This document shows positions 1 to 64,000 of a stretch of DNA of 64,000 nucleotides, one piece after another. The number at the start of each line of letters is the position of its first letter. Within the stretch, counting starts at the first letter, position 1. This stretch comes from a virus. A program made the translations under genes and the position numbers. Where the stretch lies: IMG/VR virus record IMGVR_UViG_3300031787_000016, positions 83,779-147,778 of that record; one strand, 5' to 3'. Under the pieces are notes generated by a model. That model was not told the DNA's origin and did not search any database. It worked only from the letters and a program-made list of their open reading frames with translations.

Positions 1-1870
1 CAACAAGTTCGTTGATAGCATGGTCTGGGTCGTAAGTTTCATCGAGGGTGTAGTCAGTTGAGTGTGGTTTGTAGAAATATAGTTGACCATTTTTGATGTA
101 AGGTACTGCCGCACCAAATCGCTTTTCTTTATCGGCTTGAGCCTTACCTCCCCACTCACTAGGTCTGAAAGGTACGATGTTTGGGAACTCAGCAGCTAGT
201 AGCCGCATCACTGCTTCTCCATTAGCTTTTGCCTCTACACCAATTTCAGCTTCAGGATACTTCTTGGCTAGTTTTTTGATAGCAGCCATTTGCCCCACAA
301 TATCCAGCTTAGCGCGAATACCATCGATGACATAATAGCTGTCTTCTTTTCTGCCCACTACAGCGCCCAGATTCCACGATGTAGACGCTTCTGATGCCGC
401 AAAGGTCAAATCCCACATGATGAGCATTGAATCCATCTTAGTTGGCTTCTGAGACACAATGCGAATATCTTTTTCATCAAGCGTGATACCCTTACCACCA
501 CCTGAAGGGTCTTGTTGAAATAATGTCTTGCGTCTGATTGGGTTGATTGTGTTGAGATAGCTAAGAGGTAAGCGCTTTTTGTCCATAAGCTCACCTTCAG
601 TCTTGCGTGGGTCATTCCAGCGCTCACCTAATGGAGAAAAATAGGTTTTGCGCTTGGCGAACTCGGCAGGTATACAAAGCTCGAAGAAGCCGTCCTCACC
701 TTTATATTTCTCAAACAGATGTGCAATCAAGTCATCATCACCAAGACGCTGACAAATAGCCATCTTGACATCAGTGTTGACATCATTACTACGACCGAAT
801 AGCTGGTCAGTTACCCAGTTGTTGCGCTCACGACGAATACGCTCATTTTGGTACATCGTTTCATCGATAATGTCATCGATAAGAAAGACAGTGCCTCCAT
901 TACCGATAATTCCAGTGTCAGGTGAGGAGATGTTGATATCACCGCTAGCTGTGTTGCTGATTTTCTTTTTGGTTGATTGGTCTTCTGCTAAACGAAAAGA
1001 ATATGTTGGACTATCGAGCTTACAGTACCTATCCCCATATCTAGGGTTGTTAATGATGTTTCGACTTTTAATTAAGTTGGTAGTGCAAAGGTCAAGCTTG
1101 TGTGAGGACAGAAAAAAACGTTCTTCAGGGGTAGTTATCCAACGAAAAGCTGGTGTGCAAATAGATGCGATGCTTGTCTTGCTGTTGTGGCTGACTATAC
1201 CGTTAGCTAGAATGAAATTGTCCCATTTATTCACAGAAATGTCGTAAACTCTGTGAGTACCAATGTATGCCAGTGAGATAATTTTGGAGTGATACTCTTC
1301 AGATTCACTCTCGTTGCCTTTGCGCCTACGGTCATGCATTGAGATTTTATCGCCCAAACTAAGTTCACTTACATGACGATATCCTCGGTCAGTAAAGAAC
1401 CTGTGTTCCATAGTGGCTGTAACTGAATATCCAGTGTCAAGTCCAATACGATATGTCTCTTGGTACTTATTATCTAAGTTAGCTGTTACAGTACCTTCTA
1501 CTTTTATCTTTCGTTTGATATCAAATGAGGCAACTTTGTCGCCAACTTGTATTGCTTCGATTGGTTTAACAGAGCCGTCCCACATCCTTATTTCTGTGCC
1601 ACGTTTTAGGCAACTACGAGGAGAGACAGTGATTGCCAGTTTTCTTATTTGTCTTTTGAGCGCGGCTTCAATATGCTCAGCAATAATATCGATGTGCCAA
1701 TTACTTACTAGCGGAGTACCTTCATATAAATCCCAAGCCCAAGGTACAAAATGGCGAAGTTTTTTGCTTGCTTTTTCTGCCAACACATCGTCGAGCGCGT
1801 CACTCATCTTGCGAAGTTCGGCTTCGCTCATGTCGTTGGAATTTTTCTGTGTCGTTCGAGAGATTGCCAT
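1..1870 (-). CDS. terL: Terminase large subunit (TerL), intein-containing, C-terminus off window
   Basis: ATPase-nuclease motor that cuts and pumps phage DNA into the procapsid. The reading frame is open from the ATG at 1870 to the window edge. The host protein is split by an intein; after splicing, the P-loop would read SPRS-SKTS (residues 83-86 joined to 230 onward). Walker B is VFLIDDII. The C-terminal nuclease (RNase H fold) shows LIMWDLTFA, YYVIDGI and the family pattern IGVEAKANGEAV. Everything before the intein resembles the usual N-terminal lead-in (HFVPWAWDLYEG). Minus strand, like the other virion-related genes here. The stop codon lies outside the window. Identification is firm. 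Confidence 0.93.
   Translation of the reverse strand, partial: MAISRTTQKNSNDMSEAELRKMSDALDDVLAEKASKKLRHFVPWAWDLYEGTPLVSNWHIDIIAEHIEAALKRQIRKLAITVSPRSCLKRGTEIRMWDGSVKPIEAIQVGDKVASFDIKRKIKVEGTVTANLDNKYQETYRIGLDTGYSVTATMEHRFFTDRGYRHVSELSLGDKISMHDRRRKGNESESEEYHSKIISLAYIGTHRVYDISVNKWDNFILANGIVSHNSKTSIASICTPAFRWITTPEERFFLSSHKLDLCTTNLIKSRNIINNPRYGDRYCKLDSPTYSFRLAEDQSTKKKISNTASGDINISSPDTGIIGNGGTVFLIDDIIDETMYQNERIRRERNNWVTDQLFGRSNDVNTDVKMAICQRLGDDDLIAHLFEKYKGEDGFFELCIPAEFAKRKTYFSPLGERWNDPRKTEGELMDKKRLPLSYLNTINPIRRKTLFQQDPSGGGKGITLDEKDIRIVSQKPTKMDSMLIMWDLTFAASEASTSWNLGAVVGRKEDSYYVIDGIRAKLDIVGQMAAIKKLAKKYPEAEIGVEAKANGEAVMRLLAAEFPNIVPFRPSEWGGKAQADKEKRFGAAVPYIKNGQLYFYKPHSTDYTLDETYDPDHAINELV
1184..1612 (-). 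other. Mini-intein in the TerL Walker A motif (143 aa)
   Basis: The insert starts with Cys (CLKRGTEIRMWDGS, block A), carries a block B T-x-x-H (TMEH), has a block F-like stretch (HRVYDISVNKWDNFILANG) and ends in SHN followed by extein Ser. At 143 residues it has no room for a homing endonuclease domain, so it is a splicing-only mini-intein. It sits between SPRS and SKTS of the terminase P-loop, so the ATPase cannot work until splicing occurs. Inteins commonly sit at such invariant sites. All splicing residues appear present, so it is probably active. Confidence 0.92.
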
Positions 1871-1922
1871 AGATATGTATATCGTGATATATTGGGTAGT
1901 ATAGCATTCTGCCTAAACTCAC

Positions 1923-2252
1923 TTGGCTCGATTCAAAGTTCAAATTAAAGACAGTATACTCAAGCAGCCAGTCAAGCGCTACATTCCGCCTGAGACTATT
2001 GGTGTTCAGTTCTTGATTGACTTTGCTTTGTGCGATGCTAAGAATCCACTGACCATCGAGTACTTAAAGGTCATTATGCCATCAGAAAAGAATGTTGTGG
2101 CGGCTAATGCTGTGATGGTGTGGATAGTTCCGCATAAAAAACTTGACTTGAAGCTATATAGTCCGAAGCAGAGCGTGATAGAGTACATAGACAATAACCA
2201 AGTGCCTTACGGCGTGCAGAAAAAGGAAATCTTGAGAACTGATGAGCAATAA
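1923..2252 (+). CDS. Hypothetical protein, 109 aa
   Basis: Frame runs from a TTG at 1923 (an in-frame stop lies just upstream, so no earlier start exists) to 2252. It overlaps the start of the putative small terminase by 11 nt, which supports coupled translation. No clear ribosome binding site precedes the TTG. The sequence is basic at its N-terminus (FKVQIKDSILKQPVKRYIPP) and has no membrane segment. I do not recognise a family. Its position beside terminase genes suggests a packaging or head role, but that is only context. Confidence 0.55.
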   Translation: MARFKVQIKDSILKQPVKRYIPPETIGVQFLIDFALCDAKNPLTIEYLKVIMPSEKNVVAANAVMVWIVPHKKLDLKLYSPKQSVIEYIDNNQVPYGVQKKEILRTDEQ

Positions 2253-2976
2253 TAACATTGAACAAAAGCTGCAATCACTACGCAATTTGAACAGTGACCA
2301 GCCCGAAATGCAAAAAATAACTATCCATAAACTCAGCAAGACAAGCTGGGTTAATTGGACGGATATCAAACGTGCATATATTCTTGGTAAGCGTATTGAG
2401 GAGTTTGACGAGGAGACTGGGCATACGCGAATTTGGTCTGAGAGCTACAACTTAGAGGAACTGGCGCGGGAGTTTGGAGTTGGTGTTAGTCAGTTAACCA
2501 AAAAATCTGCTATCGAAGGTTGGGGCGGATTGCGCGATAGCTACTTGGCGCGAGTACAGGAGGAAGCACTTGGTACTGAGCTTGGCTATTTCACTAATGA
2601 GGAGAGCGAGACTGAGGCAAATTCGCTGGCTATTATTCGTAAGGGGATGAAGCTGATTAACTTGGGGCTAGAGCAAGAGTATGGTGACTTACTTGAGGCT
2701 GTGGACGCTGATGGAGATGTGGATTTGCGTGAATATAGTAAGGTTAACTTGAAGGCGCTGACCGAAGGAATCAAAGGATTGAAGATGCTGCATGAGATGC
2801 ATGGTAAGGTGATGGAGCAAGCACCCAAAACTAATCAGGAGCTGCTTGACCAATTGAATCGTAGTAAGACGGTAGAAAGGTTGAAGAATCCTAAAGAACG
2901 TGAGAAATTGCAAAAGGAGCTACAAAAGAAATTACAACTCCTTAGTCAGATAGAGGAGGACGATGATGAGGATTAA
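2242..2976 (+). CDS. Putative terminase small subunit / HTH DNA-binding protein
   Basis: 244 aa. Residues near 71-95 form a plausible helix-turn-helix (LEELAREFGVGVSQLTKKSA followed by EGWGGLR), the arrangement seen in phage terminase small subunits that choose the packaging site. The C-terminal third is charged and likely helical (ERLKNPKEREKLQKELQKKL) and ends in an acidic tail EEDDDED. It lies beside terL but on the opposite strand, converging with the kinase-like gene by 4 nt. A general HTH regulator is the alternative. Confidence 0.6.
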   Translation: MSNNNIEQKLQSLRNLNSDQPEMQKITIHKLSKTSWVNWTDIKRAYILGKRIEEFDEETGHTRIWSESYNLEELAREFGVGVSQLTKKSAIEGWGGLRDSYLARVQEEALGTELGYFTNEESETEANSLAIIRKGMKLINLGLEQEYGDLLEAVDADGDVDLREYSKVNLKALTEGIKGLKMLHEMHGKVMEQAPKTNQELLDQLNRSKTVERLKNPKEREKLQKELQKKLQLLSQIEEDDDED

Positions 2977-4076
2977 TCTATTTCAATTGGGCGAGGTGGT
3001 TGTCCAGATTGTCTTGCAGAATTGGCATAGGGGTCGGGAGTAGCTCCACGTTTATATTTCATTGCAGCTACACCAGCGCCAGTACCAATACCACGTTCAT
3101 CTGCAAAGTCGTTACGTCGTTTAGTACCATAATCTTTCACTTTTTGATTTAGGTCTTGATATCCTTTAGCTGCTACTTGTTTGCCTTGCTCAGCTTTCTC
3201 TCTAATAAATCTGGAGTTACCACCAATAGCAGTACCCAGTCCAGTACCGAGCGCATTACCAGCCAAACCATAACCTAACGTCTTGGCGGCTCTATCCCAA
3301 CCGTTAGTATTGGCTCTTTCTTCTTCTGTCTCAAAAACTCCAGCGCCCTTAGCTACACCTAATCCTGTACCTATAGCACTACCTATTTGACCCCCTCTTA
3401 ATGCTCCTCCAATACGAGTAGCTGCTGCATCGATGGCTGGGCTTACTGTAAATGGTGCGAAATTTGCATCCTGCGAACCGAAGTGAGCGAAATGTTGCAT
3501 CTGTTTATGTTGCGAAAAGTTTATTCTGCTATTATAGCCTGTCATAAATGGCTTACCCAACCAGTGACGAGAGTATGGATTTTTCATCTCGCCTGTATCA
3601 TATTCAACTTCAATAGGTCTTACTGAAGCATTATCCACCAATTTTAGTTGTTTTTTATTTGGGTTTGGTCTAACTACATTGCCTTCATGTATATCCATGT
3701 GACCCATACCTTTCTCGTATAGGCGATTTTGCATACGCCCTACTTGACTACCAATTTTATATTGTTCCTTTGGTGAGATTCCTTCTAGTTTGTCAGGTAA
3801 TGGCTTACCAGCATAGTCTTGCGTGTAGGAGGTCATGTTCCCTCGTTCACGGTAGTTTTGCACTGGTGGAACTAACCCTGTCGTAGAGGCTGCTTTACTT
3901 GCGTTCTCATATTCTTTCACGCTGGCGCGTCTGGCTGCTGCTTTATAGTTGGGATTGTCAGGAAGTATGTTGTCGATGCGTACCTTGTTTGTGGCAGGGA
4001 AGTGCATTACACGCTTGTCTGATGTGAGGAGAAGTGCTTTGGCGTTACGGATACGAGCGAATGAGGAAGTGTTCAT
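2973..4076 (-). CDS. Kinase-like protein fused to an MQHFAHF / glycine-rich module
   Basis: 367 aa. Residues 126-135 read HMDIHEGNVV, matching the catalytic loop H-x-D-x4-N of protein kinase-like folds, followed at 144-150 by LKLVDNA, which resembles the metal-binding segment. Residues 193-199 are MQHFAHF, the peptide that starts several neighbouring proteins. The rest has long glycine-rich, weakly hydrophobic stretches (GGQIGSAIGTGLGVAKGAG; GLAGNALGTGLGTAIGG) like glycine zippers that insert into membranes. It could be a fusion of an effector kinase and a tagged virion protein. No SD precedes M193, so a separate start there is less likely. Kinase activity is inferred. Confidence 0.65.
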   Translation of the reverse strand: MNTSSFARIRNAKALLLTSDKRVMHFPATNKVRIDNILPDNPNYKAAARRASVKEYENASKAASTTGLVPPVQNYRERGNMTSYTQDYAGKPLPDKLEGISPKEQYKIGSQVGRMQNRLYEKGMGHMDIHEGNVVRPNPNKKQLKLVDNASVRPIEVEYDTGEMKNPYSRHWLGKPFMTGYNSRINFSQHKQMQHFAHFGSQDANFAPFTVSPAIDAAATRIGGALRGGQIGSAIGTGLGVAKGAGVFETEEERANTNGWDRAAKTLGYGLAGNALGTGLGTAIGGNSRFIREKAEQGKQVAAKGYQDLNQKVKDYGTKRRNDFADERGIGTGAGVAAMKYKRGATPDPYANSARQSGQPPRPIEID

Positions 4077-4080
4077 ATAG

Positions 4081-4437
4081 TTAGAATACTTTGTAGAGGA
4101 TATCGGGATTCAAAGATAGAACTTTTCGGGCTTCCTTGTTTAAGGGTGTGGGGTCGCTGGTACATATATACAATTTAGTATTTTTACCATAGTGGGTGGC
4201 GTAAGTTCTCAACTGACCCACTGCATTTTTGATTGAATTGCTGTCTCCATAACGTTTACACTCGATAATGTAGTTGGTAATTTCCCCGTTTGGTTTGTAC
4301 TCTTTGACCAAAATATCGATACGACCAGTTGGCACGACCACTTCTTGTTGGACAACAAATCCGCTTGCTCTCATGAAACTCGCCACTTTCTCTCTGGTAA
4401 CTTTTTCGAGGGGGACTTTAGTTTTTTTACTTGACAT
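4081..4437 (-). CDS. PD-(D/E)XK nuclease-like protein, paralogue A
   Basis: 118 aa from the ATG at 4437; a GTG at 4503 gives a longer form, but its paralogue at 5310-5657 starts at the equivalent of 4437. Motifs fit a restriction-endonuclease fold: GRIDILV (D41) followed by YIIECK (E59, K61) and the downstream helix GQLRTYA (Q75, Y79). Both paralogues end in NPDILYKVF. It lies 4 nt from the kinase-like gene and follows an MQHFANF gene, so nuclease and tagged genes alternate. It could be an effector nuclease or an accessory to one; no target is visible. Confidence 0.72.
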   Translation of the reverse strand: MSSKKTKVPLEKVTREKVASFMRASGFVVQQEVVVPTGRIDILVKEYKPNGEITNYIIECKRYGDSNSIKNAVGQLRTYATHYGKNTKLYICTSDPTPLNKEARKVLSLNPDILYKVF

Positions 4438-4539
4438 TTTGACCAAGTAGTGTGGCTTGCTTTTGTCGTGTGAATGACTTACGAGCGCTGTTGCTGAAGT
4501 CACTCACTACGTTCGTTGGCAGAAAAGAAGTAAAGTGCA

Positions 4540-5286
4540 TCATCTTGGCATTAGTCCTGTTTGTCTATATTGGTTGAGTCGGTCTTCCCTTGCGCTCAAG
4601 TCTCTAGTCCAGTCAAATTGCTTGCTGTAATTTTTTCTGTCTTCGAGCTTAGCCCTTAAGCGTTGACCAGCACTGGCATTAGGCTGCAATTTCTCGGTCG
4701 CTAGTTTGGGTAGTCGCTCTTTCATTGCTGCACGTATTCTGCTATCGCGTTGTGCTGTGTCGAGATAGATGTTGCGAAACTCTTCATTGCTGCTGGTTGG
4801 TAGGAATGTCATGCTAATAGCCTCAGCAGCTAACCTATCTGCTGGCTTAGCTTTCTTGCGTATGTAAGGCATCACAGCGTCGAACTTGGTGTTAGGTAGT
4901 AACTCCATAGTATCTACGGGTAATCTGCTGCGGTAGCTGGGGAAAGTACCTACATCTACCATCTTCTCGATAGTTTCGTTAAGGACATTGCGCCTGTCTC
5001 TTGAAATGCTGGGAGATTGTTGAACTAGCGGCATCATCTTGGTAGCTTGTTGAGGTGAGCCACTAGGAAATAGTGTATTGGGGTCTATGCCTGTTGCTGC
5101 TTTGAATATGGGTTTGTCAATGAGCCTATGCTGAAGTGTATCGTGTAGCTTCAGTGCTGATGGTGTGTTGTCGGATTTGAAGCCGCTTAGTTCTGTCCAG
5201 CCGTTAGGTTGCAACTCTGTGATTTTCTTTCGGGCTGCATTGATGTTCTTGTCACTGAGGCGGATAAAATTGGCAAAATGTTGCAT
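4540..5286 (-). CDS. MQHFANF-tagged virion/effector candidate, 248 aa
   Basis: Starts exactly with MQHFANF, the heptapeptide shared with other minus-strand genes. The rest is basic, helical and unrecognised (INAARKKITELQPNG; RLPKLATEKLQ; AGQRLRAKLEDRKNYS). There is no membrane segment or signal peptide. It sits between the two PD-(D/E)XK paralogues. An AT-rich stretch with TAGTAATATACAG lies upstream and might be a promoter. Function unknown; the shared N-terminus suggests a common targeting or packaging fate. Confidence 0.7.
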   Translation of the reverse strand: MQHFANFIRLSDKNINAARKKITELQPNGWTELSGFKSDNTPSALKLHDTLQHRLIDKPIFKAATGIDPNTLFPSGSPQQATKMMPLVQQSPSISRDRRNVLNETIEKMVDVGTFPSYRSRLPVDTMELLPNTKFDAVMPYIRKKAKPADRLAAEAISMTFLPTSSNEEFRNIYLDTAQRDSRIRAAMKERLPKLATEKLQPNASAGQRLRAKLEDRKNYSKQFDWTRDLSAREDRLNQYRQTGLMPR

Positions 5287-5309
5287 GATTTTATTTATTC
5301 TGTATATTA

Positions 5310-5657
5310 CTAGAATACCTTATAGAGGATGTCGGGGTTTGCTTGCATTATTCTGAGTGATTCCTGAGACAGAGGTTTTTTACAACTGGTGCAAAAATAT
5401 AATTGCACTTGAGATTTAGGGAAGTGCTTAGCGTAGCAGATGAGTTGTCCTATACTATTTTTGATGGCTGTGCTGTCATTTTTTCTTTTACATTCAATTA
5501 GGTGATAAATGACTTCACCGCTTGGTTTATATTCTTTGAGAAGGATATCTATAAAACCGTAGGGGGTCTTGTATTCCATCTGCACAACGTAACCTTGAGA
5601 TTTAAAGAAATTCGCAACTTTATTTCTCGTTTCTTTTTCTAATGGGAGCTTATTCAC
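5310..5657 (-). CDS. PD-(D/E)XK nuclease-like protein, paralogue B
   Basis: 115 aa, clearly duplicated relative to 4081-4437: both have an N-terminal PLEK..TR.KVA..., then IDILLKEYKP (D37), LIECKR (E55, K57) and GQL..YA, and both end in NPDILYKVF. The catalytic D-E-x-K triad is intact. The two copies have diverged considerably, so the duplication is old or under diversifying selection. It lies directly upstream of the MQHFANF gene at 4540-5286. Confidence 0.72.
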   Translation of the reverse strand: MNKLPLEKETRNKVANFFKSQGYVVQMEYKTPYGFIDILLKEYKPSGEVIYHLIECKRKNDSTAIKNSIGQLICYAKHFPKSQVQLYFCTSCKKPLSQESLRIMQANPDILYKVF

Positions 5658-5705
5658 TGATAGACTCCTCTAGTTGGTCATTATTGTTCCAGTATTCGCT
5701 TGCCA

Positions 5706-5921
5706 CTAACTTTTAATACGTTCGATGAGTTCTGCACTGGCATTTTTCTTTTGCAACGCCTTGGGCATAAGGGGCGGCTTTGCGATACTTTTCAGCATCT
5801 TCTTGTCAGCTTTTTTGCCCGTCAGTCCTTTGAGGTCGGTTAGTTTGGGAGGAAAGATGTCAGGCAGCTTGGTCGAGGGCTTCTTGGTTGTAGTGGGGGT
5901 GGTGGTGTCGTCAGTGTTCAT
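5706..5921 (-). CDS. Small Pro/Thr/Lys-rich protein, 71 aa
   Basis: Low-complexity, basic protein: a Thr/Pro run at the N-terminus (DDTTTPTTTKKPSTK), then PDIFPPKLTDLKGL and a Lys-rich C-terminus. It is likely unfolded on its own. Upstream is the AT-rich string TCAGTAATATAAACA, similar to that before the 5286 gene and possibly a shared promoter. It lies 10 nt from the JAMM-like gene and is presumably co-transcribed. Could be a scaffold or DNA-condensing internal protein; unproven. Confidence 0.6.
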   Translation of the reverse strand: MNTDDTTTPTTTKKPSTKLPDIFPPKLTDLKGLTGKKADKKMLKSIAKPPLMPKALQKKNASAELIERIKS

Positions 5922-5930
5922 TTGTTTATA

Positions 5931-6842
5931 TTACTGATTAGTTTTATTGCTAATTACTTTATAGTCTCCGCCAAGATTTTTGACATTTTGCCTGTAATTT
6001 CTAAAAGTGTTTAGGAAATCCTGTCTATCAGTCTCAGCATAAGTTTGGTGATTGGCATCTGAATACATTTTTTCATCTAAATGCTTAGCAATTCTTGAAG
6101 AGGGGTGTTTGCTAGTTTTATATTGTGTGATATGATTTTGACCAGTTATAGGGTTATTTGCTAAAATCAAAGATGTTGTATTAGGAGTATCGTATCTTTG
6201 ATTAGCATCCATTTGAAAATCTCTAGGTGAGGGTGTGACACCTGCAATTGTTTTTGCGTATGGTGGGTGAGTATGGATATTGACCAACGATTTCTTATCT
6301 TGTTCTGTGTTTCCACTATAGAGCTTTATTGAATGACTACCACCTCCCGTTATAGGTGTGGTTTTTAAAGTGACTCTAGGGTCATCTTTATACAATAAAG
6401 CTCCATATTCATTTTTAGGGTCTACGCTGGCTGTCTTTCTTAATTTATCTATGGTTCCCGCCAGCACAGTGTTATCTTGAGGTGTGTTCATGTAACCCTG
6501 TCTGTCGATATAGCTGTTGGATTTTATGGGGTTAGTACTACCTCTTCTGGCAGTTTGTATTGCATCTACATAACCTATCCTATCATTTAAAGGGTTTTCA
6601 GGTGTAAATTTTTCAGTTGCTGTGTAGGTTGCAGGTGTAGCAGGTTTCTTAGGGTTAAGGAAGGATAGAAGTCCTTTGTATTTAGGGGGAGGTGTAGGCA
6701 CTTCTCTTGTAACTGTTCGCCTTTGTTCTTTAGGTACTGGCGCACCTTCCTTGACATTACCTAGACCACCAAGCAGGGTAGCTTGTTTTGTTCTTGTAAA
6801 TGTTTTTCTAGCTGCGTTACTAAAATCTGCGAAGTGTTGCAT
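5931..6842 (-). CDS. MQHFADF-tagged JAB/JAMM-like metalloprotease domain protein
   Basis: Start placed at the ATG at 6842, giving N-terminus MQHFADF, the peptide shared with neighbours; an ATG 30 nt upstream would add ten residues. The C-terminal half has a JAMM-type zinc signature: NEYGALLY (candidate catalytic Glu145), IHTHP (His190, His192) and SPRD (Ser205, Asp208). The spacing between the His pair and Ser is a few residues longer than usual. JAMM enzymes cleave isopeptide or peptide bonds, and similar domains occur in bacterial toxins. The N-terminal half is Pro/Lys-rich and probably a linker. An effector carried in the virion is plausible. Confidence 0.72.
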   Translation of the reverse strand: MQHFADFSNAARKTFTRTKQATLLGGLGNVKEGAPVPKEQRRTVTREVPTPPPKYKGLLSFLNPKKPATPATYTATEKFTPENPLNDRIGYVDAIQTARRGSTNPIKSNSYIDRQGYMNTPQDNTVLAGTIDKLRKTASVDPKNEYGALLYKDDPRVTLKTTPITGGGSHSIKLYSGNTEQDKKSLVNIHTHPPYAKTIAGVTPSPRDFQMDANQRYDTPNTTSLILANNPITGQNHITQYKTSKHPSSRIAKHLDEKMYSDANHQTYAETDRQDFLNTFRNYRQNVKNLGGDYKVISNKTNQ

Positions 6843-6968
6843 AAGGGTGTTAGTTAGAACAAGTGTCTCCAATGTTTATTGTATCGCACTCGACTATGTA
6901 GGCGGGAGTCGGGGTATAGAACTTGCGGATTACTACTTAGGGTCGCTAATATTAGCTTTTTCATATTT

Positions 6969-7616
6969 TTATTTATTGGTGTACCATAATACTCGGTTAA
7001 CGTCTGGTTTAGGATTGTATCCCAATTCTTCAAGCCACACTTTTAGTTTTTGTTCTGTGACATCAGGTAGTTCAGAGAAGATGTCTGCTATGACCTTGAA
7101 CTTAATTCGCTTAGCTTTTTTATGTTGGCTGAAGTATTCGTCCAACTCATTCTGCAATAGTAATTTATAGTCTTGATGCACGTTATCACGTTTGGTTAAG
7201 GCTCGGCGCAATCCCTTGAACAGATTTGCAAAGTGGACATCCTTAGAACCAAAGAAGTCTTCGAGACGTATAGATAACTGCAAAATTACCGAATCACTCT
7301 GACCGCATATTTCTCCCCTGTAAGCCACTTTGTCGCCTATAAGGGTAAAGTCTTCGATAAGGTACTTGTAAGCGTCCATGATGAAGAACATACCTAGCTC
7401 TGTGGGTGTTACTGAATTGGTCTTGTTACTTGCAATAGCTGTTATCAGGGATTTTATTTCTGACAGTTGTTTTTGCATACTTACAACACCACCAAGAAGC
7501 ACACTGGCTAATGGTTTATCTGAGTCACTGAAAAGTCCTAAAACCCCTTCTTCATCTGTGGGATTACGCCACAGGCTTTTTTCTAGTTGGGCTACAAGCG
7601 CCGAAGTCTCGTCCAT
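6969..7616 (-). CDS. Hypothetical protein, 215 aa
   Basis: First minus-strand gene after the divergent control region. N-terminal half helical (VAQLEKSLW; VVSMQKQLSEIKSLI), C-terminal half charged and basic (FSQHKKAKRIKFKVIADIFSELPD). No catalytic motif seen, no tag peptide, no membrane segment. Upstream lies TATGCTAATATAATAATAG, a candidate promoter. I do not recognise it. Confidence 0.65.
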   Translation of the reverse strand: MDETSALVAQLEKSLWRNPTDEEGVLGLFSDSDKPLASVLLGGVVSMQKQLSEIKSLITAIASNKTNSVTPTELGMFFIMDAYKYLIEDFTLIGDKVAYRGEICGQSDSVILQLSIRLEDFFGSKDVHFANLFKGLRRALTKRDNVHQDYKLLLQNELDEYFSQHKKAKRIKFKVIADIFSELPDVTEQKLKVWLEELGYNPKPDVNRVLWYTNK

Positions 7617-7680
7617 ATTTATTTAAGTAGCTTACTATTATTATATTAGCATACCTGTTAGCAGTATTTTTGCGATTATG

Positions 7681-7809
7681 TTGCTAATCAAATAGGGCAG
7701 TTTCATAATTGTTTGGGTTAGTTATGAAGAATTTGCTAATCGAATAAGCTGTTTTGCTAATCGATGTTGAGGCTGAAACCCTTACACAGTCGAGTTGCTA
7801 ATCGAATAA
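7681..7809. repeat. Four iteron-like copies of TTGCTAATCGAATAA
   Basis: Copies begin at 7681 (TTGCTAATCAAATA), 7733 (exact), 7754 (TTGCTAATCGA only) and 7795 (exact). All are in the same orientation, within 130 nt, just upstream of the minus-strand operon that starts at 7616. Such clustered direct repeats usually bind a replication initiator or a transcription regulator. No other cluster of this sequence was seen in the window. Confidence 0.8.
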
Positions 7810-8966
7810 ACTTAACCTATATACTTCTACTTCTTCTTCTGGAGGACAATCTTTGTGCATTTCACTGTATGTATGAATGTTCGAGTACTATCAAACAATG
7901 CTGTGATGGCGCAAACTCGTTGGTATATGTGTAGATGATTGCAGTTGCAACTATATGTTAGTGTCAGATTTACACTTAGTCGAAGCAAGTGGGGCATATT
8001 ATTTCTCTCGTATAATTCTCGTATATACGAGAAGCACACGAACAAATCCGTTCTATCTCTCGCACAAACTTCACATTCTATCTCTTAACTCATCTACTTC
8101 CCTAAGACAAATATCAGCTTATTCGTTTATATATCAGCATCAGATTGTATTATATGATACCGTATAACGTGTATATCCTACTGTATAATCATTTGAGATG
8201 ATTGATATTAAATCACTCATCCTTTTAGATTATTATATATGTTTCACTCTAATGATTATTTAACGATACTTACTATATGCAATTTGTTGCATAGCTCTAA
8301 AATCGATTTTAAGACTAGCAAAATTGCTAGGGTACAAATACTCCTGAATGTATGTAAACAAGTCTTACAGGTCAATCTAGAGGTAGCTGCTAAGCATATA
8401 TACATCTCTAGCGAATACACATACAAGCATAGAAATACATACACGCTATATTATGTTAATACGAAAATTGCAGGACTAAAAAGAATTTTCAAACTTTTTT
8501 CTCTATACACTGTAAGACTTTTAACCACTTTTATCCGTTTACATACTGCGAGGGGGCTTTACATTCTAGAGATAACCTGATAACTTAATTTACATGAGAT
8601 ACGAGATAAGCAAAGCAAGCGGTAAGACGCAAGCCAAGCGGTCGCATCTCTAGTACCTTGAAAATTGAATACACATAATTCCGACAGTTGAAAAATGCTG
8701 TATGCCTGTAAAGGGCTGTAAGGGCGTGTCGTGATGATAGCAAGTCACTAAGATATAACACTTAAGCATAAAAGCTATGATTCTAAAGTAATTTAAGATA
8801 TCTTTAGATAGCGGTTAGTTTGATAGAGTACTGAAACTATCAGCGCTTGTAATACTGATTAGGGCGCTATAACAAAACACTGCGATGACCTTAAATAATC
8901 GCGTTACTTCTTTCTGTATTCCTTACTGCGATGTAATTCACTCGCTACTATAAGGAAAATAAGATA
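7810..8966. other. Long AT-rich intergenic control region
   Basis: More than 1.1 kb with no convincing gene; the longer open frames here have Tyr/Ile/Thr-rich translations typical of random AT-rich DNA. It contains a perfect 18-bp palindrome, several short hairpins (for example TGATAG/CTATCA near 8840) and many TATA-like strings. It separates minus-strand virion-type genes from the plus-strand early-type genes, so it is probably a divergent promoter region and possibly an origin. Confidence 0.6.
8016..8033. promoter_or_regulatory. Perfect 18-bp palindrome, candidate operator
   Basis: TTCTCGTATATACGAGAA reads the same on both strands. A further half-site CTCGTATAA lies immediately upstream at about 8007, so the two CTCGTATA strings are spaced one helical turn apart. 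This is the form of a dimeric repressor site in the divergent control region. The binding protein is not identified. Confidence 0.6.
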
Positions 8967-9116
8967 ATGACTGAACAAAAACGAATTGAACTAACCAGAA
9001 AATTAGCTCAAGAGAGATTAGAAACCGCTATAGAGTATGCAAAATACTTAGCGGATAAATTCGGTATATACAATCAAGATTATTGGGATAACTACGATAC
9101 GATACAAAGTATGTAA
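8967..9116 (+). CDS. Small acidic/helical protein, 49 aa
   Basis: ATG at 8967 preceded by AAGGA about 11 nt upstream. The translation (MTEQKRIELTRKLAQERLET..., ending DNYDTIQSM) is a likely amphipathic helix followed by an aromatic, acidic tail. Codon pattern and SD support a real gene, but it is short. Unknown function; a small early host-takeover protein would fit the position. Confidence 0.55.
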   Translation: MTEQKRIELTRKLAQERLETAIEYAKYLADKFGIYNQDYWDNYDTIQSM

Positions 9117-9351
9117 AATCAACTACATCGCAGCAAAGAGTATGGAAAGAAGTAACTGAGACAAAAACTACTTAACCACGACTGTTCAGGCAAGCTATAG
9201 GCTATATAGCTGTAATACTGCTAGAGATTCTACAATTTTAGAATCTATTACTATCCTTGCTACTGTAACTTGGTTAAGTCTAGTCTAGTCCTAACTGTGC
9301 TGTAAAGCTAACTACCGTAAGGCATCACTTGAAAACATAGGAGATAAGACA

Positions 9352-9516
9352 ATGAGTAATTTAGAAAAATTAAAGCGAATTGAAAAGTTAATATCTGAAA
9401 TTGACTTTAAGATTAACGAATTTCCTAATGATGTCTGTAAAAGAGATTCTGAGAAAAGTCTACAGTACGCTAATAGCTATATAAGAATAGCAATCAATCA
9501 TCTAGAACGATTATAA
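9352..9516 (+). CDS. Small coiled-coil-like protein, 54 aa
   Basis: ATG at 9352 with ATAGGAG eleven nt upstream, a good ribosome binding site. The translation MSNLEKLKRIEKLISEIDFK is a strong amphipathic helix, and NSYIRIAINHLERL ends the protein. Together with the 49-aa gene upstream it forms a pair of small helical early-region proteins. Function unknown. Confidence 0.6.
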   Translation: MSNLEKLKRIEKLISEIDFKINEFPNDVCKRDSEKSLQYANSYIRIAINHLERL

Positions 9517-9590
9517 ATAAGCTGACAGCACAGCTAAGACTAGCACTAGTCCGTACAAGTGGAAAGCTTGTAACATTATGTAGAGTACCC

Positions 9591-9610
9591 ATAGGGGTTA
9601 TTTACCCTAT
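9591..9610 (+). terminator. Small hairpin before the early gene run
   Basis: ATAGGG pairs with CCCTAT across an 8-nt loop, followed by ACAACTTTT. It could terminate the small-gene transcript or act in the leader of the gene at 9677. Weak T tract. Confidence 0.4.
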
Positions 9611-9676
9611 ACAACTTTTCCAATTCCCCCAAAAAAATTCTATCCTTTACGGCTTGCTTTTTAGCAAGATAGAAAA

Positions 9677-10117
9677 ATGTCAAATACTAAGTGCTTGTTG
9701 AAAGATATCTACATCCCTCTAACTAATGATGAAGGTATTGAAGCTACTTCAATAGTGCTATCTGTGAGATTATCTTACAGTGTTCCTGTAGATTGTTTCC
9801 CTTACCCTGATTCTGTAATTTCTACAAAAGGGTATGATTGTGGTAGGTTTGTTGTCAAAATCAGTGAACTCAATGAAGAAACTTTAGAAAAGCTTAAAGC
9901 TAATCTTGCATTCACTGATTTTTCTAGACATTCTCATGAATGGTACAGGAATGAATTTCCAAAGGTTCTTGGTTACGATACTGAAAAATGTATTATCTGG
10001 TATAAAGATGGTACATGGGCAGAATTGCAAGAGCAACGTACTGATGATGAAGTTGGATATTATGTTTCTGGCTATGATTGGATAGAACACGGTTTAGCTC
10101 CTGTTTTCCCTGATTAA
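9677..10117 (+). CDS. Hypothetical protein, 146 aa
   Basis: First sizeable gene of the plus-strand run. Acidic, with alternating beta-like stretches (SIVLSVRLSYSVPVD) and an aromatic C-terminus (GYYVSGYDWIEHGLAPVFPD). No motif, signal or membrane segment. The upstream intergenic region has hairpins but only a poor SD. Not recognised. Confidence 0.65.
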   Translation: MSNTKCLLKDIYIPLTNDEGIEATSIVLSVRLSYSVPVDCFPYPDSVISTKGYDCGRFVVKISELNEETLEKLKANLAFTDFSRHSHEWYRNEFPKVLGYDTEKCIIWYKDGTWAELQEQRTDDEVGYYVSGYDWIEHGLAPVFPD

Positions 10118-10133
10118 TTAATATCTTTCCCTA

Positions 10134-10170
10134 CGGTAGCTAATAACTTGGCAACTAGCGTTAGCTATCG
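10134..10170 (+). terminator. Intergenic stem-loop, 10 bp
   Basis: CGGTAGCTAA pairs with TTAGCTATCG (one G-U) around a 17-nt loop. It follows TTTCC and precedes a GGAGTGAT string, the same framing as the stem-loop at 15774-15811, so the two are probably related elements. No T tract, so a processing or regulatory hairpin is as likely as a terminator. Confidence 0.45.
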
Positions 10171-10220
10171 TGCGGAGTGATGCTAATAACATTACTTGCT
10201 ACGCTTTCATCCTACTAAGG

Positions 10221-10237
10221 CTAGTCTATAAGGCTAG
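10221..10237 (+). promoter_or_regulatory. Leader hairpin CTAGTC-AGGCTAG
   Basis: CTAGTCT and AGGCTAG pair over 7 bp (one G-U) with a 3-nt loop, ending 8 nt before the ATG at 10246 where a ribosome binding site would sit. A near copy lies at 10801-10818 before the next major gene, suggesting a translational operator. Confidence 0.5.
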
Positions 10238-10245
10238 ATGATACG

Positions 10246-10551
10246 ATGCAAACACATCAAGTAACACTCGGTCGCAATGTTGGCGATACAGTTGACGCTA
10301 TAGACGTTACTAGGGCTGTAGACTATTTCGCTCTATGTCTCAAAACACTAGACTGCAATTCTTTCTCGGTCTATGAAGGGAAAGGTTATTGGCAAGGTAT
10401 ACCAGAAAATACAATTCGCTTTGAAGTGTTTGGTATTACTGACAGCCAAGCAAAACACCTTGCAGGATGGCTTGCTAAGCAATTCCACCAAGAAGCTGTA
10501 ATGCTTCTTTCTGTGAATTCACGCCCCAAATTTATTAGGGGGGATGCGTAA
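10246..10551 (+). CDS. Hypothetical protein, 101 aa
   Basis: ATG immediately after a leader hairpin that occupies the usual SD position. Mixed alpha/beta composition (HQVTLGRNVGDTVDAIDVTRAV; ending SRPKFIRGDA). The stop overlaps the next ATG (TAATG), so the downstream membrane protein is probably translationally coupled. Not recognised. Confidence 0.65.
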   Translation: MQTHQVTLGRNVGDTVDAIDVTRAVDYFALCLKTLDCNSFSVYEGKGYWQGIPENTIRFEVFGITDSQAKHLAGWLAKQFHQEAVMLLSVNSRPKFIRGDA

Positions 10552-10718
10552 TGGGAACTCTAATTGGAGCTGCCCTATTCGGCGCTGTTGCTCCTAGCTT
10601 TGTAGCCTTGAATCTGTTTATTTCTGGTATGCAAAAAGATGACAAAATTCGGAATCTTGAAACAAAGGTAGAGACGTTTGAGACGGTTCTATCTGTAATG
10701 AAAAAGAAAGAATTTTAA
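10551..10718 (+). CDS. Small single-pass membrane protein, 55 aa
   Basis: Hydrophobic segment LIGAALFGAVAPSFVALNLF (about residues 4-23) followed by a charged helix IRNLETKVETFETVLSVMKK. Topology N-out or N-in is not evident. The start overlaps the upstream stop. Architecture (membrane anchor plus cytosolic coiled coil) is common in small phage proteins affecting the host envelope; the specific role is unknown. Confidence 0.65.
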   Translation: MGTLIGAALFGAVAPSFVALNLFISGMQKDDKIRNLETKVETFETVLSVMKKKEF

Positions 10719-10800
10719 TAATGAGTTCTCCTATGCGGATAGTGCAAGACTATCCCATTAAGAGCATTCATTCTGTTGAATGTCTCTACTATCCTTTAGG

Positions 10801-10818
10801 CTAGTCTGTATAGGCTAG
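10801..10818 (+). promoter_or_regulatory. Leader hairpin, second copy
   Basis: CTAGTCT-GTAT-AGGCTAG forms a 7-bp stem (one T-G) with a 4-nt loop, 6 nt before the GTG at 10825. Near-identical to 10221-10237 in sequence and position relative to the start codon. Confidence 0.5.
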
Positions 10819-10824
10819 ATAGTT

Positions 10825-11505
10825 GTGAAAAAAACCTCTGTAACATTAAAGCATCTCAATGAATCTGTCATTAGAAAACGTGTTGACTATTACTACAATC
10901 TGGCAATCAGGTATTATCCAGAATGCAAAGACTGGTATTCTACAGAATTTCACGAAACTGCAAAATTCTGCCATAGCGTAAACCCCAAATTTTCGCTCTT
11001 GCAGTGGTGCGGTGTAATCTCTTGCCTTAGTCCCTCTACAAGCTGGGAAAAAAACAAAGAGTTCGCTCTGTTGTTATGTGAGTTGACGCAAACAGTTATA
11101 AATGACTGTGAGACGCTCTACAACTCTGGTATTAGGTGTTTGTTCTCCCTGAACTTGAGAAAGTCTCTAGCAGTGCTTTCACTGCCGCAGGATGAGCTTT
11201 TAGAAACCAATATCTTGAAGATTTTGAATGCGCCCAAAACATCCCATTTCTTTCTGAACGGGTTTTACCCTAAAGTTGAGACGGGTTGTACTCTAGACTC
11301 TCACATGGGACAAATCTTTGTACCTGAAATTGTGGGTTCTGCTAGTTTCACTAAGGCGGCATATCGTGAATTTGAAGTAGTCTTCAACCGCATTGCTAGG
11401 GAAAAGGGATTGCTAAGCCACCAATTGCAAGCTATGATTTGGTGTGCTAAAGTCTACGGCATTCCTAAGCCTGTGCAACTTAAATTTGATTTGAATCTGG
11501 TATAA
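10825..11505 (+). CDS. Phage protein resembling HhH-GPD DNA glycosylase folds
   Basis: 226 aa from a GTG. Pattern ISCLSPSTSWEKNKEFA, then APKTSHFFLNGF, then TLDSHMGQIF and SHQLQAMIWCAKV recalls a phage family whose LDSH corresponds to the Asp-containing turn of HhH-GPD glycosylases. No iron-sulphur Cys cluster. If active it would act on modified or damaged DNA; the resemblance is from pattern memory only and enzymatic activity is uncertain. Preceded by the leader hairpin, so expression may be translationally controlled. Confidence 0.55.
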   Translation: MKKTSVTLKHLNESVIRKRVDYYYNLAIRYYPECKDWYSTEFHETAKFCHSVNPKFSLLQWCGVISCLSPSTSWEKNKEFALLLCELTQTVINDCETLYNSGIRCLFSLNLRKSLAVLSLPQDELLETNILKILNAPKTSHFFLNGFYPKVETGCTLDSHMGQIFVPEIVGSASFTKAAYREFEVVFNRIAREKGLLSHQLQAMIWCAKVYGIPKPVQLKFDLNLV

Positions 11506-11509
11506 AAAT

Positions 11510-11854
11510 ATGCTGAAACATTTTGACATTGATAGAAATTACAATTCACAATTTATCTTCCCTACTCTAGAACTTATCAAGAAATTCGGAATTATAGCCG
11601 CTAAAGTTCAAGCTAGTTATAAGGGCAGTTGGGAAACTGGTGAGTATGTATACACCCCTGACCGTGTATTGACTTTATCTAAAGGTTTCAGTGAACAAGA
11701 GAAAATCGATTTTCTTGCTGACCTTGCATCAGCTAATTCGCTCCATAAAGGTGTTATCTACCATACAGATTCTACATGGTCTTTTTTAGATTCGTATGAT
11801 GGTGATTATTTTTGGGCTTATGTAGAATACCCTGATATTAACACGGTGCTATAG
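11510..11854 (+). CDS. Hypothetical protein, 114 aa
   Basis: Follows the glycosylase-like gene by 4 nt and shares its transcript. Contains YNSQFIFPTLELIKKFG and an aromatic C-terminal part (YHTDSTWSFLDSYDGDYFWAYVEY) similar in flavour to other small proteins of this region. No motif recognised. Confidence 0.6.
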   Translation: MLKHFDIDRNYNSQFIFPTLELIKKFGIIAAKVQASYKGSWETGEYVYTPDRVLTLSKGFSEQEKIDFLADLASANSLHKGVIYHTDSTWSFLDSYDGDYFWAYVEYPDINTVL

Positions 11855-11960
11855 ACCTGAAACATATCGTTGATTATTCCTAGCTGTGTAGTGTAAGCTA
11901 TTGCACAGCTAAGAGTATTCACACTACTCGTTAACCCTAAATTGGAGCTATAAAAAAAAG

Positions 11961-12479
11961 ATGTTAGAAGCATTAGCACAAAGATATCTAGACGGTGTTG
12001 ACCAAACCCCAAACTTGCCTGAACTTACAGGGGACATTTTGACAAAATGGATTAATCATGAATATGATGCCATTGTTGCCAAGGGCTTGAAAGTTGAGTT
12101 AACTGAACAAGCAGACAGCTATGAAAACAGTAAAGCGCTGTTTGATGACATCGCTCAAAACAATCATGTATTCATTTTCTCGCTATTCAATGAGCATCCT
12201 TTGTGGGATGAAGCTACCAACCAGAAGTTTCGTGCTGTCCATGATTACAGACATCATTTTGAGTCTGGACGTTCTGAACTTGGGTTTAGCTTGCATAGTG
12301 AATTTGAAGCTTACCAGAAAGCAAAAGATGATTTGTTCGATTACTTGTGGAAACATGAAAACGTCCCTACGCTTGAGATATTCCCTATCTTGGACAAAAT
12401 TCTCTTTTCTGAGATTGTCTTACAAGCTGCTGTAAGGCATTACACAGGGGAATTTGCAGCCCAAAAAATCGTATTCTAG
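11961..12479 (+). CDS. Conserved phage protein with FRAVHD motif, 172 aa
   Basis: Contains NEHPLWDEATNQKFRAVHDY, then GFSLHSEFEAYQKAK, LFSEIVLQAAVRHY and a C-terminal FAAQKIVF. I recall the same order (HPL..N..FRAVHD, E..AY..H, E...QA, QK) in a widespread tailed-phage family of unknown function. The invariant His/Asp/Glu residues look like a metal-binding active site, but no reaction is known to me. Preceded by an A-rich leader without obvious SD. Confidence 0.6.
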   Translation: MLEALAQRYLDGVDQTPNLPELTGDILTKWINHEYDAIVAKGLKVELTEQADSYENSKALFDDIAQNNHVFIFSLFNEHPLWDEATNQKFRAVHDYRHHFESGRSELGFSLHSEFEAYQKAKDDLFDYLWKHENVPTLEIFPILDKILFSEIVLQAAVRHYTGEFAAQKIVF

Positions 12480-12486
12480 TTTTGGT

Positions 12487-12510
12487 GCTGACCTATCGGC
12501 TATACGGGGC
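12487..12510 (+). promoter_or_regulatory. Leader box GACCTATCGGCTATACGGGG, copy 1
   Basis: A GC-rich block of 24 nt that recurs with three differences at 17459-17482, both lying between genes with no other shared sequence. Here the next start is 12538. It may be a processing, operator or transcription-pausing site. Confidence 0.45.
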
Positions 12511-12537
12511 ATTGATAAACTATTAGAGATTAAAATC

Positions 12538-12942
12538 ATGGCAACATATAACAACACAACAGAACCCTACACTTTAGCTAGCTTCATCAACAATTTAGAT
12601 ATATTTCTAGCTTCGCTTCCTGTAGATTTTCAGCATGGCAATAAAAAGCACATCGCAGAATTGCCACATCCTGAAGCTGTCAAGACACAATATCGCTTTT
12701 GGCTTGAGAATATACAGCCAAAGTGTATTCGTGTCGTGGTGCGCGATTTATCGACACCTGACTTCGTTTGCTTGCGTGAGAGTAACAGTACAGTCAATCC
12801 AATTGTATGTCACATCACAAAAGATTTTGTTGATTTTCATTCTGGGCGCTACTTTGATGATGAAGAAAGTGCCAATCGTTTTCTAGACAATATCGAACGT
12901 TTGTCGAAGTCTGGTGCAAAATTCGCAAGGAAAATTGATTAA
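12538..12942 (+). CDS. Hypothetical protein, 134 aa
   Basis: Start chosen at the ATG at 12538, after the leader box; a longer frame exists but would run through the box. Region TQYRFWLENIQPKCIRVVVRD is basic, and the C-terminal helix (EESANRFLDNIERLSKSG) is acidic then basic. The stop TAATG overlaps the next gene. Not recognised. Confidence 0.62.
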   Translation: MATYNNTTEPYTLASFINNLDIFLASLPVDFQHGNKKHIAELPHPEAVKTQYRFWLENIQPKCIRVVVRDLSTPDFVCLRESNSTVNPIVCHITKDFVDFHSGRYFDDEESANRFLDNIERLSKSGAKFARKID

Positions 12943-13391
12943 TGTCTATAACCCATTGTTGCAACACTGAACCAATTGTGCAGAGAGGCATAGATGTTTT
13001 TGTGAATCGAACTATGCCTTACGCTTATCTAGAGTGTCCTGTCTGCCAAAGAAAAGGGGGCAAACTTTGGGGCTACAAAGGAACTGTCGCCCAACAAGTC
13101 GAAATTAACGATATACAAATCAAGTTTTGGAATAAAGAAATGCTAAATATCAGAAAAAAGAATTTCAAGACGGCTTTGCGTAAGCTTCTTGAAGAATACA
13201 ATGCGTCTATTAATTGGACTTGTGACCCTAGCTCTGATTTAGCTTGCGTCTTCGATGCTCATCTTGAGATTCTAGACAACTCAGATATTCAAGAAAAGCC
13301 TATCCTAGTTTTCAATAATGAGTATATCGATATTCATGAAATTGACGATAACTGTGAAGTAATTATTACATCACCAAAAGATATCCCCTAA
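12942..13391 (+). CDS. Hypothetical protein with Cys pairs, 149 aa
   Basis: N-terminal CCNTEP and CPVCQRKGG could form a zinc ribbon (residues about 6-30). The C-terminal domain contains ALRKLLEEYNASI and PSSDLA, repeated in the protein at 13957-14418 as LRKLLEKYNAQI and PSSDIT, so the two share a duplicated domain. The partner domains differ, so the shared piece behaves as a module. Function unknown. Confidence 0.65.
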   Translation: MSITHCCNTEPIVQRGIDVFVNRTMPYAYLECPVCQRKGGKLWGYKGTVAQQVEINDIQIKFWNKEMLNIRKKNFKTALRKLLEEYNASINWTCDPSSDLACVFDAHLEILDNSDIQEKPILVFNNEYIDIHEIDDNCEVIITSPKDIP

Positions 13392-13508
13392 GAAATAGCC
13401 TACGCAGTTGACTTTTCCTATCTGTTCGTGAGAAGCTACCCTTAACGAACAGACAAGAGCAGTCAAACGCTCAACAACAAAAACATTCACATCACGGAGC
13501 ATTACGTC

Positions 13509-13682
13509 ATGTCTCAACATTCACCATCAAGAGAAGCATTTCTAAACCTTGAACACGCAAAGCTAACAGGTAATTTACCTGATGTAGCTATCGTCCGCAA
13601 CAATTCACATCGCACAGCTTGGGAACTGCGCGAAGCATCGACACTGAACATCGAAGCATCACATCCGCTAATCAAATCTTGA
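13509..13682 (+). CDS. Small hypothetical protein, 57 aa
   Basis: ATG at 13509 with GGAG thirteen nt upstream. Helical translation (SREAFLNLEHAKLTGNLPD; HRTAWELREASTLNIEASH). Not recognised; codon use resembles neighbours. Confidence 0.5.
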   Translation: MSQHSPSREAFLNLEHAKLTGNLPDVAIVRNNSHRTAWELREASTLNIEASHPLIKS

Positions 13683-13748
13683 AGCATTACTTGAGAGGGT
13701 ACACCCCTTAACTCCCCTCTCTTTCTGCCAACTTTTTCGGAGAAAATT

Positions 13749-13955
13749 ATGCCACAAGACACTAGACTCCCTTTTCAAATCGAAGCTGACAAGCAATTAC
13801 GCAAGAGTACAGCGAAGCTAATCATGCCTTGCACTCCTGTATATCGCTTTGACACTACTAATCAACTAGAAGGTTTCTTGAACTTCACCAACTCACCCAA
13901 CAAGGCTTTCGATTTCTCCCAAGACAATTATCACTATAACCAAAACTTTAAATAA
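13749..13955 (+). CDS. Small hypothetical protein, 68 aa
   Basis: ATG at 13749 preceded by CGGAGAAA, a good SD. N-terminus polar (QIEADKQLRKSTAK), C-terminus Asn/Phe-rich (FNFTNSPNKAFDFSQDNYHYNQNF). One nucleotide separates its stop from the next ATG. Function unknown. Confidence 0.6.
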   Translation: MPQDTRLPFQIEADKQLRKSTAKLIMPCTPVYRFDTTNQLEGFLNFTNSPNKAFDFSQDNYHYNQNFK

Positions 13956-13956
13956 A

Positions 13957-14418
13957 ATGAAAGCAATTCAAGTTTCCTATTCCAGTATCACTCACAAGTA
14001 TCGCGCTAAAGCTGAAGGTGTTCCCGCTATCTCTCGCAGCGTCGAACAAGACGGTGGCTATACTGCTTCGCGCATCGCTCAGGAGCTTGCAGATAAGTAC
14101 AACTGGCTAACGTTCAACGGCGTAGTCAAGTATCGCCTAGAGCATGGTTTCCTGTCTAACGGTAATGATGTGTTCGTGTTTGTTGAACTCCCCAAAGAAG
14201 AGCCTAAGCCTGATATCCGCAGGGACTTGCGTAAGCTTCTCGAAAAATACAATGCTCAAATTGTAGTTCTGGATTACTGCCATCAACCCAGCAGCGATAT
14301 AACACTACGAGTAGAGACTATTGGAAAATTCCCTAGAAAGGTATTGATTCAATTCACTTACTCTGTGGTTAACAGTGAGGATTACTGTCTATCAGAAGAA
14401 GATATAGCTGATGGCTAA
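13957..14418 (+). CDS. Hypothetical protein sharing a module with 12942-13391, 153 aa
   Basis: N-terminal half (VSYSSITHKYRAKAEGVPA...) looks like a small beta domain that might bind nucleic acid; C-terminal half repeats the LRKLLEKYNAQI..PSSDIT module of the 149-aa protein upstream. Ends by overlapping the next start by 8 nt. Function unknown. Confidence 0.62.
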   Translation: MKAIQVSYSSITHKYRAKAEGVPAISRSVEQDGGYTASRIAQELADKYNWLTFNGVVKYRLEHGFLSNGNDVFVFVELPKEEPKPDIRRDLRKLLEKYNAQIVVLDYCHQPSSDITLRVETIGKFPRKVLIQFTYSVVNSEDYCLSEEDIADG

Positions 14419-14806
14419 CAAACATTCACCGAAAAAGAACTCGGCTGACTTTGGAAATACCGAACACTATTATTTTGAAATTGAACCTATACAATATTAC
14501 TCCTACCATCTTGTAGACACAATCGGCGCACAAGTGGTTAAGGCTCAGTCCTTAGCTGAAGCACAAGAGAAGGTCAAACATCTTCCCTATAGATGCTCTG
14601 GTCTGATTCAAATACCTAGAAGTGAATATCTAGAGATACTAAGCAGACCGTTCTTTAAAATTCAGCTAAGAACGAAGAATGGTTGGCAGTTTCTCGAAGA
14701 GATTTTCCAGACTACGAAAGCAGTAGAGTTGGCTTTAGATTACTGGAGGCAAGTCTCACCTGACTCTGAATACCAAGCAATCAAATGTGAGGCACTCGAC
14801 CTATGA
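14411..14806 (+). CDS. Hypothetical protein, 131 aa
   Basis: Contains YYSYHLVDTIGAQVVKAQSLAEAQEKV and IPRSEYLEIL, a pattern repeated in short form in the next protein (YYIPDYFYANTITAPSIEQAEDCL; ITKEEYLKL). The two are likely duplicated domains. Stop overlaps the next ATG (ATGA). Confidence 0.62.
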   Translation: MANKHSPKKNSADFGNTEHYYFEIEPIQYYSYHLVDTIGAQVVKAQSLAEAQEKVKHLPYRCSGLIQIPRSEYLEILSRPFFKIQLRTKNGWQFLEEIFQTTKAVELALDYWRQVSPDSEYQAIKCEALDL

Positions 14807-14979
14807 AATACTTTTCTTACTACATTCCAGACTATTTCTATGCCAATACAATCACTGCCCCTAGTATTGAACAGGCTGAGGACTGCTTGACTCAAAATGT
14901 CACTCTTGGTAATCACTGGGGCTTACATGAAATTACTAAAGAAGAATACCTAAAACTACAATCTGATGGCAAAAACTAA
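14803..14979 (+). CDS. Small protein, 58 aa, single-domain relative of 14411-14806
   Basis: ATGA overlap with the gene upstream and a 14-nt overlap with the gene downstream. The order YYIPDYFYAN...APSIEQAEDCL...HEITKEEYLKL matches the N-terminal domain of the 131-aa neighbour, indicating local duplication. Function unknown. Confidence 0.6.
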   Translation: MKYFSYYIPDYFYANTITAPSIEQAEDCLTQNVTLGNHWGLHEITKEEYLKLQSDGKN

Positions 14980-15556
14980 TCTCTCAAAAGAACAACTCAT
15001 CGATTCTTTTCTGTTACGAAGTAAAGACCTTTCTTCCAGTGGCTTACAAATCGATTCTGAAGGCTATCTCTATGCTTCGGGCGAAATGATAGCAGCTTGG
15101 CAAAAAGATATCTTATTCATCGACTGCGGTAGCTCTCAAGTATGCAATCGCAATCGAGTTCATTCGCTTCGCCTGATGGCAGAAGAGAAAAACATCCCTC
15201 ACGTACCTTATAACGAATTTGCTCTTGCTCCGACTGCTGAATTTCTTTGGGTTGAGCGCTTAGTTACCTACCCAATTAGATGTACGCCTAAAGATGTAAA
15301 TCCTATAAACATCTTCAAACAAGCTCAAAAAGTACTTGACAAAGCTATAGAAAAAAATATAAGCTATGAAAGCATTCACGCATTGATTGATTCAACACAA
15401 TACATTGCAACGTTATTCAATTTTGAGTTCGATGCAACACAGTACGAAACAAAACAAAAACAACAAGAGCAACTTGAGCGCACTAAAAAACAAGTAGCGG
15501 CTCAGTATCACTTCCAAGAGTACACAAGACTACAACAGGAGCTAGAAGCATCATGA
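14966..15556 (+). CDS. Hypothetical protein, 196 aa
   Basis: Region GEMIAAWQKDILFIDCGSSQVCNRNRVHSLR is a mixed alpha/beta domain; the C-terminal quarter is a Gln/Glu/Lys-rich coiled coil (KQQEQLERTKKQVAAQYHFQEYTRLQQELEAS). Overlaps both neighbours by a few nt. Not recognised. Confidence 0.65.
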   Translation: MAKTNLSKEQLIDSFLLRSKDLSSSGLQIDSEGYLYASGEMIAAWQKDILFIDCGSSQVCNRNRVHSLRLMAEEKNIPHVPYNEFALAPTAEFLWVERLVTYPIRCTPKDVNPINIFKQAQKVLDKAIEKNISYESIHALIDSTQYIATLFNFEFDATQYETKQKQQEQLERTKKQVAAQYHFQEYTRLQQELEAS

Positions 15557-15768
15557 TTACAACAATCGCACAGGTCAAAGAATATGTAAAAAAGATTGAG
15601 CCTAGACCAAGATTTCCTATCGTAGTAGTAGAGCCAGAAAGCTACCCTAACGCAGTATCGCTTCACAATAAGTATTATTGGCAAACACTTCATCTCCCTA
15701 CTGAAGATTCCTCTATAGATGACGCAATCGAAGTAATTGAAAAAGTTGCCTCCGAATACTGTGATTAA
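15553..15768 (+). CDS. MITTI-family small protein A, 71 aa
   Basis: Begins MITTIAQVKEYV and is paralogous to 18280-18498 (MITTIEQVKEHI): both have P.V, a central E/H-rich strand and a C-terminal acidic helix preceded by LP. Start overlaps the upstream stop (ATGA). Two copies 2.7 kb apart point to duplication inside this accessory region. Confidence 0.65.
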   Translation: MITTIAQVKEYVKKIEPRPRFPIVVVEPESYPNAVSLHNKYYWQTLHLPTEDSSIDDAIEVIEKVASEYCD

Positions 15769-15773
15769 TCTTT

Positions 15774-15811
15774 CCACACGATGCATTAGCTTGTGTTAGT
15801 GCATCGTGTGG
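15774..15811 (+). terminator. Perfect 12-bp stem-loop
   Basis: CCACACGATGCA pairs exactly with TGCATCGTGTGG around 14 nt, between convergently spaced gene blocks. No T tract follows (GAGTGATTAG), so it may be a factor-dependent terminator, an mRNA 3-prime stabiliser or an operator. Framed by the same flanks as 10134-10170. Confidence 0.55.
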
Positions 15812-15861
15812 AGTGATTAGCTGACGCTAGTTACCCTTTACCAATCACCCGAATAAAAAAC

Positions 15862-16248
15862 ATGACTATCTACAACGCAACACCACACCAAATCAACTTC
15901 TACAACAAGTCTGATGTAGAGTTCGATGTAGCCCAACGGAAATACATTGCTGCTGTTGGAGCAGAACCAATCTTCACAATTGCTAAAGGTACACCTGTCA
16001 ACTGCAAGACAGCTAACGCCCCTACTCCAACCATTGAGAACTGCCCTGTACCTGTTGTTGGTGCTGTTCAGTTCACTTCCTACGATGCACTTCCAGACGG
16101 TTACGATATCTACATCGTGTCCAATCTCTATCGCTCTGCTGTGCAAGCTCTTGGCGGCGACACATCAAAGTTAGCTACTGTGACTGATACAGTTTACTCT
16201 GCTAGCGATATCAAGCCTTGCGGATGTTTAGCTCTGGCAGTAGGTTAA
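15862..16248 (+). CDS. Phage hypothetical protein (TIYNATPHxINFY type), 128 aa
   Basis: N-terminus MTIYNATPHQINFYN is a pattern I associate with a small family found in phages and some bacterial genomes, whose C-terminus ends by specifying a value-like beta strand (GYDIYIVSNLYRSA). The C-terminal CGCLALAVG has a Cys pair. Beta-rich, no membrane segment. Function unknown. Confidence 0.62.
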   Translation: MTIYNATPHQINFYNKSDVEFDVAQRKYIAAVGAEPIFTIAKGTPVNCKTANAPTPTIENCPVPVVGAVQFTSYDALPDGYDIYIVSNLYRSAVQALGGDTSKLATVTDTVYSASDIKPCGCLALAVG

Positions 16249-16320
16249 AACTTTGGAGGGAGTGACAACAAAGCTCCCTCTTGTTAGACTAATAAGACGA
16301 ATAAAGCAGTAAATGATTTT

Positions 16321-16764
16321 ATGGACGATTGTATAAATTTCGAGGGTATTAAAGATAGGGATGGTTATGGAAGGGCAAGGTATCAAGGTAAAGAATGGAG
16401 AGCGCACCGTTTATCTTGGACTTTAGCTAATGGCGAAATTCCCAAAGGTATGCTTGTTTGCCATAAGTGTGATAACCCTGCTTGCACAAATACTGAACAT
16501 TTGTTTCTTGGCAGTGTTTCAGACAATTGCAAAGATAAGGTTAGAAAAGGGAGGGTAAAAGGCGAAAAAAATTCAATGTCAAAACTTACAGATTTTGATA
16601 TACCCACAATTTTTGAATTGTTGCATTTAGGGTTTACTCAAGCCTCTATAGCTAAGATGTACAAAATAAATTCAAGTGTAATTTCTACTATTAAACTTGG
16701 TAAAAGTTGGACTCATATAGAAAATCACCATTCCCCTAACTATCCAGCTAGGCAATGTCAATAA
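16321..16764 (+). CDS. HNH homing endonuclease
   Basis: 147 aa. RAHRLSWTLANGEIPKGMLVCHKCDNPACTN then HLFLGSVSDNCKDKVRKGR is the HNH homing pattern: CHKCDNPAC and NTEHL give the metal-binding His/Asn. The C-terminal part (DIPTIFELLHLGFTQASIAKMY) is a helix-turn-helix that would recognise the target. Free-standing, lower GC than neighbours, between two unrelated genes, so probably a mobile insertion. Confidence 0.85.
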   Translation: MDDCINFEGIKDRDGYGRARYQGKEWRAHRLSWTLANGEIPKGMLVCHKCDNPACTNTEHLFLGSVSDNCKDKVRKGRVKGEKNSMSKLTDFDIPTIFELLHLGFTQASIAKMYKINSSVISTIKLGKSWTHIENHHSPNYPARQCQ

Positions 16765-16853
16765 GCCCTAGATTCTAAGTTACGTCTCATCACAACGCAT
16801 ACTAAAATCGCTTTCATTACTTCACACGTTAATTACTCAAGGAAACAAACACC

Positions 16854-17450
16854 GTGAAAACATACACAATTGAAAACGGAAAACCGACTGAAGGTATTCT
16901 TGTCCAAGCCCGTGAATTATCAAGTGGTATCAAAATCCCAGTCGTTCAAGTAGGGGAAGAAGGTCGAGGTAGACAACTCTCCTTTCTGCCTGTTGAACTA
17001 AACACCTCCAGTCGTGCTAAATTCGATGCTGAAGGGCAAGTAAGTATCAATCATGTATCTCTAGGCAAAACTCAAAAAGGTGGTCAAAAGCTTATCGAAG
17101 CTGCCAATACGTTGACAAATGATAAATGTCTAATTACTTTTCGTACCTCAATCGGATTTCGTGGCAGTAATTCTCACACAGGCGACTGTGTGCCAGACTA
17201 CGACCCAGATAATATCGAGTTCCTTCCTTTCCCTTGTGAGATTCTTGCAGAGGGACGTATTGCTCAAGGTGCTGCTGGCTACATGGGTTCTGGTCAACAG
17301 TTGATTGCAGTAGCAGAAAAGAATGTAGTCTTCCGCACTCGTTACTCTGGCAGACTCTACGGTGCGCCTAGCTCCCACTACTACCTCTACACTGGTTCAC
17401 AAATCCTTTCAGCTACTTGGGATGAACGGGTAGCAAGCGATTTATTTTAG
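16854..17450 (+). CDS. Hypothetical protein, 198 aa
   Basis: GTG start preceded by AAGGAAAC. Beta-rich throughout: EGILVQARELSSGIKIPVVQVG at the N-terminus, a loop GFRGSNSHTGDCVPDYDPDN and a glycine-rich GAAGYMGSGQQLIAVAEKN. No catalytic motif. Not recognised; may be a conserved cyanophage protein. Confidence 0.68.
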   Translation: MKTYTIENGKPTEGILVQARELSSGIKIPVVQVGEEGRGRQLSFLPVELNTSSRAKFDAEGQVSINHVSLGKTQKGGQKLIEAANTLTNDKCLITFRTSIGFRGSNSHTGDCVPDYDPDNIEFLPFPCEILAEGRIAQGAAGYMGSGQQLIAVAEKNVVFRTRYSGRLYGAPSSHYYLYTGSQILSATWDERVASDLF

Positions 17451-17458
17451 TCTCACAA

Positions 17459-17482
17459 GCTGACCTAGCGGCTAGACGGGGC
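17459..17482 (+). promoter_or_regulatory. Leader box GACCTAGCGGCTAGACGGGG, copy 2
   Basis: Second copy of the block at 12487-12510, here 31 nt before the next start. CTAG-CGG-CTAG gives it a small dyad that copy 1 lacks, so conservation is of sequence rather than of a hairpin. Confidence 0.45.
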
Positions 17483-17513
17483 TATTCATTCCACTACTTC
17501 TCAGGAGAACAAA

Positions 17514-17801
17514 ATGACTCTCGCCACACTACCCAAAAACCCTCTCACACTTCAAGATTTCAGCCTCCACGACTTGTTCTTGCGTCAAAGCCTAGAATGT
17601 ACCTTCGGCAAGCTTGCAACGGGCTACAAGCCGTCTAAAATCGCTGGTAGACCTCTCGCAGTAAAAGAGTTCATCCTCTTGCACACAGAAAAAGAATTGG
17701 TGCTGCTCTACAGACATTCAGGACGCTTGATTGAGAAAGTGTTTACCGATGTTGACGCTACGCTCGAATTTGCAGAAAATAGATTTGGGGTGACACTGTA
17801 A
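17514..17801 (+). CDS. Hypothetical protein, 95 aa
   Basis: ATG with CAGGAG 7 nt upstream. Central LLHTEKELVLLYRHSGRLIEKVFTD is beta-rich. Its last base overlaps the next ATG (TAATG), implying coupling to 17801-18283. Not recognised. Confidence 0.65.
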   Translation: MTLATLPKNPLTLQDFSLHDLFLRQSLECTFGKLATGYKPSKIAGRPLAVKEFILLHTEKELVLLYRHSGRLIEKVFTDVDATLEFAENRFGVTL

Positions 17802-18283
17802 TGACTACATCCTTGCACCATCGCCTACTCGCGCCACGCAAGTTCTGCGACCCTTATATCATTGCCCAACAACTCGCGCTACTCACTCACGCACAGAAGT
17901 CTCTCATCATCTCCAATCATGCCAAACACAAGCATTTCAGCTACGTCTGGTCAGAGTATGGAGTCTACAAGAACAGTCAATGCTTTAACGTCAGCTACGC
18001 CGATGAACATTCCATTCGTAACCTCACCCTCTTTTCTGCCCTTCTAGCGCAAGCGTCTCATGAAGACATCTTTGAGATTGTCTTGGATGTCAACTACGAG
18101 GTGACTAAACTAGCTCTGCGGGTAGATTTACCAACATCCCCTGATACCGATATCATACTGGTATTGGGAGGTAGACTTCAGGCTGACCGACTCGATTACC
18201 GATATGTACGATTGGTCACTTGGTACTTGAACGACAAGAATGATACTCACTCAACACTACAGAAAGATAGGTACAGCCGATGA
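17801..18283 (+). CDS. Hypothetical protein, 160 aa
   Basis: Basic N-terminus (HHRLLAPRKFCDPYIIAQQL), then acidic strands, ending with a basic tail (LQKDRYSR). Overlaps the MITTI-family gene by 4 nt. No motif found. Confidence 0.65.
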   Translation: MTTSLHHRLLAPRKFCDPYIIAQQLALLTHAQKSLIISNHAKHKHFSYVWSEYGVYKNSQCFNVSYADEHSIRNLTLFSALLAQASHEDIFEIVLDVNYEVTKLALRVDLPTSPDTDIILVLGGRLQADRLDYRYVRLVTWYLNDKNDTHSTLQKDRYSR

Positions 18284-18498
18284 TTACTACAATTGAGCAA
18301 GTCAAAGAACACATCGTACAGAATCACGAACGTAGCTTAGAGTACCCAATCACAGTAACTACTAGCTCATCAGGAGAATTTGTAGAACTTCGTAACGAGT
18401 ACGACCACGAACTCATCGAGCTACCAATTTCCGAGCAAGATTTAAGTTATGTTATCGAGTTCATCGAAGAAAACGCAATCGATTTTTCACAGGAATAA
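18280..18498 (+). CDS. MITTI-family small protein B, 72 aa
   Basis: MITTIEQVKEHIVQNHERSLEYPITV is the paralogue of 15553-15768 (same start, same length, same acidic C-terminal helix IEFIEENAIDF). ATGA overlap with the gene upstream. Function unknown. Confidence 0.65.
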   Translation: MITTIEQVKEHIVQNHERSLEYPITVTTSSSGEFVELRNEYDHELIELPISEQDLSYVIEFIEENAIDFSQE

Positions 18499-18503
18499 AT
18501 CAT

Positions 18504-18653
18504 GACTTATGCCTTAGCCCGACCTCCTCCGATATACAGGCAGAGCCTTTAAAGATTTTCAAAACTGGTAAAAAGACAACTCGCAGGAACTTAACTCTGA
18601 ATAGGTCTGGTGAAACTTATGCGAACGCCCCTAAAAAGGGCAACACCATCTAA
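18504..18653 (+). pseudogene. Open frame without a start codon, possible gene remnant
   Basis: A frame ending at 18653 translates to a protein-like basic sequence (LKIFKTGKKTTRRNLTLNRS, then ANAPKKGNTI) but lacks an ATG, GTG or TTG. A short ORF MTYALARPPPIYRQSL in another frame starts at 18502 with AGGAATAAATC before it. A single frameshift joining the two would make one protein, so this is either a remnant or a frameshifted gene. Confidence 0.35.
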
Positions 18654-18701
18654 CGATGGCTCCAAGCAAACTTTTAATAATCTCTAACTAGGTATTCCTG
18701 C

Positions 18702-18800
18702 ATGATGTTTTTCCCTATCTGGACTTTCTACGCTGTTGTTTGGGTTGGTGCTGTCACTATTTGTTTACTCACACCATCTGACAAGAACGACGAAAAATAG
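18702..18800 (+). CDS. Tiny membrane protein, 32 aa
   Basis: MMFFPIWTFYAVVWVGAVTICLL is one transmembrane helix, followed by a charged tail TPSDKNDEK. ATG at 18702; upstream GGTATTCCTGC is a weak SD. Similar one-helix miniproteins occur at 55527 and 57322. Confidence 0.5.
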   Translation: MMFFPIWTFYAVVWVGAVTICLLTPSDKNDEK

Positions 18801-18843
18801 TCTCGCTTTTCTTTTCTGCATCTATTCACTCAGGATTAAATAA

Positions 18844-19953
18844 ATGACCACAACCACTCCCACTATCGACAATACACCGAAGTCACTACACGTTAGTACG
18901 ACTGGTGCTTTCGGTCAACTCGAAACCTCCAGAGTAGTCCCTAAGATGTTTCCAATCGACATCATCGCTGAAGCTAAACTCGAAGAGTGGCAAGCGTTCA
19001 TGTACCCCAACATGAATGAAGACAACACACCCGTAGACGCTCTCAAGTCCAACTACATTCGCCAAGAATTTCTGACAGAAGAGGCAGTTGGCATCAATCC
19101 AACCTATCTCGAACAAGAACACATCGACCATCACGGACGTAATTTTGCACTAAAAGTTCCCAGCAAATACCGTATCATCCAATATCAGGATGGCTTGCGC
19201 TGGCTAGAGAATTACACCGATGAAAGTCTGATTGAGATTCAAGACTGGCTCTTGCTTGACTCTGGTGCAATTCTCGCAGTCAACAATCTCATTCCCGACG
19301 AAGTTATCACAATCCAAGGTGAAGCAGATAAAATCACCCCTTATATGATTTTCACACTCTCCCATGACGGAACGACACCTCGCGCAGTCTTTTTCAGTTC
19401 ATTCCGAGCTATCTGCAAAAACACTTTGACGATGGCGTTAGCTTCGGCAAAAGGCACTGAGAAATTCTTCGGCTTTGACCCCAAAAAGGGCAGTCACAAG
19501 TCACCACAAGAACTCATGGCGATGGCTAAACAGAACATCGACTTGGCTAAAACCCGATTCCATAACGAGACTGCGCCGCACCTAGAGGCATTGCGTGACC
19601 TGAAGCTCGATGAAAAAGTGGTTGACACTCTCACTCGCGACCTCTTTGCAATTCGCCGCACACAAGAAATACCTGCGGTTCTAGACGAAGACGAGACTTA
19701 CCCTTCCGCAGTCAAGAATTACCACAAGTTCATGGACATCTATAGAAGCTTATCTGACGTTGATATCTTCGATGCAAATCAGCACACAGGATATCGCTAT
19801 GCCAATGCTGCGACTTCCTATGTCAAAACCACTGGCAAGGACGCAGGTTTTGACCCGTTAGCTGGCTTCAAGGGCAATATGTTTGGCAAGGTTCGCAAGA
19901 ATGCATTCGACTACCTAGACGAGCTATTACCTGCTAAGCACATTGGAGCATAG
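18844..19953 (+). CDS. DUF932-family phage/plasmid protein
   Basis: 369 aa. The pattern FALKVPSKYRIIQYQDGLRWLENYTDE, then SGAILAVNNLIPDEVI and FRAICKNTLTMALASA matches the DUF932 family common in phages and plasmids. The Cys-Asn-Thr-Leu motif is the family hallmark. It acts in the cytoplasm; its biochemical role is not established. It has its own leader and may be a separately transcribed early gene. Confidence 0.8.
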   Translation: MTTTTPTIDNTPKSLHVSTTGAFGQLETSRVVPKMFPIDIIAEAKLEEWQAFMYPNMNEDNTPVDALKSNYIRQEFLTEEAVGINPTYLEQEHIDHHGRNFALKVPSKYRIIQYQDGLRWLENYTDESLIEIQDWLLLDSGAILAVNNLIPDEVITIQGEADKITPYMIFTLSHDGTTPRAVFFSSFRAICKNTLTMALASAKGTEKFFGFDPKKGSHKSPQELMAMAKQNIDLAKTRFHNETAPHLEALRDLKLDEKVVDTLTRDLFAIRRTQEIPAVLDEDETYPSAVKNYHKFMDIYRSLSDVDIFDANQHTGYRYANAATSYVKTTGKDAGFDPLAGFKGNMFGKVRKNAFDYLDELLPAKHIGA

Positions 19954-20024
19954 TTAAGTCTTCAGAGGGAGTGACACAAATCCTCCCTCACTCTACAATT
20001 TTTATTACCAATCAAAAAAGTATT

Positions 20025-20189
20025 ATGACACAACAACAAGTAATCGATTTGATGAATAGTGCTACATCTGAAAGCGACTGGAACGACAAGTGTGACCAAG
20101 TTAAAGATGCTTGTCAGGGCTATCCTAGTTTTTGGTATTCCTCAATCATTCTTTCTGGTCTAGCTTCAAAAGTTCAGGCTAAGTGGTAA
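20025..20189 (+). CDS. Small acidic protein, 54 aa
   Basis: ATG at 20025; a longer TTG-initiated frame is unlikely. MTQQQVIDLMNSATSESDWNDKC begins with an amphipathic helix. The form resembles small helical proteins that bind host enzymes. Unknown. Confidence 0.55.
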   Translation: MTQQQVIDLMNSATSESDWNDKCDQVKDACQGYPSFWYSSIILSGLASKVQAKW

Positions 20190-20341
20190 CATCTTCAGGC
20201 AATGTCAATAAGTCCTACCACAGAACCCGAAAAAGACGACTTGCGCTGAGCAAGAGTCGCAACTACCCGTATCCAACAAAGAACGGTTGGCGGTTGCTTA
20301 TAGGTTCTTTCTTCTTCAACACTTATTTAGGAGTATTCATT

Positions 20342-20876
20342 ATGTCTAGAGTTCGAGTCGAAAAGTTTGGTGACAATTTCTATCTACAAATCGATGGTCA
20401 GGCTAAACAGTTCAATCGTGAATCATCTGACTTACTAACATCGCCTATTGAAGCTACCGAAGATTTTCGTAGTGGCATTTTCTCTTCTGGTTTCGTAGTC
20501 AAATTCTCTGATGGCGCAAGGACACTAGCCATAGACTTTCAGCATTCCTTTAACTCCGATAAAACAAATGCTAACCCACTTGCAGAGATTCGGCGCAGAG
20601 TTCGTCTGGTGCAAGAGACTTTTGCTAAAGCAGAGGCAGAAAAAGAAGTGTGGGAAGGTGTTGTTGGTGAGTTGCCGCTAGTTGCTGACGATGATGGCGA
20701 AGCTGAGTTGTATGACATTCTTCTTATTGATTGGGACACTAAACCTGCCAAAGTGAAAAAAAATTGTTCAGACTAAACTCGACCACCCCAATACCCTAGA
20801 ATGGCTCAATTATTATGGTTTGAGTAGTTTTGTGATTGTTCCTTCTGGTTTGTATGGTGTCGGAGATAAATACTAA
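20342..20876 (+). CDS. Hypothetical protein with a probable frameshift at an A8 run
   Basis: ATG at 20342 with GGAG 8 nt upstream. The zero frame stops at 20776, but the +1 frame from an eight-A run (20756-20763) continues in good coding sequence (TKLDHPNTLEWLNYYGLSSF...GVGDKY) to a stop at 20876 that directly abuts the next ATG. The N-terminal part (SRVRVEKFGDNFYLQIDG) is beta-rich. Either the homopolymer count is a sequencing error, or transcriptional slippage or ribosomal frameshifting makes the long form. Function unknown. Confidence 0.65.
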
Positions 20877-21023
20877 ATGAAAAAGTCACTTGGATTTGGT
20901 AAACGTAAGTACGGTATCGTACCCAAACCTACAGTACCAACCCCAACCAAACTCAAGGTGCAGCGACCTCCTGTTACGCCTCTTGAAGAAATAGCTCAGA
21001 TGTTTCGACTCATTACACGATAA
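20877..21023 (+). CDS. Small basic Pro-rich protein, 48 aa
   Basis: Starts immediately after the presumed end of the frameshifted gene. MKKSLGFGKRKYGIVPKP and PTKLKVQRPPVTPLEEIAQMF: basic, proline-rich, probably unfolded or nucleic-acid binding. Unknown. Confidence 0.55.
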   Translation: MKKSLGFGKRKYGIVPKPTVPTPTKLKVQRPPVTPLEEIAQMFRLITR

Positions 21024-21088
21024 TCACTCTCGCGGTACTTAGAGTGCAAGTACCGCTTTATTTAACATAGGAGCTATAAGGAACTGAC

Positions 21089-21262
21089 ATGAAGCTCTAC
21101 ATATTCTTTTCTGCCCTAGCTGCACTGGCTCTGAAGTTGGCGCACGATGTTCTCCCCGAAGTTCGTTTCGAGTTTCAGATTGATTGGTATTGGTTCTGGG
21201 CGCTTCTTATTGTTGATGCTTGGATTATCTACTCAGTTGTTTTCTTTCTGCCTCAAGGATGA
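21089..21262 (+). CDS. Small two-helix membrane protein, 57 aa
   Basis: Two hydrophobic segments: YIFFSALAALALKLA and DWYWFWALLIVDAWIIYSVVFFL. ATAGGAG precedes the start by 20 nt and AAGGAAC by about 5. Its stop overlaps the acetyltransferase start (ATGA), so the two are coupled. Confidence 0.62.
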   Translation: MKLYIFFSALAALALKLAHDVLPEVRFEFQIDWYWFWALLIVDAWIIYSVVFFLPQG

Positions 21263-21603
21263 TGACTGCTTTACTACTTTCGCATTACATCATCACAACC
21301 ATAAGTGACCCCCAAGGTCGCGGTAATGCTAGTTTACTCATTGACCACACCAACAAGAAAATTATCTTAGAAGAAATAGAAGTAGAGGCTCAGTATCGTG
21401 GCATGAAACTTGGCAGTCGTCTGTTAGCTCAAGTGTGTTGGTTAGCTGATTCACTTGGCTTCACGGTTGTATTAGTGCCTGTCTCGCTTGACGACCATTG
21501 CCCGACAGTTTTTCAACTTGAAAATTGGTATGAACGATACGGTTTCCACTTGCGCGATGATTACTCAGACGGATACCCCTATTTGCGAGAACCGAAAAAA
21601 TGA
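21259..21603 (+). CDS. GNAT family N-acetyltransferase
   Basis: 114 aa from the ATG at 21259. Shows the GNAT core: IILEEIEVEAQYRGMKLGSRLLAQVCWLADSLGF, where YRGMKLGSRLL is the acetyl-CoA-binding motif A (Q/R-x-x-G-x-G/A) and FQLENWYERYGF is motif B. Transfers an acetyl group from acetyl-CoA to an amine of a protein or small molecule; the substrate cannot be read from sequence. A longer TTG-initiated form is less likely because ATGA couples it to the gene before. Confidence 0.82.
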   Translation: MMTALLLSHYIITTISDPQGRGNASLLIDHTNKKIILEEIEVEAQYRGMKLGSRLLAQVCWLADSLGFTVVLVPVSLDDHCPTVFQLENWYERYGFHLRDDYSDGYPYLREPKK

Positions 21604-21661
21604 TTAGAAAAAACTACGTCATCCCTTACCATCTAACCATGTGCTGAGCCTCAAGCCTACG

Positions 21662-21895
21662 ATGCCTCATGTCTATATGCTAAATAGCCCCTATGGACAC
21701 TCACTCTCAACTATCAAACAATTGGCAGAAGAGGCAAGGAAGGATTTCCCCACTTTGACAGATGACGATATTGAGTTTAGGACTTACCGTAATACTGGAT
21801 ACATTGATGGAATGTTGGGCTGTGAGTTCCAACTTCCTGAAGGTTGTTTAATTCCTAAAGATTATGTCGAAGCAGCAAAACTACCAAGTTACTAG
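21662..21895 (+). CDS. Hypothetical protein, 77 aa
   Basis: ATG at 21662 chosen over a GTG 21 nt upstream; neither has a strong SD. IKQLAEEARKDFPTLTDDDIEF is an acidic helix. Not recognised. Confidence 0.55.
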   Translation: MPHVYMLNSPYGHSLSTIKQLAEEARKDFPTLTDDDIEFRTYRNTGYIDGMLGCEFQLPEGCLIPKDYVEAAKLPSY

Positions 21896-21902
21896 GTGCA
21901 AC

Positions 21903-22379
21903 ATGAACATCTTCGTACTTCACGAAACTCCAATCGAAGCTGCGCGTCTTGTTCCAGTTAAAGTAGCCAGCAAGATGGCTCTTGAAGCTGCTCAGATGCT
22001 TGCAGTCGCTTGCGCTCATCACGGTCTGGCTCTACCCCACAAAAAAGATGGTAACGAGTATTCACCAAAATCGCACGTTAATCATCCTTGCACTAAATGG
22101 GCTTGCCAGAGTCGCGAAAATATGCAATGGTTGGCTCTACACGGTATTGCTCTTTGTAAACGTCATCTAGAAGTTTACGGGAAAATGCCAGCACACTATC
22201 TTGCATTAAACGAAGTACTTGTATCGATTGCTTTCAACACAATACAATGCTATTGGAGTAATCACACACCATTTGTTTCTGCCATGCCTGACGAGTTCAA
22301 GACTGATGATGTAGTTGAAAGTTATCGGGCTTATATCAAAACTAAACCATATTATGTAGAAGGAGAAGTGCAGCTATGA
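21903..22379 (+). CDS. Conserved phage protein (MNIFVL...NHPCTKWA family), 158 aa
   Basis: MNIFVLHETPIEAARLVPVKVASKMALEAAQML, then NHPCTKWACQSRENMQWL and KRHLEVYGKMPAH reproduce the layout of a protein found in many T4-like and other large phages, usually with DKHVVKM where this one has VPVKVASKM. Its function is not known to me. The His that is normally invariant in that early motif appears replaced, so this copy may be divergent. Start at 21903 is favoured over an upstream in-frame ATG inside the previous gene. Confidence 0.68.
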   Translation: MNIFVLHETPIEAARLVPVKVASKMALEAAQMLAVACAHHGLALPHKKDGNEYSPKSHVNHPCTKWACQSRENMQWLALHGIALCKRHLEVYGKMPAHYLALNEVLVSIAFNTIQCYWSNHTPFVSAMPDEFKTDDVVESYRAYIKTKPYYVEGEVQL

Positions 22380-22468
22380 GTGGAGTTTGTCACGTTGACG
22401 GTTCTTGCCCTTTTGCTTGTAGTGAAGAAACGAGAGAATACATCAAGAGTAAATTTTGGAGTTATTGA
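22376..22468 (+). CDS. Tiny Cys-rich protein, 30 aa
   Basis: MSGVCHVDGSCPFACSEETREYIKSKFWSY; AGGAGAAG lies 8 nt upstream, a strong SD. Three Cys and a His in the first 15 residues could hold one zinc. Overlaps the previous stop (ATGA). Real but functionally unknown. Confidence 0.5.
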   Translation: MSGVCHVDGSCPFACSEETREYIKSKFWSY

Positions 22469-22469
22469 T

Positions 22470-22628
22470 ATGCCAGAAAAGAAGTGCGATTATACTTACC
22501 TGACCGCTATACAAAACTGCGGCTGGTGGTTCGTTATTGCTGTGCATCCTAGCGGCGAGAACGAATTTTTGGAAGCTTTCACGAATTTTGAAGATGCAGA
22601 ATGGTACGGGACTACACAAGCACTATGA
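22470..22628 (+). CDS. Small hypothetical protein, 52 aa
   Basis: ATG at 22470 with GGAG 8 nt upstream inside the previous gene; stop overlaps the next ATG. MPEKKCDYTYLTAIQNCGWWFVIAVH: aromatic, beta-like. An upstream in-frame start would overlap the Cys-rich gene and is less likely. Confidence 0.55.
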   Translation: MPEKKCDYTYLTAIQNCGWWFVIAVHPSGENEFLEAFTNFEDAEWYGTTQAL

Positions 22629-23035
22629 AAATGACACGATGGTTTATTCAGCACGACGATGCTAGAGGGCAATGGATTGACTCTGCCCACAACCCGCACG
22701 AAGGTTGGGAATCAAGAGAATCGGCAAGCTTAGGTGTTGCCAGTATTTTGAAAAGAACTAAAAATATCAGCATTAAAACAATCAGCCGCGAGGTCGAGGT
22801 CAGCGCGAAGGATGTCGTAAAGGTCATTAATCAAACAGTATCACTAGAGATAGCTGGTAGTGCTTGGCTGAGGAGAGAGGAGGAGGATTTGATTGTCTGG
22901 AATAGAGTGGATACAGTTCGTGGAGACATCTACAGATACAAAAATAAACGTTGGATTAGATGTGATGCTTTAGGTTACAGATTTGACTGCGAAGAACCTG
23001 AAGTCGAGCAAATTTGGCGGGAGTATTGCGAATAG
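22625..23035 (+). CDS. Hypothetical protein, 136 aa
   Basis: ATGA overlap with the 52-aa gene. KTISREVEVSAKDVVKVI could be a small DNA-binding helix pair; the C-terminal half is rich in Trp and Arg (SAWLRREEEDLIVWNRVDTVRG). The WNRVDTVRGDIYRYKNKRW segment resembles LRKTDGDNIMWIPL in 23304-23537 only loosely. Unknown. Confidence 0.62.
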   Translation: MKMTRWFIQHDDARGQWIDSAHNPHEGWESRESASLGVASILKRTKNISIKTISREVEVSAKDVVKVINQTVSLEIAGSAWLRREEEDLIVWNRVDTVRGDIYRYKNKRWIRCDALGYRFDCEEPEVEQIWREYCE

Positions 23036-23053
23036 TAGTGTGGAGGTGTTGTT

Positions 23054-23137
23054 ATGCAGCATTTCCTTTTTCACTGTCGCTTACCTTCTTTTCTGCACAC
23101 GAACGGAGTGAGTTCTAGCTCATTGGCGCTTGCCTAG
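23054..23137 (+). CDS. Possible 27-aa miniprotein beginning MQHF
   Basis: TGGAGGTG sits 6-13 nt before the ATG, one of the best SD sequences in the window, yet the ORF is only 27 codons (MQHFLFHCRLPSFLHTNGVS...). The MQHF start recalls the minus-strand tag MQHFA[NDH]F but the remainder differs, so this may be chance. Confidence 0.35.
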   Translation: MQHFLFHCRLPSFLHTNGVSSSSLALA

Positions 23138-23161
23138 TCTCATGCGCCGACGGCTTAGTAA

Positions 23162-23302
23162 TATCTAGTAACTATACCTGAAATATATAAAGGGACTGAA
23201 AGTATTTCCAAAAAGCAGATTGCAAACGCCTTAGAGAAGCTGGGATGGACTAAGAAGACTTACGCCAGTGGGAATGTAGTTTACCTTAAACCGAAAAAAT
23301 AA
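23162..23302 (+). pseudogene. Open frame without start, possible gene remnant
   Basis: The frame from 23162 to the stop at 23300-23302 reads KGTESISKKQIANALEKLGW followed by TYASGNVVYLKP, a convincing helix plus strand, but no ATG, GTG or TTG is present after the upstream stop at 23159. It is either a decayed gene or the 3-prime part of a frameshifted one. Confidence 0.4.
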
Positions 23303-23303
23303 C

Positions 23304-23537
23304 ATGACACAACCCAACCGCATCAATTCCTCTTCTGCACATATCACCGTAGACAGCCGAGATTGGCTCCGCAAGACTGATGGTGACAACATCATGTGGA
23401 TTCCACTATTCGCAGATTACTACTATGCCTACAGAGCCATCGAAAGGCAATGGTGGTACGTTGACCAAGAGAAGAAGTTCAAAGTCGATGCAGCACCAGA
23501 TATTGAATCAACTTATAGAGAGATGAAAAAGATATGA
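23304..23537 (+). CDS. Hypothetical protein, 77 aa
   Basis: HITVDSRDWLRKTDGDNIMWIPLFADYYYAY is aromatic and beta-like, then a basic helix. Overlaps the next gene by 4 nt. Not recognised. Confidence 0.6.
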   Translation: MTQPNRINSSSAHITVDSRDWLRKTDGDNIMWIPLFADYYYAYRAIERQWWYVDQEKKFKVDAAPDIESTYREMKKI

Positions 23538-23746
23538 GTCAACCACAGTATCGCCTCGTTTCTCGCGGTCAGTCCTTCACTGGTCAAGAAGTAATCGAGC
23601 TTCACGTTTACAATCAGTCTCGTGGTATATATCAAAAAATGCCAGTGAAAGTTACATTAGAAGACGGAATCACACTTGATGACCTGAAACAAAAACACAA
23701 GCGAGATAATCTCGGAGGCTACAGTTGTGGAATCGATGCGACCTAA
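23534..23746 (+). CDS. Hypothetical protein, 70 aa
   Basis: Beta-rich small protein (YRLVSRGQSFTGQEVIELHVYNQ; MPVKVTLEDGITLDDLKQKH). Overlaps both neighbours. Not recognised. Confidence 0.6.
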   Translation: MSQPQYRLVSRGQSFTGQEVIELHVYNQSRGIYQKMPVKVTLEDGITLDDLKQKHKRDNLGGYSCGIDAT

Positions 23747-23981
23747 ACTATTTTTCGGGCTTGGAGGTTCTTGCGACATCACTAATAGCTTCCTGCCATT
23801 TTTCATTAACACACGACTCATCTTTTTCATGGTTGTCGATGCACTGTCTTACGTCCTAGAATGCGAACAAGATATGCGTGAGTGCTACAACTCAATGTCA
23901 CCGCAAGAGCAAGCTTGGATTGATGACAAATCGATGCTAAATTTACACACTGATGAGTTAGGTAGCAGTTATTATGTCTAA
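23727..23981 (+). CDS. Hypothetical protein, 84 aa
   Basis: GTG at 23727 with CTCGGAGG 9 nt upstream supports this unusual start inside the previous gene. Hydrophobic stretch FGLGGSCDITNSFLPFFI and LIFFMVVDALSYVL, then an acidic C-terminus. Could be peripheral to a membrane. An internal ATG at 23829 would leave a 50-aa soluble protein. Confidence 0.55.
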   Translation: MESMRPKLFFGLGGSCDITNSFLPFFINTRLIFFMVVDALSYVLECEQDMRECYNSMSPQEQAWIDDKSMLNLHTDELGSSYYV

Positions 23982-24297
23982 CTACGAGCAAATGACGTTC
24001 TGTCAAGTCGAACAAGTGCCAATCACTACACCCAAGAAAATTCACATCATCCGTTCTGAGCAGCAAGGTGCATTCAAAGTAGTACTTAGCTCCAGAGATG
24101 AGGCTAAAATCGTCTCTGAGCTTCAGAAGGGCAATCCGAGTACTTTGTCAGCTTATATGAGCTTCGGCGGTACTAACGATACAAAATGGACTATCCTGAA
24201 CGACTGCAAGGAGTACAGCTTGCATGGCGACTGGATAGCTGATAATGCGGCTGTTCGAGAATACTTGAACTCTCAACTAAATGTTTTGGTGTGTTAA
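23974..24297 (+). CDS. Hypothetical protein, 107 aa
   Basis: Contains IHIIRSEQQGAFKVVLSSRDEAKIVSELQ and a Gly-rich AYMSFGGTNDTKWTIL. Directly abuts the phosphoesterase (TAAATG), implying co-translation. Not recognised. Confidence 0.62.
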   Translation: MSNYEQMTFCQVEQVPITTPKKIHIIRSEQQGAFKVVLSSRDEAKIVSELQKGNPSTLSAYMSFGGTNDTKWTILNDCKEYSLHGDWIADNAAVREYLNSQLNVLVC

Positions 24298-25059
24298 ATG
24301 AAAATCCTAGCTCTTTCAGACCTTCATCTCGAATTTTCAGCCCTACACATCCCCAGCACCGACAAAGCCGATGTCACTATACTGCTTGGCGACATCCACA
24401 CAAGTATTAAAGGAGTTCAGTGGGCAGCTAATACCATCGAGTCGAAGCATATTATCTATATTCTTGGCAATCATGAGTACTATGGTGGCAAATACCCCGA
24501 CACACCAGACAAAATTCGCGCCGAGGCGGAAAAATATAGCCCAAACTTTCACGTTCTTGAGAATGAGAGTGTGGTTATTGATGATGTCACCTTTTTTGGG
24601 GCAACCTTATGGACAGACTTCGCGCTTTTTGGTGATTCAACTATAGGGAAACTTGATTGTTACGATAAATTGAACGACTACAAGCAAATTCGACTCGGAA
24701 ATGATGACCGATATCGAAAAATAACACCTTCAGACACGGAAAAATGGCATCATCGTTCAGTTAATTGGCTACGACAGGCTTTATTTGACCGTACACCCGA
24801 CTCTAAAAAGGTAATTTGCACTCATCATGCCCCCTCACCCAAGTCACTAAGCCCACAGTTCTTTTCTGACCCTGTTAGCGCAGCGTATGCAAGCAATCTC
24901 GATGGTTTTGTTGCATACTCTGGTGCAAAATATTGGTTTCATGGTCATCTACATGAGTCTGTGAACTACGAGCTAGGTGATACGCGAGTTATTAGTAATC
25001 CTAGAGGTTACAACGACAGTAACGAACAGTTTGATACAACTACTTTATGGGAAATCTAG
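24298..25059 (+). CDS. Calcineurin-like metallophosphoesterase
   Basis: 253 aa with the complete motif set in order: SDLHLEF (D-x-H), ILLGDIH (GD), ILGNHEYYG (GNHE), CTHHAPSP (H) and FHGHLHES (GHxH). These bind two metals and hydrolyse phosphomonoesters or diesters; known members act on cyclic nucleotides, 2-prime,3-prime-cyclic phosphates, nucleic acids or proteins. The substrate cannot be set from sequence. A role in RNA end healing alongside the ligase at 59.4 kb is possible but distant. Confidence 0.88.
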   Translation: MKILALSDLHLEFSALHIPSTDKADVTILLGDIHTSIKGVQWAANTIESKHIIYILGNHEYYGGKYPDTPDKIRAEAEKYSPNFHVLENESVVIDDVTFFGATLWTDFALFGDSTIGKLDCYDKLNDYKQIRLGNDDRYRKITPSDTEKWHHRSVNWLRQALFDRTPDSKKVICTHHAPSPKSLSPQFFSDPVSAAYASNLDGFVAYSGAKYWFHGHLHESVNYELGDTRVISNPRGYNDSNEQFDTTTLWEI

Positions 25060-25061
25060 TT

Positions 25062-25217
25062 ATGCCACAGCAGCTACAAAACAATGTTCCGCTAGAGCTA
25101 TTCACAATCGATGATAAAAAGATTATCATTACTTATAATTCAGAAACAAAAGCGTTGGTTGTGAAAACACCACACAGAGAACTCAAGGCACTATTGGGAA
25201 AGTACGGAGAAAAGTAA
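25062..25217 (+). CDS. Small hypothetical protein, 51 aa
   Basis: MPQQLQNNVPLELFTIDDKK then a beta hairpin (IIITYNSETKALVVKTPHR) and a basic tail. The next gene starts one nt after its stop. Unknown. Confidence 0.55.
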   Translation: MPQQLQNNVPLELFTIDDKKIIITYNSETKALVVKTPHRELKALLGKYGEK

Positions 25218-25218
25218 C

Positions 25219-25452
25219 ATGGAAATAAAATCTGGTCAAACAATCGACATCTACACACAGGAAAACGAACATCTTGCTGTGACTTGGACTGAAGCTACTG
25301 GTTTTATTGTGAGTTCCGAAAATTCTCAAGTGAAAATTTCAGACTCGCGTAAAAACATTCGCACAAACATTAAGGCTTCTGGCAATTCCAAGGTTATTAG
25401 CATCGGTACGGTCACTGGCAGTATGCATATCGGAGATATTTTCAATGACTAA
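25219..25452 (+). CDS. Hypothetical beta-rich protein, 77 aa
   Basis: Ser/Lys-rich strands such as FIVSSENSQVKISDSRKNI and VISIGTVTGSMHIGDIF suggest a small beta solenoid or adhesin-like fragment. Overlaps the next gene by 8 nt. Unknown. Confidence 0.58.
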   Translation: MEIKSGQTIDIYTQENEHLAVTWTEATGFIVSSENSQVKISDSRKNIRTNIKASGNSKVISIGTVTGSMHIGDIFND

Positions 25453-25711
25453 AGCATATTTACTGCAAGTTTTGATAATCGACCATGACCATCTAGGAGC
25501 CGATGAAATCGAGCGTGTTATCGAAGATGCGAACTACCCGAACGATTGCATTGCCCCTAGCGTAATCAAGTCTCAGAGCGTTGAGGTTGGGGATTGGGAC
25601 GACGATAACCCGTTGAATAACAGTGATACTCAAGCTAAAGAAGTTGACCGATTGTTTAGCGTTTATCAACCAACAGCAACTAAAGTACTTACTAAAGAAG
25701 AGTATGCTTAG
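25445..25711 (+). CDS. Hypothetical protein, 88 aa
   Basis: Acidic: IDHDHLGADEIERVIEDANYPN and VEVGDWDDDNPLNNSDTQ. The DHDHLGAD segment resembles small proteins with an Asp/His-rich strand seen in other phages, but no family is recognised. Confidence 0.58.
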   Translation: MTKAYLLQVLIIDHDHLGADEIERVIEDANYPNDCIAPSVIKSQSVEVGDWDDDNPLNNSDTQAKEVDRLFSVYQPTATKVLTKEEYA

Positions 25712-25829
25712 AAGTTAGAAATTCTTCATCATAAGACTTTTAACGGTTTCATTTTCGCTAATGATTGTACAGACATATCTTCCTCTAGCTAGATGATGTT
25801 CTGAGTAAACTTATCTACCATTATTTGCA

Positions 25830-25979
25830 ATGAATACCAAAAAATACGTCGTCGATGATTCCACCGCACAAACGATTTTCAAGACTATTCATAAACATCA
25901 AGTTACTCGTCGAGAGTGCATTCTCGCATCTCAGTATTGCCCAACTACCCACAGGAATCTCACATGGTTAGCCGCCTAA
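25830..25979 (+). CDS. Small hypothetical protein, 49 aa
   Basis: MNTKKYVVDDSTAQTIFKTIHKHQVTRRECI...: basic, helical, with two Cys. No strong SD. Overlaps the next gene by 16 nt in another frame. Moderate support. Confidence 0.45.
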   Translation: MNTKKYVVDDSTAQTIFKTIHKHQVTRRECILASQYCPTTHRNLTWLAA

Positions 25980-26179
25980 TCAATTGGCTCTTTCGCCGCC
26001 ACACTGTCTCATACAAATTACACTACATCGAGCGCCTGATTGCAGAAAAGAAGTATGTTGACGCTTCTGTGTATGTTTATACCGCTTTACAAGAATTTCC
26101 TAACCATCCCGAACTTCTGAAACTGAAGGCTCAGGCAGAAAAGGAAATTTCTTATTACATCTACAATCAGGAGTTTTAG
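25964..26179 (+). CDS. Small TPR-like helical protein, 71 aa
   Basis: ATG at 25964, AGGA 10 nt upstream. IERLIAEKKYVDASVYVYTALQEFPNHPELLKLKAQ matches one tetratricopeptide-type helix pair (the A...A.Y..AL...P.h..l pattern). N-terminus (VSRLINWLFRRH) is amphipathic. Possible adaptor for protein interaction. Confidence 0.55.
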   Translation: MVSRLINWLFRRHTVSYKLHYIERLIAEKKYVDASVYVYTALQEFPNHPELLKLKAQAEKEISYYIYNQEF

Positions 26180-26183
26180 CAAT

Positions 26184-26525
26184 ATGACTGATAAACTTCC
26201 CTCAATAACTTATTGTCAAAAATGTGGTATCGCAAACATCGATGGCGTATTCCATTGGAGCTACAAGAATCGACCTACAACTCCTGAGCAAGTGTTGGCG
26301 AAAGTTTGTATTCCGACCGCAGGACATGGTGACAAGCAAAACGTACCTTGTCTCGCTAAGCAACTGCACGAATCTGATTTAGGGCTGCTGCAAAAGACAC
26401 CCGCAGAGTTACATGAGTTTGTTCGTGTCAACAACAACGCAATTGAGCTGGATTTACCTAATGACGAGTACTATTTAGAGATGGCAAAAAAATTGCTAGG
26501 AGATAGACCAGATGAGCAATCCTAA
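26184..26525 (+). CDS. Hypothetical zinc-binding-like protein, 113 aa
   Basis: YCQKCGIANIDGVFHWSYKNR starts a possible zinc ribbon, paired later with KVCIPTAGHGDKQNVPC. The C-terminus has an acidic helix. Overlaps the next gene by 14 nt. Not recognised. Confidence 0.58.
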   Translation: MTDKLPSITYCQKCGIANIDGVFHWSYKNRPTTPEQVLAKVCIPTAGHGDKQNVPCLAKQLHESDLGLLQKTPAELHEFVRVNNNAIELDLPNDEYYLEMAKKLLGDRPDEQS

Positions 26526-26703
26526 ATTCAAATTCAGTGTAGGACAACGTGTACGGTTTGGCAAACAAGCAAGCATCTACGAAGTGTACTCGCACATCGC
26601 ACCAGATGACGGCTCAGAGCATCAATACTATCTAAAGAGTGTTGTAACTACACCCAGCTACCTTCAGTGGTCACTGGAGAGCGATTTGAGTGCCGTTACT
26701 TAG
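26512..26703 (+). CDS. Hypothetical protein, 63 aa
   Basis: Contains FKFSVGQRVRFGKQASIYEV, an SH3-like start also seen in 27256-27648 (FKFAIGQAVYFIKNDKVQ), so these two share a small beta-barrel module. Ends by converging on the minus-strand gene (8-nt overlap). Confidence 0.6.
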   Translation: MSNPKFKFSVGQRVRFGKQASIYEVYSHIAPDDGSEHQYYLKSVVTTPSYLQWSLESDLSAVT

Positions 26704-27196
26704 ATTTATTAGATTCATAACGTTTTTCGCCAGTCTTGAAGCGCTTATCAAGTTCGAGCGTTCCATCGGCACTTGCACGGCTTAAATCTCGCGCCCCATT
26801 TTTCTCGTAATTCTCCTTACCTTCTTTTCTGTAGCGGTCAGCGATTTCCTTTGTGGGGTCGCTAGTTCCTGCTCCTGCGGTTGCTCTGGGTTTGCGAGGC
26901 TCAACATATTTCAAAGTGGTATCCTTGGCAGTTTTCTCTCTTTCTGCCGCTTTGTTAGCTGCGTTTTTCTCGCTGAGAGCTTTGTTGGCACGACCCTTGG
27001 CTTCAGATGCACCTTTACCTAAATCGGTGTAGCTGGCGTTCTTCTTGGGGTCTTTCCATGCTGCTTTGCTAGCGATGTCCTTAGCTGCACCGATGGTTGT
27101 TTTGATATCTGCTTTGGCGCGAGTTAGTAAACGGTCAAGATTGCCAATAGCAAAATCCGCTTCGAGTGGCGAGTTCATGAACTTATAATCTGTCAT
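26696..27196 (-). CDS. Isolated minus-strand Lys/Ala-rich protein, 166 aa
   Basis: The only minus-strand gene for tens of kb, embedded in plus-strand genes. Highly charged and helical (LTRAKADIKTTIGAAKDIASKAAWKDPKK; KGRANKALSEKNAANKAAEREK), no membrane segment. Composition resembles internal virion proteins. It lacks the MQHFAxF start (it has MTDYKFMNSPLEADFAI). Upstream is TATACTAGTATAAAAATA, a possible promoter. Function unknown. Confidence 0.68.
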   Translation of the reverse strand: MTDYKFMNSPLEADFAIGNLDRLLTRAKADIKTTIGAAKDIASKAAWKDPKKNASYTDLGKGASEAKGRANKALSEKNAANKAAEREKTAKDTTLKYVEPRKPRATAGAGTSDPTKEIADRYRKEGKENYEKNGARDLSRASADGTLELDKRFKTGEKRYESNKSK

Positions 27197-27255
27197 TTGA
27201 TAGATGGAGTTTTTGTTATTTTTATACTAGTATATCAGGGTTAACGCGAGGTATT

Positions 27256-27648
27256 ATGCTGGAAGATAGAATCAAAGAATTATTCATTAAGTTGCGTCTT
27301 GAACTCACAAATGATGTAGTTAATCAAGACGACTCTCTAATTGCCTACGATAATTTACGCGCAGCTTACAATAATCTACCCACAAACCCAACTTTCAAGT
27401 TTGCAATCGGTCAAGCGGTATATTTTATCAAGAATGACAAGGTACAGACAGGAATTGTACGTCTTCGTCAAATTACCGAGAGCAGTCAAAATCTCAAAGA
27501 AGAGTCTGATTATTTTTCTCGAAACACTGATGCGAAAGTTCTGGTGTTGTATTGTCTTCAAAAAGGTAATCGAGAACTTGACCCAAATTGGCAAGTCGAG
27601 GAAGCTCGTTTGTTTGCAAGTAAAGCTGAATTGTTGGAGTCGTTGTAA
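27256..27648 (+). CDS. Hypothetical protein with SH3-like module, 130 aa
   Basis: N-terminal helix (EDRIKELFIKLRLELTNDVV), then FKFAIGQAVYFIKNDKVQTGIV shared with the 63-aa protein at 26512, then beta strands. Overlaps the DUF4326 gene start (TAATG). Unknown. Confidence 0.62.
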   Translation: MLEDRIKELFIKLRLELTNDVVNQDDSLIAYDNLRAAYNNLPTNPTFKFAIGQAVYFIKNDKVQTGIVRLRQITESSQNLKEESDYFSRNTDAKVLVLYCLQKGNRELDPNWQVEEARLFASKAELLESL

Positions 27649-28070
27649 TGTTGGTTGTAGGGCATCTCAAAGAGCGTCAACGTGATTCCGACATCAGGTG
27701 TGACCGAGCAACCGCACTTGGCAACCCTTTTGACCTAGTTAGTGAAGAGTTTCGCGATAAAGTTTGTGATGCTCATGAAGCTTATTTGAAATTGGTAATT
27801 AGACGTTACAATGCTGGCATGAAAGACCAGTATGTTGACCCTAGAGAGATTAGTAAAACACTACCAATCTCGAAAGTTTGGAAAACACCCTCAACGAAAG
27901 ATATCGTCTTCAAGTTACACCAGCTTGTTCCCTTGTATAAAGAGAAAAAAGTATACCGAGTACGTTGTTGGTGTCGTCGAAGTGATGCTGTCGAACTTGT
28001 ACCTCGATGTCATTTAGATACGGTTGTACGTTGTGTAAAATATTGGAGTGAAAAAAGTGTCAGCAATTAA
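27648..28070 (+). CDS. DUF4326 family protein
   Basis: 140 aa. IRCDRATALGNPF, then EEFRDKVCDAHEAYLKL and VYRVRCWCRRSDAVELVPRCHLDTVVRCV give the DUF4326 pattern: RxDRxTxLGNPF, a central helix, CWC and CH. The CWC and CH pairs likely bind a metal. The family is found in phages; reaction unknown. Unusual here is a longer spacer before CWC. Confidence 0.75.
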   Translation: MLVVGHLKERQRDSDIRCDRATALGNPFDLVSEEFRDKVCDAHEAYLKLVIRRYNAGMKDQYVDPREISKTLPISKVWKTPSTKDIVFKLHQLVPLYKEKKVYRVRCWCRRSDAVELVPRCHLDTVVRCVKYWSEKSVSN

Positions 28071-28494
28071 TTGTCTCGGAGACGAAGAAGTGTATGGCGA
28101 AGTTGTCGAAGGTTGGACTCTTGTAAGATTGGTTCGACCTACCAACTACAAATCGCCTGAAGGTCTTACAAGCTATAATCAACACTCTACAAAACTGCAC
28201 AATGATGTATATATGTTCTGGGGAGATTGGGGTTTGACACGAAGTAACGACCCAGATTTCATTTTCAGATGTGACCCGTTACCTAAAACCAGTCGCTCGA
28301 AGAAACAACTGCAACGGTTCCAACACTATAGAGAACGCTTGACAGGCGATGTAGAGATTGGGTATAGTTTGATGGCTGCTTGCCTCAAGGCTGGCTACAA
28401 CCCCAAGAAACTGCGTCTTGCAGAGTGGTTGATGGATAGAATGTATCATCACTTGAAAAATTTGGATTGGAAACCTTTGTATACTAATCACTGA
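28048..28494 (+). CDS. Hypothetical protein, 148 aa
   Basis: GTG start with GGAG directly before it, 23 nt inside the previous gene. Aromatic N-terminal domain (GEVVEGWTLVRLVRPTNYKSP) and a basic C-terminal helix (SKKQLQRFQHYRERLTGDV). Not recognised. Confidence 0.58.
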   Translation: MKKVSAINCLGDEEVYGEVVEGWTLVRLVRPTNYKSPEGLTSYNQHSTKLHNDVYMFWGDWGLTRSNDPDFIFRCDPLPKTSRSKKQLQRFQHYRERLTGDVEIGYSLMAACLKAGYNPKKLRLAEWLMDRMYHHLKNLDWKPLYTNH

Positions 28495-28495
28495 A

Positions 28496-28720
28496 ATGAA
28501 AACACTTCGCAAATATATTCAACAACTTGAAGCTCTTGCAGCTAAGTATGGCGACGACATTCCTGTAGTTCGCAAACAACGCTACCAGTTTGAAGGACAA
28601 GAAACTCAATACAGTCCAGTTTTAGCTCCTAAAGTTGTAACCAAAAACAAGAACCCTAGAGTAGTAATCGAAGGTGGTGATGCACAGATGAATGATTTGA
28701 GGAAATACTATGAGAGATAA
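28496..28720 (+). CDS. Hypothetical protein, 74 aa
   Basis: Starts one nt after the previous stop. KTLRKYIQQLEALAAKYGDDIPVV is a typical N-terminal helix of a small phage protein family with YGDD; C-terminus IEGGDAQMNDLRKYYER. Overlaps the next gene by 11 nt. Confidence 0.6.
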   Translation: MKTLRKYIQQLEALAAKYGDDIPVVRKQRYQFEGQETQYSPVLAPKVVTKNKNPRVVIEGGDAQMNDLRKYYER

Positions 28721-29162
28721 AAGCAACGACTACCGACGCTACCGAACGTCAGCGTATGCTTGGTGTCGGCATCAGCGACCCAAAGGAAAACGTGGCGCTC
28801 ACAAATTGAAACGGCTAGATTGGCGCGAAGAAATTGCTACACTTGTAGAAGAGAATCGACTCGAAAAAATCAACAGTATAGAAGACTTGGTTCTTGTGCT
28901 GGTGAAAGCTGGTTACAAAGTTAGCAAAACAAAACGAGATTTCCACTATCGATTCGAGAATGATACTATTTTTGGATTGTTTGGAGGTGAAGGTGATTAC
29001 GCGATGTCTCCATATACCGAAAATAAAATTTGTGCAGCAATTCGCGCCACCTTTGATAAGTGGAGTACTGCTGAAATTACCGACTTAGAATTTCTTGGTG
29101 TCGATGCAGAGGAAATCTTGTTGGTATTGAAAGACCTTGAACATGGAAGTTCGCAATTTTGA
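28710..29162 (+). CDS. Hypothetical basic protein, 150 aa
   Basis: Very basic N-terminus (RDKSNDYRRYRTSAYAWCRHQRPKGKRGAHK) followed by acidic helices; the N-terminus would bind nucleic acid. ATG start inside the previous gene. Not recognised. Confidence 0.6.
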   Translation: MRDKSNDYRRYRTSAYAWCRHQRPKGKRGAHKLKRLDWREEIATLVEENRLEKINSIEDLVLVLVKAGYKVSKTKRDFHYRFENDTIFGLFGGEGDYAMSPYTENKICAAIRATFDKWSTAEITDLEFLGVDAEEILLVLKDLEHGSSQF

Positions 29163-29662
29163 CTAACTCTGAGCGCTCAAAGTCCTTCGCTAAAGGTAAT
29201 TTCGGTGAAAAAGTCGTAAAAGAGTTCTTCCTCAGCAAAAAATACGAAGTAATTCCAGCTACTCTCGACCAACAAATCAATGAAAGCTGGGATTTTCGTG
29301 TGGTCGGCAAAAAAGACCTGCTAATTGAGGTAAAAACCGACTACGCAGCCGCTAAAACGGGCAATATATTCCTCGAAACTGAAGTTGGTGATGGTCTAGG
29401 CTTTATTCGTAAGATAAAACCTAATAGTAAGATTGTTTTTGCCTTTGTTTTTCCACAATCGCAGCAAATTGGCTTCATAGATGCTCAAATGTTGTTGTGT
29501 ATTGAGTTAGAAAAGCTGCATTTCCGTAAATTTACGCATAAAAGCAACAATTATACGGCTGGAGGCTACTTATGTCCTTGGGCAGATTTCTTTTCTGCCT
29601 GTTTTACTCGATACTGTTTTGAGATTGAACAAGACGGCTTGAAAACATTTTGGAAGGATTAA
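29159..29662 (+). CDS. PD-(D/E)XK nuclease-like / resolvase-like protein
   Basis: 167 aa from a TTG whose last bases overlap the upstream stop (TTGA). FGEKVVKEFFLSKKYEVIP, ESWDFRVVGKKDLLIEVKTD gives D and E-x-K of the PD-(D/E)XK active site, and N-terminal helix Glu is also present. Folds like this include archaeal-type Holliday junction resolvases and restriction enzymes. Distinct from the two minus-strand paralogues at 4-5.6 kb. Confidence 0.7.
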   Translation: MTNSERSKSFAKGNFGEKVVKEFFLSKKYEVIPATLDQQINESWDFRVVGKKDLLIEVKTDYAAAKTGNIFLETEVGDGLGFIRKIKPNSKIVFAFVFPQSQQIGFIDAQMLLCIELEKLHFRKFTHKSNNYTAGGYLCPWADFFSACFTRYCFEIEQDGLKTFWKD

Positions 29663-29665
29663 GTT

Positions 29666-30079
29666 ATGTTAGACGATGGTGTTTTTGAATTACCTTTGAA
29701 GCAAAGAATTGCAGCAATACGCAAAGCAAAACCTGTATTAGAAATCCCAAAACCCCCTAAATCACCTGCGGGTACAGCTTTTAAGTCTGTAGATGAGGTA
29801 AGGAAAATGGCAGCATCTCTATTAGAATATGCTGATAAACGGGAAGTGTTTGAAAAAGAGTTCACGGCGGCGAAAAAGGTTTATGATGAAGCGCAACCTC
29901 TATGTGCTTCTATAGAAAAACAAGTAACTGATTTGATTTTCAATGATGTAGGTCTATCAAAACTAGGATTGTCAGAAAAGAAGGCGACAAAGCTCTGGCA
30001 AAAAGCTTGGGACGGCGCTGACAACGAAGATGAAGCTATCAGTAATTTGCGTGAACTTGTAGAACTTTTTAAGGATTAA
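29666..30079 (+). CDS. Hypothetical helical protein, 137 aa
   Basis: AAGGATT precedes the ATG. Long helices (DEVRKMAASLLEYADKREVFEKEFTAAKKVYDEAQPL) and a Lys/Pro-rich N-terminal segment (PKPPKSPAGT). Not recognised; could be a subunit of a small complex. Confidence 0.62.
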   Translation: MLDDGVFELPLKQRIAAIRKAKPVLEIPKPPKSPAGTAFKSVDEVRKMAASLLEYADKREVFEKEFTAAKKVYDEAQPLCASIEKQVTDLIFNDVGLSKLGLSEKKATKLWQKAWDGADNEDEAISNLRELVELFKD

Positions 30080-30080
30080 C

Positions 30081-30227
30081 ATGGCAGTATCTTTCTCTCG
30101 GACTGATTGTATGTGTTTAGTAACTGAAACTGAGTTTTGCCATGTAGATATCTGTCTTTGGATAGAGGCGCAGAAAAAGAAGTTGAGTTATATTAAAAGA
30201 GATGCAGCAATGCAGTGTAGCAAGTAA
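30081..30227 (+). CDS. Small Cys-rich protein, 48 aa
   Basis: Starts 1 nt after the previous stop with AAGGA upstream. FSRTDCMCLVTETEFCHVDICLWIEAQKKK: five Cys and a His that could hold a metal or disulphides. Followed by TAAGGAGGTGA, a strong SD-like string with no clear ORF. Confidence 0.5.
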   Translation: MAVSFSRTDCMCLVTETEFCHVDICLWIEAQKKKLSYIKRDAAMQCSK

Positions 30228-30263
30228 GTAAGGAGGTGACTCTTCAATTACCAGCTAAACAAA

Positions 30264-30528
30264 GCAAAGAGGTTGCGGTCTTAGGGTTCCCCTCTTTGCA
30301 ATCTGGATATTTGCAAAATAGTCAATATGCAATCTGTGGGCGTGTTCCTGCTAACCCCAGCCGCAACTTGAGCCTAAGTAATCAAGCTCTGCGAAGTTGG
30401 GTCTAGGACAGGGCTATCCAGCAACAACCCAAGGTGTAGGTGCATATCGGCACGGGCTGAGGAACCTAACCACCCACTCTGTAGTGTATTGTTTTTAGGT
30501 TTTACAATACATGAAGCAGCAAGTAAGC
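30264..30528 (+). ncRNA. Candidate structured non-coding RNA
   Basis: About 450 nt here lack a gene but are unusually GC-rich for this genome and fold in register: GCAAAGAGG with CCTCTTTGC (30264-30299); CAACTT-GAGC with GCTC-AAGTTG near 30362-30402; GGGT with ACCC; GTGC-ATATCG-GCAC; and TGTATTGT with ACAATACA (30485-30511). The block containing CCTGCTAACCCCAGCCGC loosely resembles the conserved start of HEARO/omega RNAs of IscB systems, but no iscB gene is adjacent, so the class is open. A short terminator follows at 30633. Confidence 0.5.
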
Positions 30529-30632
30529 TCTAGTCTTAGGGGAGAAGAGAAGTCATGAATCCGTTACTCCTTCGACATAACCTTACCACTTGGAGACAAT
30601 TAGCACCATCTAAGATAACCTCAACGAGAAGC

Positions 30633-30662
30633 GCCCCTTGAACATTGGTTAGGGGCATTTTT
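30633..30662 (+). terminator. Intrinsic terminator
   Basis: GCCCCT pairs with AGGGGC around 12 nt and is followed by ATTTTTAT. Ends the structured RNA/preceding transcript just before the gene at 30680. Confidence 0.75.
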
Positions 30663-30679
30663 ATATCTAAACTTAACAA

Positions 30680-31249
30680 ATGAAAAACATTGCAGTGGGC
30701 GACATCCCAAAACACAAATATATTTGGATAGACACTAATTTCACTCACAAGCAATTTATTGGCTACATCCCTGCTGTTTGGTTTGCTCTCAACAGTGTGT
30801 GTGGTCGGAGTTGGGGCTTACACGTTATGTTGGAGTGTGGGGCATTTTTTCGTAATTTGCCACCTCATGCAATATTGTTTGAAGACCCGTTATCTTTCTC
30901 TGCCGACACTTGGGACATTAAGCAAGCTCAACGCTGGGACTGCTACAGCCAAAACTGGTCTGCAATTGAGTATAAGTATCTAGCCAACTTACGATGCAAA
31001 GCTGCCATTGACGCTGAAACAGCTCTTCTAGGCACTTATCTCTTTTCTGTCTGTCCTCTAGACGATGGTTTCACTGAGTACCCTGAGCAAGCCAAAGAGT
31101 TCATGTTTATTCGACTTGATAATGGGAGATTAACAATTCAACCAACAAATTACGTTTTGTTCAAAGAGAGCAGTTTTACAACTAATACTGAGTTAGTATT
31201 CCCTAAAGATTTGAAAGTAAACGATTTAATTTATACATCGGAGGTTTGA
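30680..31249 (+). CDS. Hypothetical protein, 189 aa
   Basis: KYIWIDTNFTHKQFIGYIPAVWFALNSVCGRSWGLHVMLECGAFFRNLPPHAI is the most conserved-looking part: aromatic, with an ordered Cys pair; then WDCYSQNWSAIEYKYLANL. I recall similar proteins in cyanophage genomes but cannot name a function. Starts right after an intrinsic terminator, so it has its own promoter. Confidence 0.65.
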   Translation: MKNIAVGDIPKHKYIWIDTNFTHKQFIGYIPAVWFALNSVCGRSWGLHVMLECGAFFRNLPPHAILFEDPLSFSADTWDIKQAQRWDCYSQNWSAIEYKYLANLRCKAAIDAETALLGTYLFSVCPLDDGFTEYPEQAKEFMFIRLDNGRLTIQPTNYVLFKESSFTTNTELVFPKDLKVNDLIYTSEV

Positions 31250-31250
31250 T

Positions 31251-31400
31251 GTGAAGTTACCTTATCTTATACGCCCTTATTTCAACTTTGATGGTTTGTT
31301 AACTTTTTCAGTCGAAGACCCTGAATGTCCACTACCTTTCAAGACTTACGAGTACGCTAAACAATACGCTGATTACAGATGGAGCAGAAAAAATGGATGA
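31251..31400 (+). CDS. Small hypothetical protein, 49 aa
   Basis: GTG at 31251 with CGGAGG 6 nt upstream. MKLPYLIRPYFNFDGLLTFS... with a C-terminal aromatic-basic helix (YAKQYADYRWSRKNG). Overlaps the next gene by 8 nt. Confidence 0.58.
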   Translation: MKLPYLIRPYFNFDGLLTFSVEDPECPLPFKTYEYAKQYADYRWSRKNG

Positions 31401-31572
31401 CCAATATGATGCTCAAGTCTATTCATTAGCTTCAGGATGGTTGCAAGACCGCTTCGCTGAGGATTACATCTACTCGATTCAATATTCGGCAAGGTTGCTC
31501 CCGTTCATTACTTGTTTGCAGCAGATTGTTTTAGGACTACTCGCTGACCCTAACTACGAAGGAGATTTTTAA
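31393..31572 (+). CDS. Small hypothetical protein, 59 aa
   Basis: ATG overlaps the previous gene; GGAGCAG 8 nt upstream is the SD. Amphipathic helices (SLASGWLQDRFAEDYIYS; FITCLQQIVLGLLADPN). Unknown. Confidence 0.55.
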   Translation: MDDQYDAQVYSLASGWLQDRFAEDYIYSIQYSARLLPFITCLQQIVLGLLADPNYEGDF

Positions 31573-31573
31573 C

Positions 31574-31762
31574 ATGGCACGACTGACTGGCAAAAATGAC
31601 ATTTACTTACCCTACAAGTCAACAGAAGAGATTGCGCGAGAAGCTGTAGAGGCACATGAAGCGCGATTCACCCAAAATGGCTGGCAACTTGCGAAAGTCA
31701 TTATTCCTATTGCATTTTTAGTATTGTTGGTCAACGACATTATTTTAGTTAAGGTGTTGTAA
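31574..31762 (+). CDS. Small membrane protein, 62 aa
   Basis: GAAGGAG precedes the ATG. A cytosolic acidic helix (STEEIAREAVEAHEARFT) is followed by one C-terminal transmembrane helix (VIIPIAFLVLLVNDIILVKVL), i.e. tail-anchored. Stop overlaps the next ATG. Confidence 0.62.
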   Translation: MARLTGKNDIYLPYKSTEEIAREAVEAHEARFTQNGWQLAKVIIPIAFLVLLVNDIILVKVL

Positions 31763-31935
31763 TGTATCAAATACAATTCTTTTCTGCCAAACATAATCGT
31801 TGGCTTTTAATGTGGCATCGTGGAGAGGAAAGTCTAGCTAGACTAACCAGACTTTTTGAAGTTATGTGCTACTTTGAGCCTCGTATTAAGCGCCGCATCA
31901 TCGACCTAAATACTGGCGCAATTGTCTATACCTAA
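31762..31935 (+). CDS. Small hypothetical protein, 57 aa
   Basis: YQIQFFSAKHNRWLLMWHRGEESLARL...: basic, with the dispersed octamer CTTTTCTG encoding its FFSA. Overlaps the upstream stop. Unknown. Confidence 0.58.
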   Translation: MYQIQFFSAKHNRWLLMWHRGEESLARLTRLFEVMCYFEPRIKRRIIDLNTGAIVYT

Positions 31936-31936
31936 C

Positions 31937-31950
31937 TTTAGATAGATACA
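31937..31950 (+). promoter_or_regulatory. Leader motif TTTAGATAGATACA
   Basis: One of six intergenic copies of a GATAGATAC-type string, each about 55-75 nt before a start codon (here 32007) and just after a gene end. Probable phage promoter element or antitermination/processing site. Confidence 0.5.
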
Positions 31951-32006
31951 TTTCGACATTCTTTTCTGTAATCTAATTAAACTATCAAAATTAATCTAAA
32001 ACTGTC

Positions 32007-32771
32007 ATGGCTAAATCAACTGCATCTGGACTTCTTCTACACCAATTGCTTGCCATCACCGAAGGCGTTAAATCTCGCGTCAGTAAGGCAAAGACTGAAA
32101 TCTACAAGACAATTCAAAAGCGAGATTTGTTTGGTGGTTTGAGCAAAACTTATCGCCCCAATGCTGAAGATGGGTATGTGTATCCTCCTGAATCGAAGTT
32201 GACTCAAACTAATGTCAAAGACCAAGTTGCAGCATTCACTTCGTTATTAACCGAGTTGTTCGACACAATCACAACACTCGACAAAACCAATCAAGCCGCA
32301 GTTGGCAACATTGTGGTTAACGGAGCTACAATCGCCGAGAATGTACCTGTCTCAAGCTTGTTGTTTCTCGAAAAGCAGTTAACTGACATCGTTACATTTT
32401 TCGATTCATTACCTGTCCTTGACAGCGCAGAAAAGTGGAGTGTTGACCCCAACACTGGTTTGTATGAATCCGAAGTTCGCCGTACCAACAAGACCAAGAA
32501 AATCACCGATTGGAAAGTCATTGAAGGTACGCTGACCGACAAGCACCCTGCTCAAGTTAAAGAGTACAGTCAAGACATTAACGAAGGTGTGTGGGAGCAA
32601 ATCAGCTACAGTGGTGCAATTTATCAGACAACCAAGCAAGCACTCGTCAGTCGCGCTCAGAAGCTTCTAGAGGCTGTTGTAGTGGCAAGGGAAGGTGCAA
32701 ATGCCATTGAGGTGATTCAATTCAAGATTGGAAAAGATATAACTAACTATCTGACTCAACCATTGCAATAA
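32007..32771 (+). CDS. Conserved phage protein, 254 aa
   Basis: Repeats a layout I know from many tailed phages: FGGLSKTYRPNAEDGYVYPPES near the N-terminus, a long helical middle (LLTELFDTITTLDKTNQAAVGNIVVNG), LLFLEKQLTDIVTFFDSLPVLDSAEKWSVD, and C-terminal IGKDITNYL. Function is unknown in that family. It has its own promoter-like leader and an intrinsic terminator, so it is a monocistronic unit and probably highly expressed. Confidence 0.72.
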   Translation: MAKSTASGLLLHQLLAITEGVKSRVSKAKTEIYKTIQKRDLFGGLSKTYRPNAEDGYVYPPESKLTQTNVKDQVAAFTSLLTELFDTITTLDKTNQAAVGNIVVNGATIAENVPVSSLLFLEKQLTDIVTFFDSLPVLDSAEKWSVDPNTGLYESEVRRTNKTKKITDWKVIEGTLTDKHPAQVKEYSQDINEGVWEQISYSGAIYQTTKQALVSRAQKLLEAVVVAREGANAIEVIQFKIGKDITNYLTQPLQ

Positions 32772-32782
32772 GAGAGAGAGAG

Positions 32783-32807
32783 AGCGTTCCTTCGGGAGCG
32801 CTTTTTT
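32783..32807 (+). terminator. Intrinsic terminator after 32007-32771
   Basis: AGCGTTCC-TTCG-GGAGCGCT forms an 8-bp stem with a stable TTCG loop followed by six T. It isolates the tRNA block from the gene upstream. Confidence 0.9.
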
Positions 32808-32816
32808 ATATCTGTC

Positions 32817-32830
32817 TTTAGGTAGATGCG
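32817..32830 (+). promoter_or_regulatory. Leader motif TTTAGGTAGATGCG
   Basis: Variant of the GATAGATAC motif, placed between the terminator at 32783 and the first permuted tRNA. If the motif is a promoter, it drives the tRNA block. Confidence 0.4.
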
Positions 32831-32886
32831 AGGTAGTAAGTTGGTCGAGTATATTAATTAAAGAGCGTAAGTTAAAGCTTATACAA

Positions 32887-32979
32887 CACTTCTAAACCGC
32901 AGTCTTGTTCGTTCGAGCCGAACTTCTCCGACTATCGGAGGGTGATGTAACTGGTAAACATCTGGGGTCTAGAGAAGTG
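32887..32979 (+). tRNA. Circularly permuted tRNA gene 1 (possible anticodon CUA)
   Basis: Order is 3-prime half then 5-prime half. T-arm: GTTCG/CGAAC (32907-32911, 32919-32923) with loop TTCGAGC. Then acceptor strand TTCTCCG (32924-32930), A, linker CTAT, acceptor strand CGGAGGG (32936-32942; two G-U) and D-arm ATGT/ACAT with loop AACTGGTAA (32945-32961). The two ends pair: TGGGG (32963-32967) with CCGCA (one G-G), extended by TAGA/TCTA and AGTG/CACT. A 5-nt variable loop GTCTT fits canonical numbering. If the anticodon loop comes from the 3-prime half it is TTCTAAA, anticodon CTA. No CCA is encoded. Confidence 0.75.
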
Positions 32980-33052
32980 GCTCAATCTGAAAGTGAAATT
33001 GAAGTTATTGCTCCAAGTTCATTTTAAAACCTTCCCTTTTGTATCGACGTTT

Positions 33053-33151
33053 CAAGCTTAATAATTAGCGATGTGAGTTCAATTCTCATTTCTGCCTTAT
33101 CATGGCAGAATCAGTATAATGGTAATACGGCTAATATAAGTCTAAAGCTTG
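33053..33151 (+). tRNA. Circularly permuted tRNA gene 2
   Basis: Same inverted order as gene 1. T-arm GTGAG/CTCAT (33073-33089) with loop TTCAATT, acceptor strand TTCTGCC (33090-33096), T, linker, acceptor strand GGCAGAA (33104-33110; perfect 7 bp), D-arm GTAT/ATAC with loop AATGGTA (33114-33128), anticodon stem GCTAAT (33130-33135) with ATTAGC (33064-33069). The outer ends pair as CAAGCTT (33053-33059) with AAGCTTG (33145-33151). Anticodon is ambiguous because the splice point is unknown. Connector between acceptor and D-arm is three nt, one more than usual. No CCA encoded. Confidence 0.78.
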
Positions 33152-33234
33152 ACCACAGGATATTAACAAGGCAAAATCAGGAAGTAAAATATAAGTACTG
33201 TACACCTATATGTTTTAGTCGTACAAACTAAAAA

Positions 33235-33265
33235 GAACCCTCGCATCGGATATTTGCGGGGGTTC
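33235..33265 (+). terminator. Strong 11-bp hairpin ending the tRNA block
   Basis: GAACCCTCGCA pairs with TGCGGGGGTTC (one T-G) around a 9-nt loop. No T tract follows, so it may be a processing site or a factor-aided terminator for the tRNA transcript. Confidence 0.6.
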
Positions 33266-33276
33266 ACTATATGTAC

Positions 33277-33290
33277 CTTAAGATAGATAC
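33277..33290 (+). promoter_or_regulatory. Leader motif CTTAAGATAGATAC
   Basis: GATAGATAC copy 55 nt before the ATG at 33345, directly after the hairpin that ends the tRNA block, as expected of a promoter. Confidence 0.5.
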
Positions 33291-33344
33291 AATCATCACC
33301 ACAACCCTCTACACTTGTAAAACAAACACAAAACAACTAATCAC

Positions 33345-33968
33345 ATGGCAACAGCTAAAACCAAGTCCGATAACACCGACGTAGTAATTTCCTCCGCAGC
33401 AGCAGCACTCGTCAAAGCAACAGCAAATATTCAAGAAGCATTCAAGTCAGTTGATAGTCTCACCGAAACCGCAGAGAATCTAACTCGCGACATCGCTAAC
33501 AAGAGAGCTGAAATTGAAGGCTTGACCGAAGTATATCAGACCAAATACCGTCAGTCTGAAGTTGATTTCAATCTGAAGCTGGCAGAAAAGAAAGATGTGA
33601 CCGTCAACGAGTACTTGAAGTCTGTTGGCAAGGAAGCAATTGAATCGGCAGCTTACAAAGCATTGCAGACCGAACTTGTTGCCGTCAAGCAAGAGCGTGA
33701 TGCTGAAGTCAAAAAGGCAGTTACAATCGAAAATAGCCGTTTGACTCGCGATTTTGCCTCCGAGAAAGCACTACTTCAAAGCCAGTTTGAAACGTCTACA
33801 GCCAAGCAACTTGCACAAATCGAATCTCTCACCGAACGTAACGGCGCGCTCAGTAATGAAATCGCCAAGTTGTTCAGAGAAATCGAAGCTCAACGTAACT
33901 TGACTGCGGAAGTGGCTAAGGCTGGCTCTGTTGGCTCTATTAACGTTGGCACACCCAATAACCGCTAG
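33345..33968 (+). CDS. Coiled-coil protein, 207 aa
   Basis: Long uninterrupted helix propensity with heptads (ENLTRDIANKRAEIEGLTEVYQTKYRQ; NGALSNEIAKLFREIEAQRNLTAEVAK), preceded by an Ala-rich N-terminus. Monocistronic with its own GATAGATAC leader. May be a scaffold or assembly factor for replication; not recognised. Confidence 0.62.
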   Translation: MATAKTKSDNTDVVISSAAAALVKATANIQEAFKSVDSLTETAENLTRDIANKRAEIEGLTEVYQTKYRQSEVDFNLKLAEKKDVTVNEYLKSVGKEAIESAAYKALQTELVAVKQERDAEVKKAVTIENSRLTRDFASEKALLQSQFETSTAKQLAQIESLTERNGALSNEIAKLFREIEAQRNLTAEVAKAGSVGSINVGTPNNR

Positions 33969-34021
33969 TCTCACGCTTGATTTGGTACACATTACAGGGG
34001 GCTTTATGCCCCTTTAATATT

Positions 34022-34408
34022 ATGAATGACACAATCGAAAAAATCTCCTCGCTCATGGTAGAAGAAGAATGGGCATGGCGAGATGCTCAAGTAATAAAAA
34101 CTGCTGAATCTACTGGCATTATGGTTATGGATGAGCTAACTAAGCTTGGTTGGAGTTTTGTACTACAACGAGATGCTAGTACTGGTCAAAACGTGTTGAT
34201 GTGGGGCAGAGTTGATTCTGAGCAGAACTTTATCGAGGAGTCGCGCTTCGAGTCGAAGGTAAAGCAGGAGTTTGAGGCTATTTGTAAAGATGCTGCGGAA
34301 AAGCAAAATATAGTTGATGATTTCGCTAAGAAGCTACTCGAAAAACAAAAGCCGATACCAGCAGAGTTTGCTAAGATTCTTTGCGATAATTTTTGGGACT
34401 TGGTGTAG
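34022..34408 (+). CDS. Hypothetical protein, 128 aa
   Basis: ATG at 34022; no strong SD. Helical, acidic (DTIEKISSLMVEEEWAWRDAQVIK; KQNIVDDFAKKLLEKQKPIPAEFAK). Not recognised. Confidence 0.6.
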   Translation: MNDTIEKISSLMVEEEWAWRDAQVIKTAESTGIMVMDELTKLGWSFVLQRDASTGQNVLMWGRVDSEQNFIEESRFESKVKQEFEAICKDAAEKQNIVDDFAKKLLEKQKPIPAEFAKILCDNFWDLV

Positions 34409-34429
34409 TCATTTTTATGTATGTTACTA

Positions 34430-34496
34430 TGGTAGTAAGCGAATAGAGATTGCAACTCGAAAAGGCTCTGGAACCCTGTCGCTTTTCCAACTACCA
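34430..34496 (+). repeat. Nested inverted repeat before the GIY-YIG gene
   Basis: TGGTAGT pairs with ACTACCA (34430-34436, 34490-34496) and inside it GAAAAG with CTTTTC (34459-34464, 34482-34487). The 7-bp outer stem looks like a tRNA acceptor but no T-loop or D-loop fits, so it is treated as a terminator or processing structure. Confidence 0.45.
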
Positions 34497-34516
34497 GATT
34501 AACCAGTAAAGAATTA

Positions 34517-35230
34517 ATGACAATAGGGATATACTACATAACTAATGTAGTCAATGGCAAGTATTATATCGGTTCTAGTCTTCATATTGAACGTAGATTT
34601 AAAGAGCATTTAAATGGACTAAATAAAAACAAGCACCATAATCGTTCTCTGCAATTCGAGTGGAATAGTTTTGGTCAATCTTCGTTTGTATTCTCGATAG
34701 TAGACAAATTATCTTCAGCTAACGCAGCTACGGTGTTTTCATTAGAGCAATTTTATTTAGATGCTGTTAAGGATTGGGCTTCGGTTTACAATATATCAAG
34801 AGACACTACAAATTGGGTATTAGGAATAAAATATAAAGACTCAAACTACTACTCTTGGAATAAAGAAAAGAAGGTATTTGTTGTAGCCTACAGAGTTAAT
34901 GGAATCCAATTGAAATTCGGGTATTTTGAAGATGAGGAAGACGCTAAATGTAAAGTAGACTATCTAAAGTCACTTACAAAATTACAACTTATTGAGTACC
35001 ATAAAAATATTGACCCATGTAAACTTACTAGGAAAAATAATAACAACTTGGTAATTATGGGAGAGGCTAGGCGGAGGTCTTTCAAGGGGTATTCTTTTGA
35101 CAAGAAAAGAAATGTTTGGAGGGTAAGGTTTCCCGTAAAGGGTAAAACAGCCAACTTTGGAAGTTTTAAGTTTGAGAAAGATGCACAAAAGAAGGTTGAA
35201 GAAATTATTTCTAATGGTAGATGTAATTAA
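34517..35230 (+). CDS. GIY-YIG homing endonuclease with AP2-like repeats, A
   Basis: 237 aa. GIYYITNVVNGKYYIGSS is the GIY...YIG core, followed by RRFKEHLNGL and the catalytic E in LEQFYLDAV. The C-terminal half has two AP2-like DNA-binding units (FVVAYRVNGIQLKFGYFEDEEDA; WRVRFPVKGKTANFGSFKFEKDA). Same architecture as 60676-61572. It ends 30 nt before the permuted tmRNA, so the tmRNA may be its home site. Confidence 0.88.
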   Translation: MTIGIYYITNVVNGKYYIGSSLHIERRFKEHLNGLNKNKHHNRSLQFEWNSFGQSSFVFSIVDKLSSANAATVFSLEQFYLDAVKDWASVYNISRDTTNWVLGIKYKDSNYYSWNKEKKVFVVAYRVNGIQLKFGYFEDEEDAKCKVDYLKSLTKLQLIEYHKNIDPCKLTRKNNNNLVIMGEARRRSFKGYSFDKKRNVWRVRFPVKGKTANFGSFKFEKDAQKKVEEIISNGRCN

Positions 35231-35260
35231 TGGTAGTTGTGTTAGTATATAAGTGTTATT

Positions 35261-35495
35261 GAGAGTTTAGGTACTTCCTTGGCTGGACAAGAGTTCGACT
35301 CTCTTGCCTTACACTTCAAGTGAGGCTAACGGTTTCGACAGGTAAGGAAGCCTAGAACACGCTGGGACTTTACGAGCGACAGCTAAAATAGCGAAAAAAT
35401 AAACGTCAACAACATCGTTTCTTTTTCTAGGAAAGCTACCCCTGTAGCCGCCTAGACCACCCGAAAGACAGTCCTAAAAACGCTGTCTTTCTCTA
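35261..35495 (+). ncRNA. ssrA: Circularly permuted (two-piece) tmRNA
   Basis: Acceptor piece first: T-arm AAGAG/CTCTT with loop TTCGACT (35289-35305) and strand GCCTTAC (35306-35312), discriminator A, 6-nt linker, then coding piece starting GTGAGGC (35320-35326), a 7-bp acceptor with one G-U. GGTTTCGACAG is the conserved tmRNA D-region. P2 forms from AAGGAAG/CTTCCTT and CCTAGA/TTTAGG across the two pieces. The tag frame 35405-35455 gives VNNIVSFSRKATPVAA, with a Val resume codon where Ala is usual. tmRNA frees stalled ribosomes and marks the protein for ClpXP. No CCA encoded. Confidence 0.93.
35463..35491 (+). terminator. Hairpin at the tmRNA 3-prime end
   Basis: GAAAGACAG and CTGTCTTTC form a perfect 9-bp stem with an 11-nt loop, then TCTATAT. 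Terminates the tmRNA transcript or forms its last stem. Confidence 0.75.
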
Positions 35496-35510
35496 TATCT
35501 GGAGATAATT

Positions 35511-35732
35511 ATGAGAACAACTTGCGGTTTTCGCTTCCAAGGTCACTACGTCTACCGCCAAATATTCCCGAACGGTCGCTACAAAATAATGGTGTGGGTT
35601 GCCTCCAATCCCCCAGAAGAAGAGTCATGTGCTGATGTTGCTTTTTGTGGTGACTCTCATGTAAAATGTATGACTAAATTAAAAGAATGGCTTGAAATCA
35701 ACAAAGATTGGGTAAACAAAACAGATGAGTAA
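35511..35732 (+). CDS. Hypothetical protein, 73 aa
   Basis: GGAGATAATT precedes the ATG. CGFRFQGHYVYRQIFPNGRYKIMVWVASNPP is beta-rich, followed by a Cys-containing helix. Overlaps the next gene. Unknown. Confidence 0.6.
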   Translation: MRTTCGFRFQGHYVYRQIFPNGRYKIMVWVASNPPEEESCADVAFCGDSHVKCMTKLKEWLEINKDWVNKTDE

Positions 35733-36084
35733 CAATAAATTCCAACTGCCCGAAGACCTTAAAGAAATTACAGATTTTGGGTTCCAAGTATTCCCGCAGG
35801 ACGTTACAGTCTATCCTCCTGACACACTGGTTCTGACTTTAAATCACTATCCCCTAGAAGCTGTTGCTAGACTATTTTCATCTCTGAAAACAACGAAGAT
35901 AAAATACTACGATATCAGTTTTGACGGAGTATGTCAGACTAAACTAAATCCAGACGGGACAATTACTTCAAATCCTTACTGCATGGAAATCAATGGCAAG
36001 CAAATAGCTAGAACCCCCATCAAACTGAAAATCTTGAAAGAGTTCAAATCAATAAATTGGAGAAAGACAGATGGCAACACTTAG
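35725..36084 (+). CDS. Hypothetical protein, 119 aa
   Basis: Mixed fold: TDFGFQVFPQDVTVYPPDTLVLTLN then KYYDISFDGVCQTKLNPDGTITS. Overlaps both neighbours. Not recognised. Confidence 0.6.
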   Translation: MSNNKFQLPEDLKEITDFGFQVFPQDVTVYPPDTLVLTLNHYPLEAVARLFSSLKTTKIKYYDISFDGVCQTKLNPDGTITSNPYCMEINGKQIARTPIKLKILKEFKSINWRKTDGNT

Positions 36085-36322
36085 AAATTTAAAACCCGAC
36101 CAAATTCTATACAAGGTCAGAAAAGAGAAAGCTGGACACACAACAATGACTCGTCAAGTTCTCGATACTCTCCGAATCGTCAGCGTAGACCTCGAAAATG
36201 AGAAGGTAGTGGCTAGTTATCGTGGCAGAAAGGGGAACTACCGCGATTGGCAACTCAAGTCTTGGCGAGTCAAGGAGCCGCAAGTGAAGGGCAAAGATAT
36301 TCTCGGAAATCCTCGGTACTAA
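36071..36322 (+). CDS. Hypothetical basic protein, 83 aa
   Basis: Basic beta-rich sequence (ILYKVRKEKAGHTTMTRQVLDTLR; NYRDWQLKSWRVKEPQVKGKDI) consistent with nucleic acid binding. Unknown. Confidence 0.58.
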   Translation: MATLRNLKPDQILYKVRKEKAGHTTMTRQVLDTLRIVSVDLENEKVVASYRGRKGNYRDWQLKSWRVKEPQVKGKDILGNPRY

Positions 36323-36327
36323 TCAGT

Positions 36328-36340
36328 CGCAAGATAGATG
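36328..36340 (+). promoter_or_regulatory. Leader motif GATAGATG (GATAGATAC-like)
   Basis: GCAAGATAGATGACC lies 59 nt before the ATG at 36399, matching the position of the other copies though the last bases differ. Confidence 0.35.
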
Positions 36341-36398
36341 ACCTACCCTGCTCAACACGATATATTAACTAAGCAATCGAGCAAAACACCGAAAACAA

Positions 36399-36722
36399 AT
36401 GCCTACACTAGAAACCAACGAAGTCGAAACCACAGTCGCATATCAGCCTGAAGTTGCACAACAAGCCTTAGCCGCAATTGAAGAAGCCGAGACAATCACC
36501 GAAGAACCCGAAGTTATCTCAAACGATGAATATCGCGCACTTCTCATTCTTGCAATTAACGATGCTGAAGTTTGGGTATCTCAAGCAGAGCGCCTAGTTG
36601 AAAAAATTGACAATGGCGAGAAAATCAAAGGCACTAAATTGAATGGTGCAGTTCGCAATGGTCGCCTCGAAGCAGTTCGCAGCAGCTTGACCGATGTAAA
36701 GACCGCTAAACTAAACAGCTAG
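36399..36722 (+). CDS. Hypothetical acidic protein, 107 aa
   Basis: Glu/Ala-rich N-terminus (VAYQPEVAQQALAAIEEAETITEEPEVI), then a helix with basic C-terminus. Precedes the ERF recombination gene and shares its leader type; possibly part of that module. Confidence 0.6.
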   Translation: MPTLETNEVETTVAYQPEVAQQALAAIEEAETITEEPEVISNDEYRALLILAINDAEVWVSQAERLVEKIDNGEKIKGTKLNGAVRNGRLEAVRSSLTDVKTAKLNS

Positions 36723-36780
36723 ACCGCAACTAAATTGGGTAGGCGAGATACCTACCCCTACTATTACAAGGAAAAACAAA

Positions 36781-37488
36781 ATGGCTCCTAGAAAACCAGC
36801 TACGACCGACCAAATCGACGACCGCCAAGAGTCGTCCGAACTCGTTGTCTCGCCGCAACCAGAAATTTACGCGCCATACTCACACCAGCCCGATAATCTC
36901 TTTTCTGCACTTGTCAAGGCACAACTTGAGTTTACGCCAATCATCAAGGACAAACTCAACCCGCACTTCAAAAGCAAGTATGCCGATTTAGACTCTATCA
37001 TGAAGTCTATTCGTGAACCTCTGCTGAGACATAACTTGGTTCTGTTCAGCTTTTTCGAGAAAATAGAAGAGCAAACGAATTTGGTGACGAGAATCACTTT
37101 TGCTCCAACTGGTGAAAGTTTTCAGATTGACTACCCAATCACACTCCCAGCTAACGAGCAACAAAAAGGTTCTGCACTAACCTACGCTCGACGCTACTCC
37201 ATCTGTGCGCTGCTTAACTTGTCTGCTGATGCCGATGATGATGGTAATGCTGCTGTGACTGCTCAAGCTGAAGTACAACCTTTAGCGTACTCTAAAAAAG
37301 AGTGTTTGGAATGGGCAGAAAAGAATGCACCTTACTGTCATGCAAGTGCTGACGAACGCGCTCTCAAGTTCGACGCTTTCGCTAAGAAGGGTCACTACGA
37401 TACAGCAGGTAAGTGGAAGATGCTTTGCTGGGAAAATCGTGACCGCTACAACCCTAACAAAAGCGCGGCTCCCGAAGTGGCTGCTTAA
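36781..37488 (+). CDS. ERF-family single-strand annealing recombinase
   Basis: 235 aa. LFSALVKAQLEFTPIIKDKLNPHFKSKYADLDSI and NEQQKGSALTYARRYSICALLNLSADADDDGN are the ERF signature: the N-terminal helical start and the central GSALTYARRY block with an acidic tail. ERF proteins anneal complementary ssDNA for phage recombination. SSB follows after 74 nt, and the Cas4/RecB-like exonuclease is 1.6 kb away, giving the usual annealing module. Confidence 0.9.
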   Translation: MAPRKPATTDQIDDRQESSELVVSPQPEIYAPYSHQPDNLFSALVKAQLEFTPIIKDKLNPHFKSKYADLDSIMKSIREPLLRHNLVLFSFFEKIEEQTNLVTRITFAPTGESFQIDYPITLPANEQQKGSALTYARRYSICALLNLSADADDDGNAAVTAQAEVQPLAYSKKECLEWAEKNAPYCHASADERALKFDAFAKKGHYDTAGKWKMLCWENRDRYNPNKSAAPEVAA

Positions 37489-37494
37489 TCAGTC

Positions 37495-37508
37495 TTTCGA
37501 TAGATACT
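37495..37508 (+). promoter_or_regulatory. Leader motif TTTCGATAGATACT
   Basis: GATAGATAC copy 55 nt before the SSB ATG at 37563. Confidence 0.5.
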
Positions 37509-37562
37509 TTTACTACTGACTCACTGCTACATTAAATTTACTCAAACAAAAGACAAAAACAC

Positions 37563-37955
37563 ATGGCTCCTTTATTTTCTGCAATCGGTTCTGGCAAAGT
37601 TGAAAAGTTCTTCGGTCGTGTGACTGGAACTAAGCAAGCTAACGGTAACTTCTCTGAATACACTGATGTCTCGGTTTCGGTAAACACTGCTGCAAAGCGA
37701 GATGGCGAACAGTACGCTCCAAGCATCTTCATCTCGGCACTCACCACTGACGACAGCATTGAGAAGGGAGATAAGGTTGTAATTGAAGGCATCCTGACAA
37801 GTCGGGAATACAACGGTAAAACTTACTACCAACTTTCTCCTTTTCAGTTGTTCCCTATTGTTGTACTTGAAAAAGCTAAAGATGGTGCAGCTACTACTAC
37901 CAAGACTGCAACTAAGTCTGCGGCTCCTGCGGTAGAGGACGACGAGGACTTTTAG
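37563..37955 (+). CDS. ssb: Single-stranded DNA-binding protein
   Basis: 130 aa. OB-fold core (GSGKVEKFFGRVTGTKQANGNFSEYTDVSVSVNTAA; GDKVVIEGILTSREYNGKTYYQLSPFQLFP) and an acidic C-terminal tail EDDEDF, the conserved tip by which SSBs recruit partner proteins. Coats ssDNA during replication and recombination. Own GATAGATAC leader, so probably abundant. Confidence 0.88.
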   Translation: MAPLFSAIGSGKVEKFFGRVTGTKQANGNFSEYTDVSVSVNTAAKRDGEQYAPSIFISALTTDDSIEKGDKVVIEGILTSREYNGKTYYQLSPFQLFPIVVLEKAKDGAATTTKTATKSAAPAVEDDEDF

Positions 37956-38017
37956 GTTTAATTCGTAATTGTAACATGGGCATTGGCTAGTCCTTTGCCC
38001 TTCACTCACCAACTAAA

Positions 38018-38284
38018 ATGAAAAACAAAATTACACCCCAAGACATTCAAGATTTACTAAACTCTGCCGAAACCCAAGAAGCTGTTTTTTGGAATAAGGA
38101 AGTTGTTGTCTCTTATCGATTCCCTACTCGCAATGGATTCTCTATTATCGGTCGTGGTGCTTGTGTTGACCCGCAAAACTTCGACATTGAAATTGGTCGT
38201 AAAGTTGCCAGAGAACAGGTCGAGAACAAGTTGTGGCAACTGGAAGGTTATTTACTTCAACAACAACTACCTACTACCATTTAA
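38018..38284 (+). CDS. Hypothetical protein, 88 aa
   Basis: MKNKITPQDIQDLLNSAETQEAVFWNKEVVVSYRFPTRNG: helix then beta hairpin. Not recognised. Confidence 0.6.
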   Translation: MKNKITPQDIQDLLNSAETQEAVFWNKEVVVSYRFPTRNGFSIIGRGACVDPQNFDIEIGRKVAREQVENKLWQLEGYLLQQQLPTTI

Positions 38285-38289
38285 TCTCA

Positions 38290-38421
38290 ATGTCGGCTGG
38301 CATGAAAAAAGCGACCTTCATTCTGTCCTACAGGATGGCATCCAGAAGCTGTTTGACAAGTGCTGTAACCAGTGACTCTCGACAAGGTTGGTTCGACATT
38401 TTAAAGAGGAGCGATGATTAA
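38290..38421 (+). CDS. Possible small basic protein, 43 aa
   Basis: ATG at 38290 (MSAGMKKATFILSYRMASRSCLTSAVTSDSRQ...) in the gap before dUTPase; an alternative frame also looks protein-like (KSDLHSVLQDGIQKLFDK). No SD for either. Weak support. Confidence 0.25.
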   Translation: MSAGMKKATFILSYRMASRSCLTSAVTSDSRQGWFDILKRSDD

Positions 38422-38457
38422 GTTCTCGCCCTTTCAATTTATTTATTTTTAGGTACT

Positions 38458-39126
38458 ATGACTAAACTACTAATCTCCCTTCCTCTTTCTGACGCAGCAC
38501 AGCGATTCTACGGTAGCTCTGCACCTGCGTACAACAAAGTTGGTGATGCAGGTATTGACCTTCCATTTGTCACGGATGTGAAGCCTTATGATGCTGAAGT
38601 TGTCGAGACTATTGGTGTTATCAGTTTTGAGACTGTTTTTGCGATGTATGACAGTCTCTACCCTGCATTCATAGACAGCATTCAAAATAATATTACAAAT
38701 TCAGAATCAGATTTGGATTATCTTCATTACTACCTAAAAGATAGACCTGAAACTGTATGCCCAACCCATTTCGATATCCGACCTCGCAGTAGTATTGGAA
38801 AATCTCCATTTCGTTTATCTAATGCAGTAGGTACAATTGACAAGACCTATCGAGGAATTGAACTACAAGGCTCCTCTCTTATTTCTGGGGACACTTTAGG
38901 TTGCTATCTCGACTATCATCCCCAACTCGGTAAAGCTCCTCTACACAGACGTAAGCCATATATTGATGCTGGCGACCGATTGTTGCAGGTTGTGGCTCCT
39001 AGCCTTGACGACATACTGCATATTAGGTTGGACTTCACGGAAGAGAATTGTGTGTTCTGGAGTGAAGTGATTGGTAACAAGAATAGAGGCGGATTTGGCA
39101 GCACTTCGGTTCGTACTAATGGCTAA
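38458..39126 (+). CDS. dUTPase-like protein with an insert
   Basis: 222 aa. All five trimeric dUTPase motifs: GDAGIDL (motif 1, residue 29), RPRSSIGKSPFRLSN (motif 2, 108), GTIDKTYRGIEL (motif 3, 125), GDRLLQVVAP (motif 4) and GGFGSTS (motif 5). Hydrolyses dUTP to dUMP, feeding thymidylate synthase and keeping uracil out of DNA. About 40-50 extra residues lie between motifs 1 and 2, making it longer than the usual 150 aa. The catalytic Tyr region is GTIDKTYRG rather than the commoner GVIDSDYRG. Confidence 0.85.
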   Translation: MTKLLISLPLSDAAQRFYGSSAPAYNKVGDAGIDLPFVTDVKPYDAEVVETIGVISFETVFAMYDSLYPAFIDSIQNNITNSESDLDYLHYYLKDRPETVCPTHFDIRPRSSIGKSPFRLSNAVGTIDKTYRGIELQGSSLISGDTLGCYLDYHPQLGKAPLHRRKPYIDAGDRLLQVVAPSLDDILHIRLDFTEENCVFWSEVIGNKNRGGFGSTSVRTNG

Positions 39127-40057
39127 GAAACTGTTTGAATATCGTCCGTTCATTGAGTATGCTGGTGAAATAACTGAAGAATCAGGGAAACGCCAGTATA
39201 CGAGTAAATGTGGTTTGTCCTGTGCCTCGACAACGACTGTGTTAAGCCAATACGAAGATTTAACGAATGATAAGGGGGAGGATATCCTTGAAGTGTGGGG
39301 TAACAAAATGCGAAAATTAGGTCAAGACCCAGATTTAATCAGTCAAGAGTCAGCGCGAGTGGGTACTGCTGCTCATGCTTTAATCGAAAGTTACTTGATA
39401 GATGGCGTATACCCTCTAGGAAGCCTTGTAGAGCAAAAGTTAGCCTGTACTGCCATTGATAACTTCTATAGTCACGTAGACCCCGAATACGCACAAGTCG
39501 AGCAACCATTATTTTTTCACGGTAATATCCAAAAAAATCCAGAAAATTTCATGTTAGCTGGTAGATATGATAATCTCGTAAAAATCCCAGATAATACTTT
39601 CAAAACCGTAAAAACAGGAGAAATAATCTCAGAAAAATTTGTTATATGCGATTTAAAAACTAAAAGAAGCTACGAAAAACTTAAAAAAGGCGGTGTTAAG
39701 CTGAAGAGTCTAGGTCGCTCAGACAATGTGGATTTTATGTTTAAAAATTGCTTACAGGCATCATTCTACGCTGCTGCTTTGACTTTAGGCACTGACTTTA
39801 AAGAAAGATACGGTGCTGGAATAACGGGTGCAGTTCTCGTATACGTTAACGAAGAACGAAGTAAGCTGGCTTATCTATCACATTCGGATTTAAACTATTA
39901 TTGGAGGATTTTCAAGGATATTCTACGAGATTTCTATGGTATTAAGCCACTAGAGAGAAATTGGAAGCAGATGATAAGTGATGCGAACTGGCGACCAGAT
40001 TATGTTAATGGTGGGTATACAAGCAATATTCCTAAAGAGATTGAGTCAATAAAATGA
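39119..40057 (+). CDS. Cas4/RecB-like PD-(D/E)XK exonuclease
   Basis: 312 aa from 39119 (ATG overlapping the dUTPase end). ESARVGTAAHALIE supplies the N-terminal His, LAGRYDNLV the Asp, VICDLKTKR the DxK and CLQASFYAAAL the QxxxY helix of Cas4/RecB nucleases. Four Cys for an iron-sulphur cluster are not evident. It would resect DNA ends to give ssDNA for ERF and SSB. Confidence 0.82.
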   Translation: MAKKLFEYRPFIEYAGEITEESGKRQYTSKCGLSCASTTTVLSQYEDLTNDKGEDILEVWGNKMRKLGQDPDLISQESARVGTAAHALIESYLIDGVYPLGSLVEQKLACTAIDNFYSHVDPEYAQVEQPLFFHGNIQKNPENFMLAGRYDNLVKIPDNTFKTVKTGEIISEKFVICDLKTKRSYEKLKKGGVKLKSLGRSDNVDFMFKNCLQASFYAAALTLGTDFKERYGAGITGAVLVYVNEERSKLAYLSHSDLNYYWRIFKDILRDFYGIKPLERNWKQMISDANWRPDYVNGGYTSNIPKEIESIK

Positions 40058-41031
40058 GAATTAGACACTCTGACGGCAGAATAGAAGTAAAGCAGCATGA
40101 CTTTCAAATCCTAACCTATTTGCACAAGCTGGAGAATGTCTCAAACCACAGGAGTTGGATATCAGCAGATTGCCCTATTTGCGGTGAACATAAGCTTAAA
40201 ATCGTTGCGGAGGGAACCAAGAAAGGTGCATACTCATGCTATTCAAGCAGTCAATGTCATCTTCTCCGCAAAGAAGGCACAGGCTACCAACCGAGTCTGA
40301 TTGCAGCCAAATTGCAAGAGGGTGAGTTTCGACCTCGCCGTAGCTCATCCCCAAGGCAGATACGCATACCAAAACTTCGCGATATTATAAAGCCTCTGCC
40401 ACTTAACCTTAGTGAAATAGATGTTACCCAATTTTTCTCTTCTATCTCTTACAAGAAACCTTGGTCTACCTACTTTGAGAATGAAACAAAGTTTACTATC
40501 TATCCCTACGACGATTTTCAATTAATTAGGTGTGACCCAAGACATGAAAAAAAGTTTTTTTACTTTCGCATTAAAAAAGACAATGGAGAATGGTCAAATG
40601 AAGTTCCTACAAAGTTCAATCATGTCCCAGTATACAGGTCTTGTTATTTGGCGGCTTTCGTGGTCTTTGTCGAGGGGGAAAAGGTCGCTTCTTATCTTCA
40701 AGAGCTTGGTATAAATGCTGTCAGTTTTCCTTCTTTTGTTTACCAACAGTCACACCTAGCTAAGTTCTTAAGATGCTTATCCTACAAAGTGAAAAACATT
40801 ATCTATTTGGAAGACAATGATGAAACTGGAAAACAGAAAGCGCAGAAGTTCTTACAGGAAGCATGGAAAAGCGGCATCTCAGCATCAAGCTACAACATCG
40901 CGCAGTTACTCGGACGAGGTGCAGAAAAGAATTACGACGCGGCTGATGCAATTGAGAATTGGGAAATTTGTACTAGAGAAGAATTATTAGGATTATTAAA
41001 AGGATGCAATACACAGAAAGCCTTGGGTTAG
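40054..41031 (+). CDS. DNA primase with zinc ribbon and TOPRIM domain
   Basis: 325 aa. Zinc ribbon CPICGEHKLKI followed by CYSSSQC near residues 43-72, then TOPRIM: FVEGEKVASYL (conserved Glu) and YLEDNDETGKQKAQ (DxD). Makes RNA primers for lagging-strand synthesis. Overlaps the helicase gene by 28 nt, so primase and helicase are made together as separate proteins rather than fused as in T7. Confidence 0.88.
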   Translation: MRIRHSDGRIEVKQHDFQILTYLHKLENVSNHRSWISADCPICGEHKLKIVAEGTKKGAYSCYSSSQCHLLRKEGTGYQPSLIAAKLQEGEFRPRRSSSPRQIRIPKLRDIIKPLPLNLSEIDVTQFFSSISYKKPWSTYFENETKFTIYPYDDFQLIRCDPRHEKKFFYFRIKKDNGEWSNEVPTKFNHVPVYRSCYLAAFVVFVEGEKVASYLQELGINAVSFPSFVYQQSHLAKFLRCLSYKVKNIIYLEDNDETGKQKAQKFLQEAWKSGISASSYNIAQLLGRGAEKNYDAADAIENWEICTREELLGLLKGCNTQKALG

Positions 41032-42668
41032 AGAAAATTGATTTCACACTTGATAACCACAAAGCATTATTGGCAGAGTATGCTCAAGACCTTCGAGGGT
41101 TTGTCAAGTTCATGGAGGAAGAGGGGGTTGAGAACAAAAAACAAGCTTTGAGGTTACTCCGCAACAAGATAGCCTCTAAGTGGTATCCTCTTCTTGGTTT
41201 CGAGCCTAAAAACATCAGTGCTGACATTCAAGAACTGATGAATCCTACTCCAGTATTTGAACGCAGCATGAACCTCAAAAAAATACTTGAGAGCTACGAC
41301 CCCTCCGACCAGTGGCTTATTCCTAATCTCCTTCAAGCTGGCGGTATGTACATCTTCGGTGCTGAGCCAAAATGCGGAAAGTCGCTCCTAGCATACCAAC
41401 TAGCTTATTCGTTCGCAATTTCTGGACGCTTTTTAGGTCTTCCAGTTAAAAAAGGTCGCGTACTTTATTGGCAATTGGAAGAAAACAGAAAAACTATTGC
41501 CAGCAGAGTCTACATGGCTGGGTTTGGTAACAAGAATGATAAAGGAACTAGCTTACTAGTCAACTTTGACCCTGATGCCTTAGTAGTCGAGAGAATTTTT
41601 GATGCGACGATTGAGATTCCATACTTGCAAAAGAGAATAATGGAGTATTCGCCCACACTTGTTATCATCGACAGTCTTCGAGCTTCAACAGCTAACAGCG
41701 AGTTTTCAGAAAATTCTAGTGAGTTCGGTAAAATTGTAGCTAAATTGAAGCAAGTTTTCACGCAGACAGATACTTGCGGGGTTGTGATTCACCATTTATC
41801 GAAAGAAGGAGCTAAAAACGGTCAAAAAGGTAGTTTGGTCAACGCTCTGAGTGGTTCAACCTCAATTTCATCTAATAGTGATGGCATTATTGCCCTTTTC
41901 AAGACTAAAAAAGAAGACTACAACAAAGATACCAACTCCCCACTTACCCTAACAACGCTTCCAAGGCAAGGTAAGCCAATGACAATCGAATACAACATGG
42001 TTAAATTGGAAAACGGGCTAGACGGGCTTGAAGTGCTATCTGAGAGTGCTGATTCTAATCATGAACTCACTGGAAAACTACTTAGACATTTTGCTGCGAA
42101 TCATGGCAAAGCGTATATCGTGAAAGACCTACTATCTTTTGGAGGCACATTTGAAGTCAAGCAGAGTTTGGGATATTTAACTGAAAACCAGACAATTATT
42201 GCAGTTCATGATGGCACTCAAATGACTTATGTTATGCCCTCTGAGTCACTTTGGATGGTTGAGCCTGAGAAAGCTGCCAAGCAATACTCCCCTGCGGTTC
42301 TTGACGCACATAACGCAATGCTGTGCAAGGACAAACGCGCTCTCTACAACTTAACGCATGATTGGACTACCGAACGTCGCAAAGCTGCCCTCAAACTTCT
42401 CTTTTCTGACGAGGAGCGTGAGCGACTGAAGCAACTGACAACTTCGTTCTTATATCAAGTTGGTGATGTTGTATCCCACAATGGCGAAGATTTCACCGTA
42501 ACTTCAAGAAGCGAGAAAGCAAGTCTGCGCGATGTTACCTACACGGTCGTAGATGAAGCTGGGACAGAGTATGTCCTAGAGGAGATGTTAATCGATGGTA
42601 TTGCTGGTAATGTAGTTGCTGTAGAAAGTTCGGTTATTACTGAGGAGAGTATTGAAGATGAGTTTTAA
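41004..42668 (+). CDS. RepA/DnaB-like replicative helicase (RecA fold)
   Basis: 554 aa. Walker A GAEPKCGKS (119-127), Walker B LVIIDSLRA, sensor region VVIHHLSKEGAKNGQKGS and NALSGSTSISSNSDGII are typical of the AAA_25/RepA branch. The C-terminal domain carries a basic HTH-like region (EERERLKQLTTSFLYQV) and an SH3-like end. Hexameric helicase unwinding DNA ahead of the T7-like polymerase. Confidence 0.88.
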   Translation: MQYTESLGLEKIDFTLDNHKALLAEYAQDLRGFVKFMEEEGVENKKQALRLLRNKIASKWYPLLGFEPKNISADIQELMNPTPVFERSMNLKKILESYDPSDQWLIPNLLQAGGMYIFGAEPKCGKSLLAYQLAYSFAISGRFLGLPVKKGRVLYWQLEENRKTIASRVYMAGFGNKNDKGTSLLVNFDPDALVVERIFDATIEIPYLQKRIMEYSPTLVIIDSLRASTANSEFSENSSEFGKIVAKLKQVFTQTDTCGVVIHHLSKEGAKNGQKGSLVNALSGSTSISSNSDGIIALFKTKKEDYNKDTNSPLTLTTLPRQGKPMTIEYNMVKLENGLDGLEVLSESADSNHELTGKLLRHFAANHGKAYIVKDLLSFGGTFEVKQSLGYLTENQTIIAVHDGTQMTYVMPSESLWMVEPEKAAKQYSPAVLDAHNAMLCKDKRALYNLTHDWTTERRKAALKLLFSDEERERLKQLTTSFLYQVGDVVSHNGEDFTVTSRSEKASLRDVTYTVVDEAGTEYVLEEMLIDGIAGNVVAVESSVITEESIEDEF

Positions 42669-42861
42669 GATGAAAAGATTGTTTTTGCGCCACTATCTAA
42701 CTGCTTCTGCCTTTCTTCTTGGTGTAAGTTTATCTGCACTTATTTTAGCAATGGGCTACCCAAAAAATGCTTGGAATTATTTTACTCAATCTGGAATCGC
42801 TCTTGGCTCCAGTATAGGTATTTCTGTTGTCGGTAACAGGGCAAAGAAAAATGGCTACTAA
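42658..42861 (+). CDS. Small two-helix membrane protein, 67 aa
   Basis: MSFKMKRLFLRHYLTASAFLLGVSLSALILAMG and QSGIALGSSIGISVV are two membrane helices with a basic N-terminus. GAGGAGAG precedes the ATG. Lies inside the replication operon; may anchor the replisome or act on the envelope. Confidence 0.62.
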   Translation: MSFKMKRLFLRHYLTASAFLLGVSLSALILAMGYPKNAWNYFTQSGIALGSSIGISVVGNRAKKNGY

Positions 42862-43408
42862 AAAATTCTACGCTGGTATTGGTAGTCGTGAAACCCCCCA
42901 AGATGTACTTGAATCTATGCAGTATATTGCTGGCACACTCTATAAGAAGGGTTACATACTTCGGTCTGGAGGTGCTAACGGTGCTGACTCTGCGTTTGCA
43001 ATGGGGGCTGCTGAAGCTTCTTTTGGCAGTTCTAAGATACCTTACAAAGTGTACCTACCTTGGAACGGATTTAATGACCTTGAACATAACCCCTCAAGAG
43101 GTTTTTTTGATTCATCAACTGCTTCTACTTGGAACGAAGCCTTAGAGTTGGTCAACAAATATCACCCTTCTCCTGACAAACTTAGTCAAGGAGCAAGGAA
43201 ACTTCAAGCAAGAAATGCTTACCAAGTCCTCAGCACTACACTTAAAGACCCAGTAGATTTTGTAATTTGTTGGACAAAAGGTGGTAAACTGGTTGGCGGA
43301 ACAGCGCAAGCGATGAAAATTGCTCAGGATTTCGGGGTTCCGATTTACAATTTGGCGAATGTCGAAGATATACGAAGATTAAACAAAGAGGTAATGAGTA
43401 ATGTCTAG
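42851..43408 (+). CDS. SLOG/DprA-like Rossmann protein
   Basis: 185 aa. FYAGIGSRETP, GYILRSGGANGADSAF and FVICWTKGG..GGTAQAMKIA are the nucleotide-binding signature of the SLOG superfamily (GSR, SGGAxGAD, GGT). Members bind nucleotide or nucleotide-derived signals and include DprA and DUF2493-type proteins. Likely senses or modifies nucleotides; exact role unknown. Confidence 0.8.
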   Translation: MATKKFYAGIGSRETPQDVLESMQYIAGTLYKKGYILRSGGANGADSAFAMGAAEASFGSSKIPYKVYLPWNGFNDLEHNPSRGFFDSSTASTWNEALELVNKYHPSPDKLSQGARKLQARNAYQVLSTTLKDPVDFVICWTKGGKLVGGTAQAMKIAQDFGVPIYNLANVEDIRRLNKEVMSNV

Positions 43409-44003
43409 ACCTTTTAAGAAGAGGGTAAATTACCCTTGTGATTTTTGTGGGGTTTTAATTTCACTTACTGAATCGGAATTGAAATACAGACTATCTAGAA
43501 ACAAGTCTAAAATGACATTCTGTAGCGTGAGTTGTACTGCCCAAAAATTAACCGATAAGGAAGAACTTAGATTGAGGGGATTAAAAGGGTCTAAAGCCCT
43601 ATCACCAGAACAAAAAAGATATATAAACATACAAAGAAAATTGAAAAATTTAGATGAGTTCAGCCCTTTTAGATTATTTCTAAATGGTTCCCGCAAAAAA
43701 GGGCATAGACAATACGAAAATTTAACTTTACAATACCTTAAGGATGTCTGGGACAGTCAGAAAGGTATATGTGCTTTAACGGGTGTACCTATGGAGATTA
43801 GAGCAACTACTTTAGAGGTAAAGAAACGACCTAGAACACCTTTATGGGGAGCTAGTTTAGATAGGATTGACTCCAGTAAAGAATATGCCCAAGGGAATGT
43901 TCAATTTGTTTGTAAAGGTGCTAACCTTATGAAGAATAATCACACTAATGACGAAGCTTTGAAATTTGTAAAAATGATAATAGAGAGTAGACAAAATGAC
44001 TAG
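43401..44003 (+). CDS. HNH endonuclease with N-terminal Cys pairs
   Basis: 200 aa. N-terminal CDFCGV and CSVSCTAQ form a zinc finger, then LTLQYLKDVWDSQKGICALTGVPM, SLDRIDSSKEYAQGNVQFVCKGANLMKNN is the HNH core (Asp/His replaced by LDRID...N). Free-standing in the replication operon, similar in role to homing endonucleases. Confidence 0.82.
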   Translation: MSRPFKKRVNYPCDFCGVLISLTESELKYRLSRNKSKMTFCSVSCTAQKLTDKEELRLRGLKGSKALSPEQKRYINIQRKLKNLDEFSPFRLFLNGSRKKGHRQYENLTLQYLKDVWDSQKGICALTGVPMEIRATTLEVKKRPRTPLWGASLDRIDSSKEYAQGNVQFVCKGANLMKNNHTNDEALKFVKMIIESRQND

Positions 44004-44670
44004 AAAAATTATAGCTGCTATATCTTCAATCAACGGAGGTAAAGACTTCATCATGAATCGCTTGCAGTCCCGATTGATTTATCAGCATCGCTACACCATG
44101 TCTACTGTAAGAACTCGCTTTGCAGACTCGTTGAATGAAGCCATAGCTCCGATTCTTGGCATTAGTGGTAAGGAATTGCAAGACCGCAGCTTGAAAGAAG
44201 AGAAACGATTTGTATTTGGCGCTAACCGTTCTGGCATCGAGTCTAAGTGGTCTTCAAGAGATGTGCAGAAAAGAGTAGGGCAATTACTTCGCGAAAATCT
44301 TGGCGAAGATGTGTTTATTAATGCCCTCGATAGGAAGTATGGTAATTCTGCAAGTATTTTGCTCATTTCAGATTTACGTTACCAGAATGAACTCGATTGG
44401 GTGAAGCGACAAGGTGGTAAAGTTGTGTACATTCACAACGAAGCTGCTGCTAAGGCTCAGAAGGCAAGAGAGACTCTTCATGGTTGGGTAGAACCTAACA
44501 AGAGTATGCGGTACGGTACACATCGCCCACCAGAGAGTGAGTTGTTACAGTGGGATTTTTATAACAAGGTGGAGATACCTGACTACTGGCTTGATAATAA
44601 TGATTTCAGCGCTACGCAGCCTTTTGATGATTTTGTGAAGTTTGTTTTAAACTATTTGGAGGAAGGTTAA
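43996..44670 (+). CDS. Deoxynucleoside monophosphate kinase (gp1-like)
   Basis: 224 aa. P-loop-like INGGKDF, RFADSLNEAIAPILGISGKELQDRSLKEEKR, RDVQKRVGQLLRENLGEDVFI and ISDLRYQNELDWVKRQGGKVVYI match phage dNMP kinases of the T4 gene 1 type. Phosphorylates dNMPs, supplying RNR- and TS-derived nucleotides to the polymerase. Co-directional and overlapping the HNH gene. Confidence 0.85.
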   Translation: MTRKIIAAISSINGGKDFIMNRLQSRLIYQHRYTMSTVRTRFADSLNEAIAPILGISGKELQDRSLKEEKRFVFGANRSGIESKWSSRDVQKRVGQLLRENLGEDVFINALDRKYGNSASILLISDLRYQNELDWVKRQGGKVVYIHNEAAAKAQKARETLHGWVEPNKSMRYGTHRPPESELLQWDFYNKVEIPDYWLDNNDFSATQPFDDFVKFVLNYLEEG

Positions 44671-47238
44671 GTGACAGATAGAATTTTAGTTCTGGATATT
44701 GAAACTGACAACCTCCTCTCAGGGATGCTCGACTATTCTAGCTTCCCTTACAAACTACTGCCTAGTGCGAAGTTGCACTGTGTTGTTGTGCGTGATGTGA
44801 ACACAGGCGAGACTTGGAGTGCAGAAAAAGAAAGTGTTACTAGGGATTGGCTTGCTGGTGTTCTCAAGGGTTGCACACACTTGGTTGCTCACAATGGCAT
44901 CTCATTTGACTTTCCAGCACTGAAGCTATTTGGTGTTCTTGACTATAGAATTGGATACCTCGACCAAAGCGATGAAGTATTTGGTCAGCCTTGCCAAATT
45001 GTTGATACACTGCTCTTGTCTCGTTTGCTAAGTCCTGACCGCTATACTCCTGAAGGAATGGGGCATTCGCTCGAAGCTTGGGGGGCGAGGCTTGGCGAAC
45101 ACAAGCAAGACTACAGAAGTGCTTGCATTGAGGCAGGTTACATTGAAAAAAATTCTGGTAAAAGTGAACAATTCCTAAACTGGACACCACTTTTACTCGA
45201 TTATTGTATTCAGGATACTGTAGTCACTTGCAAGCTGTTTCAACGTTTGTGGTCTGAGTATTTAGAGTATTCAGGATGGCATCAAGCCTTTAAGATGGAA
45301 TCGAAGCTTTGCGATTTGGCACTTAGAAGAGAGCATTTTGGTTTTGCATTTGATGAAAAGGCAGCGCGTGAAGCAGTCCAAGACTTACAAGAAAAGATGA
45401 AGGTGATTGCAGATAGCATTAATCCTCTATTACCCCCCAAACCTCGTAATAAAGGCGAATTAGCGGAAGTTACCCCCCCAGCAAATCAGCTAAAAACCCA
45501 CAAAGCTATCTATCTTCCTAAAGTGCAGGTGAAAAAAGATGGTACATTGTCGGCTGCGGTTGTAAAGTTTCTAAAAAACCAAGAAGAAATTGCCTATGAA
45601 GAAGGAAGTTTTTCGTTTTGGTTCAATGCAACGTGCTATGAATTGCCATATTACGAGGCGTTAGTGCCAGAATTTACTGAACCTACCGAATCTATGGTGA
45701 AGTTCGCTAAAAAAGTTAACGGAACGCTTGATGAAATCGATGGAGAGTGGATTTTATTTTATAAAGGGCAAATGTACCCTCTTCCCTATAACGAGCCGCT
45801 AGAGACTCATATTGAAGCTGATATCGATAATATAGATTGGGTGAAGAGTTACCTTATTGAGTGTGGTTGGCATCCTCTCGAATACAGACAAAGAAATCTC
45901 ATCTGTGATTCTAAAAAACAGTCTATCCCTTATGAAAAACGTCTTGCAGCGCTCCAAAGATACGTTAAAGAAACTCTGGAAGATGGTAAATACAAAGAGC
46001 AGAGATTGGAAGTTCTTGAGCTTGATGAGAATAGTCTTTTTTCTGTGCTGGCTGAGAAAATAAAATCAAACAAACCAGTTTTAGTCCCAACAAGCCCGAT
46101 GGTGCGCTTAGGGGTTGAAAAAGAGCTTTGCCCCAATTTAACTAAGTTGGGTTCTGCTGTTTCTTTTGCTGGAGATTTTGCTTTGTACTTGACATATAAG
46201 CATCGTAAAAATTCGATAGCGGGGGGCATCTCCGAGGATTTTGATTTCGATGAAGAAAGCCCTCCGTCTGGATACTTAGCTCAGTTCCGTGAGGTAGATG
46301 GCAGAATACCAACCCCTTGCATTACTATAGGCTGCAATACAACGCGATACAAACATATTGGTGTTTGCAATATACCTAGAGTATCAAGTGTTTACGGTGA
46401 AGTTATTAGAGGCTTGTTTGGCTCTGGTAGCGAGTTTTGGGAAGGTGGTTTCGATATAAACTCCCTCGAAAATTGTATATCTGGACACTATGTAATACCG
46501 TTTCAAGGAGGAGAAGAACTAGCTCAAGCAATGGTAGCTGCAAAACCAAATGATTTGCATTCTTTGAACGCTAAGAAGTTAGGAATTAGTAGAGATGATG
46601 CTAAAAGTTTTAGCTATGCTTGCCTATACGGAGCGCAACCAGCTAAACTTGCAAAGATGCTATCAATTAGCTTGAAAAAAGCGCAACAACTCTATAACGA
46701 TTTCTGGAATGGTATGCCAGCATTGAAGGCATTGAAAGAAAAATTAGAGGCTTACTGGGAGAAGTCTGGAAAGCAACATATTCTCGGTTTGGACAAGCGA
46801 AAAATTATGACTCGAAGCAAACATTCATTGTTGAATGCCTTATTTCAAAGTGGTGGTGTTATCTCTGTTAAGTATGCTACTGTATTCATGATGCAGAGTT
46901 TTGAAGAGCAGGGGTATTGCACAGACCCATTTGTTAATAAGCCTGAAATCTGTCCAATGATAGAAATGCACGATGAAGTCCAACTTGCTATTACTAAAAA
47001 TATGGTTGAAATTCGTAATTTTGAAACAAAAGAACTTGCAGAAGAGTTTGTATCTTCTTGGCAAGGCGAGCAAATCAGTCCTATCTCTAAAGGCAAACGT
47101 GGCTATTACGTGGCAATGCCTAGCGTAATATCCAGAACTATTACTGAGTCTCTTGCAAAATCAGTATCAACTTTAAAATTAAGAGTCAATCTTGGTTTTG
47201 AGTTCAAAATTTCCCGTTCATGGGCAGGATGTCACTAA
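44671..47238 (+). CDS. T7-like family A DNA polymerase
   Basis: 855 aa; GTG start right after TAA with GGAGGAAGG upstream. N-terminal 3-5 exonuclease: LVLDIETDN (Exo I) and LVAHNGISFDFPALK (Exo II). Polymerase: motif A GGFDINSLENCISGHY (metal Asp), motif B RDDAKSFSYACLYGAQ, motif C EMHDEVQLA and the ending SRSWAGCH comparable to T7 polymerase. A region of about 250 residues between the exonuclease and the polymerase core is unfamiliar and larger than in T7. Replicates the phage genome, presumably with the primase and helicase here. Confidence 0.92.
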   Translation: MTDRILVLDIETDNLLSGMLDYSSFPYKLLPSAKLHCVVVRDVNTGETWSAEKESVTRDWLAGVLKGCTHLVAHNGISFDFPALKLFGVLDYRIGYLDQSDEVFGQPCQIVDTLLLSRLLSPDRYTPEGMGHSLEAWGARLGEHKQDYRSACIEAGYIEKNSGKSEQFLNWTPLLLDYCIQDTVVTCKLFQRLWSEYLEYSGWHQAFKMESKLCDLALRREHFGFAFDEKAAREAVQDLQEKMKVIADSINPLLPPKPRNKGELAEVTPPANQLKTHKAIYLPKVQVKKDGTLSAAVVKFLKNQEEIAYEEGSFSFWFNATCYELPYYEALVPEFTEPTESMVKFAKKVNGTLDEIDGEWILFYKGQMYPLPYNEPLETHIEADIDNIDWVKSYLIECGWHPLEYRQRNLICDSKKQSIPYEKRLAALQRYVKETLEDGKYKEQRLEVLELDENSLFSVLAEKIKSNKPVLVPTSPMVRLGVEKELCPNLTKLGSAVSFAGDFALYLTYKHRKNSIAGGISEDFDFDEESPPSGYLAQFREVDGRIPTPCITIGCNTTRYKHIGVCNIPRVSSVYGEVIRGLFGSGSEFWEGGFDINSLENCISGHYVIPFQGGEELAQAMVAAKPNDLHSLNAKKLGISRDDAKSFSYACLYGAQPAKLAKMLSISLKKAQQLYNDFWNGMPALKALKEKLEAYWEKSGKQHILGLDKRKIMTRSKHSLLNALFQSGGVISVKYATVFMMQSFEEQGYCTDPFVNKPEICPMIEMHDEVQLAITKNMVEIRNFETKELAEEFVSSWQGEQISPISKGKRGYYVAMPSVISRTITESLAKSVSTLKLRVNLGFEFKISRSWAGCH

Positions 47239-47240
47239 GT

Positions 47241-47348
47241 ATGAAAACAACTTCAGAGGTTTTTGTAAAAGAAGCCATATCCCTACGATACGGAGCCAAG
47301 CGCTTAGTAAGGAGGTTCTTGTTCAGGTTGAGGCTTCTGGGGCATTAA
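47241..47348 (+). CDS. Tiny basic protein, 35 aa
   Basis: ATG 2 nt after the polymerase stop; TTSEVFVKEAISLRYGAKRL then RRFLFRLRLLGH. Basic amphipathic helix. No good SD; it may be real because of tight spacing, or part of the homing-endonuclease leader. Confidence 0.35.
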   Translation: MKTTSEVFVKEAISLRYGAKRLVRRFLFRLRLLGH

Positions 47349-47426
47349 GCTCATGAGGTTTGGTAAAATCATGCTGACGTATTTGTATGTTAGTATAACT
47401 AGGCTACTAAAACTAATACTGCCAAT

Positions 47427-48599
47427 ATGCCAAAAGTAACAACCACATCATTTATTGAGAGGTCTAATAAAAGTCATAGTAACAAATATGACTACTCTTT
47501 GTCTGAGTACATATCTAGTACCTTTCCCGTAAAAATAATTTGTCCGATTCACGGTTTATTTGAGCAGATGCCTAGTGGTCATATGCAGGGAGAGGGTTGT
47601 AATAAATGCGGTTGCGAAGCGACAGCAGCTAAACGTAGGGTTAGTCACGAAGAATTTTTAAAACGCTTATATAATAAATTCCCTAACTTCCCCTATAAAT
47701 TCTTGTCTAATTGCAAAGGACTTTATAGCCCAATAACATTAAAAGATAAGTATGGATTACATGAAATGTTGCCAGCCTCAATACTAAGAGGAGCTTCCCC
47801 GTCGTTTAGAAGTGCTACCAATAAAAACCTGTACTTTATAAACAAGGCTAGAGAAATACACGGAAATACTTATAGCTACGATAGGTTTGAATATACTCTT
47901 TATGGCTCTAAAAGTAAGATTACTTGCCTTAAACATGGAGATTTTCTACAATCTGCTATGGGGCATTTGGATGGAGATGGTTGCCCCCAATGTGGGGGTG
48001 AGAGAGTTGGGGAAGCGAAAAGATATACGCGACAAGAGTTTATAGAAAGGGCAAATGAAAAACACTCAAGCTTTTATAGTTACGATAAGTTAATCTATAC
48101 AACCGCAGCCGATAAGATAACTGTCACCTGCCCTAAACACGGAGACTTTAAAATCTTGCCAAGTGGTCATTTGCAAGGTACTGGTTGTAGTGTTTGTGGT
48201 AGAGATAAAACTAATATAGCTAACTATGAAAACCCTCATGGTTGGGGATTAATAGCTTGGAAGAAAAATGCAAAATCCTCTAAATATTTCGATAGTTACA
48301 AAGTATATTTTGTAAAATTATCGGGCGAAGAAGAAAACTTCTATAAGGTAGGGAGGACTTACAACACCATAAAGAGACGTTTTAAAAACGATATGCCTTA
48401 TGCATACGAACTTATCCACGTTATATCTAGTGACGACCCTAGCCTAATATTTAAATTAGAGAACCATCTTCAGCGAATCTTCAAGAAATACAAATATACT
48501 CCTAAAAAGACTTTCGATGGTAAGTCTGAATGTTTTTATTTTGACAATCAAAATTTAATCTCTTCTGTCATTAGAGAGATGTCAGATTATTCGGCTTAG
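47427..48599 (+). CDS. Zinc-ribbon repeat protein with C-terminal GIY-YIG-like domain
   Basis: 390 aa. Three repeats of the form [IK]..CP.HG.F......H..G.GC..CG (CPIHGLF...GCNKCG; CLKHGDF...GCPQCG; CPKHGDF...GCSVCG) would bind three zincs and DNA. C-terminal FYKVGRTYNTIKRRF resembles the GIY-YIG/T5orf172 core, and ENHLQRIFKKYK the following helix with the catalytic Glu. Unusually AT-rich compared with the polymerase upstream, consistent with a mobile homing endonuclease inserted after the polymerase gene. Confidence 0.8.
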   Translation: MPKVTTTSFIERSNKSHSNKYDYSLSEYISSTFPVKIICPIHGLFEQMPSGHMQGEGCNKCGCEATAAKRRVSHEEFLKRLYNKFPNFPYKFLSNCKGLYSPITLKDKYGLHEMLPASILRGASPSFRSATNKNLYFINKAREIHGNTYSYDRFEYTLYGSKSKITCLKHGDFLQSAMGHLDGDGCPQCGGERVGEAKRYTRQEFIERANEKHSSFYSYDKLIYTTAADKITVTCPKHGDFKILPSGHLQGTGCSVCGRDKTNIANYENPHGWGLIAWKKNAKSSKYFDSYKVYFVKLSGEEENFYKVGRTYNTIKRRFKNDMPYAYELIHVISSDDPSLIFKLENHLQRIFKKYKYTPKKTFDGKSECFYFDNQNLISSVIREMSDYSA

Positions 48600-48605
48600 G
48601 TTAAT

Positions 48606-49028
48606 CTAATAGGGTTGGTTTTCTTCTTTAGTCTGACCTTTACCAAAAGGAAGCAGGGAAGATGCCATAGGAAGCAGCATCGAGGCTGTAACTGCGGCTC
48701 CTCCAAGCCCAGCAACCTTACCACCCCAACGCTTAGCTGTGTTGCCAATTTTGCCCATAGCCCCAGCCGCTTGATTTGCATTAGTAGCTTTCGTAAACGT
48801 CTGATTGTAGTTTTGGCGGTTATTTGCAAACAACTCCTTCGCATCTCCGCCAGCAGCTACTTGTTTTTGGATAATCGGCACATTTACATTCTGATTTCTT
48901 TTTCTGACGGCTTGCCCAGCAGTTTTTACCCTATTAAATTCTTCTGGGTCATTTTGTCTAAGGTAGTTCAGACTATCAGCAGTTCTTTTTTGCTCTGGGC
49001 TTAGCTCAAAGTTTGCAAAGTGTTGCAT
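48606..49028 (-). CDS. MQHFANF-tagged minus-strand protein, 140 aa
   Basis: Starts MQHFANFELSPEQKR, the same tag as genes 40 kb away at 4.5-6.8 kb. Otherwise basic and helical with a glycine/alanine hydrophobic stretch (RWGGKVAGLGGAAVTASMLLPMASSLL) able to enter a membrane. It is a lone minus-strand gene between plus-strand genes, so it needs its own promoter; the dispersed octamer lies just before its start (49034). Possible virion-delivered membrane-active effector. Confidence 0.72.
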   Translation of the reverse strand: MQHFANFELSPEQKRTADSLNYLRQNDPEEFNRVKTAGQAVRKRNQNVNVPIIQKQVAAGGDAKELFANNRQNYNQTFTKATNANQAAGAMGKIGNTAKRWGGKVAGLGGAAVTASMLLPMASSLLPFGKGQTKEENQPY

Positions 49029-49078
49029 ATTCTCTTTTCTGTGTTATTATTTACAACAATTATACTACCTACAAACCC

Positions 49079-49378
49079 ATGCTAGCAGAACCCCCCGACC
49101 AGCCCGAATCCCAACTCGACTTTTCAGTACTTAGCAAGCGTATTGCCGAAGTAAAAACCTCCACCTCAGCTATTTCTGAGCAAGACTATGTAGCTAGTGA
49201 AATGGCTAGGGACTTTTTCAAGAACAAGGTACTTCCTATTCTAAATACCCCTCAAATTCACCAAATGTTGCAAAACCCTGAATTTGTAAGGCAACTTGGG
49301 GAGGTTCTTGGGCAAGGATTTCAAGGTGCATATATCCTCGGTAAAACTTCAGTTCGTAAATCAAAGCCTAATGAGTAA
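49079..49378 (+). CDS. Hypothetical protein, 99 aa
   Basis: ATG at 49079. Acidic N-terminus (MLAEPPDQPESQLDFSVLSKR), then helices (NKVLPILNTPQIHQMLQNPEFVRQLGEVLG). Divergent from the tagged gene at 49028 with 50 nt between. Not recognised. Confidence 0.62.
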   Translation: MLAEPPDQPESQLDFSVLSKRIAEVKTSTSAISEQDYVASEMARDFFKNKVLPILNTPQIHQMLQNPEFVRQLGEVLGQGFQGAYILGKTSVRKSKPNE

Positions 49379-49577
49379 AATTATCTGCTCATATCGCGGC
49401 ACACCACAAAAATCGACAGTCGGGCTACCTATTGGCGTTCGACTGTTTCCTCCAGATGCAAATTACTCGTACAGTCGCGTTGAAATCGAGACGAAAACAC
49501 AGTTGACACCTGAACAAGAGCGCAAACTGTTCAAAATACTTGAAAATTGGTTCTTACAACTGAAAAAAGAGGTCTAA
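49371..49577 (+). CDS. Hypothetical protein, 68 aa
   Basis: ATG overlaps the previous stop (TAATGAGTAA). SKIICSYRGTPQKSTVGLPIGVRL then a C-terminal helix (TPEQERKLFKILENWFLQLKK). Unknown. Confidence 0.6.
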   Translation: MSKIICSYRGTPQKSTVGLPIGVRLFPPDANYSYSRVEIETKTQLTPEQERKLFKILENWFLQLKKEV

Positions 49578-49578
49578 C

Positions 49579-49857
49579 ATGAAATTATTTCGCATTGTTC
49601 GCAACGAGTATTGAGACGAGTATGGTCAATTGGCTAAAACTCACTGGACTGTCTTAGAGCAGCGTAAATTCCTTTGGTGGTACTACTGGAAGACGATTGA
49701 ATCACAGTCAGACTGGGAAGGTTTTTCTTTTCCTATAAACTTTGACTCTTATGAAGATGCCTTCAAGTTTGTCAAGGAAGTGCTTTTTCTTAATAAACCT
49801 TACTCTCAATTTGTAGAGATTATCCAAGACGAGTTTACAATCTCACCCCTAAGATAG
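49579..49857 (+). pseudogene. Gene with an in-frame UGA at codon 12, 92 codons
   Basis: ATG at 49579 reads MKLFRIVRNEY, then TGA (49612-49614), then continues in frame DEYGQLAKTHWTVLEQRKFLWWYYWKT to a stop at 49857. The downstream part alone could start at a TTG (49630) as a 75-aa protein. If the UGA were read as Trp the protein would be smooth (NEYWDEYG). Explanations: readthrough, an inactivating mutation, or an internal TTG start. Trp-rich and aromatic; function unknown. Confidence 0.5.
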
Positions 49858-49911
49858 TTGCCCTAGCCTCGCACATTCAATTACATTAATTACACACAAA
49901 AGGAGAACGTC

Positions 49912-50577
49912 ATGTCGATTATTAAACTGCAACAAGCTTACGCTGACCAAGTTCTCGCAATGATTGAGCAAATTGACCGCCACGCCATTATTGCTGGTGG
50001 AGCGCCTCGCGATTGGTATCTAGGACGAGAAGCTACTGACCTTGATGTTTATTTCTATGCTGGTGGCAGAAGTACTAAGACAATCTACGATTTGTTGATA
50101 GACGTTGGGTTCAAGTTGGACGGATACAAAGATTTTGGTGAAGTAGGTATAGGCTACGGCAAGTCTCCTGAAACTAAGGTGATTTTTGAGCCTCTAGACA
50201 CTGCTATTCCCGTTCAACTAATGATGATGGGACAAAAGACGCACGATTCGGTTTTAAGTTCCTTTGCTGTCAACTTATCTCTAACATGGTATAAGCACCG
50301 AACAATCAGCACAACTCCTGAATTTGACGCTGGTGTTAACAACAAGTCTATTGTGCGCGTACATCCTAACTATCAAGACGACGACCCATATATTGAAAAG
50401 GTTCGCTCTAAGTTTCCTGACTACGCTTATTTTAGCTCTGATGATAATTATTTCAAGATTCATCCTGAGCAAATCGACAACTGGACTTACAGTATGAAAC
50501 GTGCATCACTTGAGGCTAGTACCAATGAGTCTCACCTCGACTGGCTAGAGGAAAAGTACGACCTAGCTGCATTCTAA
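49912..50577 (+). CDS. Nucleotidyltransferase-fold protein, CCA-enzyme-like
   Basis: 221 aa. AIIAGGAPRDWYLGREATDLDVYFY (G29G30...R33D34...D43-x-D45) is motif A of the tRNA nucleotidyltransferase/poly(A) polymerase superfamily, with both metal Asp present, and SSFAVNLSLTWY recalls the second motif. It is shorter than complete CCA-adding enzymes (no recognisable body/tail domains). Phages also use such folds in toxin/antitoxin and defence roles. None of the three permuted RNAs here encodes CCA, so 3-prime end addition is an attractive but unproven role. Confidence 0.72.
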   Translation: MSIIKLQQAYADQVLAMIEQIDRHAIIAGGAPRDWYLGREATDLDVYFYAGGRSTKTIYDLLIDVGFKLDGYKDFGEVGIGYGKSPETKVIFEPLDTAIPVQLMMMGQKTHDSVLSSFAVNLSLTWYKHRTISTTPEFDAGVNNKSIVRVHPNYQDDDPYIEKVRSKFPDYAYFSSDDNYFKIHPEQIDNWTYSMKRASLEASTNESHLDWLEEKYDLAAF

Positions 50578-50641
50578 AAATGCTTGCAGAAAAGAAAGCT
50601 TAGATGCTAGAATTGTAAAACTTAAAACGAGAAAATCCAAC

Positions 50642-52351
50642 GTGACTTTAGATATTACTAAGTTCCCGACATGGGAAAAACAGGCTGTGACAGGCAGAAT
50701 CAAAGACTGGATGAAGAATAGCGGCTCACGCTTACCAGTTAGCTGTACAGTGTTTGTGTGCGACGACAACAACATCGACGAAAGCTTCATTTTCACCTCG
50801 AAGGCGTTACGCAATGCGGCAGGTGTGGCGATTCATTTACCTGAAAATATCGTTCCAATCAATCGTAAGTTTAGCTGGCGCGTTTATCTGGGTGAGAACT
50901 GCTCTGGTGATTATGATGCCTCTTACGAAGAATTAACTACACCCCCCAAATCATACGAGTATGTAATTTCTGTTGCTGATTCGATGGAACAAGGTAAAGA
51001 TAATATTTTGTCAATTGAGAACTCTTGGTTGGCGTTCCTTAACTACTCTGGCGATAAATTTGTTGTCGTCGATTTGAGCCGCCTACGCAAAAAAGGAACC
51101 ACTAACCCACAAGGATTGACCGCTTCTGGTGCAAGCAGCTTCAAGGCGATTTATTCTGCACTATACGCTTACATTTCCGATACTTCACTGACCACTCTTT
51201 CTGGTGTCTACAGCACTCTAAATCAGGTACTTCGTCGTGGAGGCATCTTCAAAAATGGTGCAATCACACTCCATTACGACTATGACTACCCATACGTTTC
51301 CGAGTTTTTAAACATGACTCGCGAACAAGTCTCATGGGCAAAACGCGCTCTCAATGTTGATGAACATCTCATTACTTCTCATCCTGAAATTCTCGCTGAC
51401 TTAATCGAGAAAATGCAAGGTGGTGATGTTTGGCTTGTTAAGAAGTTGTACGACGCTAAGGGCGAACGAATCTATCTGCAAGTTTGCCTTGAAATCGCAA
51501 TAAAACACAAAGCAACGTGTTTGTTAATGCACGGAAATCTTGGCGCTTGTACCATCGAAGAGATTCCTCAAGTAATGAAAGAAGGTGTAGAAATCCTATG
51601 CCAACTTCACGCAATTACAGGTGTTGGCGACTCTGGAATTTACCTTAAACCAGAAGAAGACCGTCAGATTGGTTACGGCTTCCTTGGTTTGGCTAATCTA
51701 CTGGCTATTGAAGAGGTAAGTTACAAAGAGTTTGTAGAAGCTTTTGAGTACTTCTTTTCTGACTCCTTTCTATACTATGAACCAACAGTAAATGCCAAAG
51801 CTTTAAAAATTGTTGAAAATCTTGTATCGGGGTATCACCAAGGAGCTGAAATTGCAAAACTTTATGGAATGGAACGCGCATTCACTATCGCACCGACGGC
51901 AACTTGCTCTTATAACTATGTAGACCGTGAAGGATACACGACTGCCCCCGAAATTGCACCTCCAATCAATCGTTTAGTAGAACGAGACTCTGCTACTTTT
52001 GGTGTCAAGAGCTACGACTATCACCCCAAGACTGAAATCGCTGCCGAAGTAGGCTGGGAAACCTTCTTTAAGTTGAACAGCTATTTCCAACGCTTGATGG
52101 ACTCAACAGGTCTTGGTCACTCGATTAGCATGAACTGGTGGAGCGACATAATTTATGCCGACCAACAATTCATCCAAGATTTCCTCGATAGTCCAATCAA
52201 GTCGCTTTACTATTCTTTACCAGTAATGCCCGACACACAAAATAAAAGTTCTTTTGCTGTCCCTAGTGGCGAAATTATTGACTTTTCTCTATTCGGTTTT
52301 GAACCATCTGCTGAATCTTCTCGTACACACTGCACATCTTGCTCGGAATAA
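50642..52351 (+). CDS. nrdA: Class I ribonucleotide reductase large subunit (compact)
   Basis: 569 aa from GTG. Core motifs: SENS-like ENSWLAFLNYSGDKF, LLMHGNLGACTIEEIP, GDSGIYLKPEEDRQIGYGFLGLANLL, FTIAPTATCSYNYVDREGYTTAPEIAPPINR and IKSLYYSLPVMPDT with the Tyr pair for radical transfer; C-terminal HCTSC provides the redox Cys pair. It lacks an N-terminal ATP cone and is about 200 residues shorter than E. coli NrdA, so allosteric control is probably reduced. Reduces NDPs to dNDPs with the next gene. Confidence 0.88.
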   Translation: MTLDITKFPTWEKQAVTGRIKDWMKNSGSRLPVSCTVFVCDDNNIDESFIFTSKALRNAAGVAIHLPENIVPINRKFSWRVYLGENCSGDYDASYEELTTPPKSYEYVISVADSMEQGKDNILSIENSWLAFLNYSGDKFVVVDLSRLRKKGTTNPQGLTASGASSFKAIYSALYAYISDTSLTTLSGVYSTLNQVLRRGGIFKNGAITLHYDYDYPYVSEFLNMTREQVSWAKRALNVDEHLITSHPEILADLIEKMQGGDVWLVKKLYDAKGERIYLQVCLEIAIKHKATCLLMHGNLGACTIEEIPQVMKEGVEILCQLHAITGVGDSGIYLKPEEDRQIGYGFLGLANLLAIEEVSYKEFVEAFEYFFSDSFLYYEPTVNAKALKIVENLVSGYHQGAEIAKLYGMERAFTIAPTATCSYNYVDREGYTTAPEIAPPINRLVERDSATFGVKSYDYHPKTEIAAEVGWETFFKLNSYFQRLMDSTGLGHSISMNWWSDIIYADQQFIQDFLDSPIKSLYYSLPVMPDTQNKSSFAVPSGEIIDFSLFGFEPSAESSRTHCTSCSE

Positions 52352-52355
52352 CGCC

Positions 52356-53087
52356 ATGACTTCTAATTACACCGACCTACTCACCAAAAAACGCAAATGG
52401 ACACCTGTTCGCCCAACTTATGAACCCGTAGTGGAAGGGGCTGAAGATGTACTTGCCAGAGCCTTGTCCCTAAGAGCGCTCGAAATCCCTGTTGGTAACT
52501 TTATCGAAGCTGCTACTAAGAAGGAAATCCCTGCAAATAGCCTCGAACTTCTTGAAAGCAATATTGTTGACGAGATTCGCCATGACCAAGCACTGCAATT
52601 CGCCGCAGACTCATTCGGTGGTAAACTGCCGAACTATGACAAAGAAGCAGCCGCCATCGTCAATGCTTGGGTAAATGCTCCCGAACATCCTGTACTCAAG
52701 GCTATGGTGCTTGAGCGCTCTGTATTTTTTGTCCTGCTCCCTATCCTACGTTTTCTAGGTAACAGCGCCCTTAGAACCGTTTCTAGTGACATCTCAATGG
52801 ATGAACAGATTCATGTTGTTACCAATTCTCTTTTCTGCAAAGATATGGGTATCGACTTAACCGCTAATCTTGACCGTCTTCGTAAAACTACTGTCGCTTG
52901 GATGGTGGACAAGGTTGGTGAAGTAACCGCAGCAGCTAACCTTAATCATGCTAGCAAGGATTTTTGGATTCGCCAAAGTGATTCGCTACTGTATCGTGGA
53001 GTAGCCCCTGAGCTAGTTGAAACACGTAAATCTCGGATGCCAGCGTTTTTCGAGCAAGCTAACGAAAATTTACCGAACTACGTCTAA
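52356..53087 (+). CDS. nrdB: Ribonucleotide reductase small subunit (short)
   Basis: 243 aa, ATG 4 nt after nrdA. Ferritin-like helices with metal ligands: LLESNIVDEIRHDQAL (E..E..H) and SMDEQIHVVT (E..H), plus RWTP-type N-terminus. Shorter than usual NrdB (about 340-370). No obvious Tyr at the usual distance (for example the stretch before the first Glu pair), so a Mn/Fe or Tyr-free cofactor is possible. Partner of the NrdA upstream. Confidence 0.85.
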   Translation: MTSNYTDLLTKKRKWTPVRPTYEPVVEGAEDVLARALSLRALEIPVGNFIEAATKKEIPANSLELLESNIVDEIRHDQALQFAADSFGGKLPNYDKEAAAIVNAWVNAPEHPVLKAMVLERSVFFVLLPILRFLGNSALRTVSSDISMDEQIHVVTNSLFCKDMGIDLTANLDRLRKTTVAWMVDKVGEVTAAANLNHASKDFWIRQSDSLLYRGVAPELVETRKSRMPAFFEQANENLPNYV

Positions 53088-53107
53088 GATTTTTATATTT
53101 ACAACTT

Positions 53108-53135
53108 GAGAGGGATGCTATTATCCCTCTTTTTA
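53108..53135 (+). terminator. Intrinsic terminator after nrdB
   Basis: AGAGGGAT pairs with ATCCCTCT (8 bp, 6-nt loop), followed by TTTTTATTTAT. Confidence 0.92.
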
Positions 53136-53189
53136 TTTATAGTGACAATATGACATTCTTCAACTATCGCTTCCACCAAAAGGTGAATT

Positions 53190-53333
53190 ATGTCTGACCG
53201 AAATATAATTCTTCAAAAACCTGCATCAATTGACTTTGGTACTAAACATAAAAATACCGCACAAGTCGTAGGCGATTTTGTCGAAATTTACGATTCTTTT
53301 GGTGATTTAATTTGTAAGTGCTTACTAACATGA
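53190..53333 (+). CDS. Small hypothetical protein, 47 aa
   Basis: ATG at 53190 with AGGTG 6 nt upstream. MSDRNIILQKPASIDFGTKHKN...VEIYDSFGDLICKCLLT: beta hairpin. Stop ATGA overlaps the next start. Confidence 0.5.
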   Translation: MSDRNIILQKPASIDFGTKHKNTAQVVGDFVEIYDSFGDLICKCLLT

Positions 53334-53794
53334 TTGACCCTACACTCGACGGCAAGACCCACATTAATATCTATTCTAAAGGTGCTACTCCTCTTGGCAG
53401 ATTTCTTACGAACTTTGCAAGACATGAACTTGTACTTCCTGAAGGTACATTCCAATCTTTAGAGGGATACTGGTATTACTTAACGACCAAAGAAAAGTCC
53501 TCTGAATTATTTCATTTGTCAGGCTTTGATGCGAAGAATTTGGGGATGATGTTAACCCAAGTAAAAGTACCACAAGAAGAGTTCCAAGCCAAAATCAAAA
53601 AGGCTATGGACTTGAAAATCAAATCTAGTCCTTATTGGCTTGAAGAGTTTACCAAATCTGAATTACCTTTTGTTCATTATTATGTGTTCAAAGGTGTCGT
53701 GAAGGACGTTACAGATAAATACCGATGGATTATGAATCACTGGGAAGCACGACGCACATTACTGAAAGAGAGGCAGAAAAGAAATGGCAATTAA
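53330..53794 (+). CDS. Possible NADAR-like protein A
   Basis: 154 aa. GKTHINIYSKGATPLGRFLTNFARHELVLPEGTFQSLEGYWYYL resembles a phage family with the N-glycosidase NADAR-type core (SKG...LSNF...F.S.E.Y). Tandem paralogue at 53784-54278. NADAR enzymes remove ADP-ribose from guanine and can counter ADP-ribosylating defence; that role here is inference and the fold is not proven. Confidence 0.55.
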   Translation: MIDPTLDGKTHINIYSKGATPLGRFLTNFARHELVLPEGTFQSLEGYWYYLTTKEKSSELFHLSGFDAKNLGMMLTQVKVPQEEFQAKIKKAMDLKIKSSPYWLEEFTKSELPFVHYYVFKGVVKDVTDKYRWIMNHWEARRTLLKERQKRNGN

Positions 53795-54278
53795 CCCTAA
53801 ACTTGATGGTGTTGGGCATATTAATGTTTGGGCTAAGGGCGCGACTTTTCTAGGCAAATTTCTTTCACACCGCACTCTCTGCGAATTAAATATGCCTGAA
53901 GGGAGATTCCTATGTGTTGCCGCTTACTGGTATCATCTAACTTGCAAAGAAGATAGCCGCCTTAACCGTGTCCACGATTGGGAAACTGAACTTCTTGCTA
54001 CTCAACTCACTGCGCTACCTAAAAAACAGCAATTACCCGCAGCCGAGCTTCAAGCCAAAATCAAAAAGGCGCTCGACCAAAAAATCAAGTGGAGCGAATA
54101 CTGGCAAGAGGAGTTCACTGACTCAGAACTTCCTTTTCTGTACTATCACGTAGACTCTGATGGAAATGTGGTTGACGAAAGCCGCAAATATCGATGGTTA
54201 TTGAACCACCTTGAAGCAAGACGTACATTACTACAACAGAGGAGAGGCGATGCAAATACTATCAGCGAGTGCGGTTAG
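53784..54278 (+). CDS. Possible NADAR-like protein B
   Basis: 164 aa. GVGHINVWAKGATFLGKFLSHRTLCELNMPEGRFLCVAAYWYHLT parallels protein A position by position (HINIYSKGATPLGRFL; QAKIKKAMDLKIK with QAKIKKALDQKIK; WIMNHWEARRTLL with WLLNHLEARRTLL). Copy B has lost the S-L-E-G of copy A (VAAYWY) and may have diverged in activity. Ten-nt overlap with A. Confidence 0.55.
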   Translation: MAINPKLDGVGHINVWAKGATFLGKFLSHRTLCELNMPEGRFLCVAAYWYHLTCKEDSRLNRVHDWETELLATQLTALPKKQQLPAAELQAKIKKALDQKIKWSEYWQEEFTDSELPFLYYHVDSDGNVVDESRKYRWLLNHLEARRTLLQQRRGDANTISECG

Positions 54279-54525
54279 AGATATCCCCAAACTTGAAACT
54301 AAAGACAGAATCAATAGCCTAAAATATTTGTCTGCCTTATTCTTCCAATTACAGAGTGAAGGGCAAAATAGTGTTGTTTATACTACTTTGCGAGGCGAAT
54401 ATCTTTTAGATGAAACTAAAGTTCGCTTACAAGACTTGGGTTACACTATCACAGATATGGGTACGAGATGTGAATCTAACTGTAAAATTTACGAAATAAG
54501 CTGGGAAAACCATGACAACAACTAA
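54250..54525 (+). CDS. Hypothetical protein, 91 aa
   Basis: AGGAG 8 nt before the ATG at 54250, inside the previous gene. LETKDRINSLKYLSALFFQLQSEGQ then a strand pair. Overlaps thymidylate synthase by 14 nt. Unknown. Confidence 0.6.
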   Translation: MQILSASAVRDIPKLETKDRINSLKYLSALFFQLQSEGQNSVVYTTLRGEYLLDETKVRLQDLGYTITDMGTRCESNCKIYEISWENHDNN

Positions 54526-55450
54526 CTACACTTCCGCCGACCTCACCTACGCTTTTCTACTGCAAGACATTTTGAGACTCAATAACGTGGTCGAAACACG
54601 TAACCATTCGTGCTACTGCAATCCCTTTCTTGATAACGTAACATTTGACTCTCTACCGCTAATCACTATCCGCAAGACAGCATGGAAACTCGCGCTGACC
54701 GAGATGGAGTGGTTCATGTCTGGTAGCCTCAAATGCCCTGAGAAGTTATCTAAGTGGTGGGCTGGACAACTTAACAAGGACGGCAACTACATAAACGGGT
54801 ATGCTGAACAATTTCGTAACCAAACTACTACAACCTATGGCAGAGATGAGCATGGGATGAATGAGTACGACCTAGATGGTTTTGACCAAATCGCTTACAT
54901 TCTCGACGGCTTAAAAAATCACCAACACTCCCGCCGCTTAGTTCTGACATCTTGGAACACAGGAGAGATGGCTAACATTACGAAGACCAACAATAACCCT
55001 CAAACCCCAAGTTGTTGCCATTCCACAGTACTTCAGTTCTTTGTTGTAAACGGTGAATTGCACATCAAACATTATGCCAGAAGTCAAGATATGTTACTTG
55101 GTTTTCAGGCAAATATCGTACAATACTGGGCTTTGCTTACTTACTTCGCTTTCCACAGCAATTTAAAAGTTGGCTCACTCACTTGGGTATTTGGTGACGC
55201 TCATATTTACAACGAAGAATCTCACATTGAAGCTGCTAAACAGATTATTGAATTTGGTAACGGCACTATAAAATATAAACCTATAGGGTCGTGCAACAAT
55301 AATTCACCCATGAACCCGCCTCTAAAGCTGGTCTACAACTACTCTGGTGAACTAGATTCATTTGGCACACCAAAATTCAACGCTGCTGACTTCACTATTG
55401 AAGGTGAAATTCCTAAACCAACTGTATTAACCAAACCTAAGCTTCTATAA
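54512..55450 (+). CDS. thyA: Thymidylate synthase (ThyA type)
   Basis: 312 aa. SRRLVLTSWNT carries the phosphate-binding Arg pair; PSCCHSTVLQFFV holds the catalytic Cys (C169 before H170); MLLGFQANIVQYWALL has Asn201, the dUMP-specific residue, so TS rather than dCMP hydroxymethylase; GDAHIYNEE is the conserved C-terminal motif. Converts dUMP to dTMP with methylene-tetrahydrofolate, using the dUMP made by the dUTPase. The P-S-C-C-H active-site loop is unusual (normally P-C-H). Confidence 0.9.
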   Translation: MTTTNYTSADLTYAFLLQDILRLNNVVETRNHSCYCNPFLDNVTFDSLPLITIRKTAWKLALTEMEWFMSGSLKCPEKLSKWWAGQLNKDGNYINGYAEQFRNQTTTTYGRDEHGMNEYDLDGFDQIAYILDGLKNHQHSRRLVLTSWNTGEMANITKTNNNPQTPSCCHSTVLQFFVVNGELHIKHYARSQDMLLGFQANIVQYWALLTYFAFHSNLKVGSLTWVFGDAHIYNEESHIEAAKQIIEFGNGTIKYKPIGSCNNNSPMNPPLKLVYNYSGELDSFGTPKFNAADFTIEGEIPKPTVLTKPKLL

Positions 55451-55459
55451 TCTATTCCT

Positions 55460-55472
55460 CTAGATAGATACA
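55460..55472 (+). promoter_or_regulatory. Leader motif CTAGATAGATACA
   Basis: Sixth GATAGATAC copy, directly after thyA and 55 nt before the ATG at 55527. Confidence 0.5.
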
Positions 55473-55526
55473 ATCCACAGTTACATGATGTTAGCTTGAG
55501 AACAGTAAACATCGTGTAATTTTTCT

Positions 55527-55628
55527 ATGTTTAATTTCATAGTATTTCTCATTGCAACTTTCGGTACTGTAGCTGTATGTCAGTTGATTATTTGGCTTGT
55601 AGGTACTGACGGGAGCAACAAGTCTTAA
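55527..55628 (+). CDS. Tiny membrane protein, 33 aa
   Basis: MFNFIVFLIATFGTVAVCQLIIWLV is one membrane helix with a short polar tail. Its stop shares one base with the next ATG. Comparable to 18702-18800 and 57322-57441. Confidence 0.52.
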   Translation: MFNFIVFLIATFGTVAVCQLIIWLVGTDGSNKS

Positions 55629-56242
55629 TGGTAAAACATGACATTAGACTTCGAGTCAGCAGCCTCATTCGGCAACTAGATTACCCACAAATCAAGCTAA
55701 AACGCCTTGACATCGACAAGCTCCGCAACTGGTGCTATATTAACTTGCCCAAAGCAGTTGAGAAATTCAAGCGCGACAGATTCGACCTCAACGAAGCAAC
55801 AACTTGGGAGGAGTTGGCTGCATACAACACCATTCTACAAATCTACGGTAGAAAAGTAGCTGTATACTTCACTTTTGGATGGCTCGATTACCAAGCCGTC
55901 AAAGAGTTTATCCAATCTAAAAAGGGGGCAAAGTTTCGTCAAGAGTTCGGACTTGACCATCACAGCGCTATCCTACTGTCGCCCCAAACATTCTTTTCTG
56001 CTGAGTCGTTAGACGAATTTTGGGTCAGCTTCGACCTGAAAAGTGGCAAAGGATATAACTTCCTCGACTATTCGCATTACAATGATGATGAAGATATGGA
56101 TGCCTCTCAGTATGATTGGCTCAACGAAGCGCTAGCCGAACAAGAGAACGAAAAAATCAAGAATCCTTACGAGGACTTGAATCGCCGTACCAGCACAACA
56201 CGTAAACCAAAAACAACAAATGTCACTACTAACAAGCACTAA
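55628..56242 (+). CDS. Hypothetical protein, 204 aa
   Basis: Basic N-terminal domain (RVSSLIRQLDYPQIKLKRLDIDKLRNW), an aromatic middle (YFTFGWLDYQAVKEFIQSKKGAKFRQEFG) and an acidic-then-basic tail (RRTSTTRKPKTTNVTTNKH). Overlaps the next gene by 23 nt. Not recognised. Confidence 0.65.
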   Translation: MVKHDIRLRVSSLIRQLDYPQIKLKRLDIDKLRNWCYINLPKAVEKFKRDRFDLNEATTWEELAAYNTILQIYGRKVAVYFTFGWLDYQAVKEFIQSKKGAKFRQEFGLDHHSAILLSPQTFFSAESLDEFWVSFDLKSGKGYNFLDYSHYNDDEDMDASQYDWLNEALAEQENEKIKNPYEDLNRRTSTTRKPKTTNVTTNKH

Positions 56243-56627
56243 GCGCTACACTCGTCCACAAACGCAGCAAGACCTAGAAGTATTGCCACAAGCCAATACC
56301 TTAATAATTGTGCTCGAAGCTGAAGAGTCCCACCTGATAAATGAACTACTCGATATAGCCGAAGCCAAGAGTCGTGAAGGGCACTTACGAAATCGTCTGA
56401 ACGTGGTACAGAACTCTCTTTCTGCATTCCGCGCACTGGAAGCTGCGCCAGAGCCTGTGCAAGAGCAACAAACACCTCCTCCTGTCGTCACAGAGAAGCG
56501 TATTCGGAAAGCCGCTACCACAAAGACGGTAAAACCTACCCCAAGAAGTATTGCACCAGAACCAACTGTAAGCGATACTGAAAATATCAATCTTGTACAT
56601 GACGATTTCGCAGCATTTCCTGAATAA
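56220..56627 (+). CDS. Hypothetical protein, 135 aa
   Basis: Helical N-terminal domain (LEAEESHLINELLDIAEAKSREGHLRNRLNVV) and a Pro/Lys-rich tail. Partially overlaps the gene before. Unknown. Confidence 0.6.
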   Translation: MSLLTSTKRYTRPQTQQDLEVLPQANTLIIVLEAEESHLINELLDIAEAKSREGHLRNRLNVVQNSLSAFRALEAAPEPVQEQQTPPPVVTEKRIRKAATTKTVKPTPRSIAPEPTVSDTENINLVHDDFAAFPE

Positions 56628-56636
56628 CTAATAATT

Positions 56637-57218
56637 ATGCCCAACAGTTTTTATCTTTCTGACCTAATTGGTGTTGCTGTTAACCCTGAGTTTGTTAATG
56701 CAGCCGTCAAAATCAACAAAGCTTTTCAGGAGCTAGATTTACCTAGCCCCAATCCTAACGAGAACTACAAATGCGTGGGTAAACGATACCAGACAGATAA
56801 AACTGCTGGTAAAGAGTTTGTTGAAAAGCTTTCCGCTAAAATCGCTGCTCGTAATGCTGAAGTAGAGAAGTTTCTTGAGCCTGTAACTATCTTCCACAAC
56901 GATGTCTTACTGACTGCTAGAAAAGCAGGGGATTACATTGAAAACCAGTATGACAATCAATTCTATGTCTCTCTAGGCATCTTCGACCTCGATAAAACTT
57001 CAGCGACTGCTACACTCACCAAAGACAACAAGCTTGAATTTACTTGGACTGAACGTGCAGGTAAAGGGAAATTCTCTAGCAAGATTCCCAGCTATCTAAT
57101 TGCCACTTCAGCACCTGTGTTGAGCTACGAGGGTGGTGTACTTGATATCCGAGTTCCAGTGGAGTCACGAAGCAAGAATGAAGCGGTATTTGTTGGTCGG
57201 CTTGAATCGAAGTCGTAA
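56637..57218 (+). CDS. Hypothetical protein, 193 aa
   Basis: NSFYLSDLIGVAVNPEFVNAAVKINKAFQELDLP, a helical middle and beta strands (VLSYEGGVLDIRVPVESRS) at the C-terminus. Followed by an intrinsic terminator. Not recognised. Confidence 0.65.
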   Translation: MPNSFYLSDLIGVAVNPEFVNAAVKINKAFQELDLPSPNPNENYKCVGKRYQTDKTAGKEFVEKLSAKIAARNAEVEKFLEPVTIFHNDVLLTARKAGDYIENQYDNQFYVSLGIFDLDKTSATATLTKDNKLEFTWTERAGKGKFSSKIPSYLIATSAPVLSYEGGVLDIRVPVESRSKNEAVFVGRLESKS

Positions 57219-57279
57219 AGAATTGCGCGAACTGATTCTCCCTATCTTTATTGAAAGGCTGAAGCAATGAACTTAATGA

Positions 57280-57302
57280 GGGGCGATGCGTTGCCCCTTT
57301 TT
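57280..57302 (+). terminator. Intrinsic terminator
   Basis: GGGGC-GATGCGTT-GCCCC, then TTTTTC. Ends the operon of 55.6-57.2 kb. Confidence 0.85.
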
Positions 57303-57321
57303 CATATCTAGAGGTATAGCC

Positions 57322-57441
57322 ATGTTTGATTTCGACCAACTCTACAAACTAATGTTGGAGTATCTTTTCGTTATAGTGTTGACAACGTTGGCACTTCAGA
57401 TTACACTTTTATTTGTTCGCACTTTAATTGAGCTTCAATAA
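57322..57441 (+). CDS. Tiny membrane protein, 39 aa
   Basis: FDQLYKLMLEYLFVIVLTTLALQITLLFVRTL is one long membrane helix starting after an amphipathic N-terminus. AGAGGTATAGCC precedes the ATG. Unknown. Confidence 0.52.
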   Translation: MFDFDQLYKLMLEYLFVIVLTTLALQITLLFVRTLIELQ

Positions 57442-57442
57442 T

Positions 57443-58117
57443 ATGTCAGACCCTCGCCGCTACAGCATTTCAATTCTCGAAGACTACTCTGAGAAGCCCT
57501 TACAAGAGATTGCACTTGCTGTTACGAAAAAGATTGAAAAGGAAATTTCCGCAGACGACTTCACTCTTGAAGATATTGAAGATTTAGAGTTAGGGACAAA
57601 CTTTTTAACTACTGAAGAGCCTTACACTTGGCGAAACGTGGTTGAAGACCTTGCTCCAGCATTCACTGCTTTTCCTGACACTTGTTTCTGTTTATCTGTC
57701 AGTGATGGTGAATATGGCGGTCAATATCGCACATTGTTCTTTAATGGTAAAGCAGTGACACAGTACCCCGAAATTCGTTACGAAGAGTTTCACCCCAATG
57801 ACTTTGAGTACCAAGCTTCAGAAAAAACCGCCCTAGAAAAAATTGCGATTGCAGTTGAGAAAATAGAAAATGCAGCATCGAAACACCTCAATAAAATGAG
57901 AGAATCTCTTGGTGAGTCTATGTTCGGCTACGCCTCAGATGTAGAAAAAGAAGTTGCCGATGATGTCAGTCCTGACTCACCTCCGAAACAAGGGAATTTT
58001 GCTGAAACTACCAGAAAAATCACTAACCCTCAAATCAACACAGATAATTTGAAGAAAGTTGTAGCTGAAATGGATGAACGTATAGAAAGAGTTTTCGGGA
58101 GTCGCCAAGATGCTTGA
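57443..58117 (+). CDS. Hypothetical protein, 224 aa
   Basis: ATG at 57443, one nt after the previous stop. Acidic, with a beta domain (FCLSVSDGEYGGQYRTLFFNGKAVTQYPE) between helices and a helical C-terminus (LKKVVAEMDERIERVFG). Overlaps the next gene by 8 nt. Not recognised. Confidence 0.65.
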   Translation: MSDPRRYSISILEDYSEKPLQEIALAVTKKIEKEISADDFTLEDIEDLELGTNFLTTEEPYTWRNVVEDLAPAFTAFPDTCFCLSVSDGEYGGQYRTLFFNGKAVTQYPEIRYEEFHPNDFEYQASEKTALEKIAIAVEKIENAASKHLNKMRESLGESMFGYASDVEKEVADDVSPDSPPKQGNFAETTRKITNPQINTDNLKKVVAEMDERIERVFGSRQDA

Positions 58118-58391
58118 CAAAGACTTCAACACAAAATATGCACAATATTTAGAGCAAGGGCATTATGGATTAGATATAAACGAGGCTTCTGTCGCAGAAT
58201 TTCTCGATGATTTGTTTGAAAGCCATCTAACTAAACTTGAAGGGTTTCAGTACAGCCAGATTAAAATCAAATACGACAATGCTAGATTCTACTTTAAACT
58301 AGCTGATAATGCTTCTTACGACATGAAGGAAGCTATACAATTCCTTGTTGAAAGCAATATAGATTCATTATTGGAGATTAAAGATGCTTAA
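58110..58391 (+). CDS. Hypothetical protein, 93 aa
   Basis: Acidic helix-rich (EASVAEFLDDLFESHLTKLEGF; SYDMKEAIQFLVESNIDSL). Overlaps the macro domain gene by 8 nt, so they are co-translated; possible partner protein. Confidence 0.6.
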   Translation: MLDKDFNTKYAQYLEQGHYGLDINEASVAEFLDDLFESHLTKLEGFQYSQIKIKYDNARFYFKLADNASYDMKEAIQFLVESNIDSLLEIKDA

Positions 58392-58860
58392 ATCAATGCC
58401 AAAAGGCTCTGACATTCTCGATGTTGACCTGACTAAGCCTGAGAACTCCATCTTCATTCCTGTGAACACGGTCGGAGTCATGGGTAAGGGCTTAGCGCTC
58501 GACTTCAAAAACAAGTACCCAAATTTAGTTTGGCAATATAAGAATCTCTGCGAAAAACATTATCTTCGAGTAGGTTTTCCTGAATTTATATCTTTTGATG
58601 ACTCTTGTTTAAGTATCGTACTTTTCCCAACTAAAAAGCACTGGAAAGACCCTTCTCATTTACACTGGATTAAGTCAGGATTATTAGAACTAGCTGCAAG
58701 TCCTAATTTAGATTACCTAGAGTGGAGAAGACAAACTCACAACATTCACATACCTAAGCTTGGCTGCGGTCTGGGTGGTCTTGATTGGGAAGATGTGCGA
58801 CCTTTGATTGAACAGTTTGCTGATTGTATGCCCGACCACCAAATCTACCTCTACGAGTAG
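58384..58860 (+). CDS. Macro domain protein (ADP-ribose/Appr-1-phosphate binding)
   Basis: 158 aa. PVNTVGVMGKGLALDFKNKYPNL and IPKLGCGLGGLDWEDVRPLI are the macro domain ADP-ribose pocket motifs (NxxGxMGxGLA, GxGxGGLxW). Family members hydrolyse ADP-ribose 1-phosphate, O-acetyl-ADP-ribose or protein/DNA ADP-ribose. Three genes before the RNA ligase, and 4 kb from two possible NADAR-like genes, it fits ADP-ribose turnover, either against host defence or in RNA splicing by-product removal. Confidence 0.85.
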   Translation: MLKSMPKGSDILDVDLTKPENSIFIPVNTVGVMGKGLALDFKNKYPNLVWQYKNLCEKHYLRVGFPEFISFDDSCLSIVLFPTKKHWKDPSHLHWIKSGLLELAASPNLDYLEWRRQTHNIHIPKLGCGLGGLDWEDVRPLIEQFADCMPDHQIYLYE

Positions 58861-58915
58861 ACGCTTTAATACTTCCTTTCTGCCATACTTTCATTAGTTA
58901 TTCAGGAGCAACAAA

Positions 58916-59194
58916 ATGTCACGGACTCGCAAACACAGAGATTTATTCTTTCTTCGTTTTCTGCATCGACTCATCAAGTCTCTTGGCAGTCCCTTCACGC
59001 ACCCACGCGCAGCTAGATGGAATAAAGTACGGCGCAGGGTCAGCAGAAATTATGGAGGCTCTAACTGGGGCGACAAACAGGGAGTAGATAGTAGATATAA
59101 TGACCTACCCTACAAACGAGCAGCTAAGCGGAGTGACCGTCGAGAGGCATTGCAGCAAGCACATCAACAACTTGAGGAATACATGGATGATTAA
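58916..59194 (+). CDS. Small Arg-rich protein, 92 aa
   Basis: CAGGAGC before the ATG. Strongly basic N-terminal half (MSRTRKHRDLFFLRFLHRLIKS; ARWNKVRRRVSRNYGG), acidic C-terminal helix (EALQQAHQQLEEYMDD). Likely nucleic-acid binding. ATG of the next gene overlaps its stop. Confidence 0.58.
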   Translation: MSRTRKHRDLFFLRFLHRLIKSLGSPFTHPRAARWNKVRRRVSRNYGGSNWGDKQGVDSRYNDLPYKRAAKRSDRREALQQAHQQLEEYMDD

Positions 59195-59429
59195 ATTACC
59201 ACCACGATTCAAGATTTTCCACAATGTCTCTGAAGATTATTACTTCATTAAAGAACGATTCTGTTTCTTTTGGTACAGGACAGAAAGGGATATTATTGCT
59301 TACGATGGTTCTACAGTAATAACTCATTACGAAAGCGTTGAAGCTGCCGAAACTGCAATCAATCAATGGCTCCGTAACGAAAAACAATCCAAAATTCCCG
59401 ACACAATCAACCTAGTGAAAGAACTATGA
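59187..59429 (+). CDS. Hypothetical protein, 80 aa
   Basis: IKLPPRFKIFHNVSEDYYFIKERFCFFWYRTERDIIAYDGS is beta-rich and aromatic, then a C-terminal helix. Overlaps the RNA ligase by 4 nt (ATGA), so it is translated with it and could be an accessory. Not recognised. Confidence 0.6.
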   Translation: MIKLPPRFKIFHNVSEDYYFIKERFCFFWYRTERDIIAYDGSTVITHYESVEAAETAINQWLRNEKQSKIPDTINLVKEL

Positions 59430-60562
59430 CCAACACCATTGCCCCTGTCGAAATCGTAACAATCTCCCGCATCATCCCTATCTACAAAAATGGCGAAGAA
59501 GCGTCGTCCATTCAAGTTGTCAACCTCAACTTCAGTAATGGAGACGAGTGCGGCTATAATGTCGTCTCGCAAAAGGGCATCTACCAAGTAGGTTCCAAGG
59601 CAGTCTACATTCAGCCCGACTACTGTTTGCCCGACTCACCTCTGTTTGCAAGTTTCACAGCCCCTAACGGCGACCCTAACAAATCTCGACTTGGCAAAAA
59701 CAATCGCATTCGAGCGCTCAAGTTCAATTTCAGTTTCGAGAACAGTTCTGACCCAATTTACTCTGTCGGTATCTTACTCAACACAAATGAGCTTCCAAGC
59801 GAATTGTTGGCGGCTGAAGACCTTGCAGCAGCATTGGGCATTACTAAGTATGAAGAGCCAGAGAAAGGCGCTACAGGACTAACTAGAGGCACACTACCTT
59901 CTTTTCTGTACTCCACAGATGAAGAAAACTGCGCTAACCTCAAATCTCACATTAATCGGGTTCTTGCGAGTGGGGCAGAAGTTGCATACACTATCAAAGT
60001 TGATGGAAGCTCTTTTACCGAGTATTTCAAGAAGGATGTCGAAGGTAACTGGTACACTGGTATCTGTTCTCGTTCACTGGAAAAGAAAATCACTGACGAC
60101 ACTGCTGATAGTTGGGTCAAGTTGGCTAAGTCTTCTGGTCTGTACGAACGTGGTATGGAATACTGCAAAAAGCACAACGTCGAACTCGCTTTTCGTGGTG
60201 AAATCTATGGTCAGGGTTTGAAAGGAAGTGGTAACAAGCTGAATCCTCATGCTCAGTTGAAGCAAGGACTAATTCTTTTCGGTGTTGATGATTTGGCGAG
60301 CGGTTTTGCAACTCGAATCCATTATGGACAACCTCACAATCTCGAAATTATTTGTCATGAGCTAAAACTCCAATACACTCCAGCAAGACTTTTCTTTCAA
60401 TTACATCCTAGAAATTACGATGAACTTATTTCATTTGCTTCTGATGTTTTTAAAAGAGAGAAAGAGGCTGGTCGAGTCATTGAAGGTATTGTAGTTCGTA
60501 CACTTTACTCAAACGATTTGTCGGTCAAGGTCATGAACCCAGAATATGACAGCAAAAAGTAA
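59426..60562 (+). CDS. RNA ligase, Rnl5/DraRnl-like
   Basis: 378 aa. Nucleotidyltransferase motifs: I TIKVDGSSF (Lys191 that carries AMP), Ia SRSL, III/IIIa AFRGEIYGQG (Glu259), IV EGIVVRT (Glu353), V SVKVMNPEY (Lys368). About 180 residues precede motif I and include an OB-like domain (GDECGYNVVSQKGIYQVGSKAVYIQ), the arrangement of Deinococcus Rnl (Rnl5). Such enzymes seal nicks with 3-OH and 5-phosphate ends. Candidate ligase for the two permuted tRNAs; also plausible for repairing host-cleaved tRNA. Confidence 0.88.
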   Translation: MTNTIAPVEIVTISRIIPIYKNGEEASSIQVVNLNFSNGDECGYNVVSQKGIYQVGSKAVYIQPDYCLPDSPLFASFTAPNGDPNKSRLGKNNRIRALKFNFSFENSSDPIYSVGILLNTNELPSELLAAEDLAAALGITKYEEPEKGATGLTRGTLPSFLYSTDEENCANLKSHINRVLASGAEVAYTIKVDGSSFTEYFKKDVEGNWYTGICSRSLEKKITDDTADSWVKLAKSSGLYERGMEYCKKHNVELAFRGEIYGQGLKGSGNKLNPHAQLKQGLILFGVDDLASGFATRIHYGQPHNLEIICHELKLQYTPARLFFQLHPRNYDELISFASDVFKREKEAGRVIEGIVVRTLYSNDLSVKVMNPEYDSKK

Positions 60563-60675
60563 CTAGTAGCTCGTAACTGATTTCACATAGATGAGATTGT
60601 TGATACAGGTAAACTCAATAATTGCAAAGTTACTTGAAAAAGCGAAGAAAAAAAAAAAAAATTATAATAGTGATT

Positions 60676-61572
60676 ATGGAAAAGAACACATCAGGAATTT
60701 ATTTTATTACTAATACTGCTAATAATAAGTATTATGTTGGCAGCTCAGTTTGTATAAGGACTAGGTGGAACTCTCATAAATTACATTTAAGAAAGGGTAT
60801 ACATGATAACAAATATTTACAAAAAGCTTGGAATAAATACGGAGAAAAGGTTTTTGATTTTACTGTTGTTGAAGAATCTACTAGAGAAAAGCTACTAGAT
60901 TTGGAACAAACTTATCTGGACAGTATTGAGAATTGGGATTTTTGCTACAATATTTGCAAAAGTGTTTTTAGACCTTCAGAAAGAGAGTCATACTACATAA
61001 ACTGCCACATAGATAAAAGAAATGATAAATGGAGGTTAAGACTTAAGTTTAAAGGTATAACCGCAAGAGTAGGCTCATTTTGTACAAAAGAAGAAGCACT
61101 GAAAGAAAAAGAGAATTTAATTTCTAAATTTAGCACATTTTCCGAGGGAGATAGTTATAAATATTTATCGGAGATAAAAGAAAAAAATAAAAATATCCAG
61201 ACAAATAAAGGAATTAAATTACTTGATGATGGTAGATGGCAAGTAAGAATATACCTTAATAAAAATACAATTTGCTGTGGAACATATTCCACAAGAGAAG
61301 AAGCTTTGGCTATACAGTTAGAGGCAGAAAAAGTGTACAAGTTTGGGGAGGGAAGTATTAAAGAACTAGAAACACTAATAAGAAATAAAAAACTAAATGC
61401 AAGAGATAATTCTGGTAAAGGTGTATATGATATCGGGAATGGAAAGTTTAGAGCGAGAATTGTCGTTAATAAAAAGCATTACAACTCACCCACATTCTTT
61501 AGTAGGGCAGATGCTTTGGCATGGAGACTTGATATGGAAAATAAATTAAGTATTAAATGGAAAATAAATTAG
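60676..61572 (+). CDS. GIY-YIG homing endonuclease with AP2-like repeats, B
   Basis: 298 aa from 60676. SGIYFITNTANNKYYVGSSVCIRTRW (GIY-YIG), LDLEQTYLDSIENW (catalytic Glu), then three AP2-like units (WRLRLKFKGITARVGSFCTKEEAL; WQVRIYLNKNTICCGTYSTREEAL; FRARIVVNKKHYNSPTFFSRADAL). Same design as the copy at 34517 plus one more repeat. Much more AT-rich than the ligase upstream, preceded by a run of A; a recent insertion after the ligase gene. Confidence 0.9.
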   Translation: MEKNTSGIYFITNTANNKYYVGSSVCIRTRWNSHKLHLRKGIHDNKYLQKAWNKYGEKVFDFTVVEESTREKLLDLEQTYLDSIENWDFCYNICKSVFRPSERESYYINCHIDKRNDKWRLRLKFKGITARVGSFCTKEEALKEKENLISKFSTFSEGDSYKYLSEIKEKNKNIQTNKGIKLLDDGRWQVRIYLNKNTICCGTYSTREEALAIQLEAEKVYKFGEGSIKELETLIRNKKLNARDNSGKGVYDIGNGKFRARIVVNKKHYNSPTFFSRADALAWRLDMENKLSIKWKIN

Positions 61573-61575
61573 GCG

Positions 61576-62085
61576 TTAATAGGAATTATATTCTGTAACA
61601 TATATCAAACTATTTATACATATAAAATTTACAATCAAGAAATTACTAGTAAAAGCAGGACTAGAAAGACTCCCAAATCTAAAGCGCGAGTCAAATCCCG
61701 TAATAGTCCAAGCCCCACTATTCCTATCTAACAACAAGCTACCAGCACCATTTCTCAGCACCGTCTGTAGATTAATGGTGCTGTTTTGTGTAAAGACCAC
61801 TCGAACCTGCTCGACACTCGTAAAATCAGCTACAGTCGTGGACGTAGTGGTTGTGACGCTCGTAATCGTGTCTAGTTTGTTTGCAGTATTGTTCGACCTA
61901 AACCATCGCCCAGCACCAGCCGTAGGCGCGAATATCTGCCCTGCGACAGTTGCATCTGAAGCTGTGGCATCGTATATTAGCCAAGACTTCAATTCAATGC
62001 AGACAACCGCAAATCCTTGGGGAATTGAGCTGACATCTAGATTGAGGACTTCAGTAAGCGTACTGAATGTAATTGGATGAGCCAT
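61576..62085 (-). CDS. Probable virion/tail accessory protein, 169 aa
   Basis: Minus strand, next to the LamG-like tail gene. Beta-rich with Thr/Ser runs (NKLDTITSVTTTTSTTVADF; NSTINLQTVLRNGAGSLLLD), typical of short fibre or decoration proteins. Repeats of small hydrophobic strands end in FNLYVTEYNSY-like aromatic sequence. Starts MAHPITFSTLTEVL; no tag. Confidence 0.62.
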   Translation of the reverse strand: MAHPITFSTLTEVLNLDVSSIPQGFAVVCIELKSWLIYDATASDATVAGQIFAPTAGAGRWFRSNNTANKLDTITSVTTTTSTTVADFTSVEQVRVVFTQNSTINLQTVLRNGAGSLLLDRNSGAWTITGFDSRFRFGSLSSPAFTSNFLIVNFICINSLIYVTEYNSY

Positions 62086-62102
62086 TTATTTATTTTAACA
62101 TC

Positions 62103-62624
62103 ATGGAAAAAATTGACTTAGACTGGTATCAATCTCAAATAGCTTTGCTAGATGAAGCTGTAGAGAACGCAAGGCTACAGAAACAACTAGTCACATCCTT
62201 ATATGTCACTAAGATGGAGGCTGAAGGTTGGGTATACATCAACACGGAAAGGTGGGACTATGACGCTGTATCAGGACTCTCCCCTAGATTAATTAGTCCT
62301 GAATTGGCATCTAAGATGGGGATTTATAAATTTGCCCCACTACAAGAATCTGAAGAAATTAGAAATTTCAGAAAACTAGCGAAAGTGGCAAAAGATTCTG
62401 GAGAAAAACCACCCACACCTAGCCAATCAATTTATGCAGAACTAACAGCGAAGTCTGACCATGAAATGTCGTGGAAAAGGAATGCAGAAGACAACTACTA
62501 TGCGTGGTACAGAGAATCCCCCGAAATGCGAGGTCTTTATACTAAAGTGCTTGAAACTGAAGCGTGGCTTAAAAATAACGAAATATGTCTAGACTCACTA
62601 GTAGACGATTCTTACGAACCATAA
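62103..62624 (+). CDS. Hypothetical protein, 173 aa
   Basis: ATG at 62103 chosen over an upstream in-frame start that overlaps the minus-strand gene. Helical, charged (DLDWYQSQIALLDEAVENARLQKQL; RNFRKLAKVAKDSGEKPPTPSQ). Converges with the LamG-like gene by 13 nt. Not recognised. Confidence 0.58.
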   Translation: MEKIDLDWYQSQIALLDEAVENARLQKQLVTSLYVTKMEAEGWVYINTERWDYDAVSGLSPRLISPELASKMGIYKFAPLQESEEIRNFRKLAKVAKDSGEKPPTPSQSIYAELTAKSDHEMSWKRNAEDNYYAWYRESPEMRGLYTKVLETEAWLKNNEICLDSLVDDSYEP

Positions 62625-64000
62625 AAAACATCAGGAATATAGTCACCAGTGTATCGCGCAGATTTGGTGACTCGTAACTGTGCAATCTCAATCCAACTCC
62701 TACTGCGGAACAATGAAGTATTGAGACTTGCTATCGCACTATCTTGAGTGAAAGTACGTTTGATGCTGAACTCCGAGCTTGACGAGCTTGCATTCATCAC
62801 TTCGCTTGTTGTATTGGTAGATTCAAGAACTCCATTCAAGAATAGCGAACAAGTTGTACCAGATTTTACAAAAGACACATCAACTACTGTACTATCTGGA
62901 ATATCAGTCACACCATCCAAAGTGAAGCTGCCAAAGACGATTCTGAGCTTGAGGTCATAGATGCCCCACGTAAAACCACCTTCAACATCGATAATAGCTC
63001 CGCGAGTGTTGCCAATAGGATTGAATATCTTGGCTTCAAGCGTCACATTGCCAGTTATCTCCAAGTTACTGTTTGTATAGCCGATATGCGAGTACTTATT
63101 GAGCCTCCCTGACGAAATGAGTGGTTGAACCGTAACATTCGACGTAAAACTTCTTGTGAGGCTGTACTGGGCAAAATCGAGGTGATTGACGTTATATTTG
63201 AGCAGCAAGACTGTTGTTGAAGTTAACGTATCTTTTGGTGGAACATCATTGGCAGAAAAAGGAATGCTAGCTGCTGTATTGATAGTGAGCTGGCGCAGAT
63301 ATCCTTGCCAACTTTGTGAAGTCCATGAGGGTGTTCCAGTAGCAGTCTTCAAAGTGCCGATACATAATGGCTCGGTTGAGTTGTTGTTGAAATTGTTAGC
63401 TGCTTTGAGGTGAGCGCTCAGTATACCATCTATAAATATTTTGTAGACTCGCCCAATTCGATTAATGATGACGCTATGCTCCTTGATATCGTCTGGTAAG
63501 GCACAAGAAAGTACGTTACTACCAAAGACAGCAAACAAGGTGCTATCAGCCGCTACACCCACATAAAAGCCTATGCTACTCGCTTTGTGGCTGCCTAGAA
63601 TACAACCGTACTCGCCTACGCTCGTCTTGGCAGAAAAGAAGGAGATGGTGAAATCAGTTTCGTCAAAATCTAGTGCGCTGGTCTTAGTTGCTTCGAGCCG
63701 CCCAGTGGAGCCAAGTAAGAGGCGCGACTTGCTGATACTCGGAGTTCCTACAGTGGCACTTACGCTTGATATGCCGCTTCCTGTATACGTCGTGACCGAA
63801 GATGCGAACGCCAGATATAAAATTTCAGATGCAGGAGCTACCCAATTTATTTTTTCTGCCGCACCGACTGCGCCAGCAGGAGTGATGTTGTCGGAGTAGT
63901 TGATATTTGCGTAAAGTTTGTTAATGTATTGTAGTTCAAGTACTTGCTTGCCGAAATATGCTGTGAGAAGTGTTGCTTGGCTGTATTGCTTAGGTAGCGC
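62612..64000 (-). CDS. LamG/concanavalin-like tail or receptor-binding protein, N-terminus off window
   Basis: 463 codons to the right edge, no start in the window (a GTG at 63562 is internal). Two laminin-G/ConA-like domains: DFTISFFSAKTSVGEYGCILG then RIGRVYKIFIDGILSAHLKAANN; and NVTLEAKIFNPIGNTRGAI then VSFVKSGTTCSLFLNGVLEST, each a glycan-binding jelly roll. Ends YTGDYIPDVFYGS, like other phage LamG proteins. Probable host-recognition protein in the virion. Confidence 0.82.
   Translation of the reverse strand, partial: ALPKQYSQATLLTAYFGKQVLELQYINKLYANINYSDNITPAGAVGAAEKINWVAPASEILYLAFASSVTTYTGSGISSVSATVGTPSISKSRLLLGSTGRLEATKTSALDFDETDFTISFFSAKTSVGEYGCILGSHKASSIGFYVGVAADSTLFAVFGSNVLSCALPDDIKEHSVIINRIGRVYKIFIDGILSAHLKAANNFNNNSTEPLCIGTLKTATGTPSWTSQSWQGYLRQLTINTAASIPFSANDVPPKDTLTSTTVLLLKYNVNHLDFAQYSLTRSFTSNVTVQPLISSGRLNKYSHIGYTNSNLEITGNVTLEAKIFNPIGNTRGAIIDVEGGFTWGIYDLKLRIVFGSFTLDGVTDIPDSTVVDVSFVKSGTTCSLFLNGVLESTNTTSEVMNASSSSSEFSIKRTFTQDSAIASLNTSLFRSRSWIEIAQLRVTKSARYTGDYIPDVFYGS

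Follow-up and report, generated by a model that had tools for sequence, protein, structure and literature searches.

Two circularly permuted tRNA-like modules in a family of cyanobacterial phages, probably parts of one structured non-coding RNA

Results

Architecture of the element

The window, i.e., the whole stretch of 64,000 nt that was analysed (positions 83,779 to 147,778 of the IMG/VR record IMGVR_UViG_3300031787_000016), carries at 32887-33151 two circularly permuted tRNA-like modules that are flanked and connected by structured core segments. The following features were identified.

32850..32862, + strand: conserved TATATT -10-like box (by eye); probable transcription start region
32863..32884, + strand: upstream core with GAGC (partner GCTC at 32980-32983) and a GTAAG/CTTAT hairpin
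32887..32930, + strand: tRNA-like domain 1, 3' half (extension strand, anticodon-stem 3' strand, variable region, T-arm, 3' acceptor strand)
32907-32923, + strand: module 1 T-arm, GTTCG-TTCGAGC-CGAAC
32924-32930, + strand: module 1 3' acceptor strand, TTCTCCG
32931-32935, + strand: linker 1, ACTAT, discriminator A included; predicted cleavage zone for RNase P / tRNase Z
32936..32979, + strand: tRNA-like domain 1, 5' half (5' acceptor strand, D-arm, anticodon-stem 5' strand, extension AGAAGTG)
32936-32942, + strand: module 1 5' acceptor strand, CGGAGGG
32945-32961, + strand: module 1 D-arm
32980..33029, + strand: central core with GCTC and a hairpin at 32990-33025, apical UUGAAGUUAUUGCUCCAA invariant
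33030..33051, + strand: core, 5' strand of a long-range helix (CTTCC...TTTTGT) and TC(A/G)A(A/C)GTT internal loop
33052..33096, + strand: tRNA-like domain 2, 3' half (helix X strand, conserved UAA(U/C)AA, anticodon-stem strand, T-arm, 3' acceptor strand)
33073-33089, + strand: module 2 T-arm
33090-33096, + strand: module 2 3' acceptor strand, TTCTGCC
33097-33103, + strand: linker 2, TTATCAT, discriminator T included; predicted cleavage zone
33104..33152, + strand: tRNA-like domain 2, 5' half (5' acceptor strand, D-arm, anticodon-stem strand, conserved UAUAA...CUAA, helix X strand)
33104-33110, + strand: module 2 5' acceptor strand, GGCAGAA
33114-33128, + strand: module 2 D-arm
33153..33184, + strand: downstream core (92% identity) with invariant CCACAGGATATTAA; GCAAAA and GGAAG form the 3' strand of the long-range helix
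33235..33265, + strand: 3' hairpin whose loop contains GGAUA; the RNA probably ends in this region

An initial annotation of this DNA had described the order T-arm, acceptor strand, linker, acceptor strand and D-arm at both loci, and dissection of the sequence together with a covariance model (see below) confirms it. Both acceptor stems have the 7 bp that were claimed, i.e., 5 Watson-Crick and 2 G-U pairs in module 1 and 7 Watson-Crick pairs in module 2. The reported linker lengths of 4-6 nt fit as well: they are 4 and 6 nt without the discriminator base and 5 and 7 nt when it is included. In homologues, the linker spans 5-7 nt in module 1 and 7-11 nt in module 2. CCA is not encoded in the modules.

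The anticodon-arm halves pair across the outside, as had been stated. That is, the outer strands of both modules form stems resembling pairs 27-31/39-43 that are prolonged by extension helices (CACTTCT/AGAAGTG in module 1, TCAAGCTT/AAGCTTGA in module 2). In module 2 of the window, an asymmetric internal loop of 5 x 9 nt separates the anticodon stem from helix X. The 5' strand of the long-range helix (33030..33051) has its partner at 33171-33184, with compensatory changes in Pam2 and the window. The fold of the whole window element has a z-score of -3.88.

A TATATT/TATACT box is found by eye about 10 nt 5' of GAGC in 7/7 aligned phages; a promoter scan of the + strand did not call the box at 32850..32862. 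Likewise, a terminator scan called no T-run terminator at the 3' end of the element.

Detection of the permuted modules

Standard searches miss the modules in their native order. ARAGORN reported a tmRNA in the window and neither module, and the sole Rfam report was a permuted tmRNA at 35252-35455. Once the halves are put into canonical order, a check that the initial annotation had proposed, ARAGORN recognises both window modules as tRNA. Over all phages carrying the element, 9/14 reordered constructs were recognised versus 0/5000 constructs from random places.

We also used a covariance model derived from 15 ordinary tRNAs from unrelated loci that were permuted in silico. Within the 64-kb window, module 2 was its sole significant match (E=3e-8), while module 1 scored 24.8 bits with filters switched off. 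All 14 modules of seven phages were detected, with a top score of 52.3 bits in Pam2. Since the model also matches ordinary tandem tRNA arrays, acceptor complementarity is the decisive point.

A motif scanner applied to both strands of 3.5 Mb gave 28 matches. The 26 with a D-arm are all located inside this element, i.e., two per phage with some phages represented more than once. For the almost complete sequences of G000, Pam2 and PA-SR01, short-linker modules comprise the element's two per genome plus the permuted tmRNA of the window's phage; the few long-linker matches in these three look like chance.

Distribution among phages

A BLAST comparison with 50,697 phage records yielded real matches only in the Pseudanabaena phages Pam2 and PA-SR01, both cultured. 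Their annotation lists no tRNA at the element, and the tRNAs named in the publications on these two phages are all others. Scans of IMG/VR added four further distinct versions of the element as well as a near copy of the window's, such that it is present in the window and six further distinct phages. All seven belong to a single lineage within which the element defines a family of cyanobacterial phages, and the phage origin given by the initial annotation is supported. Domain order is the same in 7/7 phages: upstream core, module 1, central core, module 2, downstream core.

A search with a 16-17-nt core motif matched 96 viral and 98 bacterial/archaeal stretches. Matches outside the lineage are apparently due to chance, because the scanner found no modules at the other loci examined. 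A profile search with the neighbouring DUF7873 protein provided no additional phages. Searching the phage collection with the reordered modules returned only the element itself, i.e., no recent donor tRNA. We also considered the phages' own tRNA-Gly as the origin of module 2 and rejected it: tRNA-Gly(TCC) of the window, Pam2 and PA-SR01 is not closely similar to this module. Ordinary tRNA genes, including tRNA clusters, occur elsewhere in these phages.

Covariation

Compensatory changes in related phages had been set beforehand as a test by which the permuted structure could be refuted, and such changes are abundant. For the acceptor and T-stems, we took the pairing from a model-based alignment, since MAFFT misplaced the acceptor of module 2 in three phages owing to differing linker lengths. 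Here, 162/162 cells are paired and 12/12 pairs show two-sided changes. The covariation score of this alignment, which includes three weaker rows that are not element modules, is 0.907, compared with 0.218 when shuffled and at most 0.21 when slid; a shift by one column is enough to make it collapse. Stems pair fully within each phage, while strands mixed between phages pair to 53-70%.

Over the whole element, 93.1% of the cells are paired, and 38 pairs show two-sided changes versus 23.4 in shuffles (0/500 shuffles). Two-sided changes are found at 6/8 pairs of helix X beside module 2, at 8/10 pairs of the 3' hairpin (33235..33265) and at two pairs of the long-range helix. The helices of the upstream core are 100% paired and show almost no variation; the hairpin stem of the central core is paired to 96%, and its apical segment is identical in 7 phages. 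As GAGC/GCUC and the greater part of the core hairpin are near invariant, their pairing is supported by folding and not by covariation.

These data bear on the reading that the locus consists of decayed tandem tRNA genes or of chance complementarity. The tRNA gene clusters of these phages and the response of the covariance model to tandem arrays would suit it. Against this, acceptor strands co-vary within modules across seven phages and are 100% paired, and there are exactly two modules per phage with none elsewhere in three nearly whole genomes. We reject this reading on the grounds of covariation and scanner specificity, leaving it a negligible probability. The two circularly permuted tRNA-like modules at 32887-33151 are confirmed and chance is excluded.

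One RNA or two decoding tRNA genes

The initial annotation spoke of two permuted tRNA genes. The permuted tRNA-like structures stand; that they are separate genes giving joined, decoding tRNAs is not supported, based on conservation and on the decoding end.

With regard to conservation, the connecting segments are 91-92% identical between phages (upstream core 92%, central core 91%) while the tRNA bodies reach 62-70%. With regard to the decoding end, the opening point shifts. In four phages, module 1 is Leu-like with an intact anticodon arm inside its 5' half and is permuted in the variable arm, with a 9-nt loop. In Pam2, module 1 is without an anticodon arm, and in the window and L008 it opens in the anticodon loop and carries a 7-bp extension. 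The anticodon stems of module 2 are weak in L008 and L009, and for module 2 of Pam2 and L010 we found no join that gives U33. For module 1 of the window and L008, a join with a 7-nt loop (UUCUAAA, anticodon CUA) is conceivable; the remaining candidate joins nearly all have A34. Across the seven phages, joining thus did not consistently yield U33 and a usable anticodon in a 7-nt loop.

Because the connecting segments are better conserved, the opening point shifts and decoding loops are not kept, we interpret the locus as one RNA and not as two tRNA genes. That is, both modules are probably parts of a larger structured non-coding RNA of about 410 nt (window about 32860-33270). The sequence comparison shows that tRNA bodies were exchanged among the phages, with the decoding end eroded and the acceptor/T/D part retained. 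The modules look like non-decoding tRNA-like domains, as in tmRNA.

We also weighed whether the modules are genuine permuted tRNA genes, whose outer ends would be joined by a core ribozyme, or by an endonuclease together with a phage RNA ligase, before the resulting circle is opened at the acceptor. They share the permuted order with algal and archaeal genes (PMC3978253), there is a phage gene for an RNA ligase of the DraRnl/NgrRnl type (window 59426-60562; in 5/6 phage records), and the CUA loop of the window and L008 could be a product of such joining. We nevertheless regard this as quite unlikely given the conservation pattern, the want of a U33 join common to all phages, the arm loss in Pam2, the four 9-nt loops and the ordinary tRNA genes elsewhere in these phages. 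In addition, inspection of the junctions revealed no bulge-helix-bulge and no conserved 3-4-3 motif, and RtcB is absent in the six phage records searched. On the latter two points, i.e., the motif judged by eye and RtcB in six records, we reject splicing of the algal type.

In a variant, each module would have its outer ends joined by the core acting as a new ribozyme, i.e., a natural permuted intron-exon arrangement with protein-free circular tRNA-like intermediates. We consider this very unlikely. The element has no Rfam intron match and no P7 recognisable by eye; a split group I core may, however, escape the model. The decoding-loop data make the ribozyme reading unlikely, while joined but non-decoding tRNA-like products would be compatible with them.

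Neighbouring features

The DNA around the element contains further features, listed here as observations in their own right. A second structured, ORF-poor and conserved region is located at 30140-30670 of the window (L008 1900-2720, L011 2300-3200, L002 1145-2680) and measures about 0.5 kb in the window; in Pam2 it is as long as 1.5 kb. It has no credible Rfam match, and among phage records similarity was found only to Pam2 and PA-SR01. In L008, visual inspection shows two tRNA-like domains of canonical order, with about 65-100 nt in place of the anticodon arm; in L011, it shows two tRNA matches. This region is possibly a new giant phage non-coding RNA.

Permuted tmRNA genes are present at 35220-35546 of the window and at 1457-1791 of L210, with tags VNNIVSFSRKATPVAA and AKNQIVKFARKSTPVAVAV. 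The GIY-YIG homing endonuclease gene at 34517-35230 of the window ends within the called start of the tmRNA gene. In L210, a permuted-tmRNA-like remnant (about 840-1470, by eye) is split by an HNH-type gene and lies directly 5' of the intact permuted tmRNA. Elsewhere, a tRNA-Trp(CCA) gene resides inside the intervening sequence of a permuted tmRNA, between the acceptor strands (L211 1531-1780; G003 about 26452-26697); a tRNA-Ala at a like position was reported once, in a nominally archaeal genome (PMC11915505). In G002 and PA-SR01, the T-loop of the permuted tmRNA carries an insert of about 300 nt (L212 about 1190-1500; L207 about 1640-1950, reverse strand), which resembles a group I intron by eye and is without Rfam confirmation.

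Finally, a CTTTAGGTAGATGC-like element recurs in the window at about 32815-32830, 30150-30170, 33287-33300 and 31936-31950. It precedes both non-coding RNAs and genes and is possibly a phage promoter element.

Discussion

Proposed processing into three pieces

Our favoured explanation, to which we assign a somewhat better than even chance, is a structured phage non-coding RNA whose conserved core carries two permuted tRNA-like domains and which is processed into three pieces. The transcript would start near 32860. By analogy with permuted tmRNA, host RNase P would cut in front of both 5' acceptor strands, while the 3' acceptor strands would be finished by the CCA-adding enzyme together with tRNase Z or exonucleases. 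Such cuts would leave three pieces of about 70, 160 and 165 nt; base pairing in GAGC/GCUC, in helix X, in the long-range helix and in the anticodon/extension stems would keep them together. Each tRNA-like domain is tied to the core via its outer helices, and helix X of domain 2 co-varies. The product would have two mature tRNA-like acceptor ends, which probably act as tRNA mimics for processing, stability and possibly charging or EF-Tu binding, while the core would perform the specific job. No known cofactor is linked to the element.

The initial annotation had held that an unconventional maturation route is needed. This is not required, as ordinary tRNA end-processing, as for permuted tmRNA, would suffice. 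The permuted-tmRNA model matches in 6/6 phage records searched, 0.3-2.7 kb downstream of the element, although the family cut-off is passed only in the window's phage and the matches in Pam2 and G002 are weak. The linker of the window's tmRNA has 7 nt. Algal permuted tRNAs have intervening sequences down to 7-10 nt and are possibly opened by RNase P and tRNase Z, for which the top half of a tRNA is said to be sufficient (PMC3978253). Against this explanation, CCA is not encoded and linkers of 5-7 nt are short for cleavage. In the window and L008, moreover, A-U pairing is conceivable between the discriminator and the base 5' of module 1, and this may disfavour a clean RNase P cut.

The strongest rival is an uncut tRNA mimic, in which the acceptor loops stay closed and the RNA, with both tRNA shapes presented by the core, serves as a decoy or sponge for a host factor that binds tRNA (RNase P, EF-Tu or a tRNA-cleaving defence nuclease). 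The linkers of 5-11 nt and the lack of an encoded CCA agree with it, as does the finding that tRNA identity and anticodon vary while the L-shape is kept. On the other hand, the exact 7-bp acceptors of all modules and the free discriminator in most suit end processing, and permuted tmRNA, matched in all six records, is itself a processed RNA. We rate the closed-loop mimic as possible but unlikely.

A further reading takes the element as a second, derived tmRNA or a partner of tmRNA, in which a short tag frame in the core (AQSENEIEVIAPSSF-stop) would be translated after one end is charged. Its tRNA-like ends without decoding loops resemble tmRNA, and a short frame starting with GCU spans the core in several phages. 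The stop and the C-terminal residues of this frame are, however, lost in L010 and L011 (by eye), and the G3-U70 pair is absent. Moreover, the window already has a permuted tmRNA apart from the element, with a tag of its own; it scores 62.6 bits at 35252-35455, whereas the element has no Rfam tmRNA match. With no model match and no conserved tag end, we reject a second tmRNA as highly improbable.

Implications

A conserved phage RNA with two permuted tRNA-like domains would mean that bacteria-infecting viruses put tRNA bodies to new use, as end modules that can be swapped on a larger RNA. Permutation would then be maintainable without a splicing endonuclease, through ordinary tRNA end-processing. 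This raises the question of what purpose two tRNA-like ends on one RNA serve. Since Pam2 and PA-SR01 are cultured with their hosts, ends, pieces and charging are directly measurable.

Comparison with known systems

Natural permuted tRNA genes are described from algae and from a single archaeon, with maturation presumably by splicing endonucleases (PMC3978253). The genes of red and green algae and of Thermofilum pendens likewise place the 3' half first, have a 7-bp acceptor and have their processed ends at the acceptor; their intervening sequence is short as well, with 7-74 bp in the algal entries examined. While the algal/archaeal type relies on a bulge-helix-bulge, a splicing endonuclease and a ligase to produce decoding tRNAs, the motif was not seen in our element, no join is consistent, and the would-be 'intron' core is its most conserved part. 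Bacterial RNase P can bind permuted tRNAs, as known from artificial ones that served as probes of this enzyme (Nolan, Burke and Pace 1993, cited in PMC9433436); those are laboratory constructs and not natural genes. The initial annotation knew of no bacterial-virus precedent, and we found none for permuted or split tRNAs of phages in the open-licence literature; the papers retrieved deal with permuted tRNAs of algae and archaea and with permuted tmRNA of bacteria.

GOLLD and ROOL, the large ornate RNAs of phages, are far larger, and the tRNAs embedded in them are not described as permuted. An Rfam search of the element with E up to 10 gave five matches at chance level and no GOLLD, ROOL or other family.

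The permuted (two-piece) tmRNA (Rfam RF04321; cyanobacterial RF01851) likewise has its T-arm and 3' acceptor strand ahead of the 5' acceptor strand. It shares with the element a short intervening sequence, the lack of a decoding anticodon loop and the occurrence in the same phages. While tmRNA has one tRNA-like domain, a tag frame and a function with SmpB, the element has two domains with real D-arms, another core, no conserved tag and no Rfam match. A tRNA-like domain and permutation are thus each known; two permuted domains on one conserved core are, as far as we found, a new arrangement.

Follow-up and report, generated by a model that had tools for sequence, protein, structure and literature searches.

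We propose that the DNA analysed here, a window of 64 kb that forms the end of a virus record of 147,778 bases and belongs to a virus of freshwater cyanobacteria, holds a functional permuted phage ssrA gene, whose product would be a two-piece tmRNA that rescues ribosomes via the SmpB protein of the host. We give this reading a probability of about 0.8. ARAGORN calls a permuted (two-piece) tmRNA gene at 35274-35455 (+ strand), its sole RNA gene in the window, and the Rfam model RF04321 (tmRNA_permuted; gathering score, 47) matches at 35252-35455 (+) with 62.6 bits (E = 9.9e-10), the sole Rfam 15 match in the window. The original prediction had placed a phage-encoded permuted tmRNA at 35261-35495, and both programs bear it out with close limits. 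A second assembly (L128) matches the window locus at 99.99%. The tmRNA is more than a chance resemblance, because the model match is joined by a conserved tag frame and by 100% stem pairing in five divergent versions of the gene. What the sequences show is the presence and structure of the gene, its compensatory evolution, its slot in eight genomes, and the position and core motifs of an intron found in some relatives.

The gene, all of it on the + strand, encodes the 3' strand of the acceptor stem and the T-arm ahead of the 5' strand. The acceptor (3') piece (35274-35313; ARAGORN 3' tRNA domain, RF04321, and sequence) opens with the 3' strand of P2 (CUUCCUU, 35274-35280) and continues with the T-arm AAGAG-UUCGACU-CUCUU (35289-35305), in which a stem of 5 bp (35289-35293/35301-35305) encloses the loop UUCGACU. 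It ends with the 3' strand of the acceptor stem (GCCUUAC, 35306-35312) and the discriminator A35313; CCA is not encoded. An intervening segment of 6 nt (CUUCAA, 35314-35319), delimited by sequence and the ARAGORN domain limits, leads to the 5' tRNA-like domain of the mRNA-like piece (35320-35350; ARAGORN and the RF04321 and RF01851 alignments). This domain begins with the 5' strand of the acceptor stem (GUGAGGC, 35320-35326) and contains the GGUUUCGAC loop followed by the 5' strand of P2 (AAGGAAG), as placed by ARAGORN and the Rfam alignments. The resulting acceptor stem has 7 bp, including G1:C72 and G3:U70, the latter being the alanine identity pair. The tag reading frame, VNNIVSFSRKATPVAA (35405-35455; called by ARAGORN and aligned with seven related phage tags), resumes at GUC (Val), stops at UAG, and ends in PVAA, with small hydrophobic residues at the C terminus. 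The acceptor stem, T-arm, P2, and tag frame that had been predicted are all present by sequence, ARAGORN, and Rfam, and ARAGORN returns a tag identical to the earlier reading, with its Val start and PVAA end. Past the tag, a 3' hairpin (GAAAGACAG...CUGUCUUUC, 35463-35491; sequence and fold), with equivalents in relatives, is the probable end of the transcript; a simple terminator rule makes no call on it. Upstream, TATATAA followed by GUUAUUGAG (35246-35263) is the probable -10 element and transcript start by comparison with relatives, which have TATAAT, TATATAA, or TTTATA and then the conserved GTTATTGA; here, too, a simple promoter rule makes no call.

Region alignment and synteny place a permuted tmRNA in one and the same intergenic slot in all eight genomes that span it (the window, L254, L253, L267, L415, L416, PA-SR01, and Pam2), and the tag frame, which the original prediction expected to be conserved in related phages, is open in all eight. 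L254 and Pam2 have a common tag, AKNQIVKFARKSTPVAVAV; the others are AKNNICQFSRKAAPVAA (PA-SR01), AKNNICRLVRKAAPVAV (L253), GKNSIVAFTRKSSLVVA (L267), GKSNNIVNFSRKSAVVV (L415), and ANNNIVKFARKSALVAVAV (L416; read by eye). The slot is unannotated in the Pam2 and PA-SR01 records, and ARAGORN misses both copies. A search for the closest phage that used only the tmRNA DNA as query gave no useful match and suggested at first that PA-SR01 and Pam2 lack the gene; synteny then overturned this. A profile hidden Markov model of five members, built without Pam2, L416, and L254, finds these three at E values of 1e-19 to 1e-22. Counts of phage tmRNAs are likely too low, because ARAGORN misses 5/8 copies and all but two of the eight fall under the Rfam gathering cut-off.

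Several copies have features of their own. In L267 (IMGVR_UViG_3300044646_002092, 1410-1754) the tmRNA lies in the slot on the strand opposite to its neighbours. In Pam2 (L262, reverse strand, 8860-8930) and L416 (about 1500-1580) the T-stem and acceptor stem are paired and CCA is encoded, and the T-loops read AGCAUUA and AGCAUAA in place of UUCRANY; because the UUCRA motif is absent, these two copies may be impaired, and ARAGORN calls neither. In L254, the region upstream of the complete tmRNA (6485-7170) repeats the promoter and start (TATATAAATGTTATTGAG) and also contains what is left of an acceptor piece, CCA included, a 5' fragment that resembles a tRNA, and a reading frame similar to HNH-type endonucleases. 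It looks as though the 5' part of the gene had been copied by a homing insertion.

In three relatives the T-loop is split by an insert, of 226 nt in L253, 227 nt in PA-SR01, and 218 nt in L415; the window gene is without an intron. Removal of the insert in silico, from a U at position -1 to a terminal G, restores GAGGG-UUCGAUU-CCCUC in L253 and PA-SR01 and the GUGAG...CUCAC T-stem in L415, and turns all three into genes that ARAGORN recognises as permuted tmRNAs. The spliced T-loop of PA-SR01 would read GAGGGUUCGAU up to the junction and UCCCUC after it. The trial deletions that restored the gene (23/18,615 in L253 and 21/16,575 in PA-SR01) all represent one site and length. The pairings P3, P4, P6, P7, P8, and P9 and the R/S motifs are present in the inserts, and the P9 sequence differs in L415 with six of six pairs kept. 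Model RF00028, tried on the inserts in three ways, gives no match even at E ≤ 10, so the group I identity stands on motifs, boundaries, and pairing. Local alignments of the inserts to known introns were weak and gap-ridden when set against shuffles, and we therefore adopted a scan for core motifs: within 2.78 Mb, the pair AAGGTNNAGAGACT...ANAGTCC is restricted to these inserts and to three cyanobacterial group I introns confirmed by Rfam. No convincing homologue of the introns was found among 386 cyanobacterial-phylum genomes. By these features, the assignment of the inserts to group I introns is well supported, and they look like self-splicing elements. A survey of 97,179 tmRNA sequences lists standard, intron, permuted, and CDS-less forms, 883 of the sequences being intron containing (PMC11915505). 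Our inserts resemble those introns in their T-loop site, the U at -1, the terminal G, and their length of 218-227 nt. However, L253, PA-SR01, and L415 combine intron and permutation, which the survey lists as separate forms; none of the forms given for its 97,179 sequences is both permuted and intron containing. We consider it likely that such a form exists in the phage lineage.

Is the gene in use? Compensatory rewriting of the acceptor and T stems is near complete, which indicates that the tmRNA is under selection. In five distinct versions of these stems, 60/60 cells are in standard pairs, and 10 of the 12 pairs have changed on both sides, G1:C72 and G3:U70 alone being invariant. The structure was read from the same sequences, which creates a bias towards full pairing but none towards double changes. 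None of 500 shuffles equalled the stem pairing, and sliding the columns by 1 to 3 positions destroyed it. Stems that evolve in this way speak for a tRNA-like domain that works and is charged with alanine. It also bears on the idea that the locus is a captured host gene out of use, which persists by chance or as a target for homing elements. Homing endonuclease genes do adjoin the tmRNA (GIY-YIG in the window, HNH in L254), introns invade it, the L267 copy is inverted, and the T-loop is unusual in two copies. A dead gene, however, would lose its stems and tag frames. Here both stems have been rewritten in a compensatory manner with G3:U70 kept, the tag frames are open throughout the eight genomes, and the tags of L254 and Pam2 differ by three substitutions, of which 3/3 are synonymous. 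We therefore regard disuse as very improbable.

The window phage belongs with two cultured phages. Its TerL shares 91-92% identity with the TerL proteins of PA-SR01 and Pam2, the next-best listed TerL matches being below 30%, and its ERF annealing protein is 87% identical to their counterparts. Filamentous Pseudanabaena served as the isolation host for both (PMC10286775, PMC9382816). Of the cyanobacteria challenged with PA-SR01, a single Pseudanabaena strain was lysed, and the rest, Synechococcus strains included, were not (PMC10286775); Pam2 infects P. mucicola (PMC9382816). The host strains are Pseudanabaena KCZY-C8 for PA-SR01 and P. mucicola Chao 1806 for Pam2. From this relatedness and these host ranges, the host of the window phage is most likely Pseudanabaena and not, as had been predicted from the tmRNA, of the Synechococcus/Cyanobium type. 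In the public Pam2 record (ON014754), a structural-region protein, Pam2_03 (2064-3905), bears the name of a neurotoxin, which looks like an annotation-transfer error. The tmRNA is surrounded by genes for a GIY-YIG homing endonuclease, the ERF annealing protein, a dUTPase, an exonuclease, a DnaB-like helicase, and DNA polymerase A. The GIY-YIG gene (34517-35230, +; PF01541, E = 6.1e-12; PHROG homing endonucleases) is an insertion just upstream of the tmRNA, since its flanks are kept in relatives that do not have it. Homing endonuclease genes are scattered in the phage genome (34517-35230, 47427-48599, and 60622-61572 of the window).

Which tmRNA lineage the gene comes from is a separate question. 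The original prediction read its order as that of the picocyanobacterial two-piece tmRNA; the permuted order stands, and the two also have in common GGUUUCGAC and the NNIV core of the tag, but the assignment to the picocyanobacterial lineage is not supported. Among tmRNA models, RF04321 is matched significantly, whereas the cyanobacterial two-piece model RF01851 (cyano_tmRNA; gathering score, 70 bits), although the best-scoring clade model for the window gene, reaches 67.0 bits and thus stays below its cut-off. The window gene further differs from picocyanobacterial tmRNA in its Val resume codon, its 6-nt intervening segment, and an R-K in the tag instead of R-Q: R-K occurs in 7/7 tags of the phage family and in 20/26 one-piece cyanobacterial tags, and R-Q in 14/14 picocyanobacterial tags. 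For its mRNA-like half, the score is 49.9 bits against one-piece genes and at most 32.6 bits against picocyanobacterial ones, and in a tree of the 5' piece the phage genes group with one-piece genes (100/95). The phage gene resembles one-piece cyanobacterial tmRNA (ANNIVPFARKAAPVAA and kin) in tag pattern and in the sequence of the mRNA-like half, and differs from it in gene order. The permuted model exceeds its cut-off in 36/292 cyanobacterial-phylum genomes, all 36 of at most 3.7 Mb, and the standard model does so in 246/292; all 90 genes read from the standard-model genomes are one-piece and unpermuted. From this phylum-wide pattern we infer that the tmRNA of Pseudanabaena itself is one-piece.

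A tree with an outgroup needs two changes of gene form, and a single origin of permutation has a p-AU of 0.335, so that neither count is rejected. The single origin, the permuted order, and the RF01851 score are compatible with a phage that took a two-piece tmRNA from a picocyanobacterial (Synechococcus/Cyanobium) host. The R-K tags, the mRNA-like half, and the infection of Pseudanabaena by the relatives (PMC10286775, PMC9382816) make such an uptake improbable in our judgement. Independent permutation of a one-piece cyanobacterial tmRNA is possible from the sequence comparisons. More specifically, and tentatively, the gene may have become permuted independently of the picocyanobacterial, alphaproteobacterial, and betaproteobacterial lineages and then acquired a T-loop group I intron in some members, a scenario that we hold to be conceivable rather than likely. 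If it is true, maturation of the RNA needs self-splicing and two-piece processing together, and a phage two-piece tmRNA runs beside the one-piece tmRNA of the host.

A two-piece tmRNA arises from one precursor that is cut by tRNA-processing enzymes, receives CCA, and is charged by AlaRS. SmpB delivers tmRNA to ribosomes that have come to a halt with no codon to read, and the product is sent to proteolysis by its tag. For the window gene we infer expression, processing, charging, ribosome use, and a benefit to the phage, and for the split copies also splicing. A single transcript would start near 35255, host tRNA-processing enzymes would cut it at the 6-nt intervening segment, and the acceptor stem and P2 would join the two pieces. 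In three sister phages, a group I intron would have to leave the T-loop before the acceptor piece forms. The host would add CCA, and AlaRS would charge the RNA via G3:U70. The phage record holds no SmpB gene; hence host SmpB must serve, and with it ribosomes stalled on broken mRNAs would be rescued during infection and the tag added, which in the window phage has a host-like end (PVAA) that should be competent for degradation. The rescue of ribosomes on mRNAs broken in infection is most likely the main use of the RNA.

Hijacking of rescue or proteolysis by a phage tmRNA is plausible. In one such reading, the phage RNA would mainly redirect proteolysis: it would compete with the one-piece tmRNA of the host, and a phage tag degraded differently would leave proteins spared or selectively destroyed. 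Tags ending in Val make up 14/30 of the distinct cyanophage-type tags and 0/40 of the host cyanobacterial tags (Fisher p = 7.5e-7, with rows that are non-independent), and within the phage family 4/7 tags end in V (PVAV, PVAVAV, ALVAVAV, and VVV). Such an ending may make the degradation signal weaker or different. However, the window and PA-SR01 tags end in PVAA, as host tags do, and alpha-type phage tags end in A in 51/52 cases. We thus see redirected proteolysis as an unlikely main role, and rescue remains our preferred reading. At the other end of the tag, nearly all called resume codons are GNN; GUN is rare and not unique to the window. Two other viral contigs, L049 and L072, have permuted tmRNA tags with a Val start (VEENFALAA and VNTNAMIEGF...). 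Tags of S. lacustris starting VTANNIV were not counted as cases of a Val resume codon, because ARAGORN probably misplaced their start.

Two-piece tmRNAs of phages are not new in themselves: the tmRNAs found in 18,146 phage genomes include 53 two-piece structures, nearly all aquatic (PMC9004378), and our pattern scan gave at least 120 matches. In picocyanobacteria, the tmRNA of Prochlorococcus was seen as two pieces by Northern blot (PMC1242208). The methylophage Melnitz (PMC9004378) is, like the window phage, an aquatic phage with a permuted ssrA from a tmRNA lineage unlike that of its host. Melnitz has an alphaproteobacterial-type gene and a glutamine riboswitch, whereas the window gene is of cyanobacterial type and belongs to a lineage of Pseudanabaena siphoviruses, which, unlike Melnitz, has homing endonucleases and, in three relatives, the intron. 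As far as our analysis reaches, the novelty lies in the slot that Pseudanabaena phages conserve, in the mismatch with the supposed two-piece host, in the homing endonucleases that crowd the locus, and in three relatives whose gene is both permuted and intron-split.

According to a 2014 review, the phage introns reported until then were confined to protein genes (PMC3984707); one in a phage tmRNA would widen this range. PA-SR01 and Pam2 are isolates with known hosts and an unannotated tmRNA gene, and they provide a system that can be tested in culture. It allows one to ask whether a rescue RNA is made by the phage itself, by what steps a permuted and intron-split gene matures, and whether the phage tag alters the fate of proteins.
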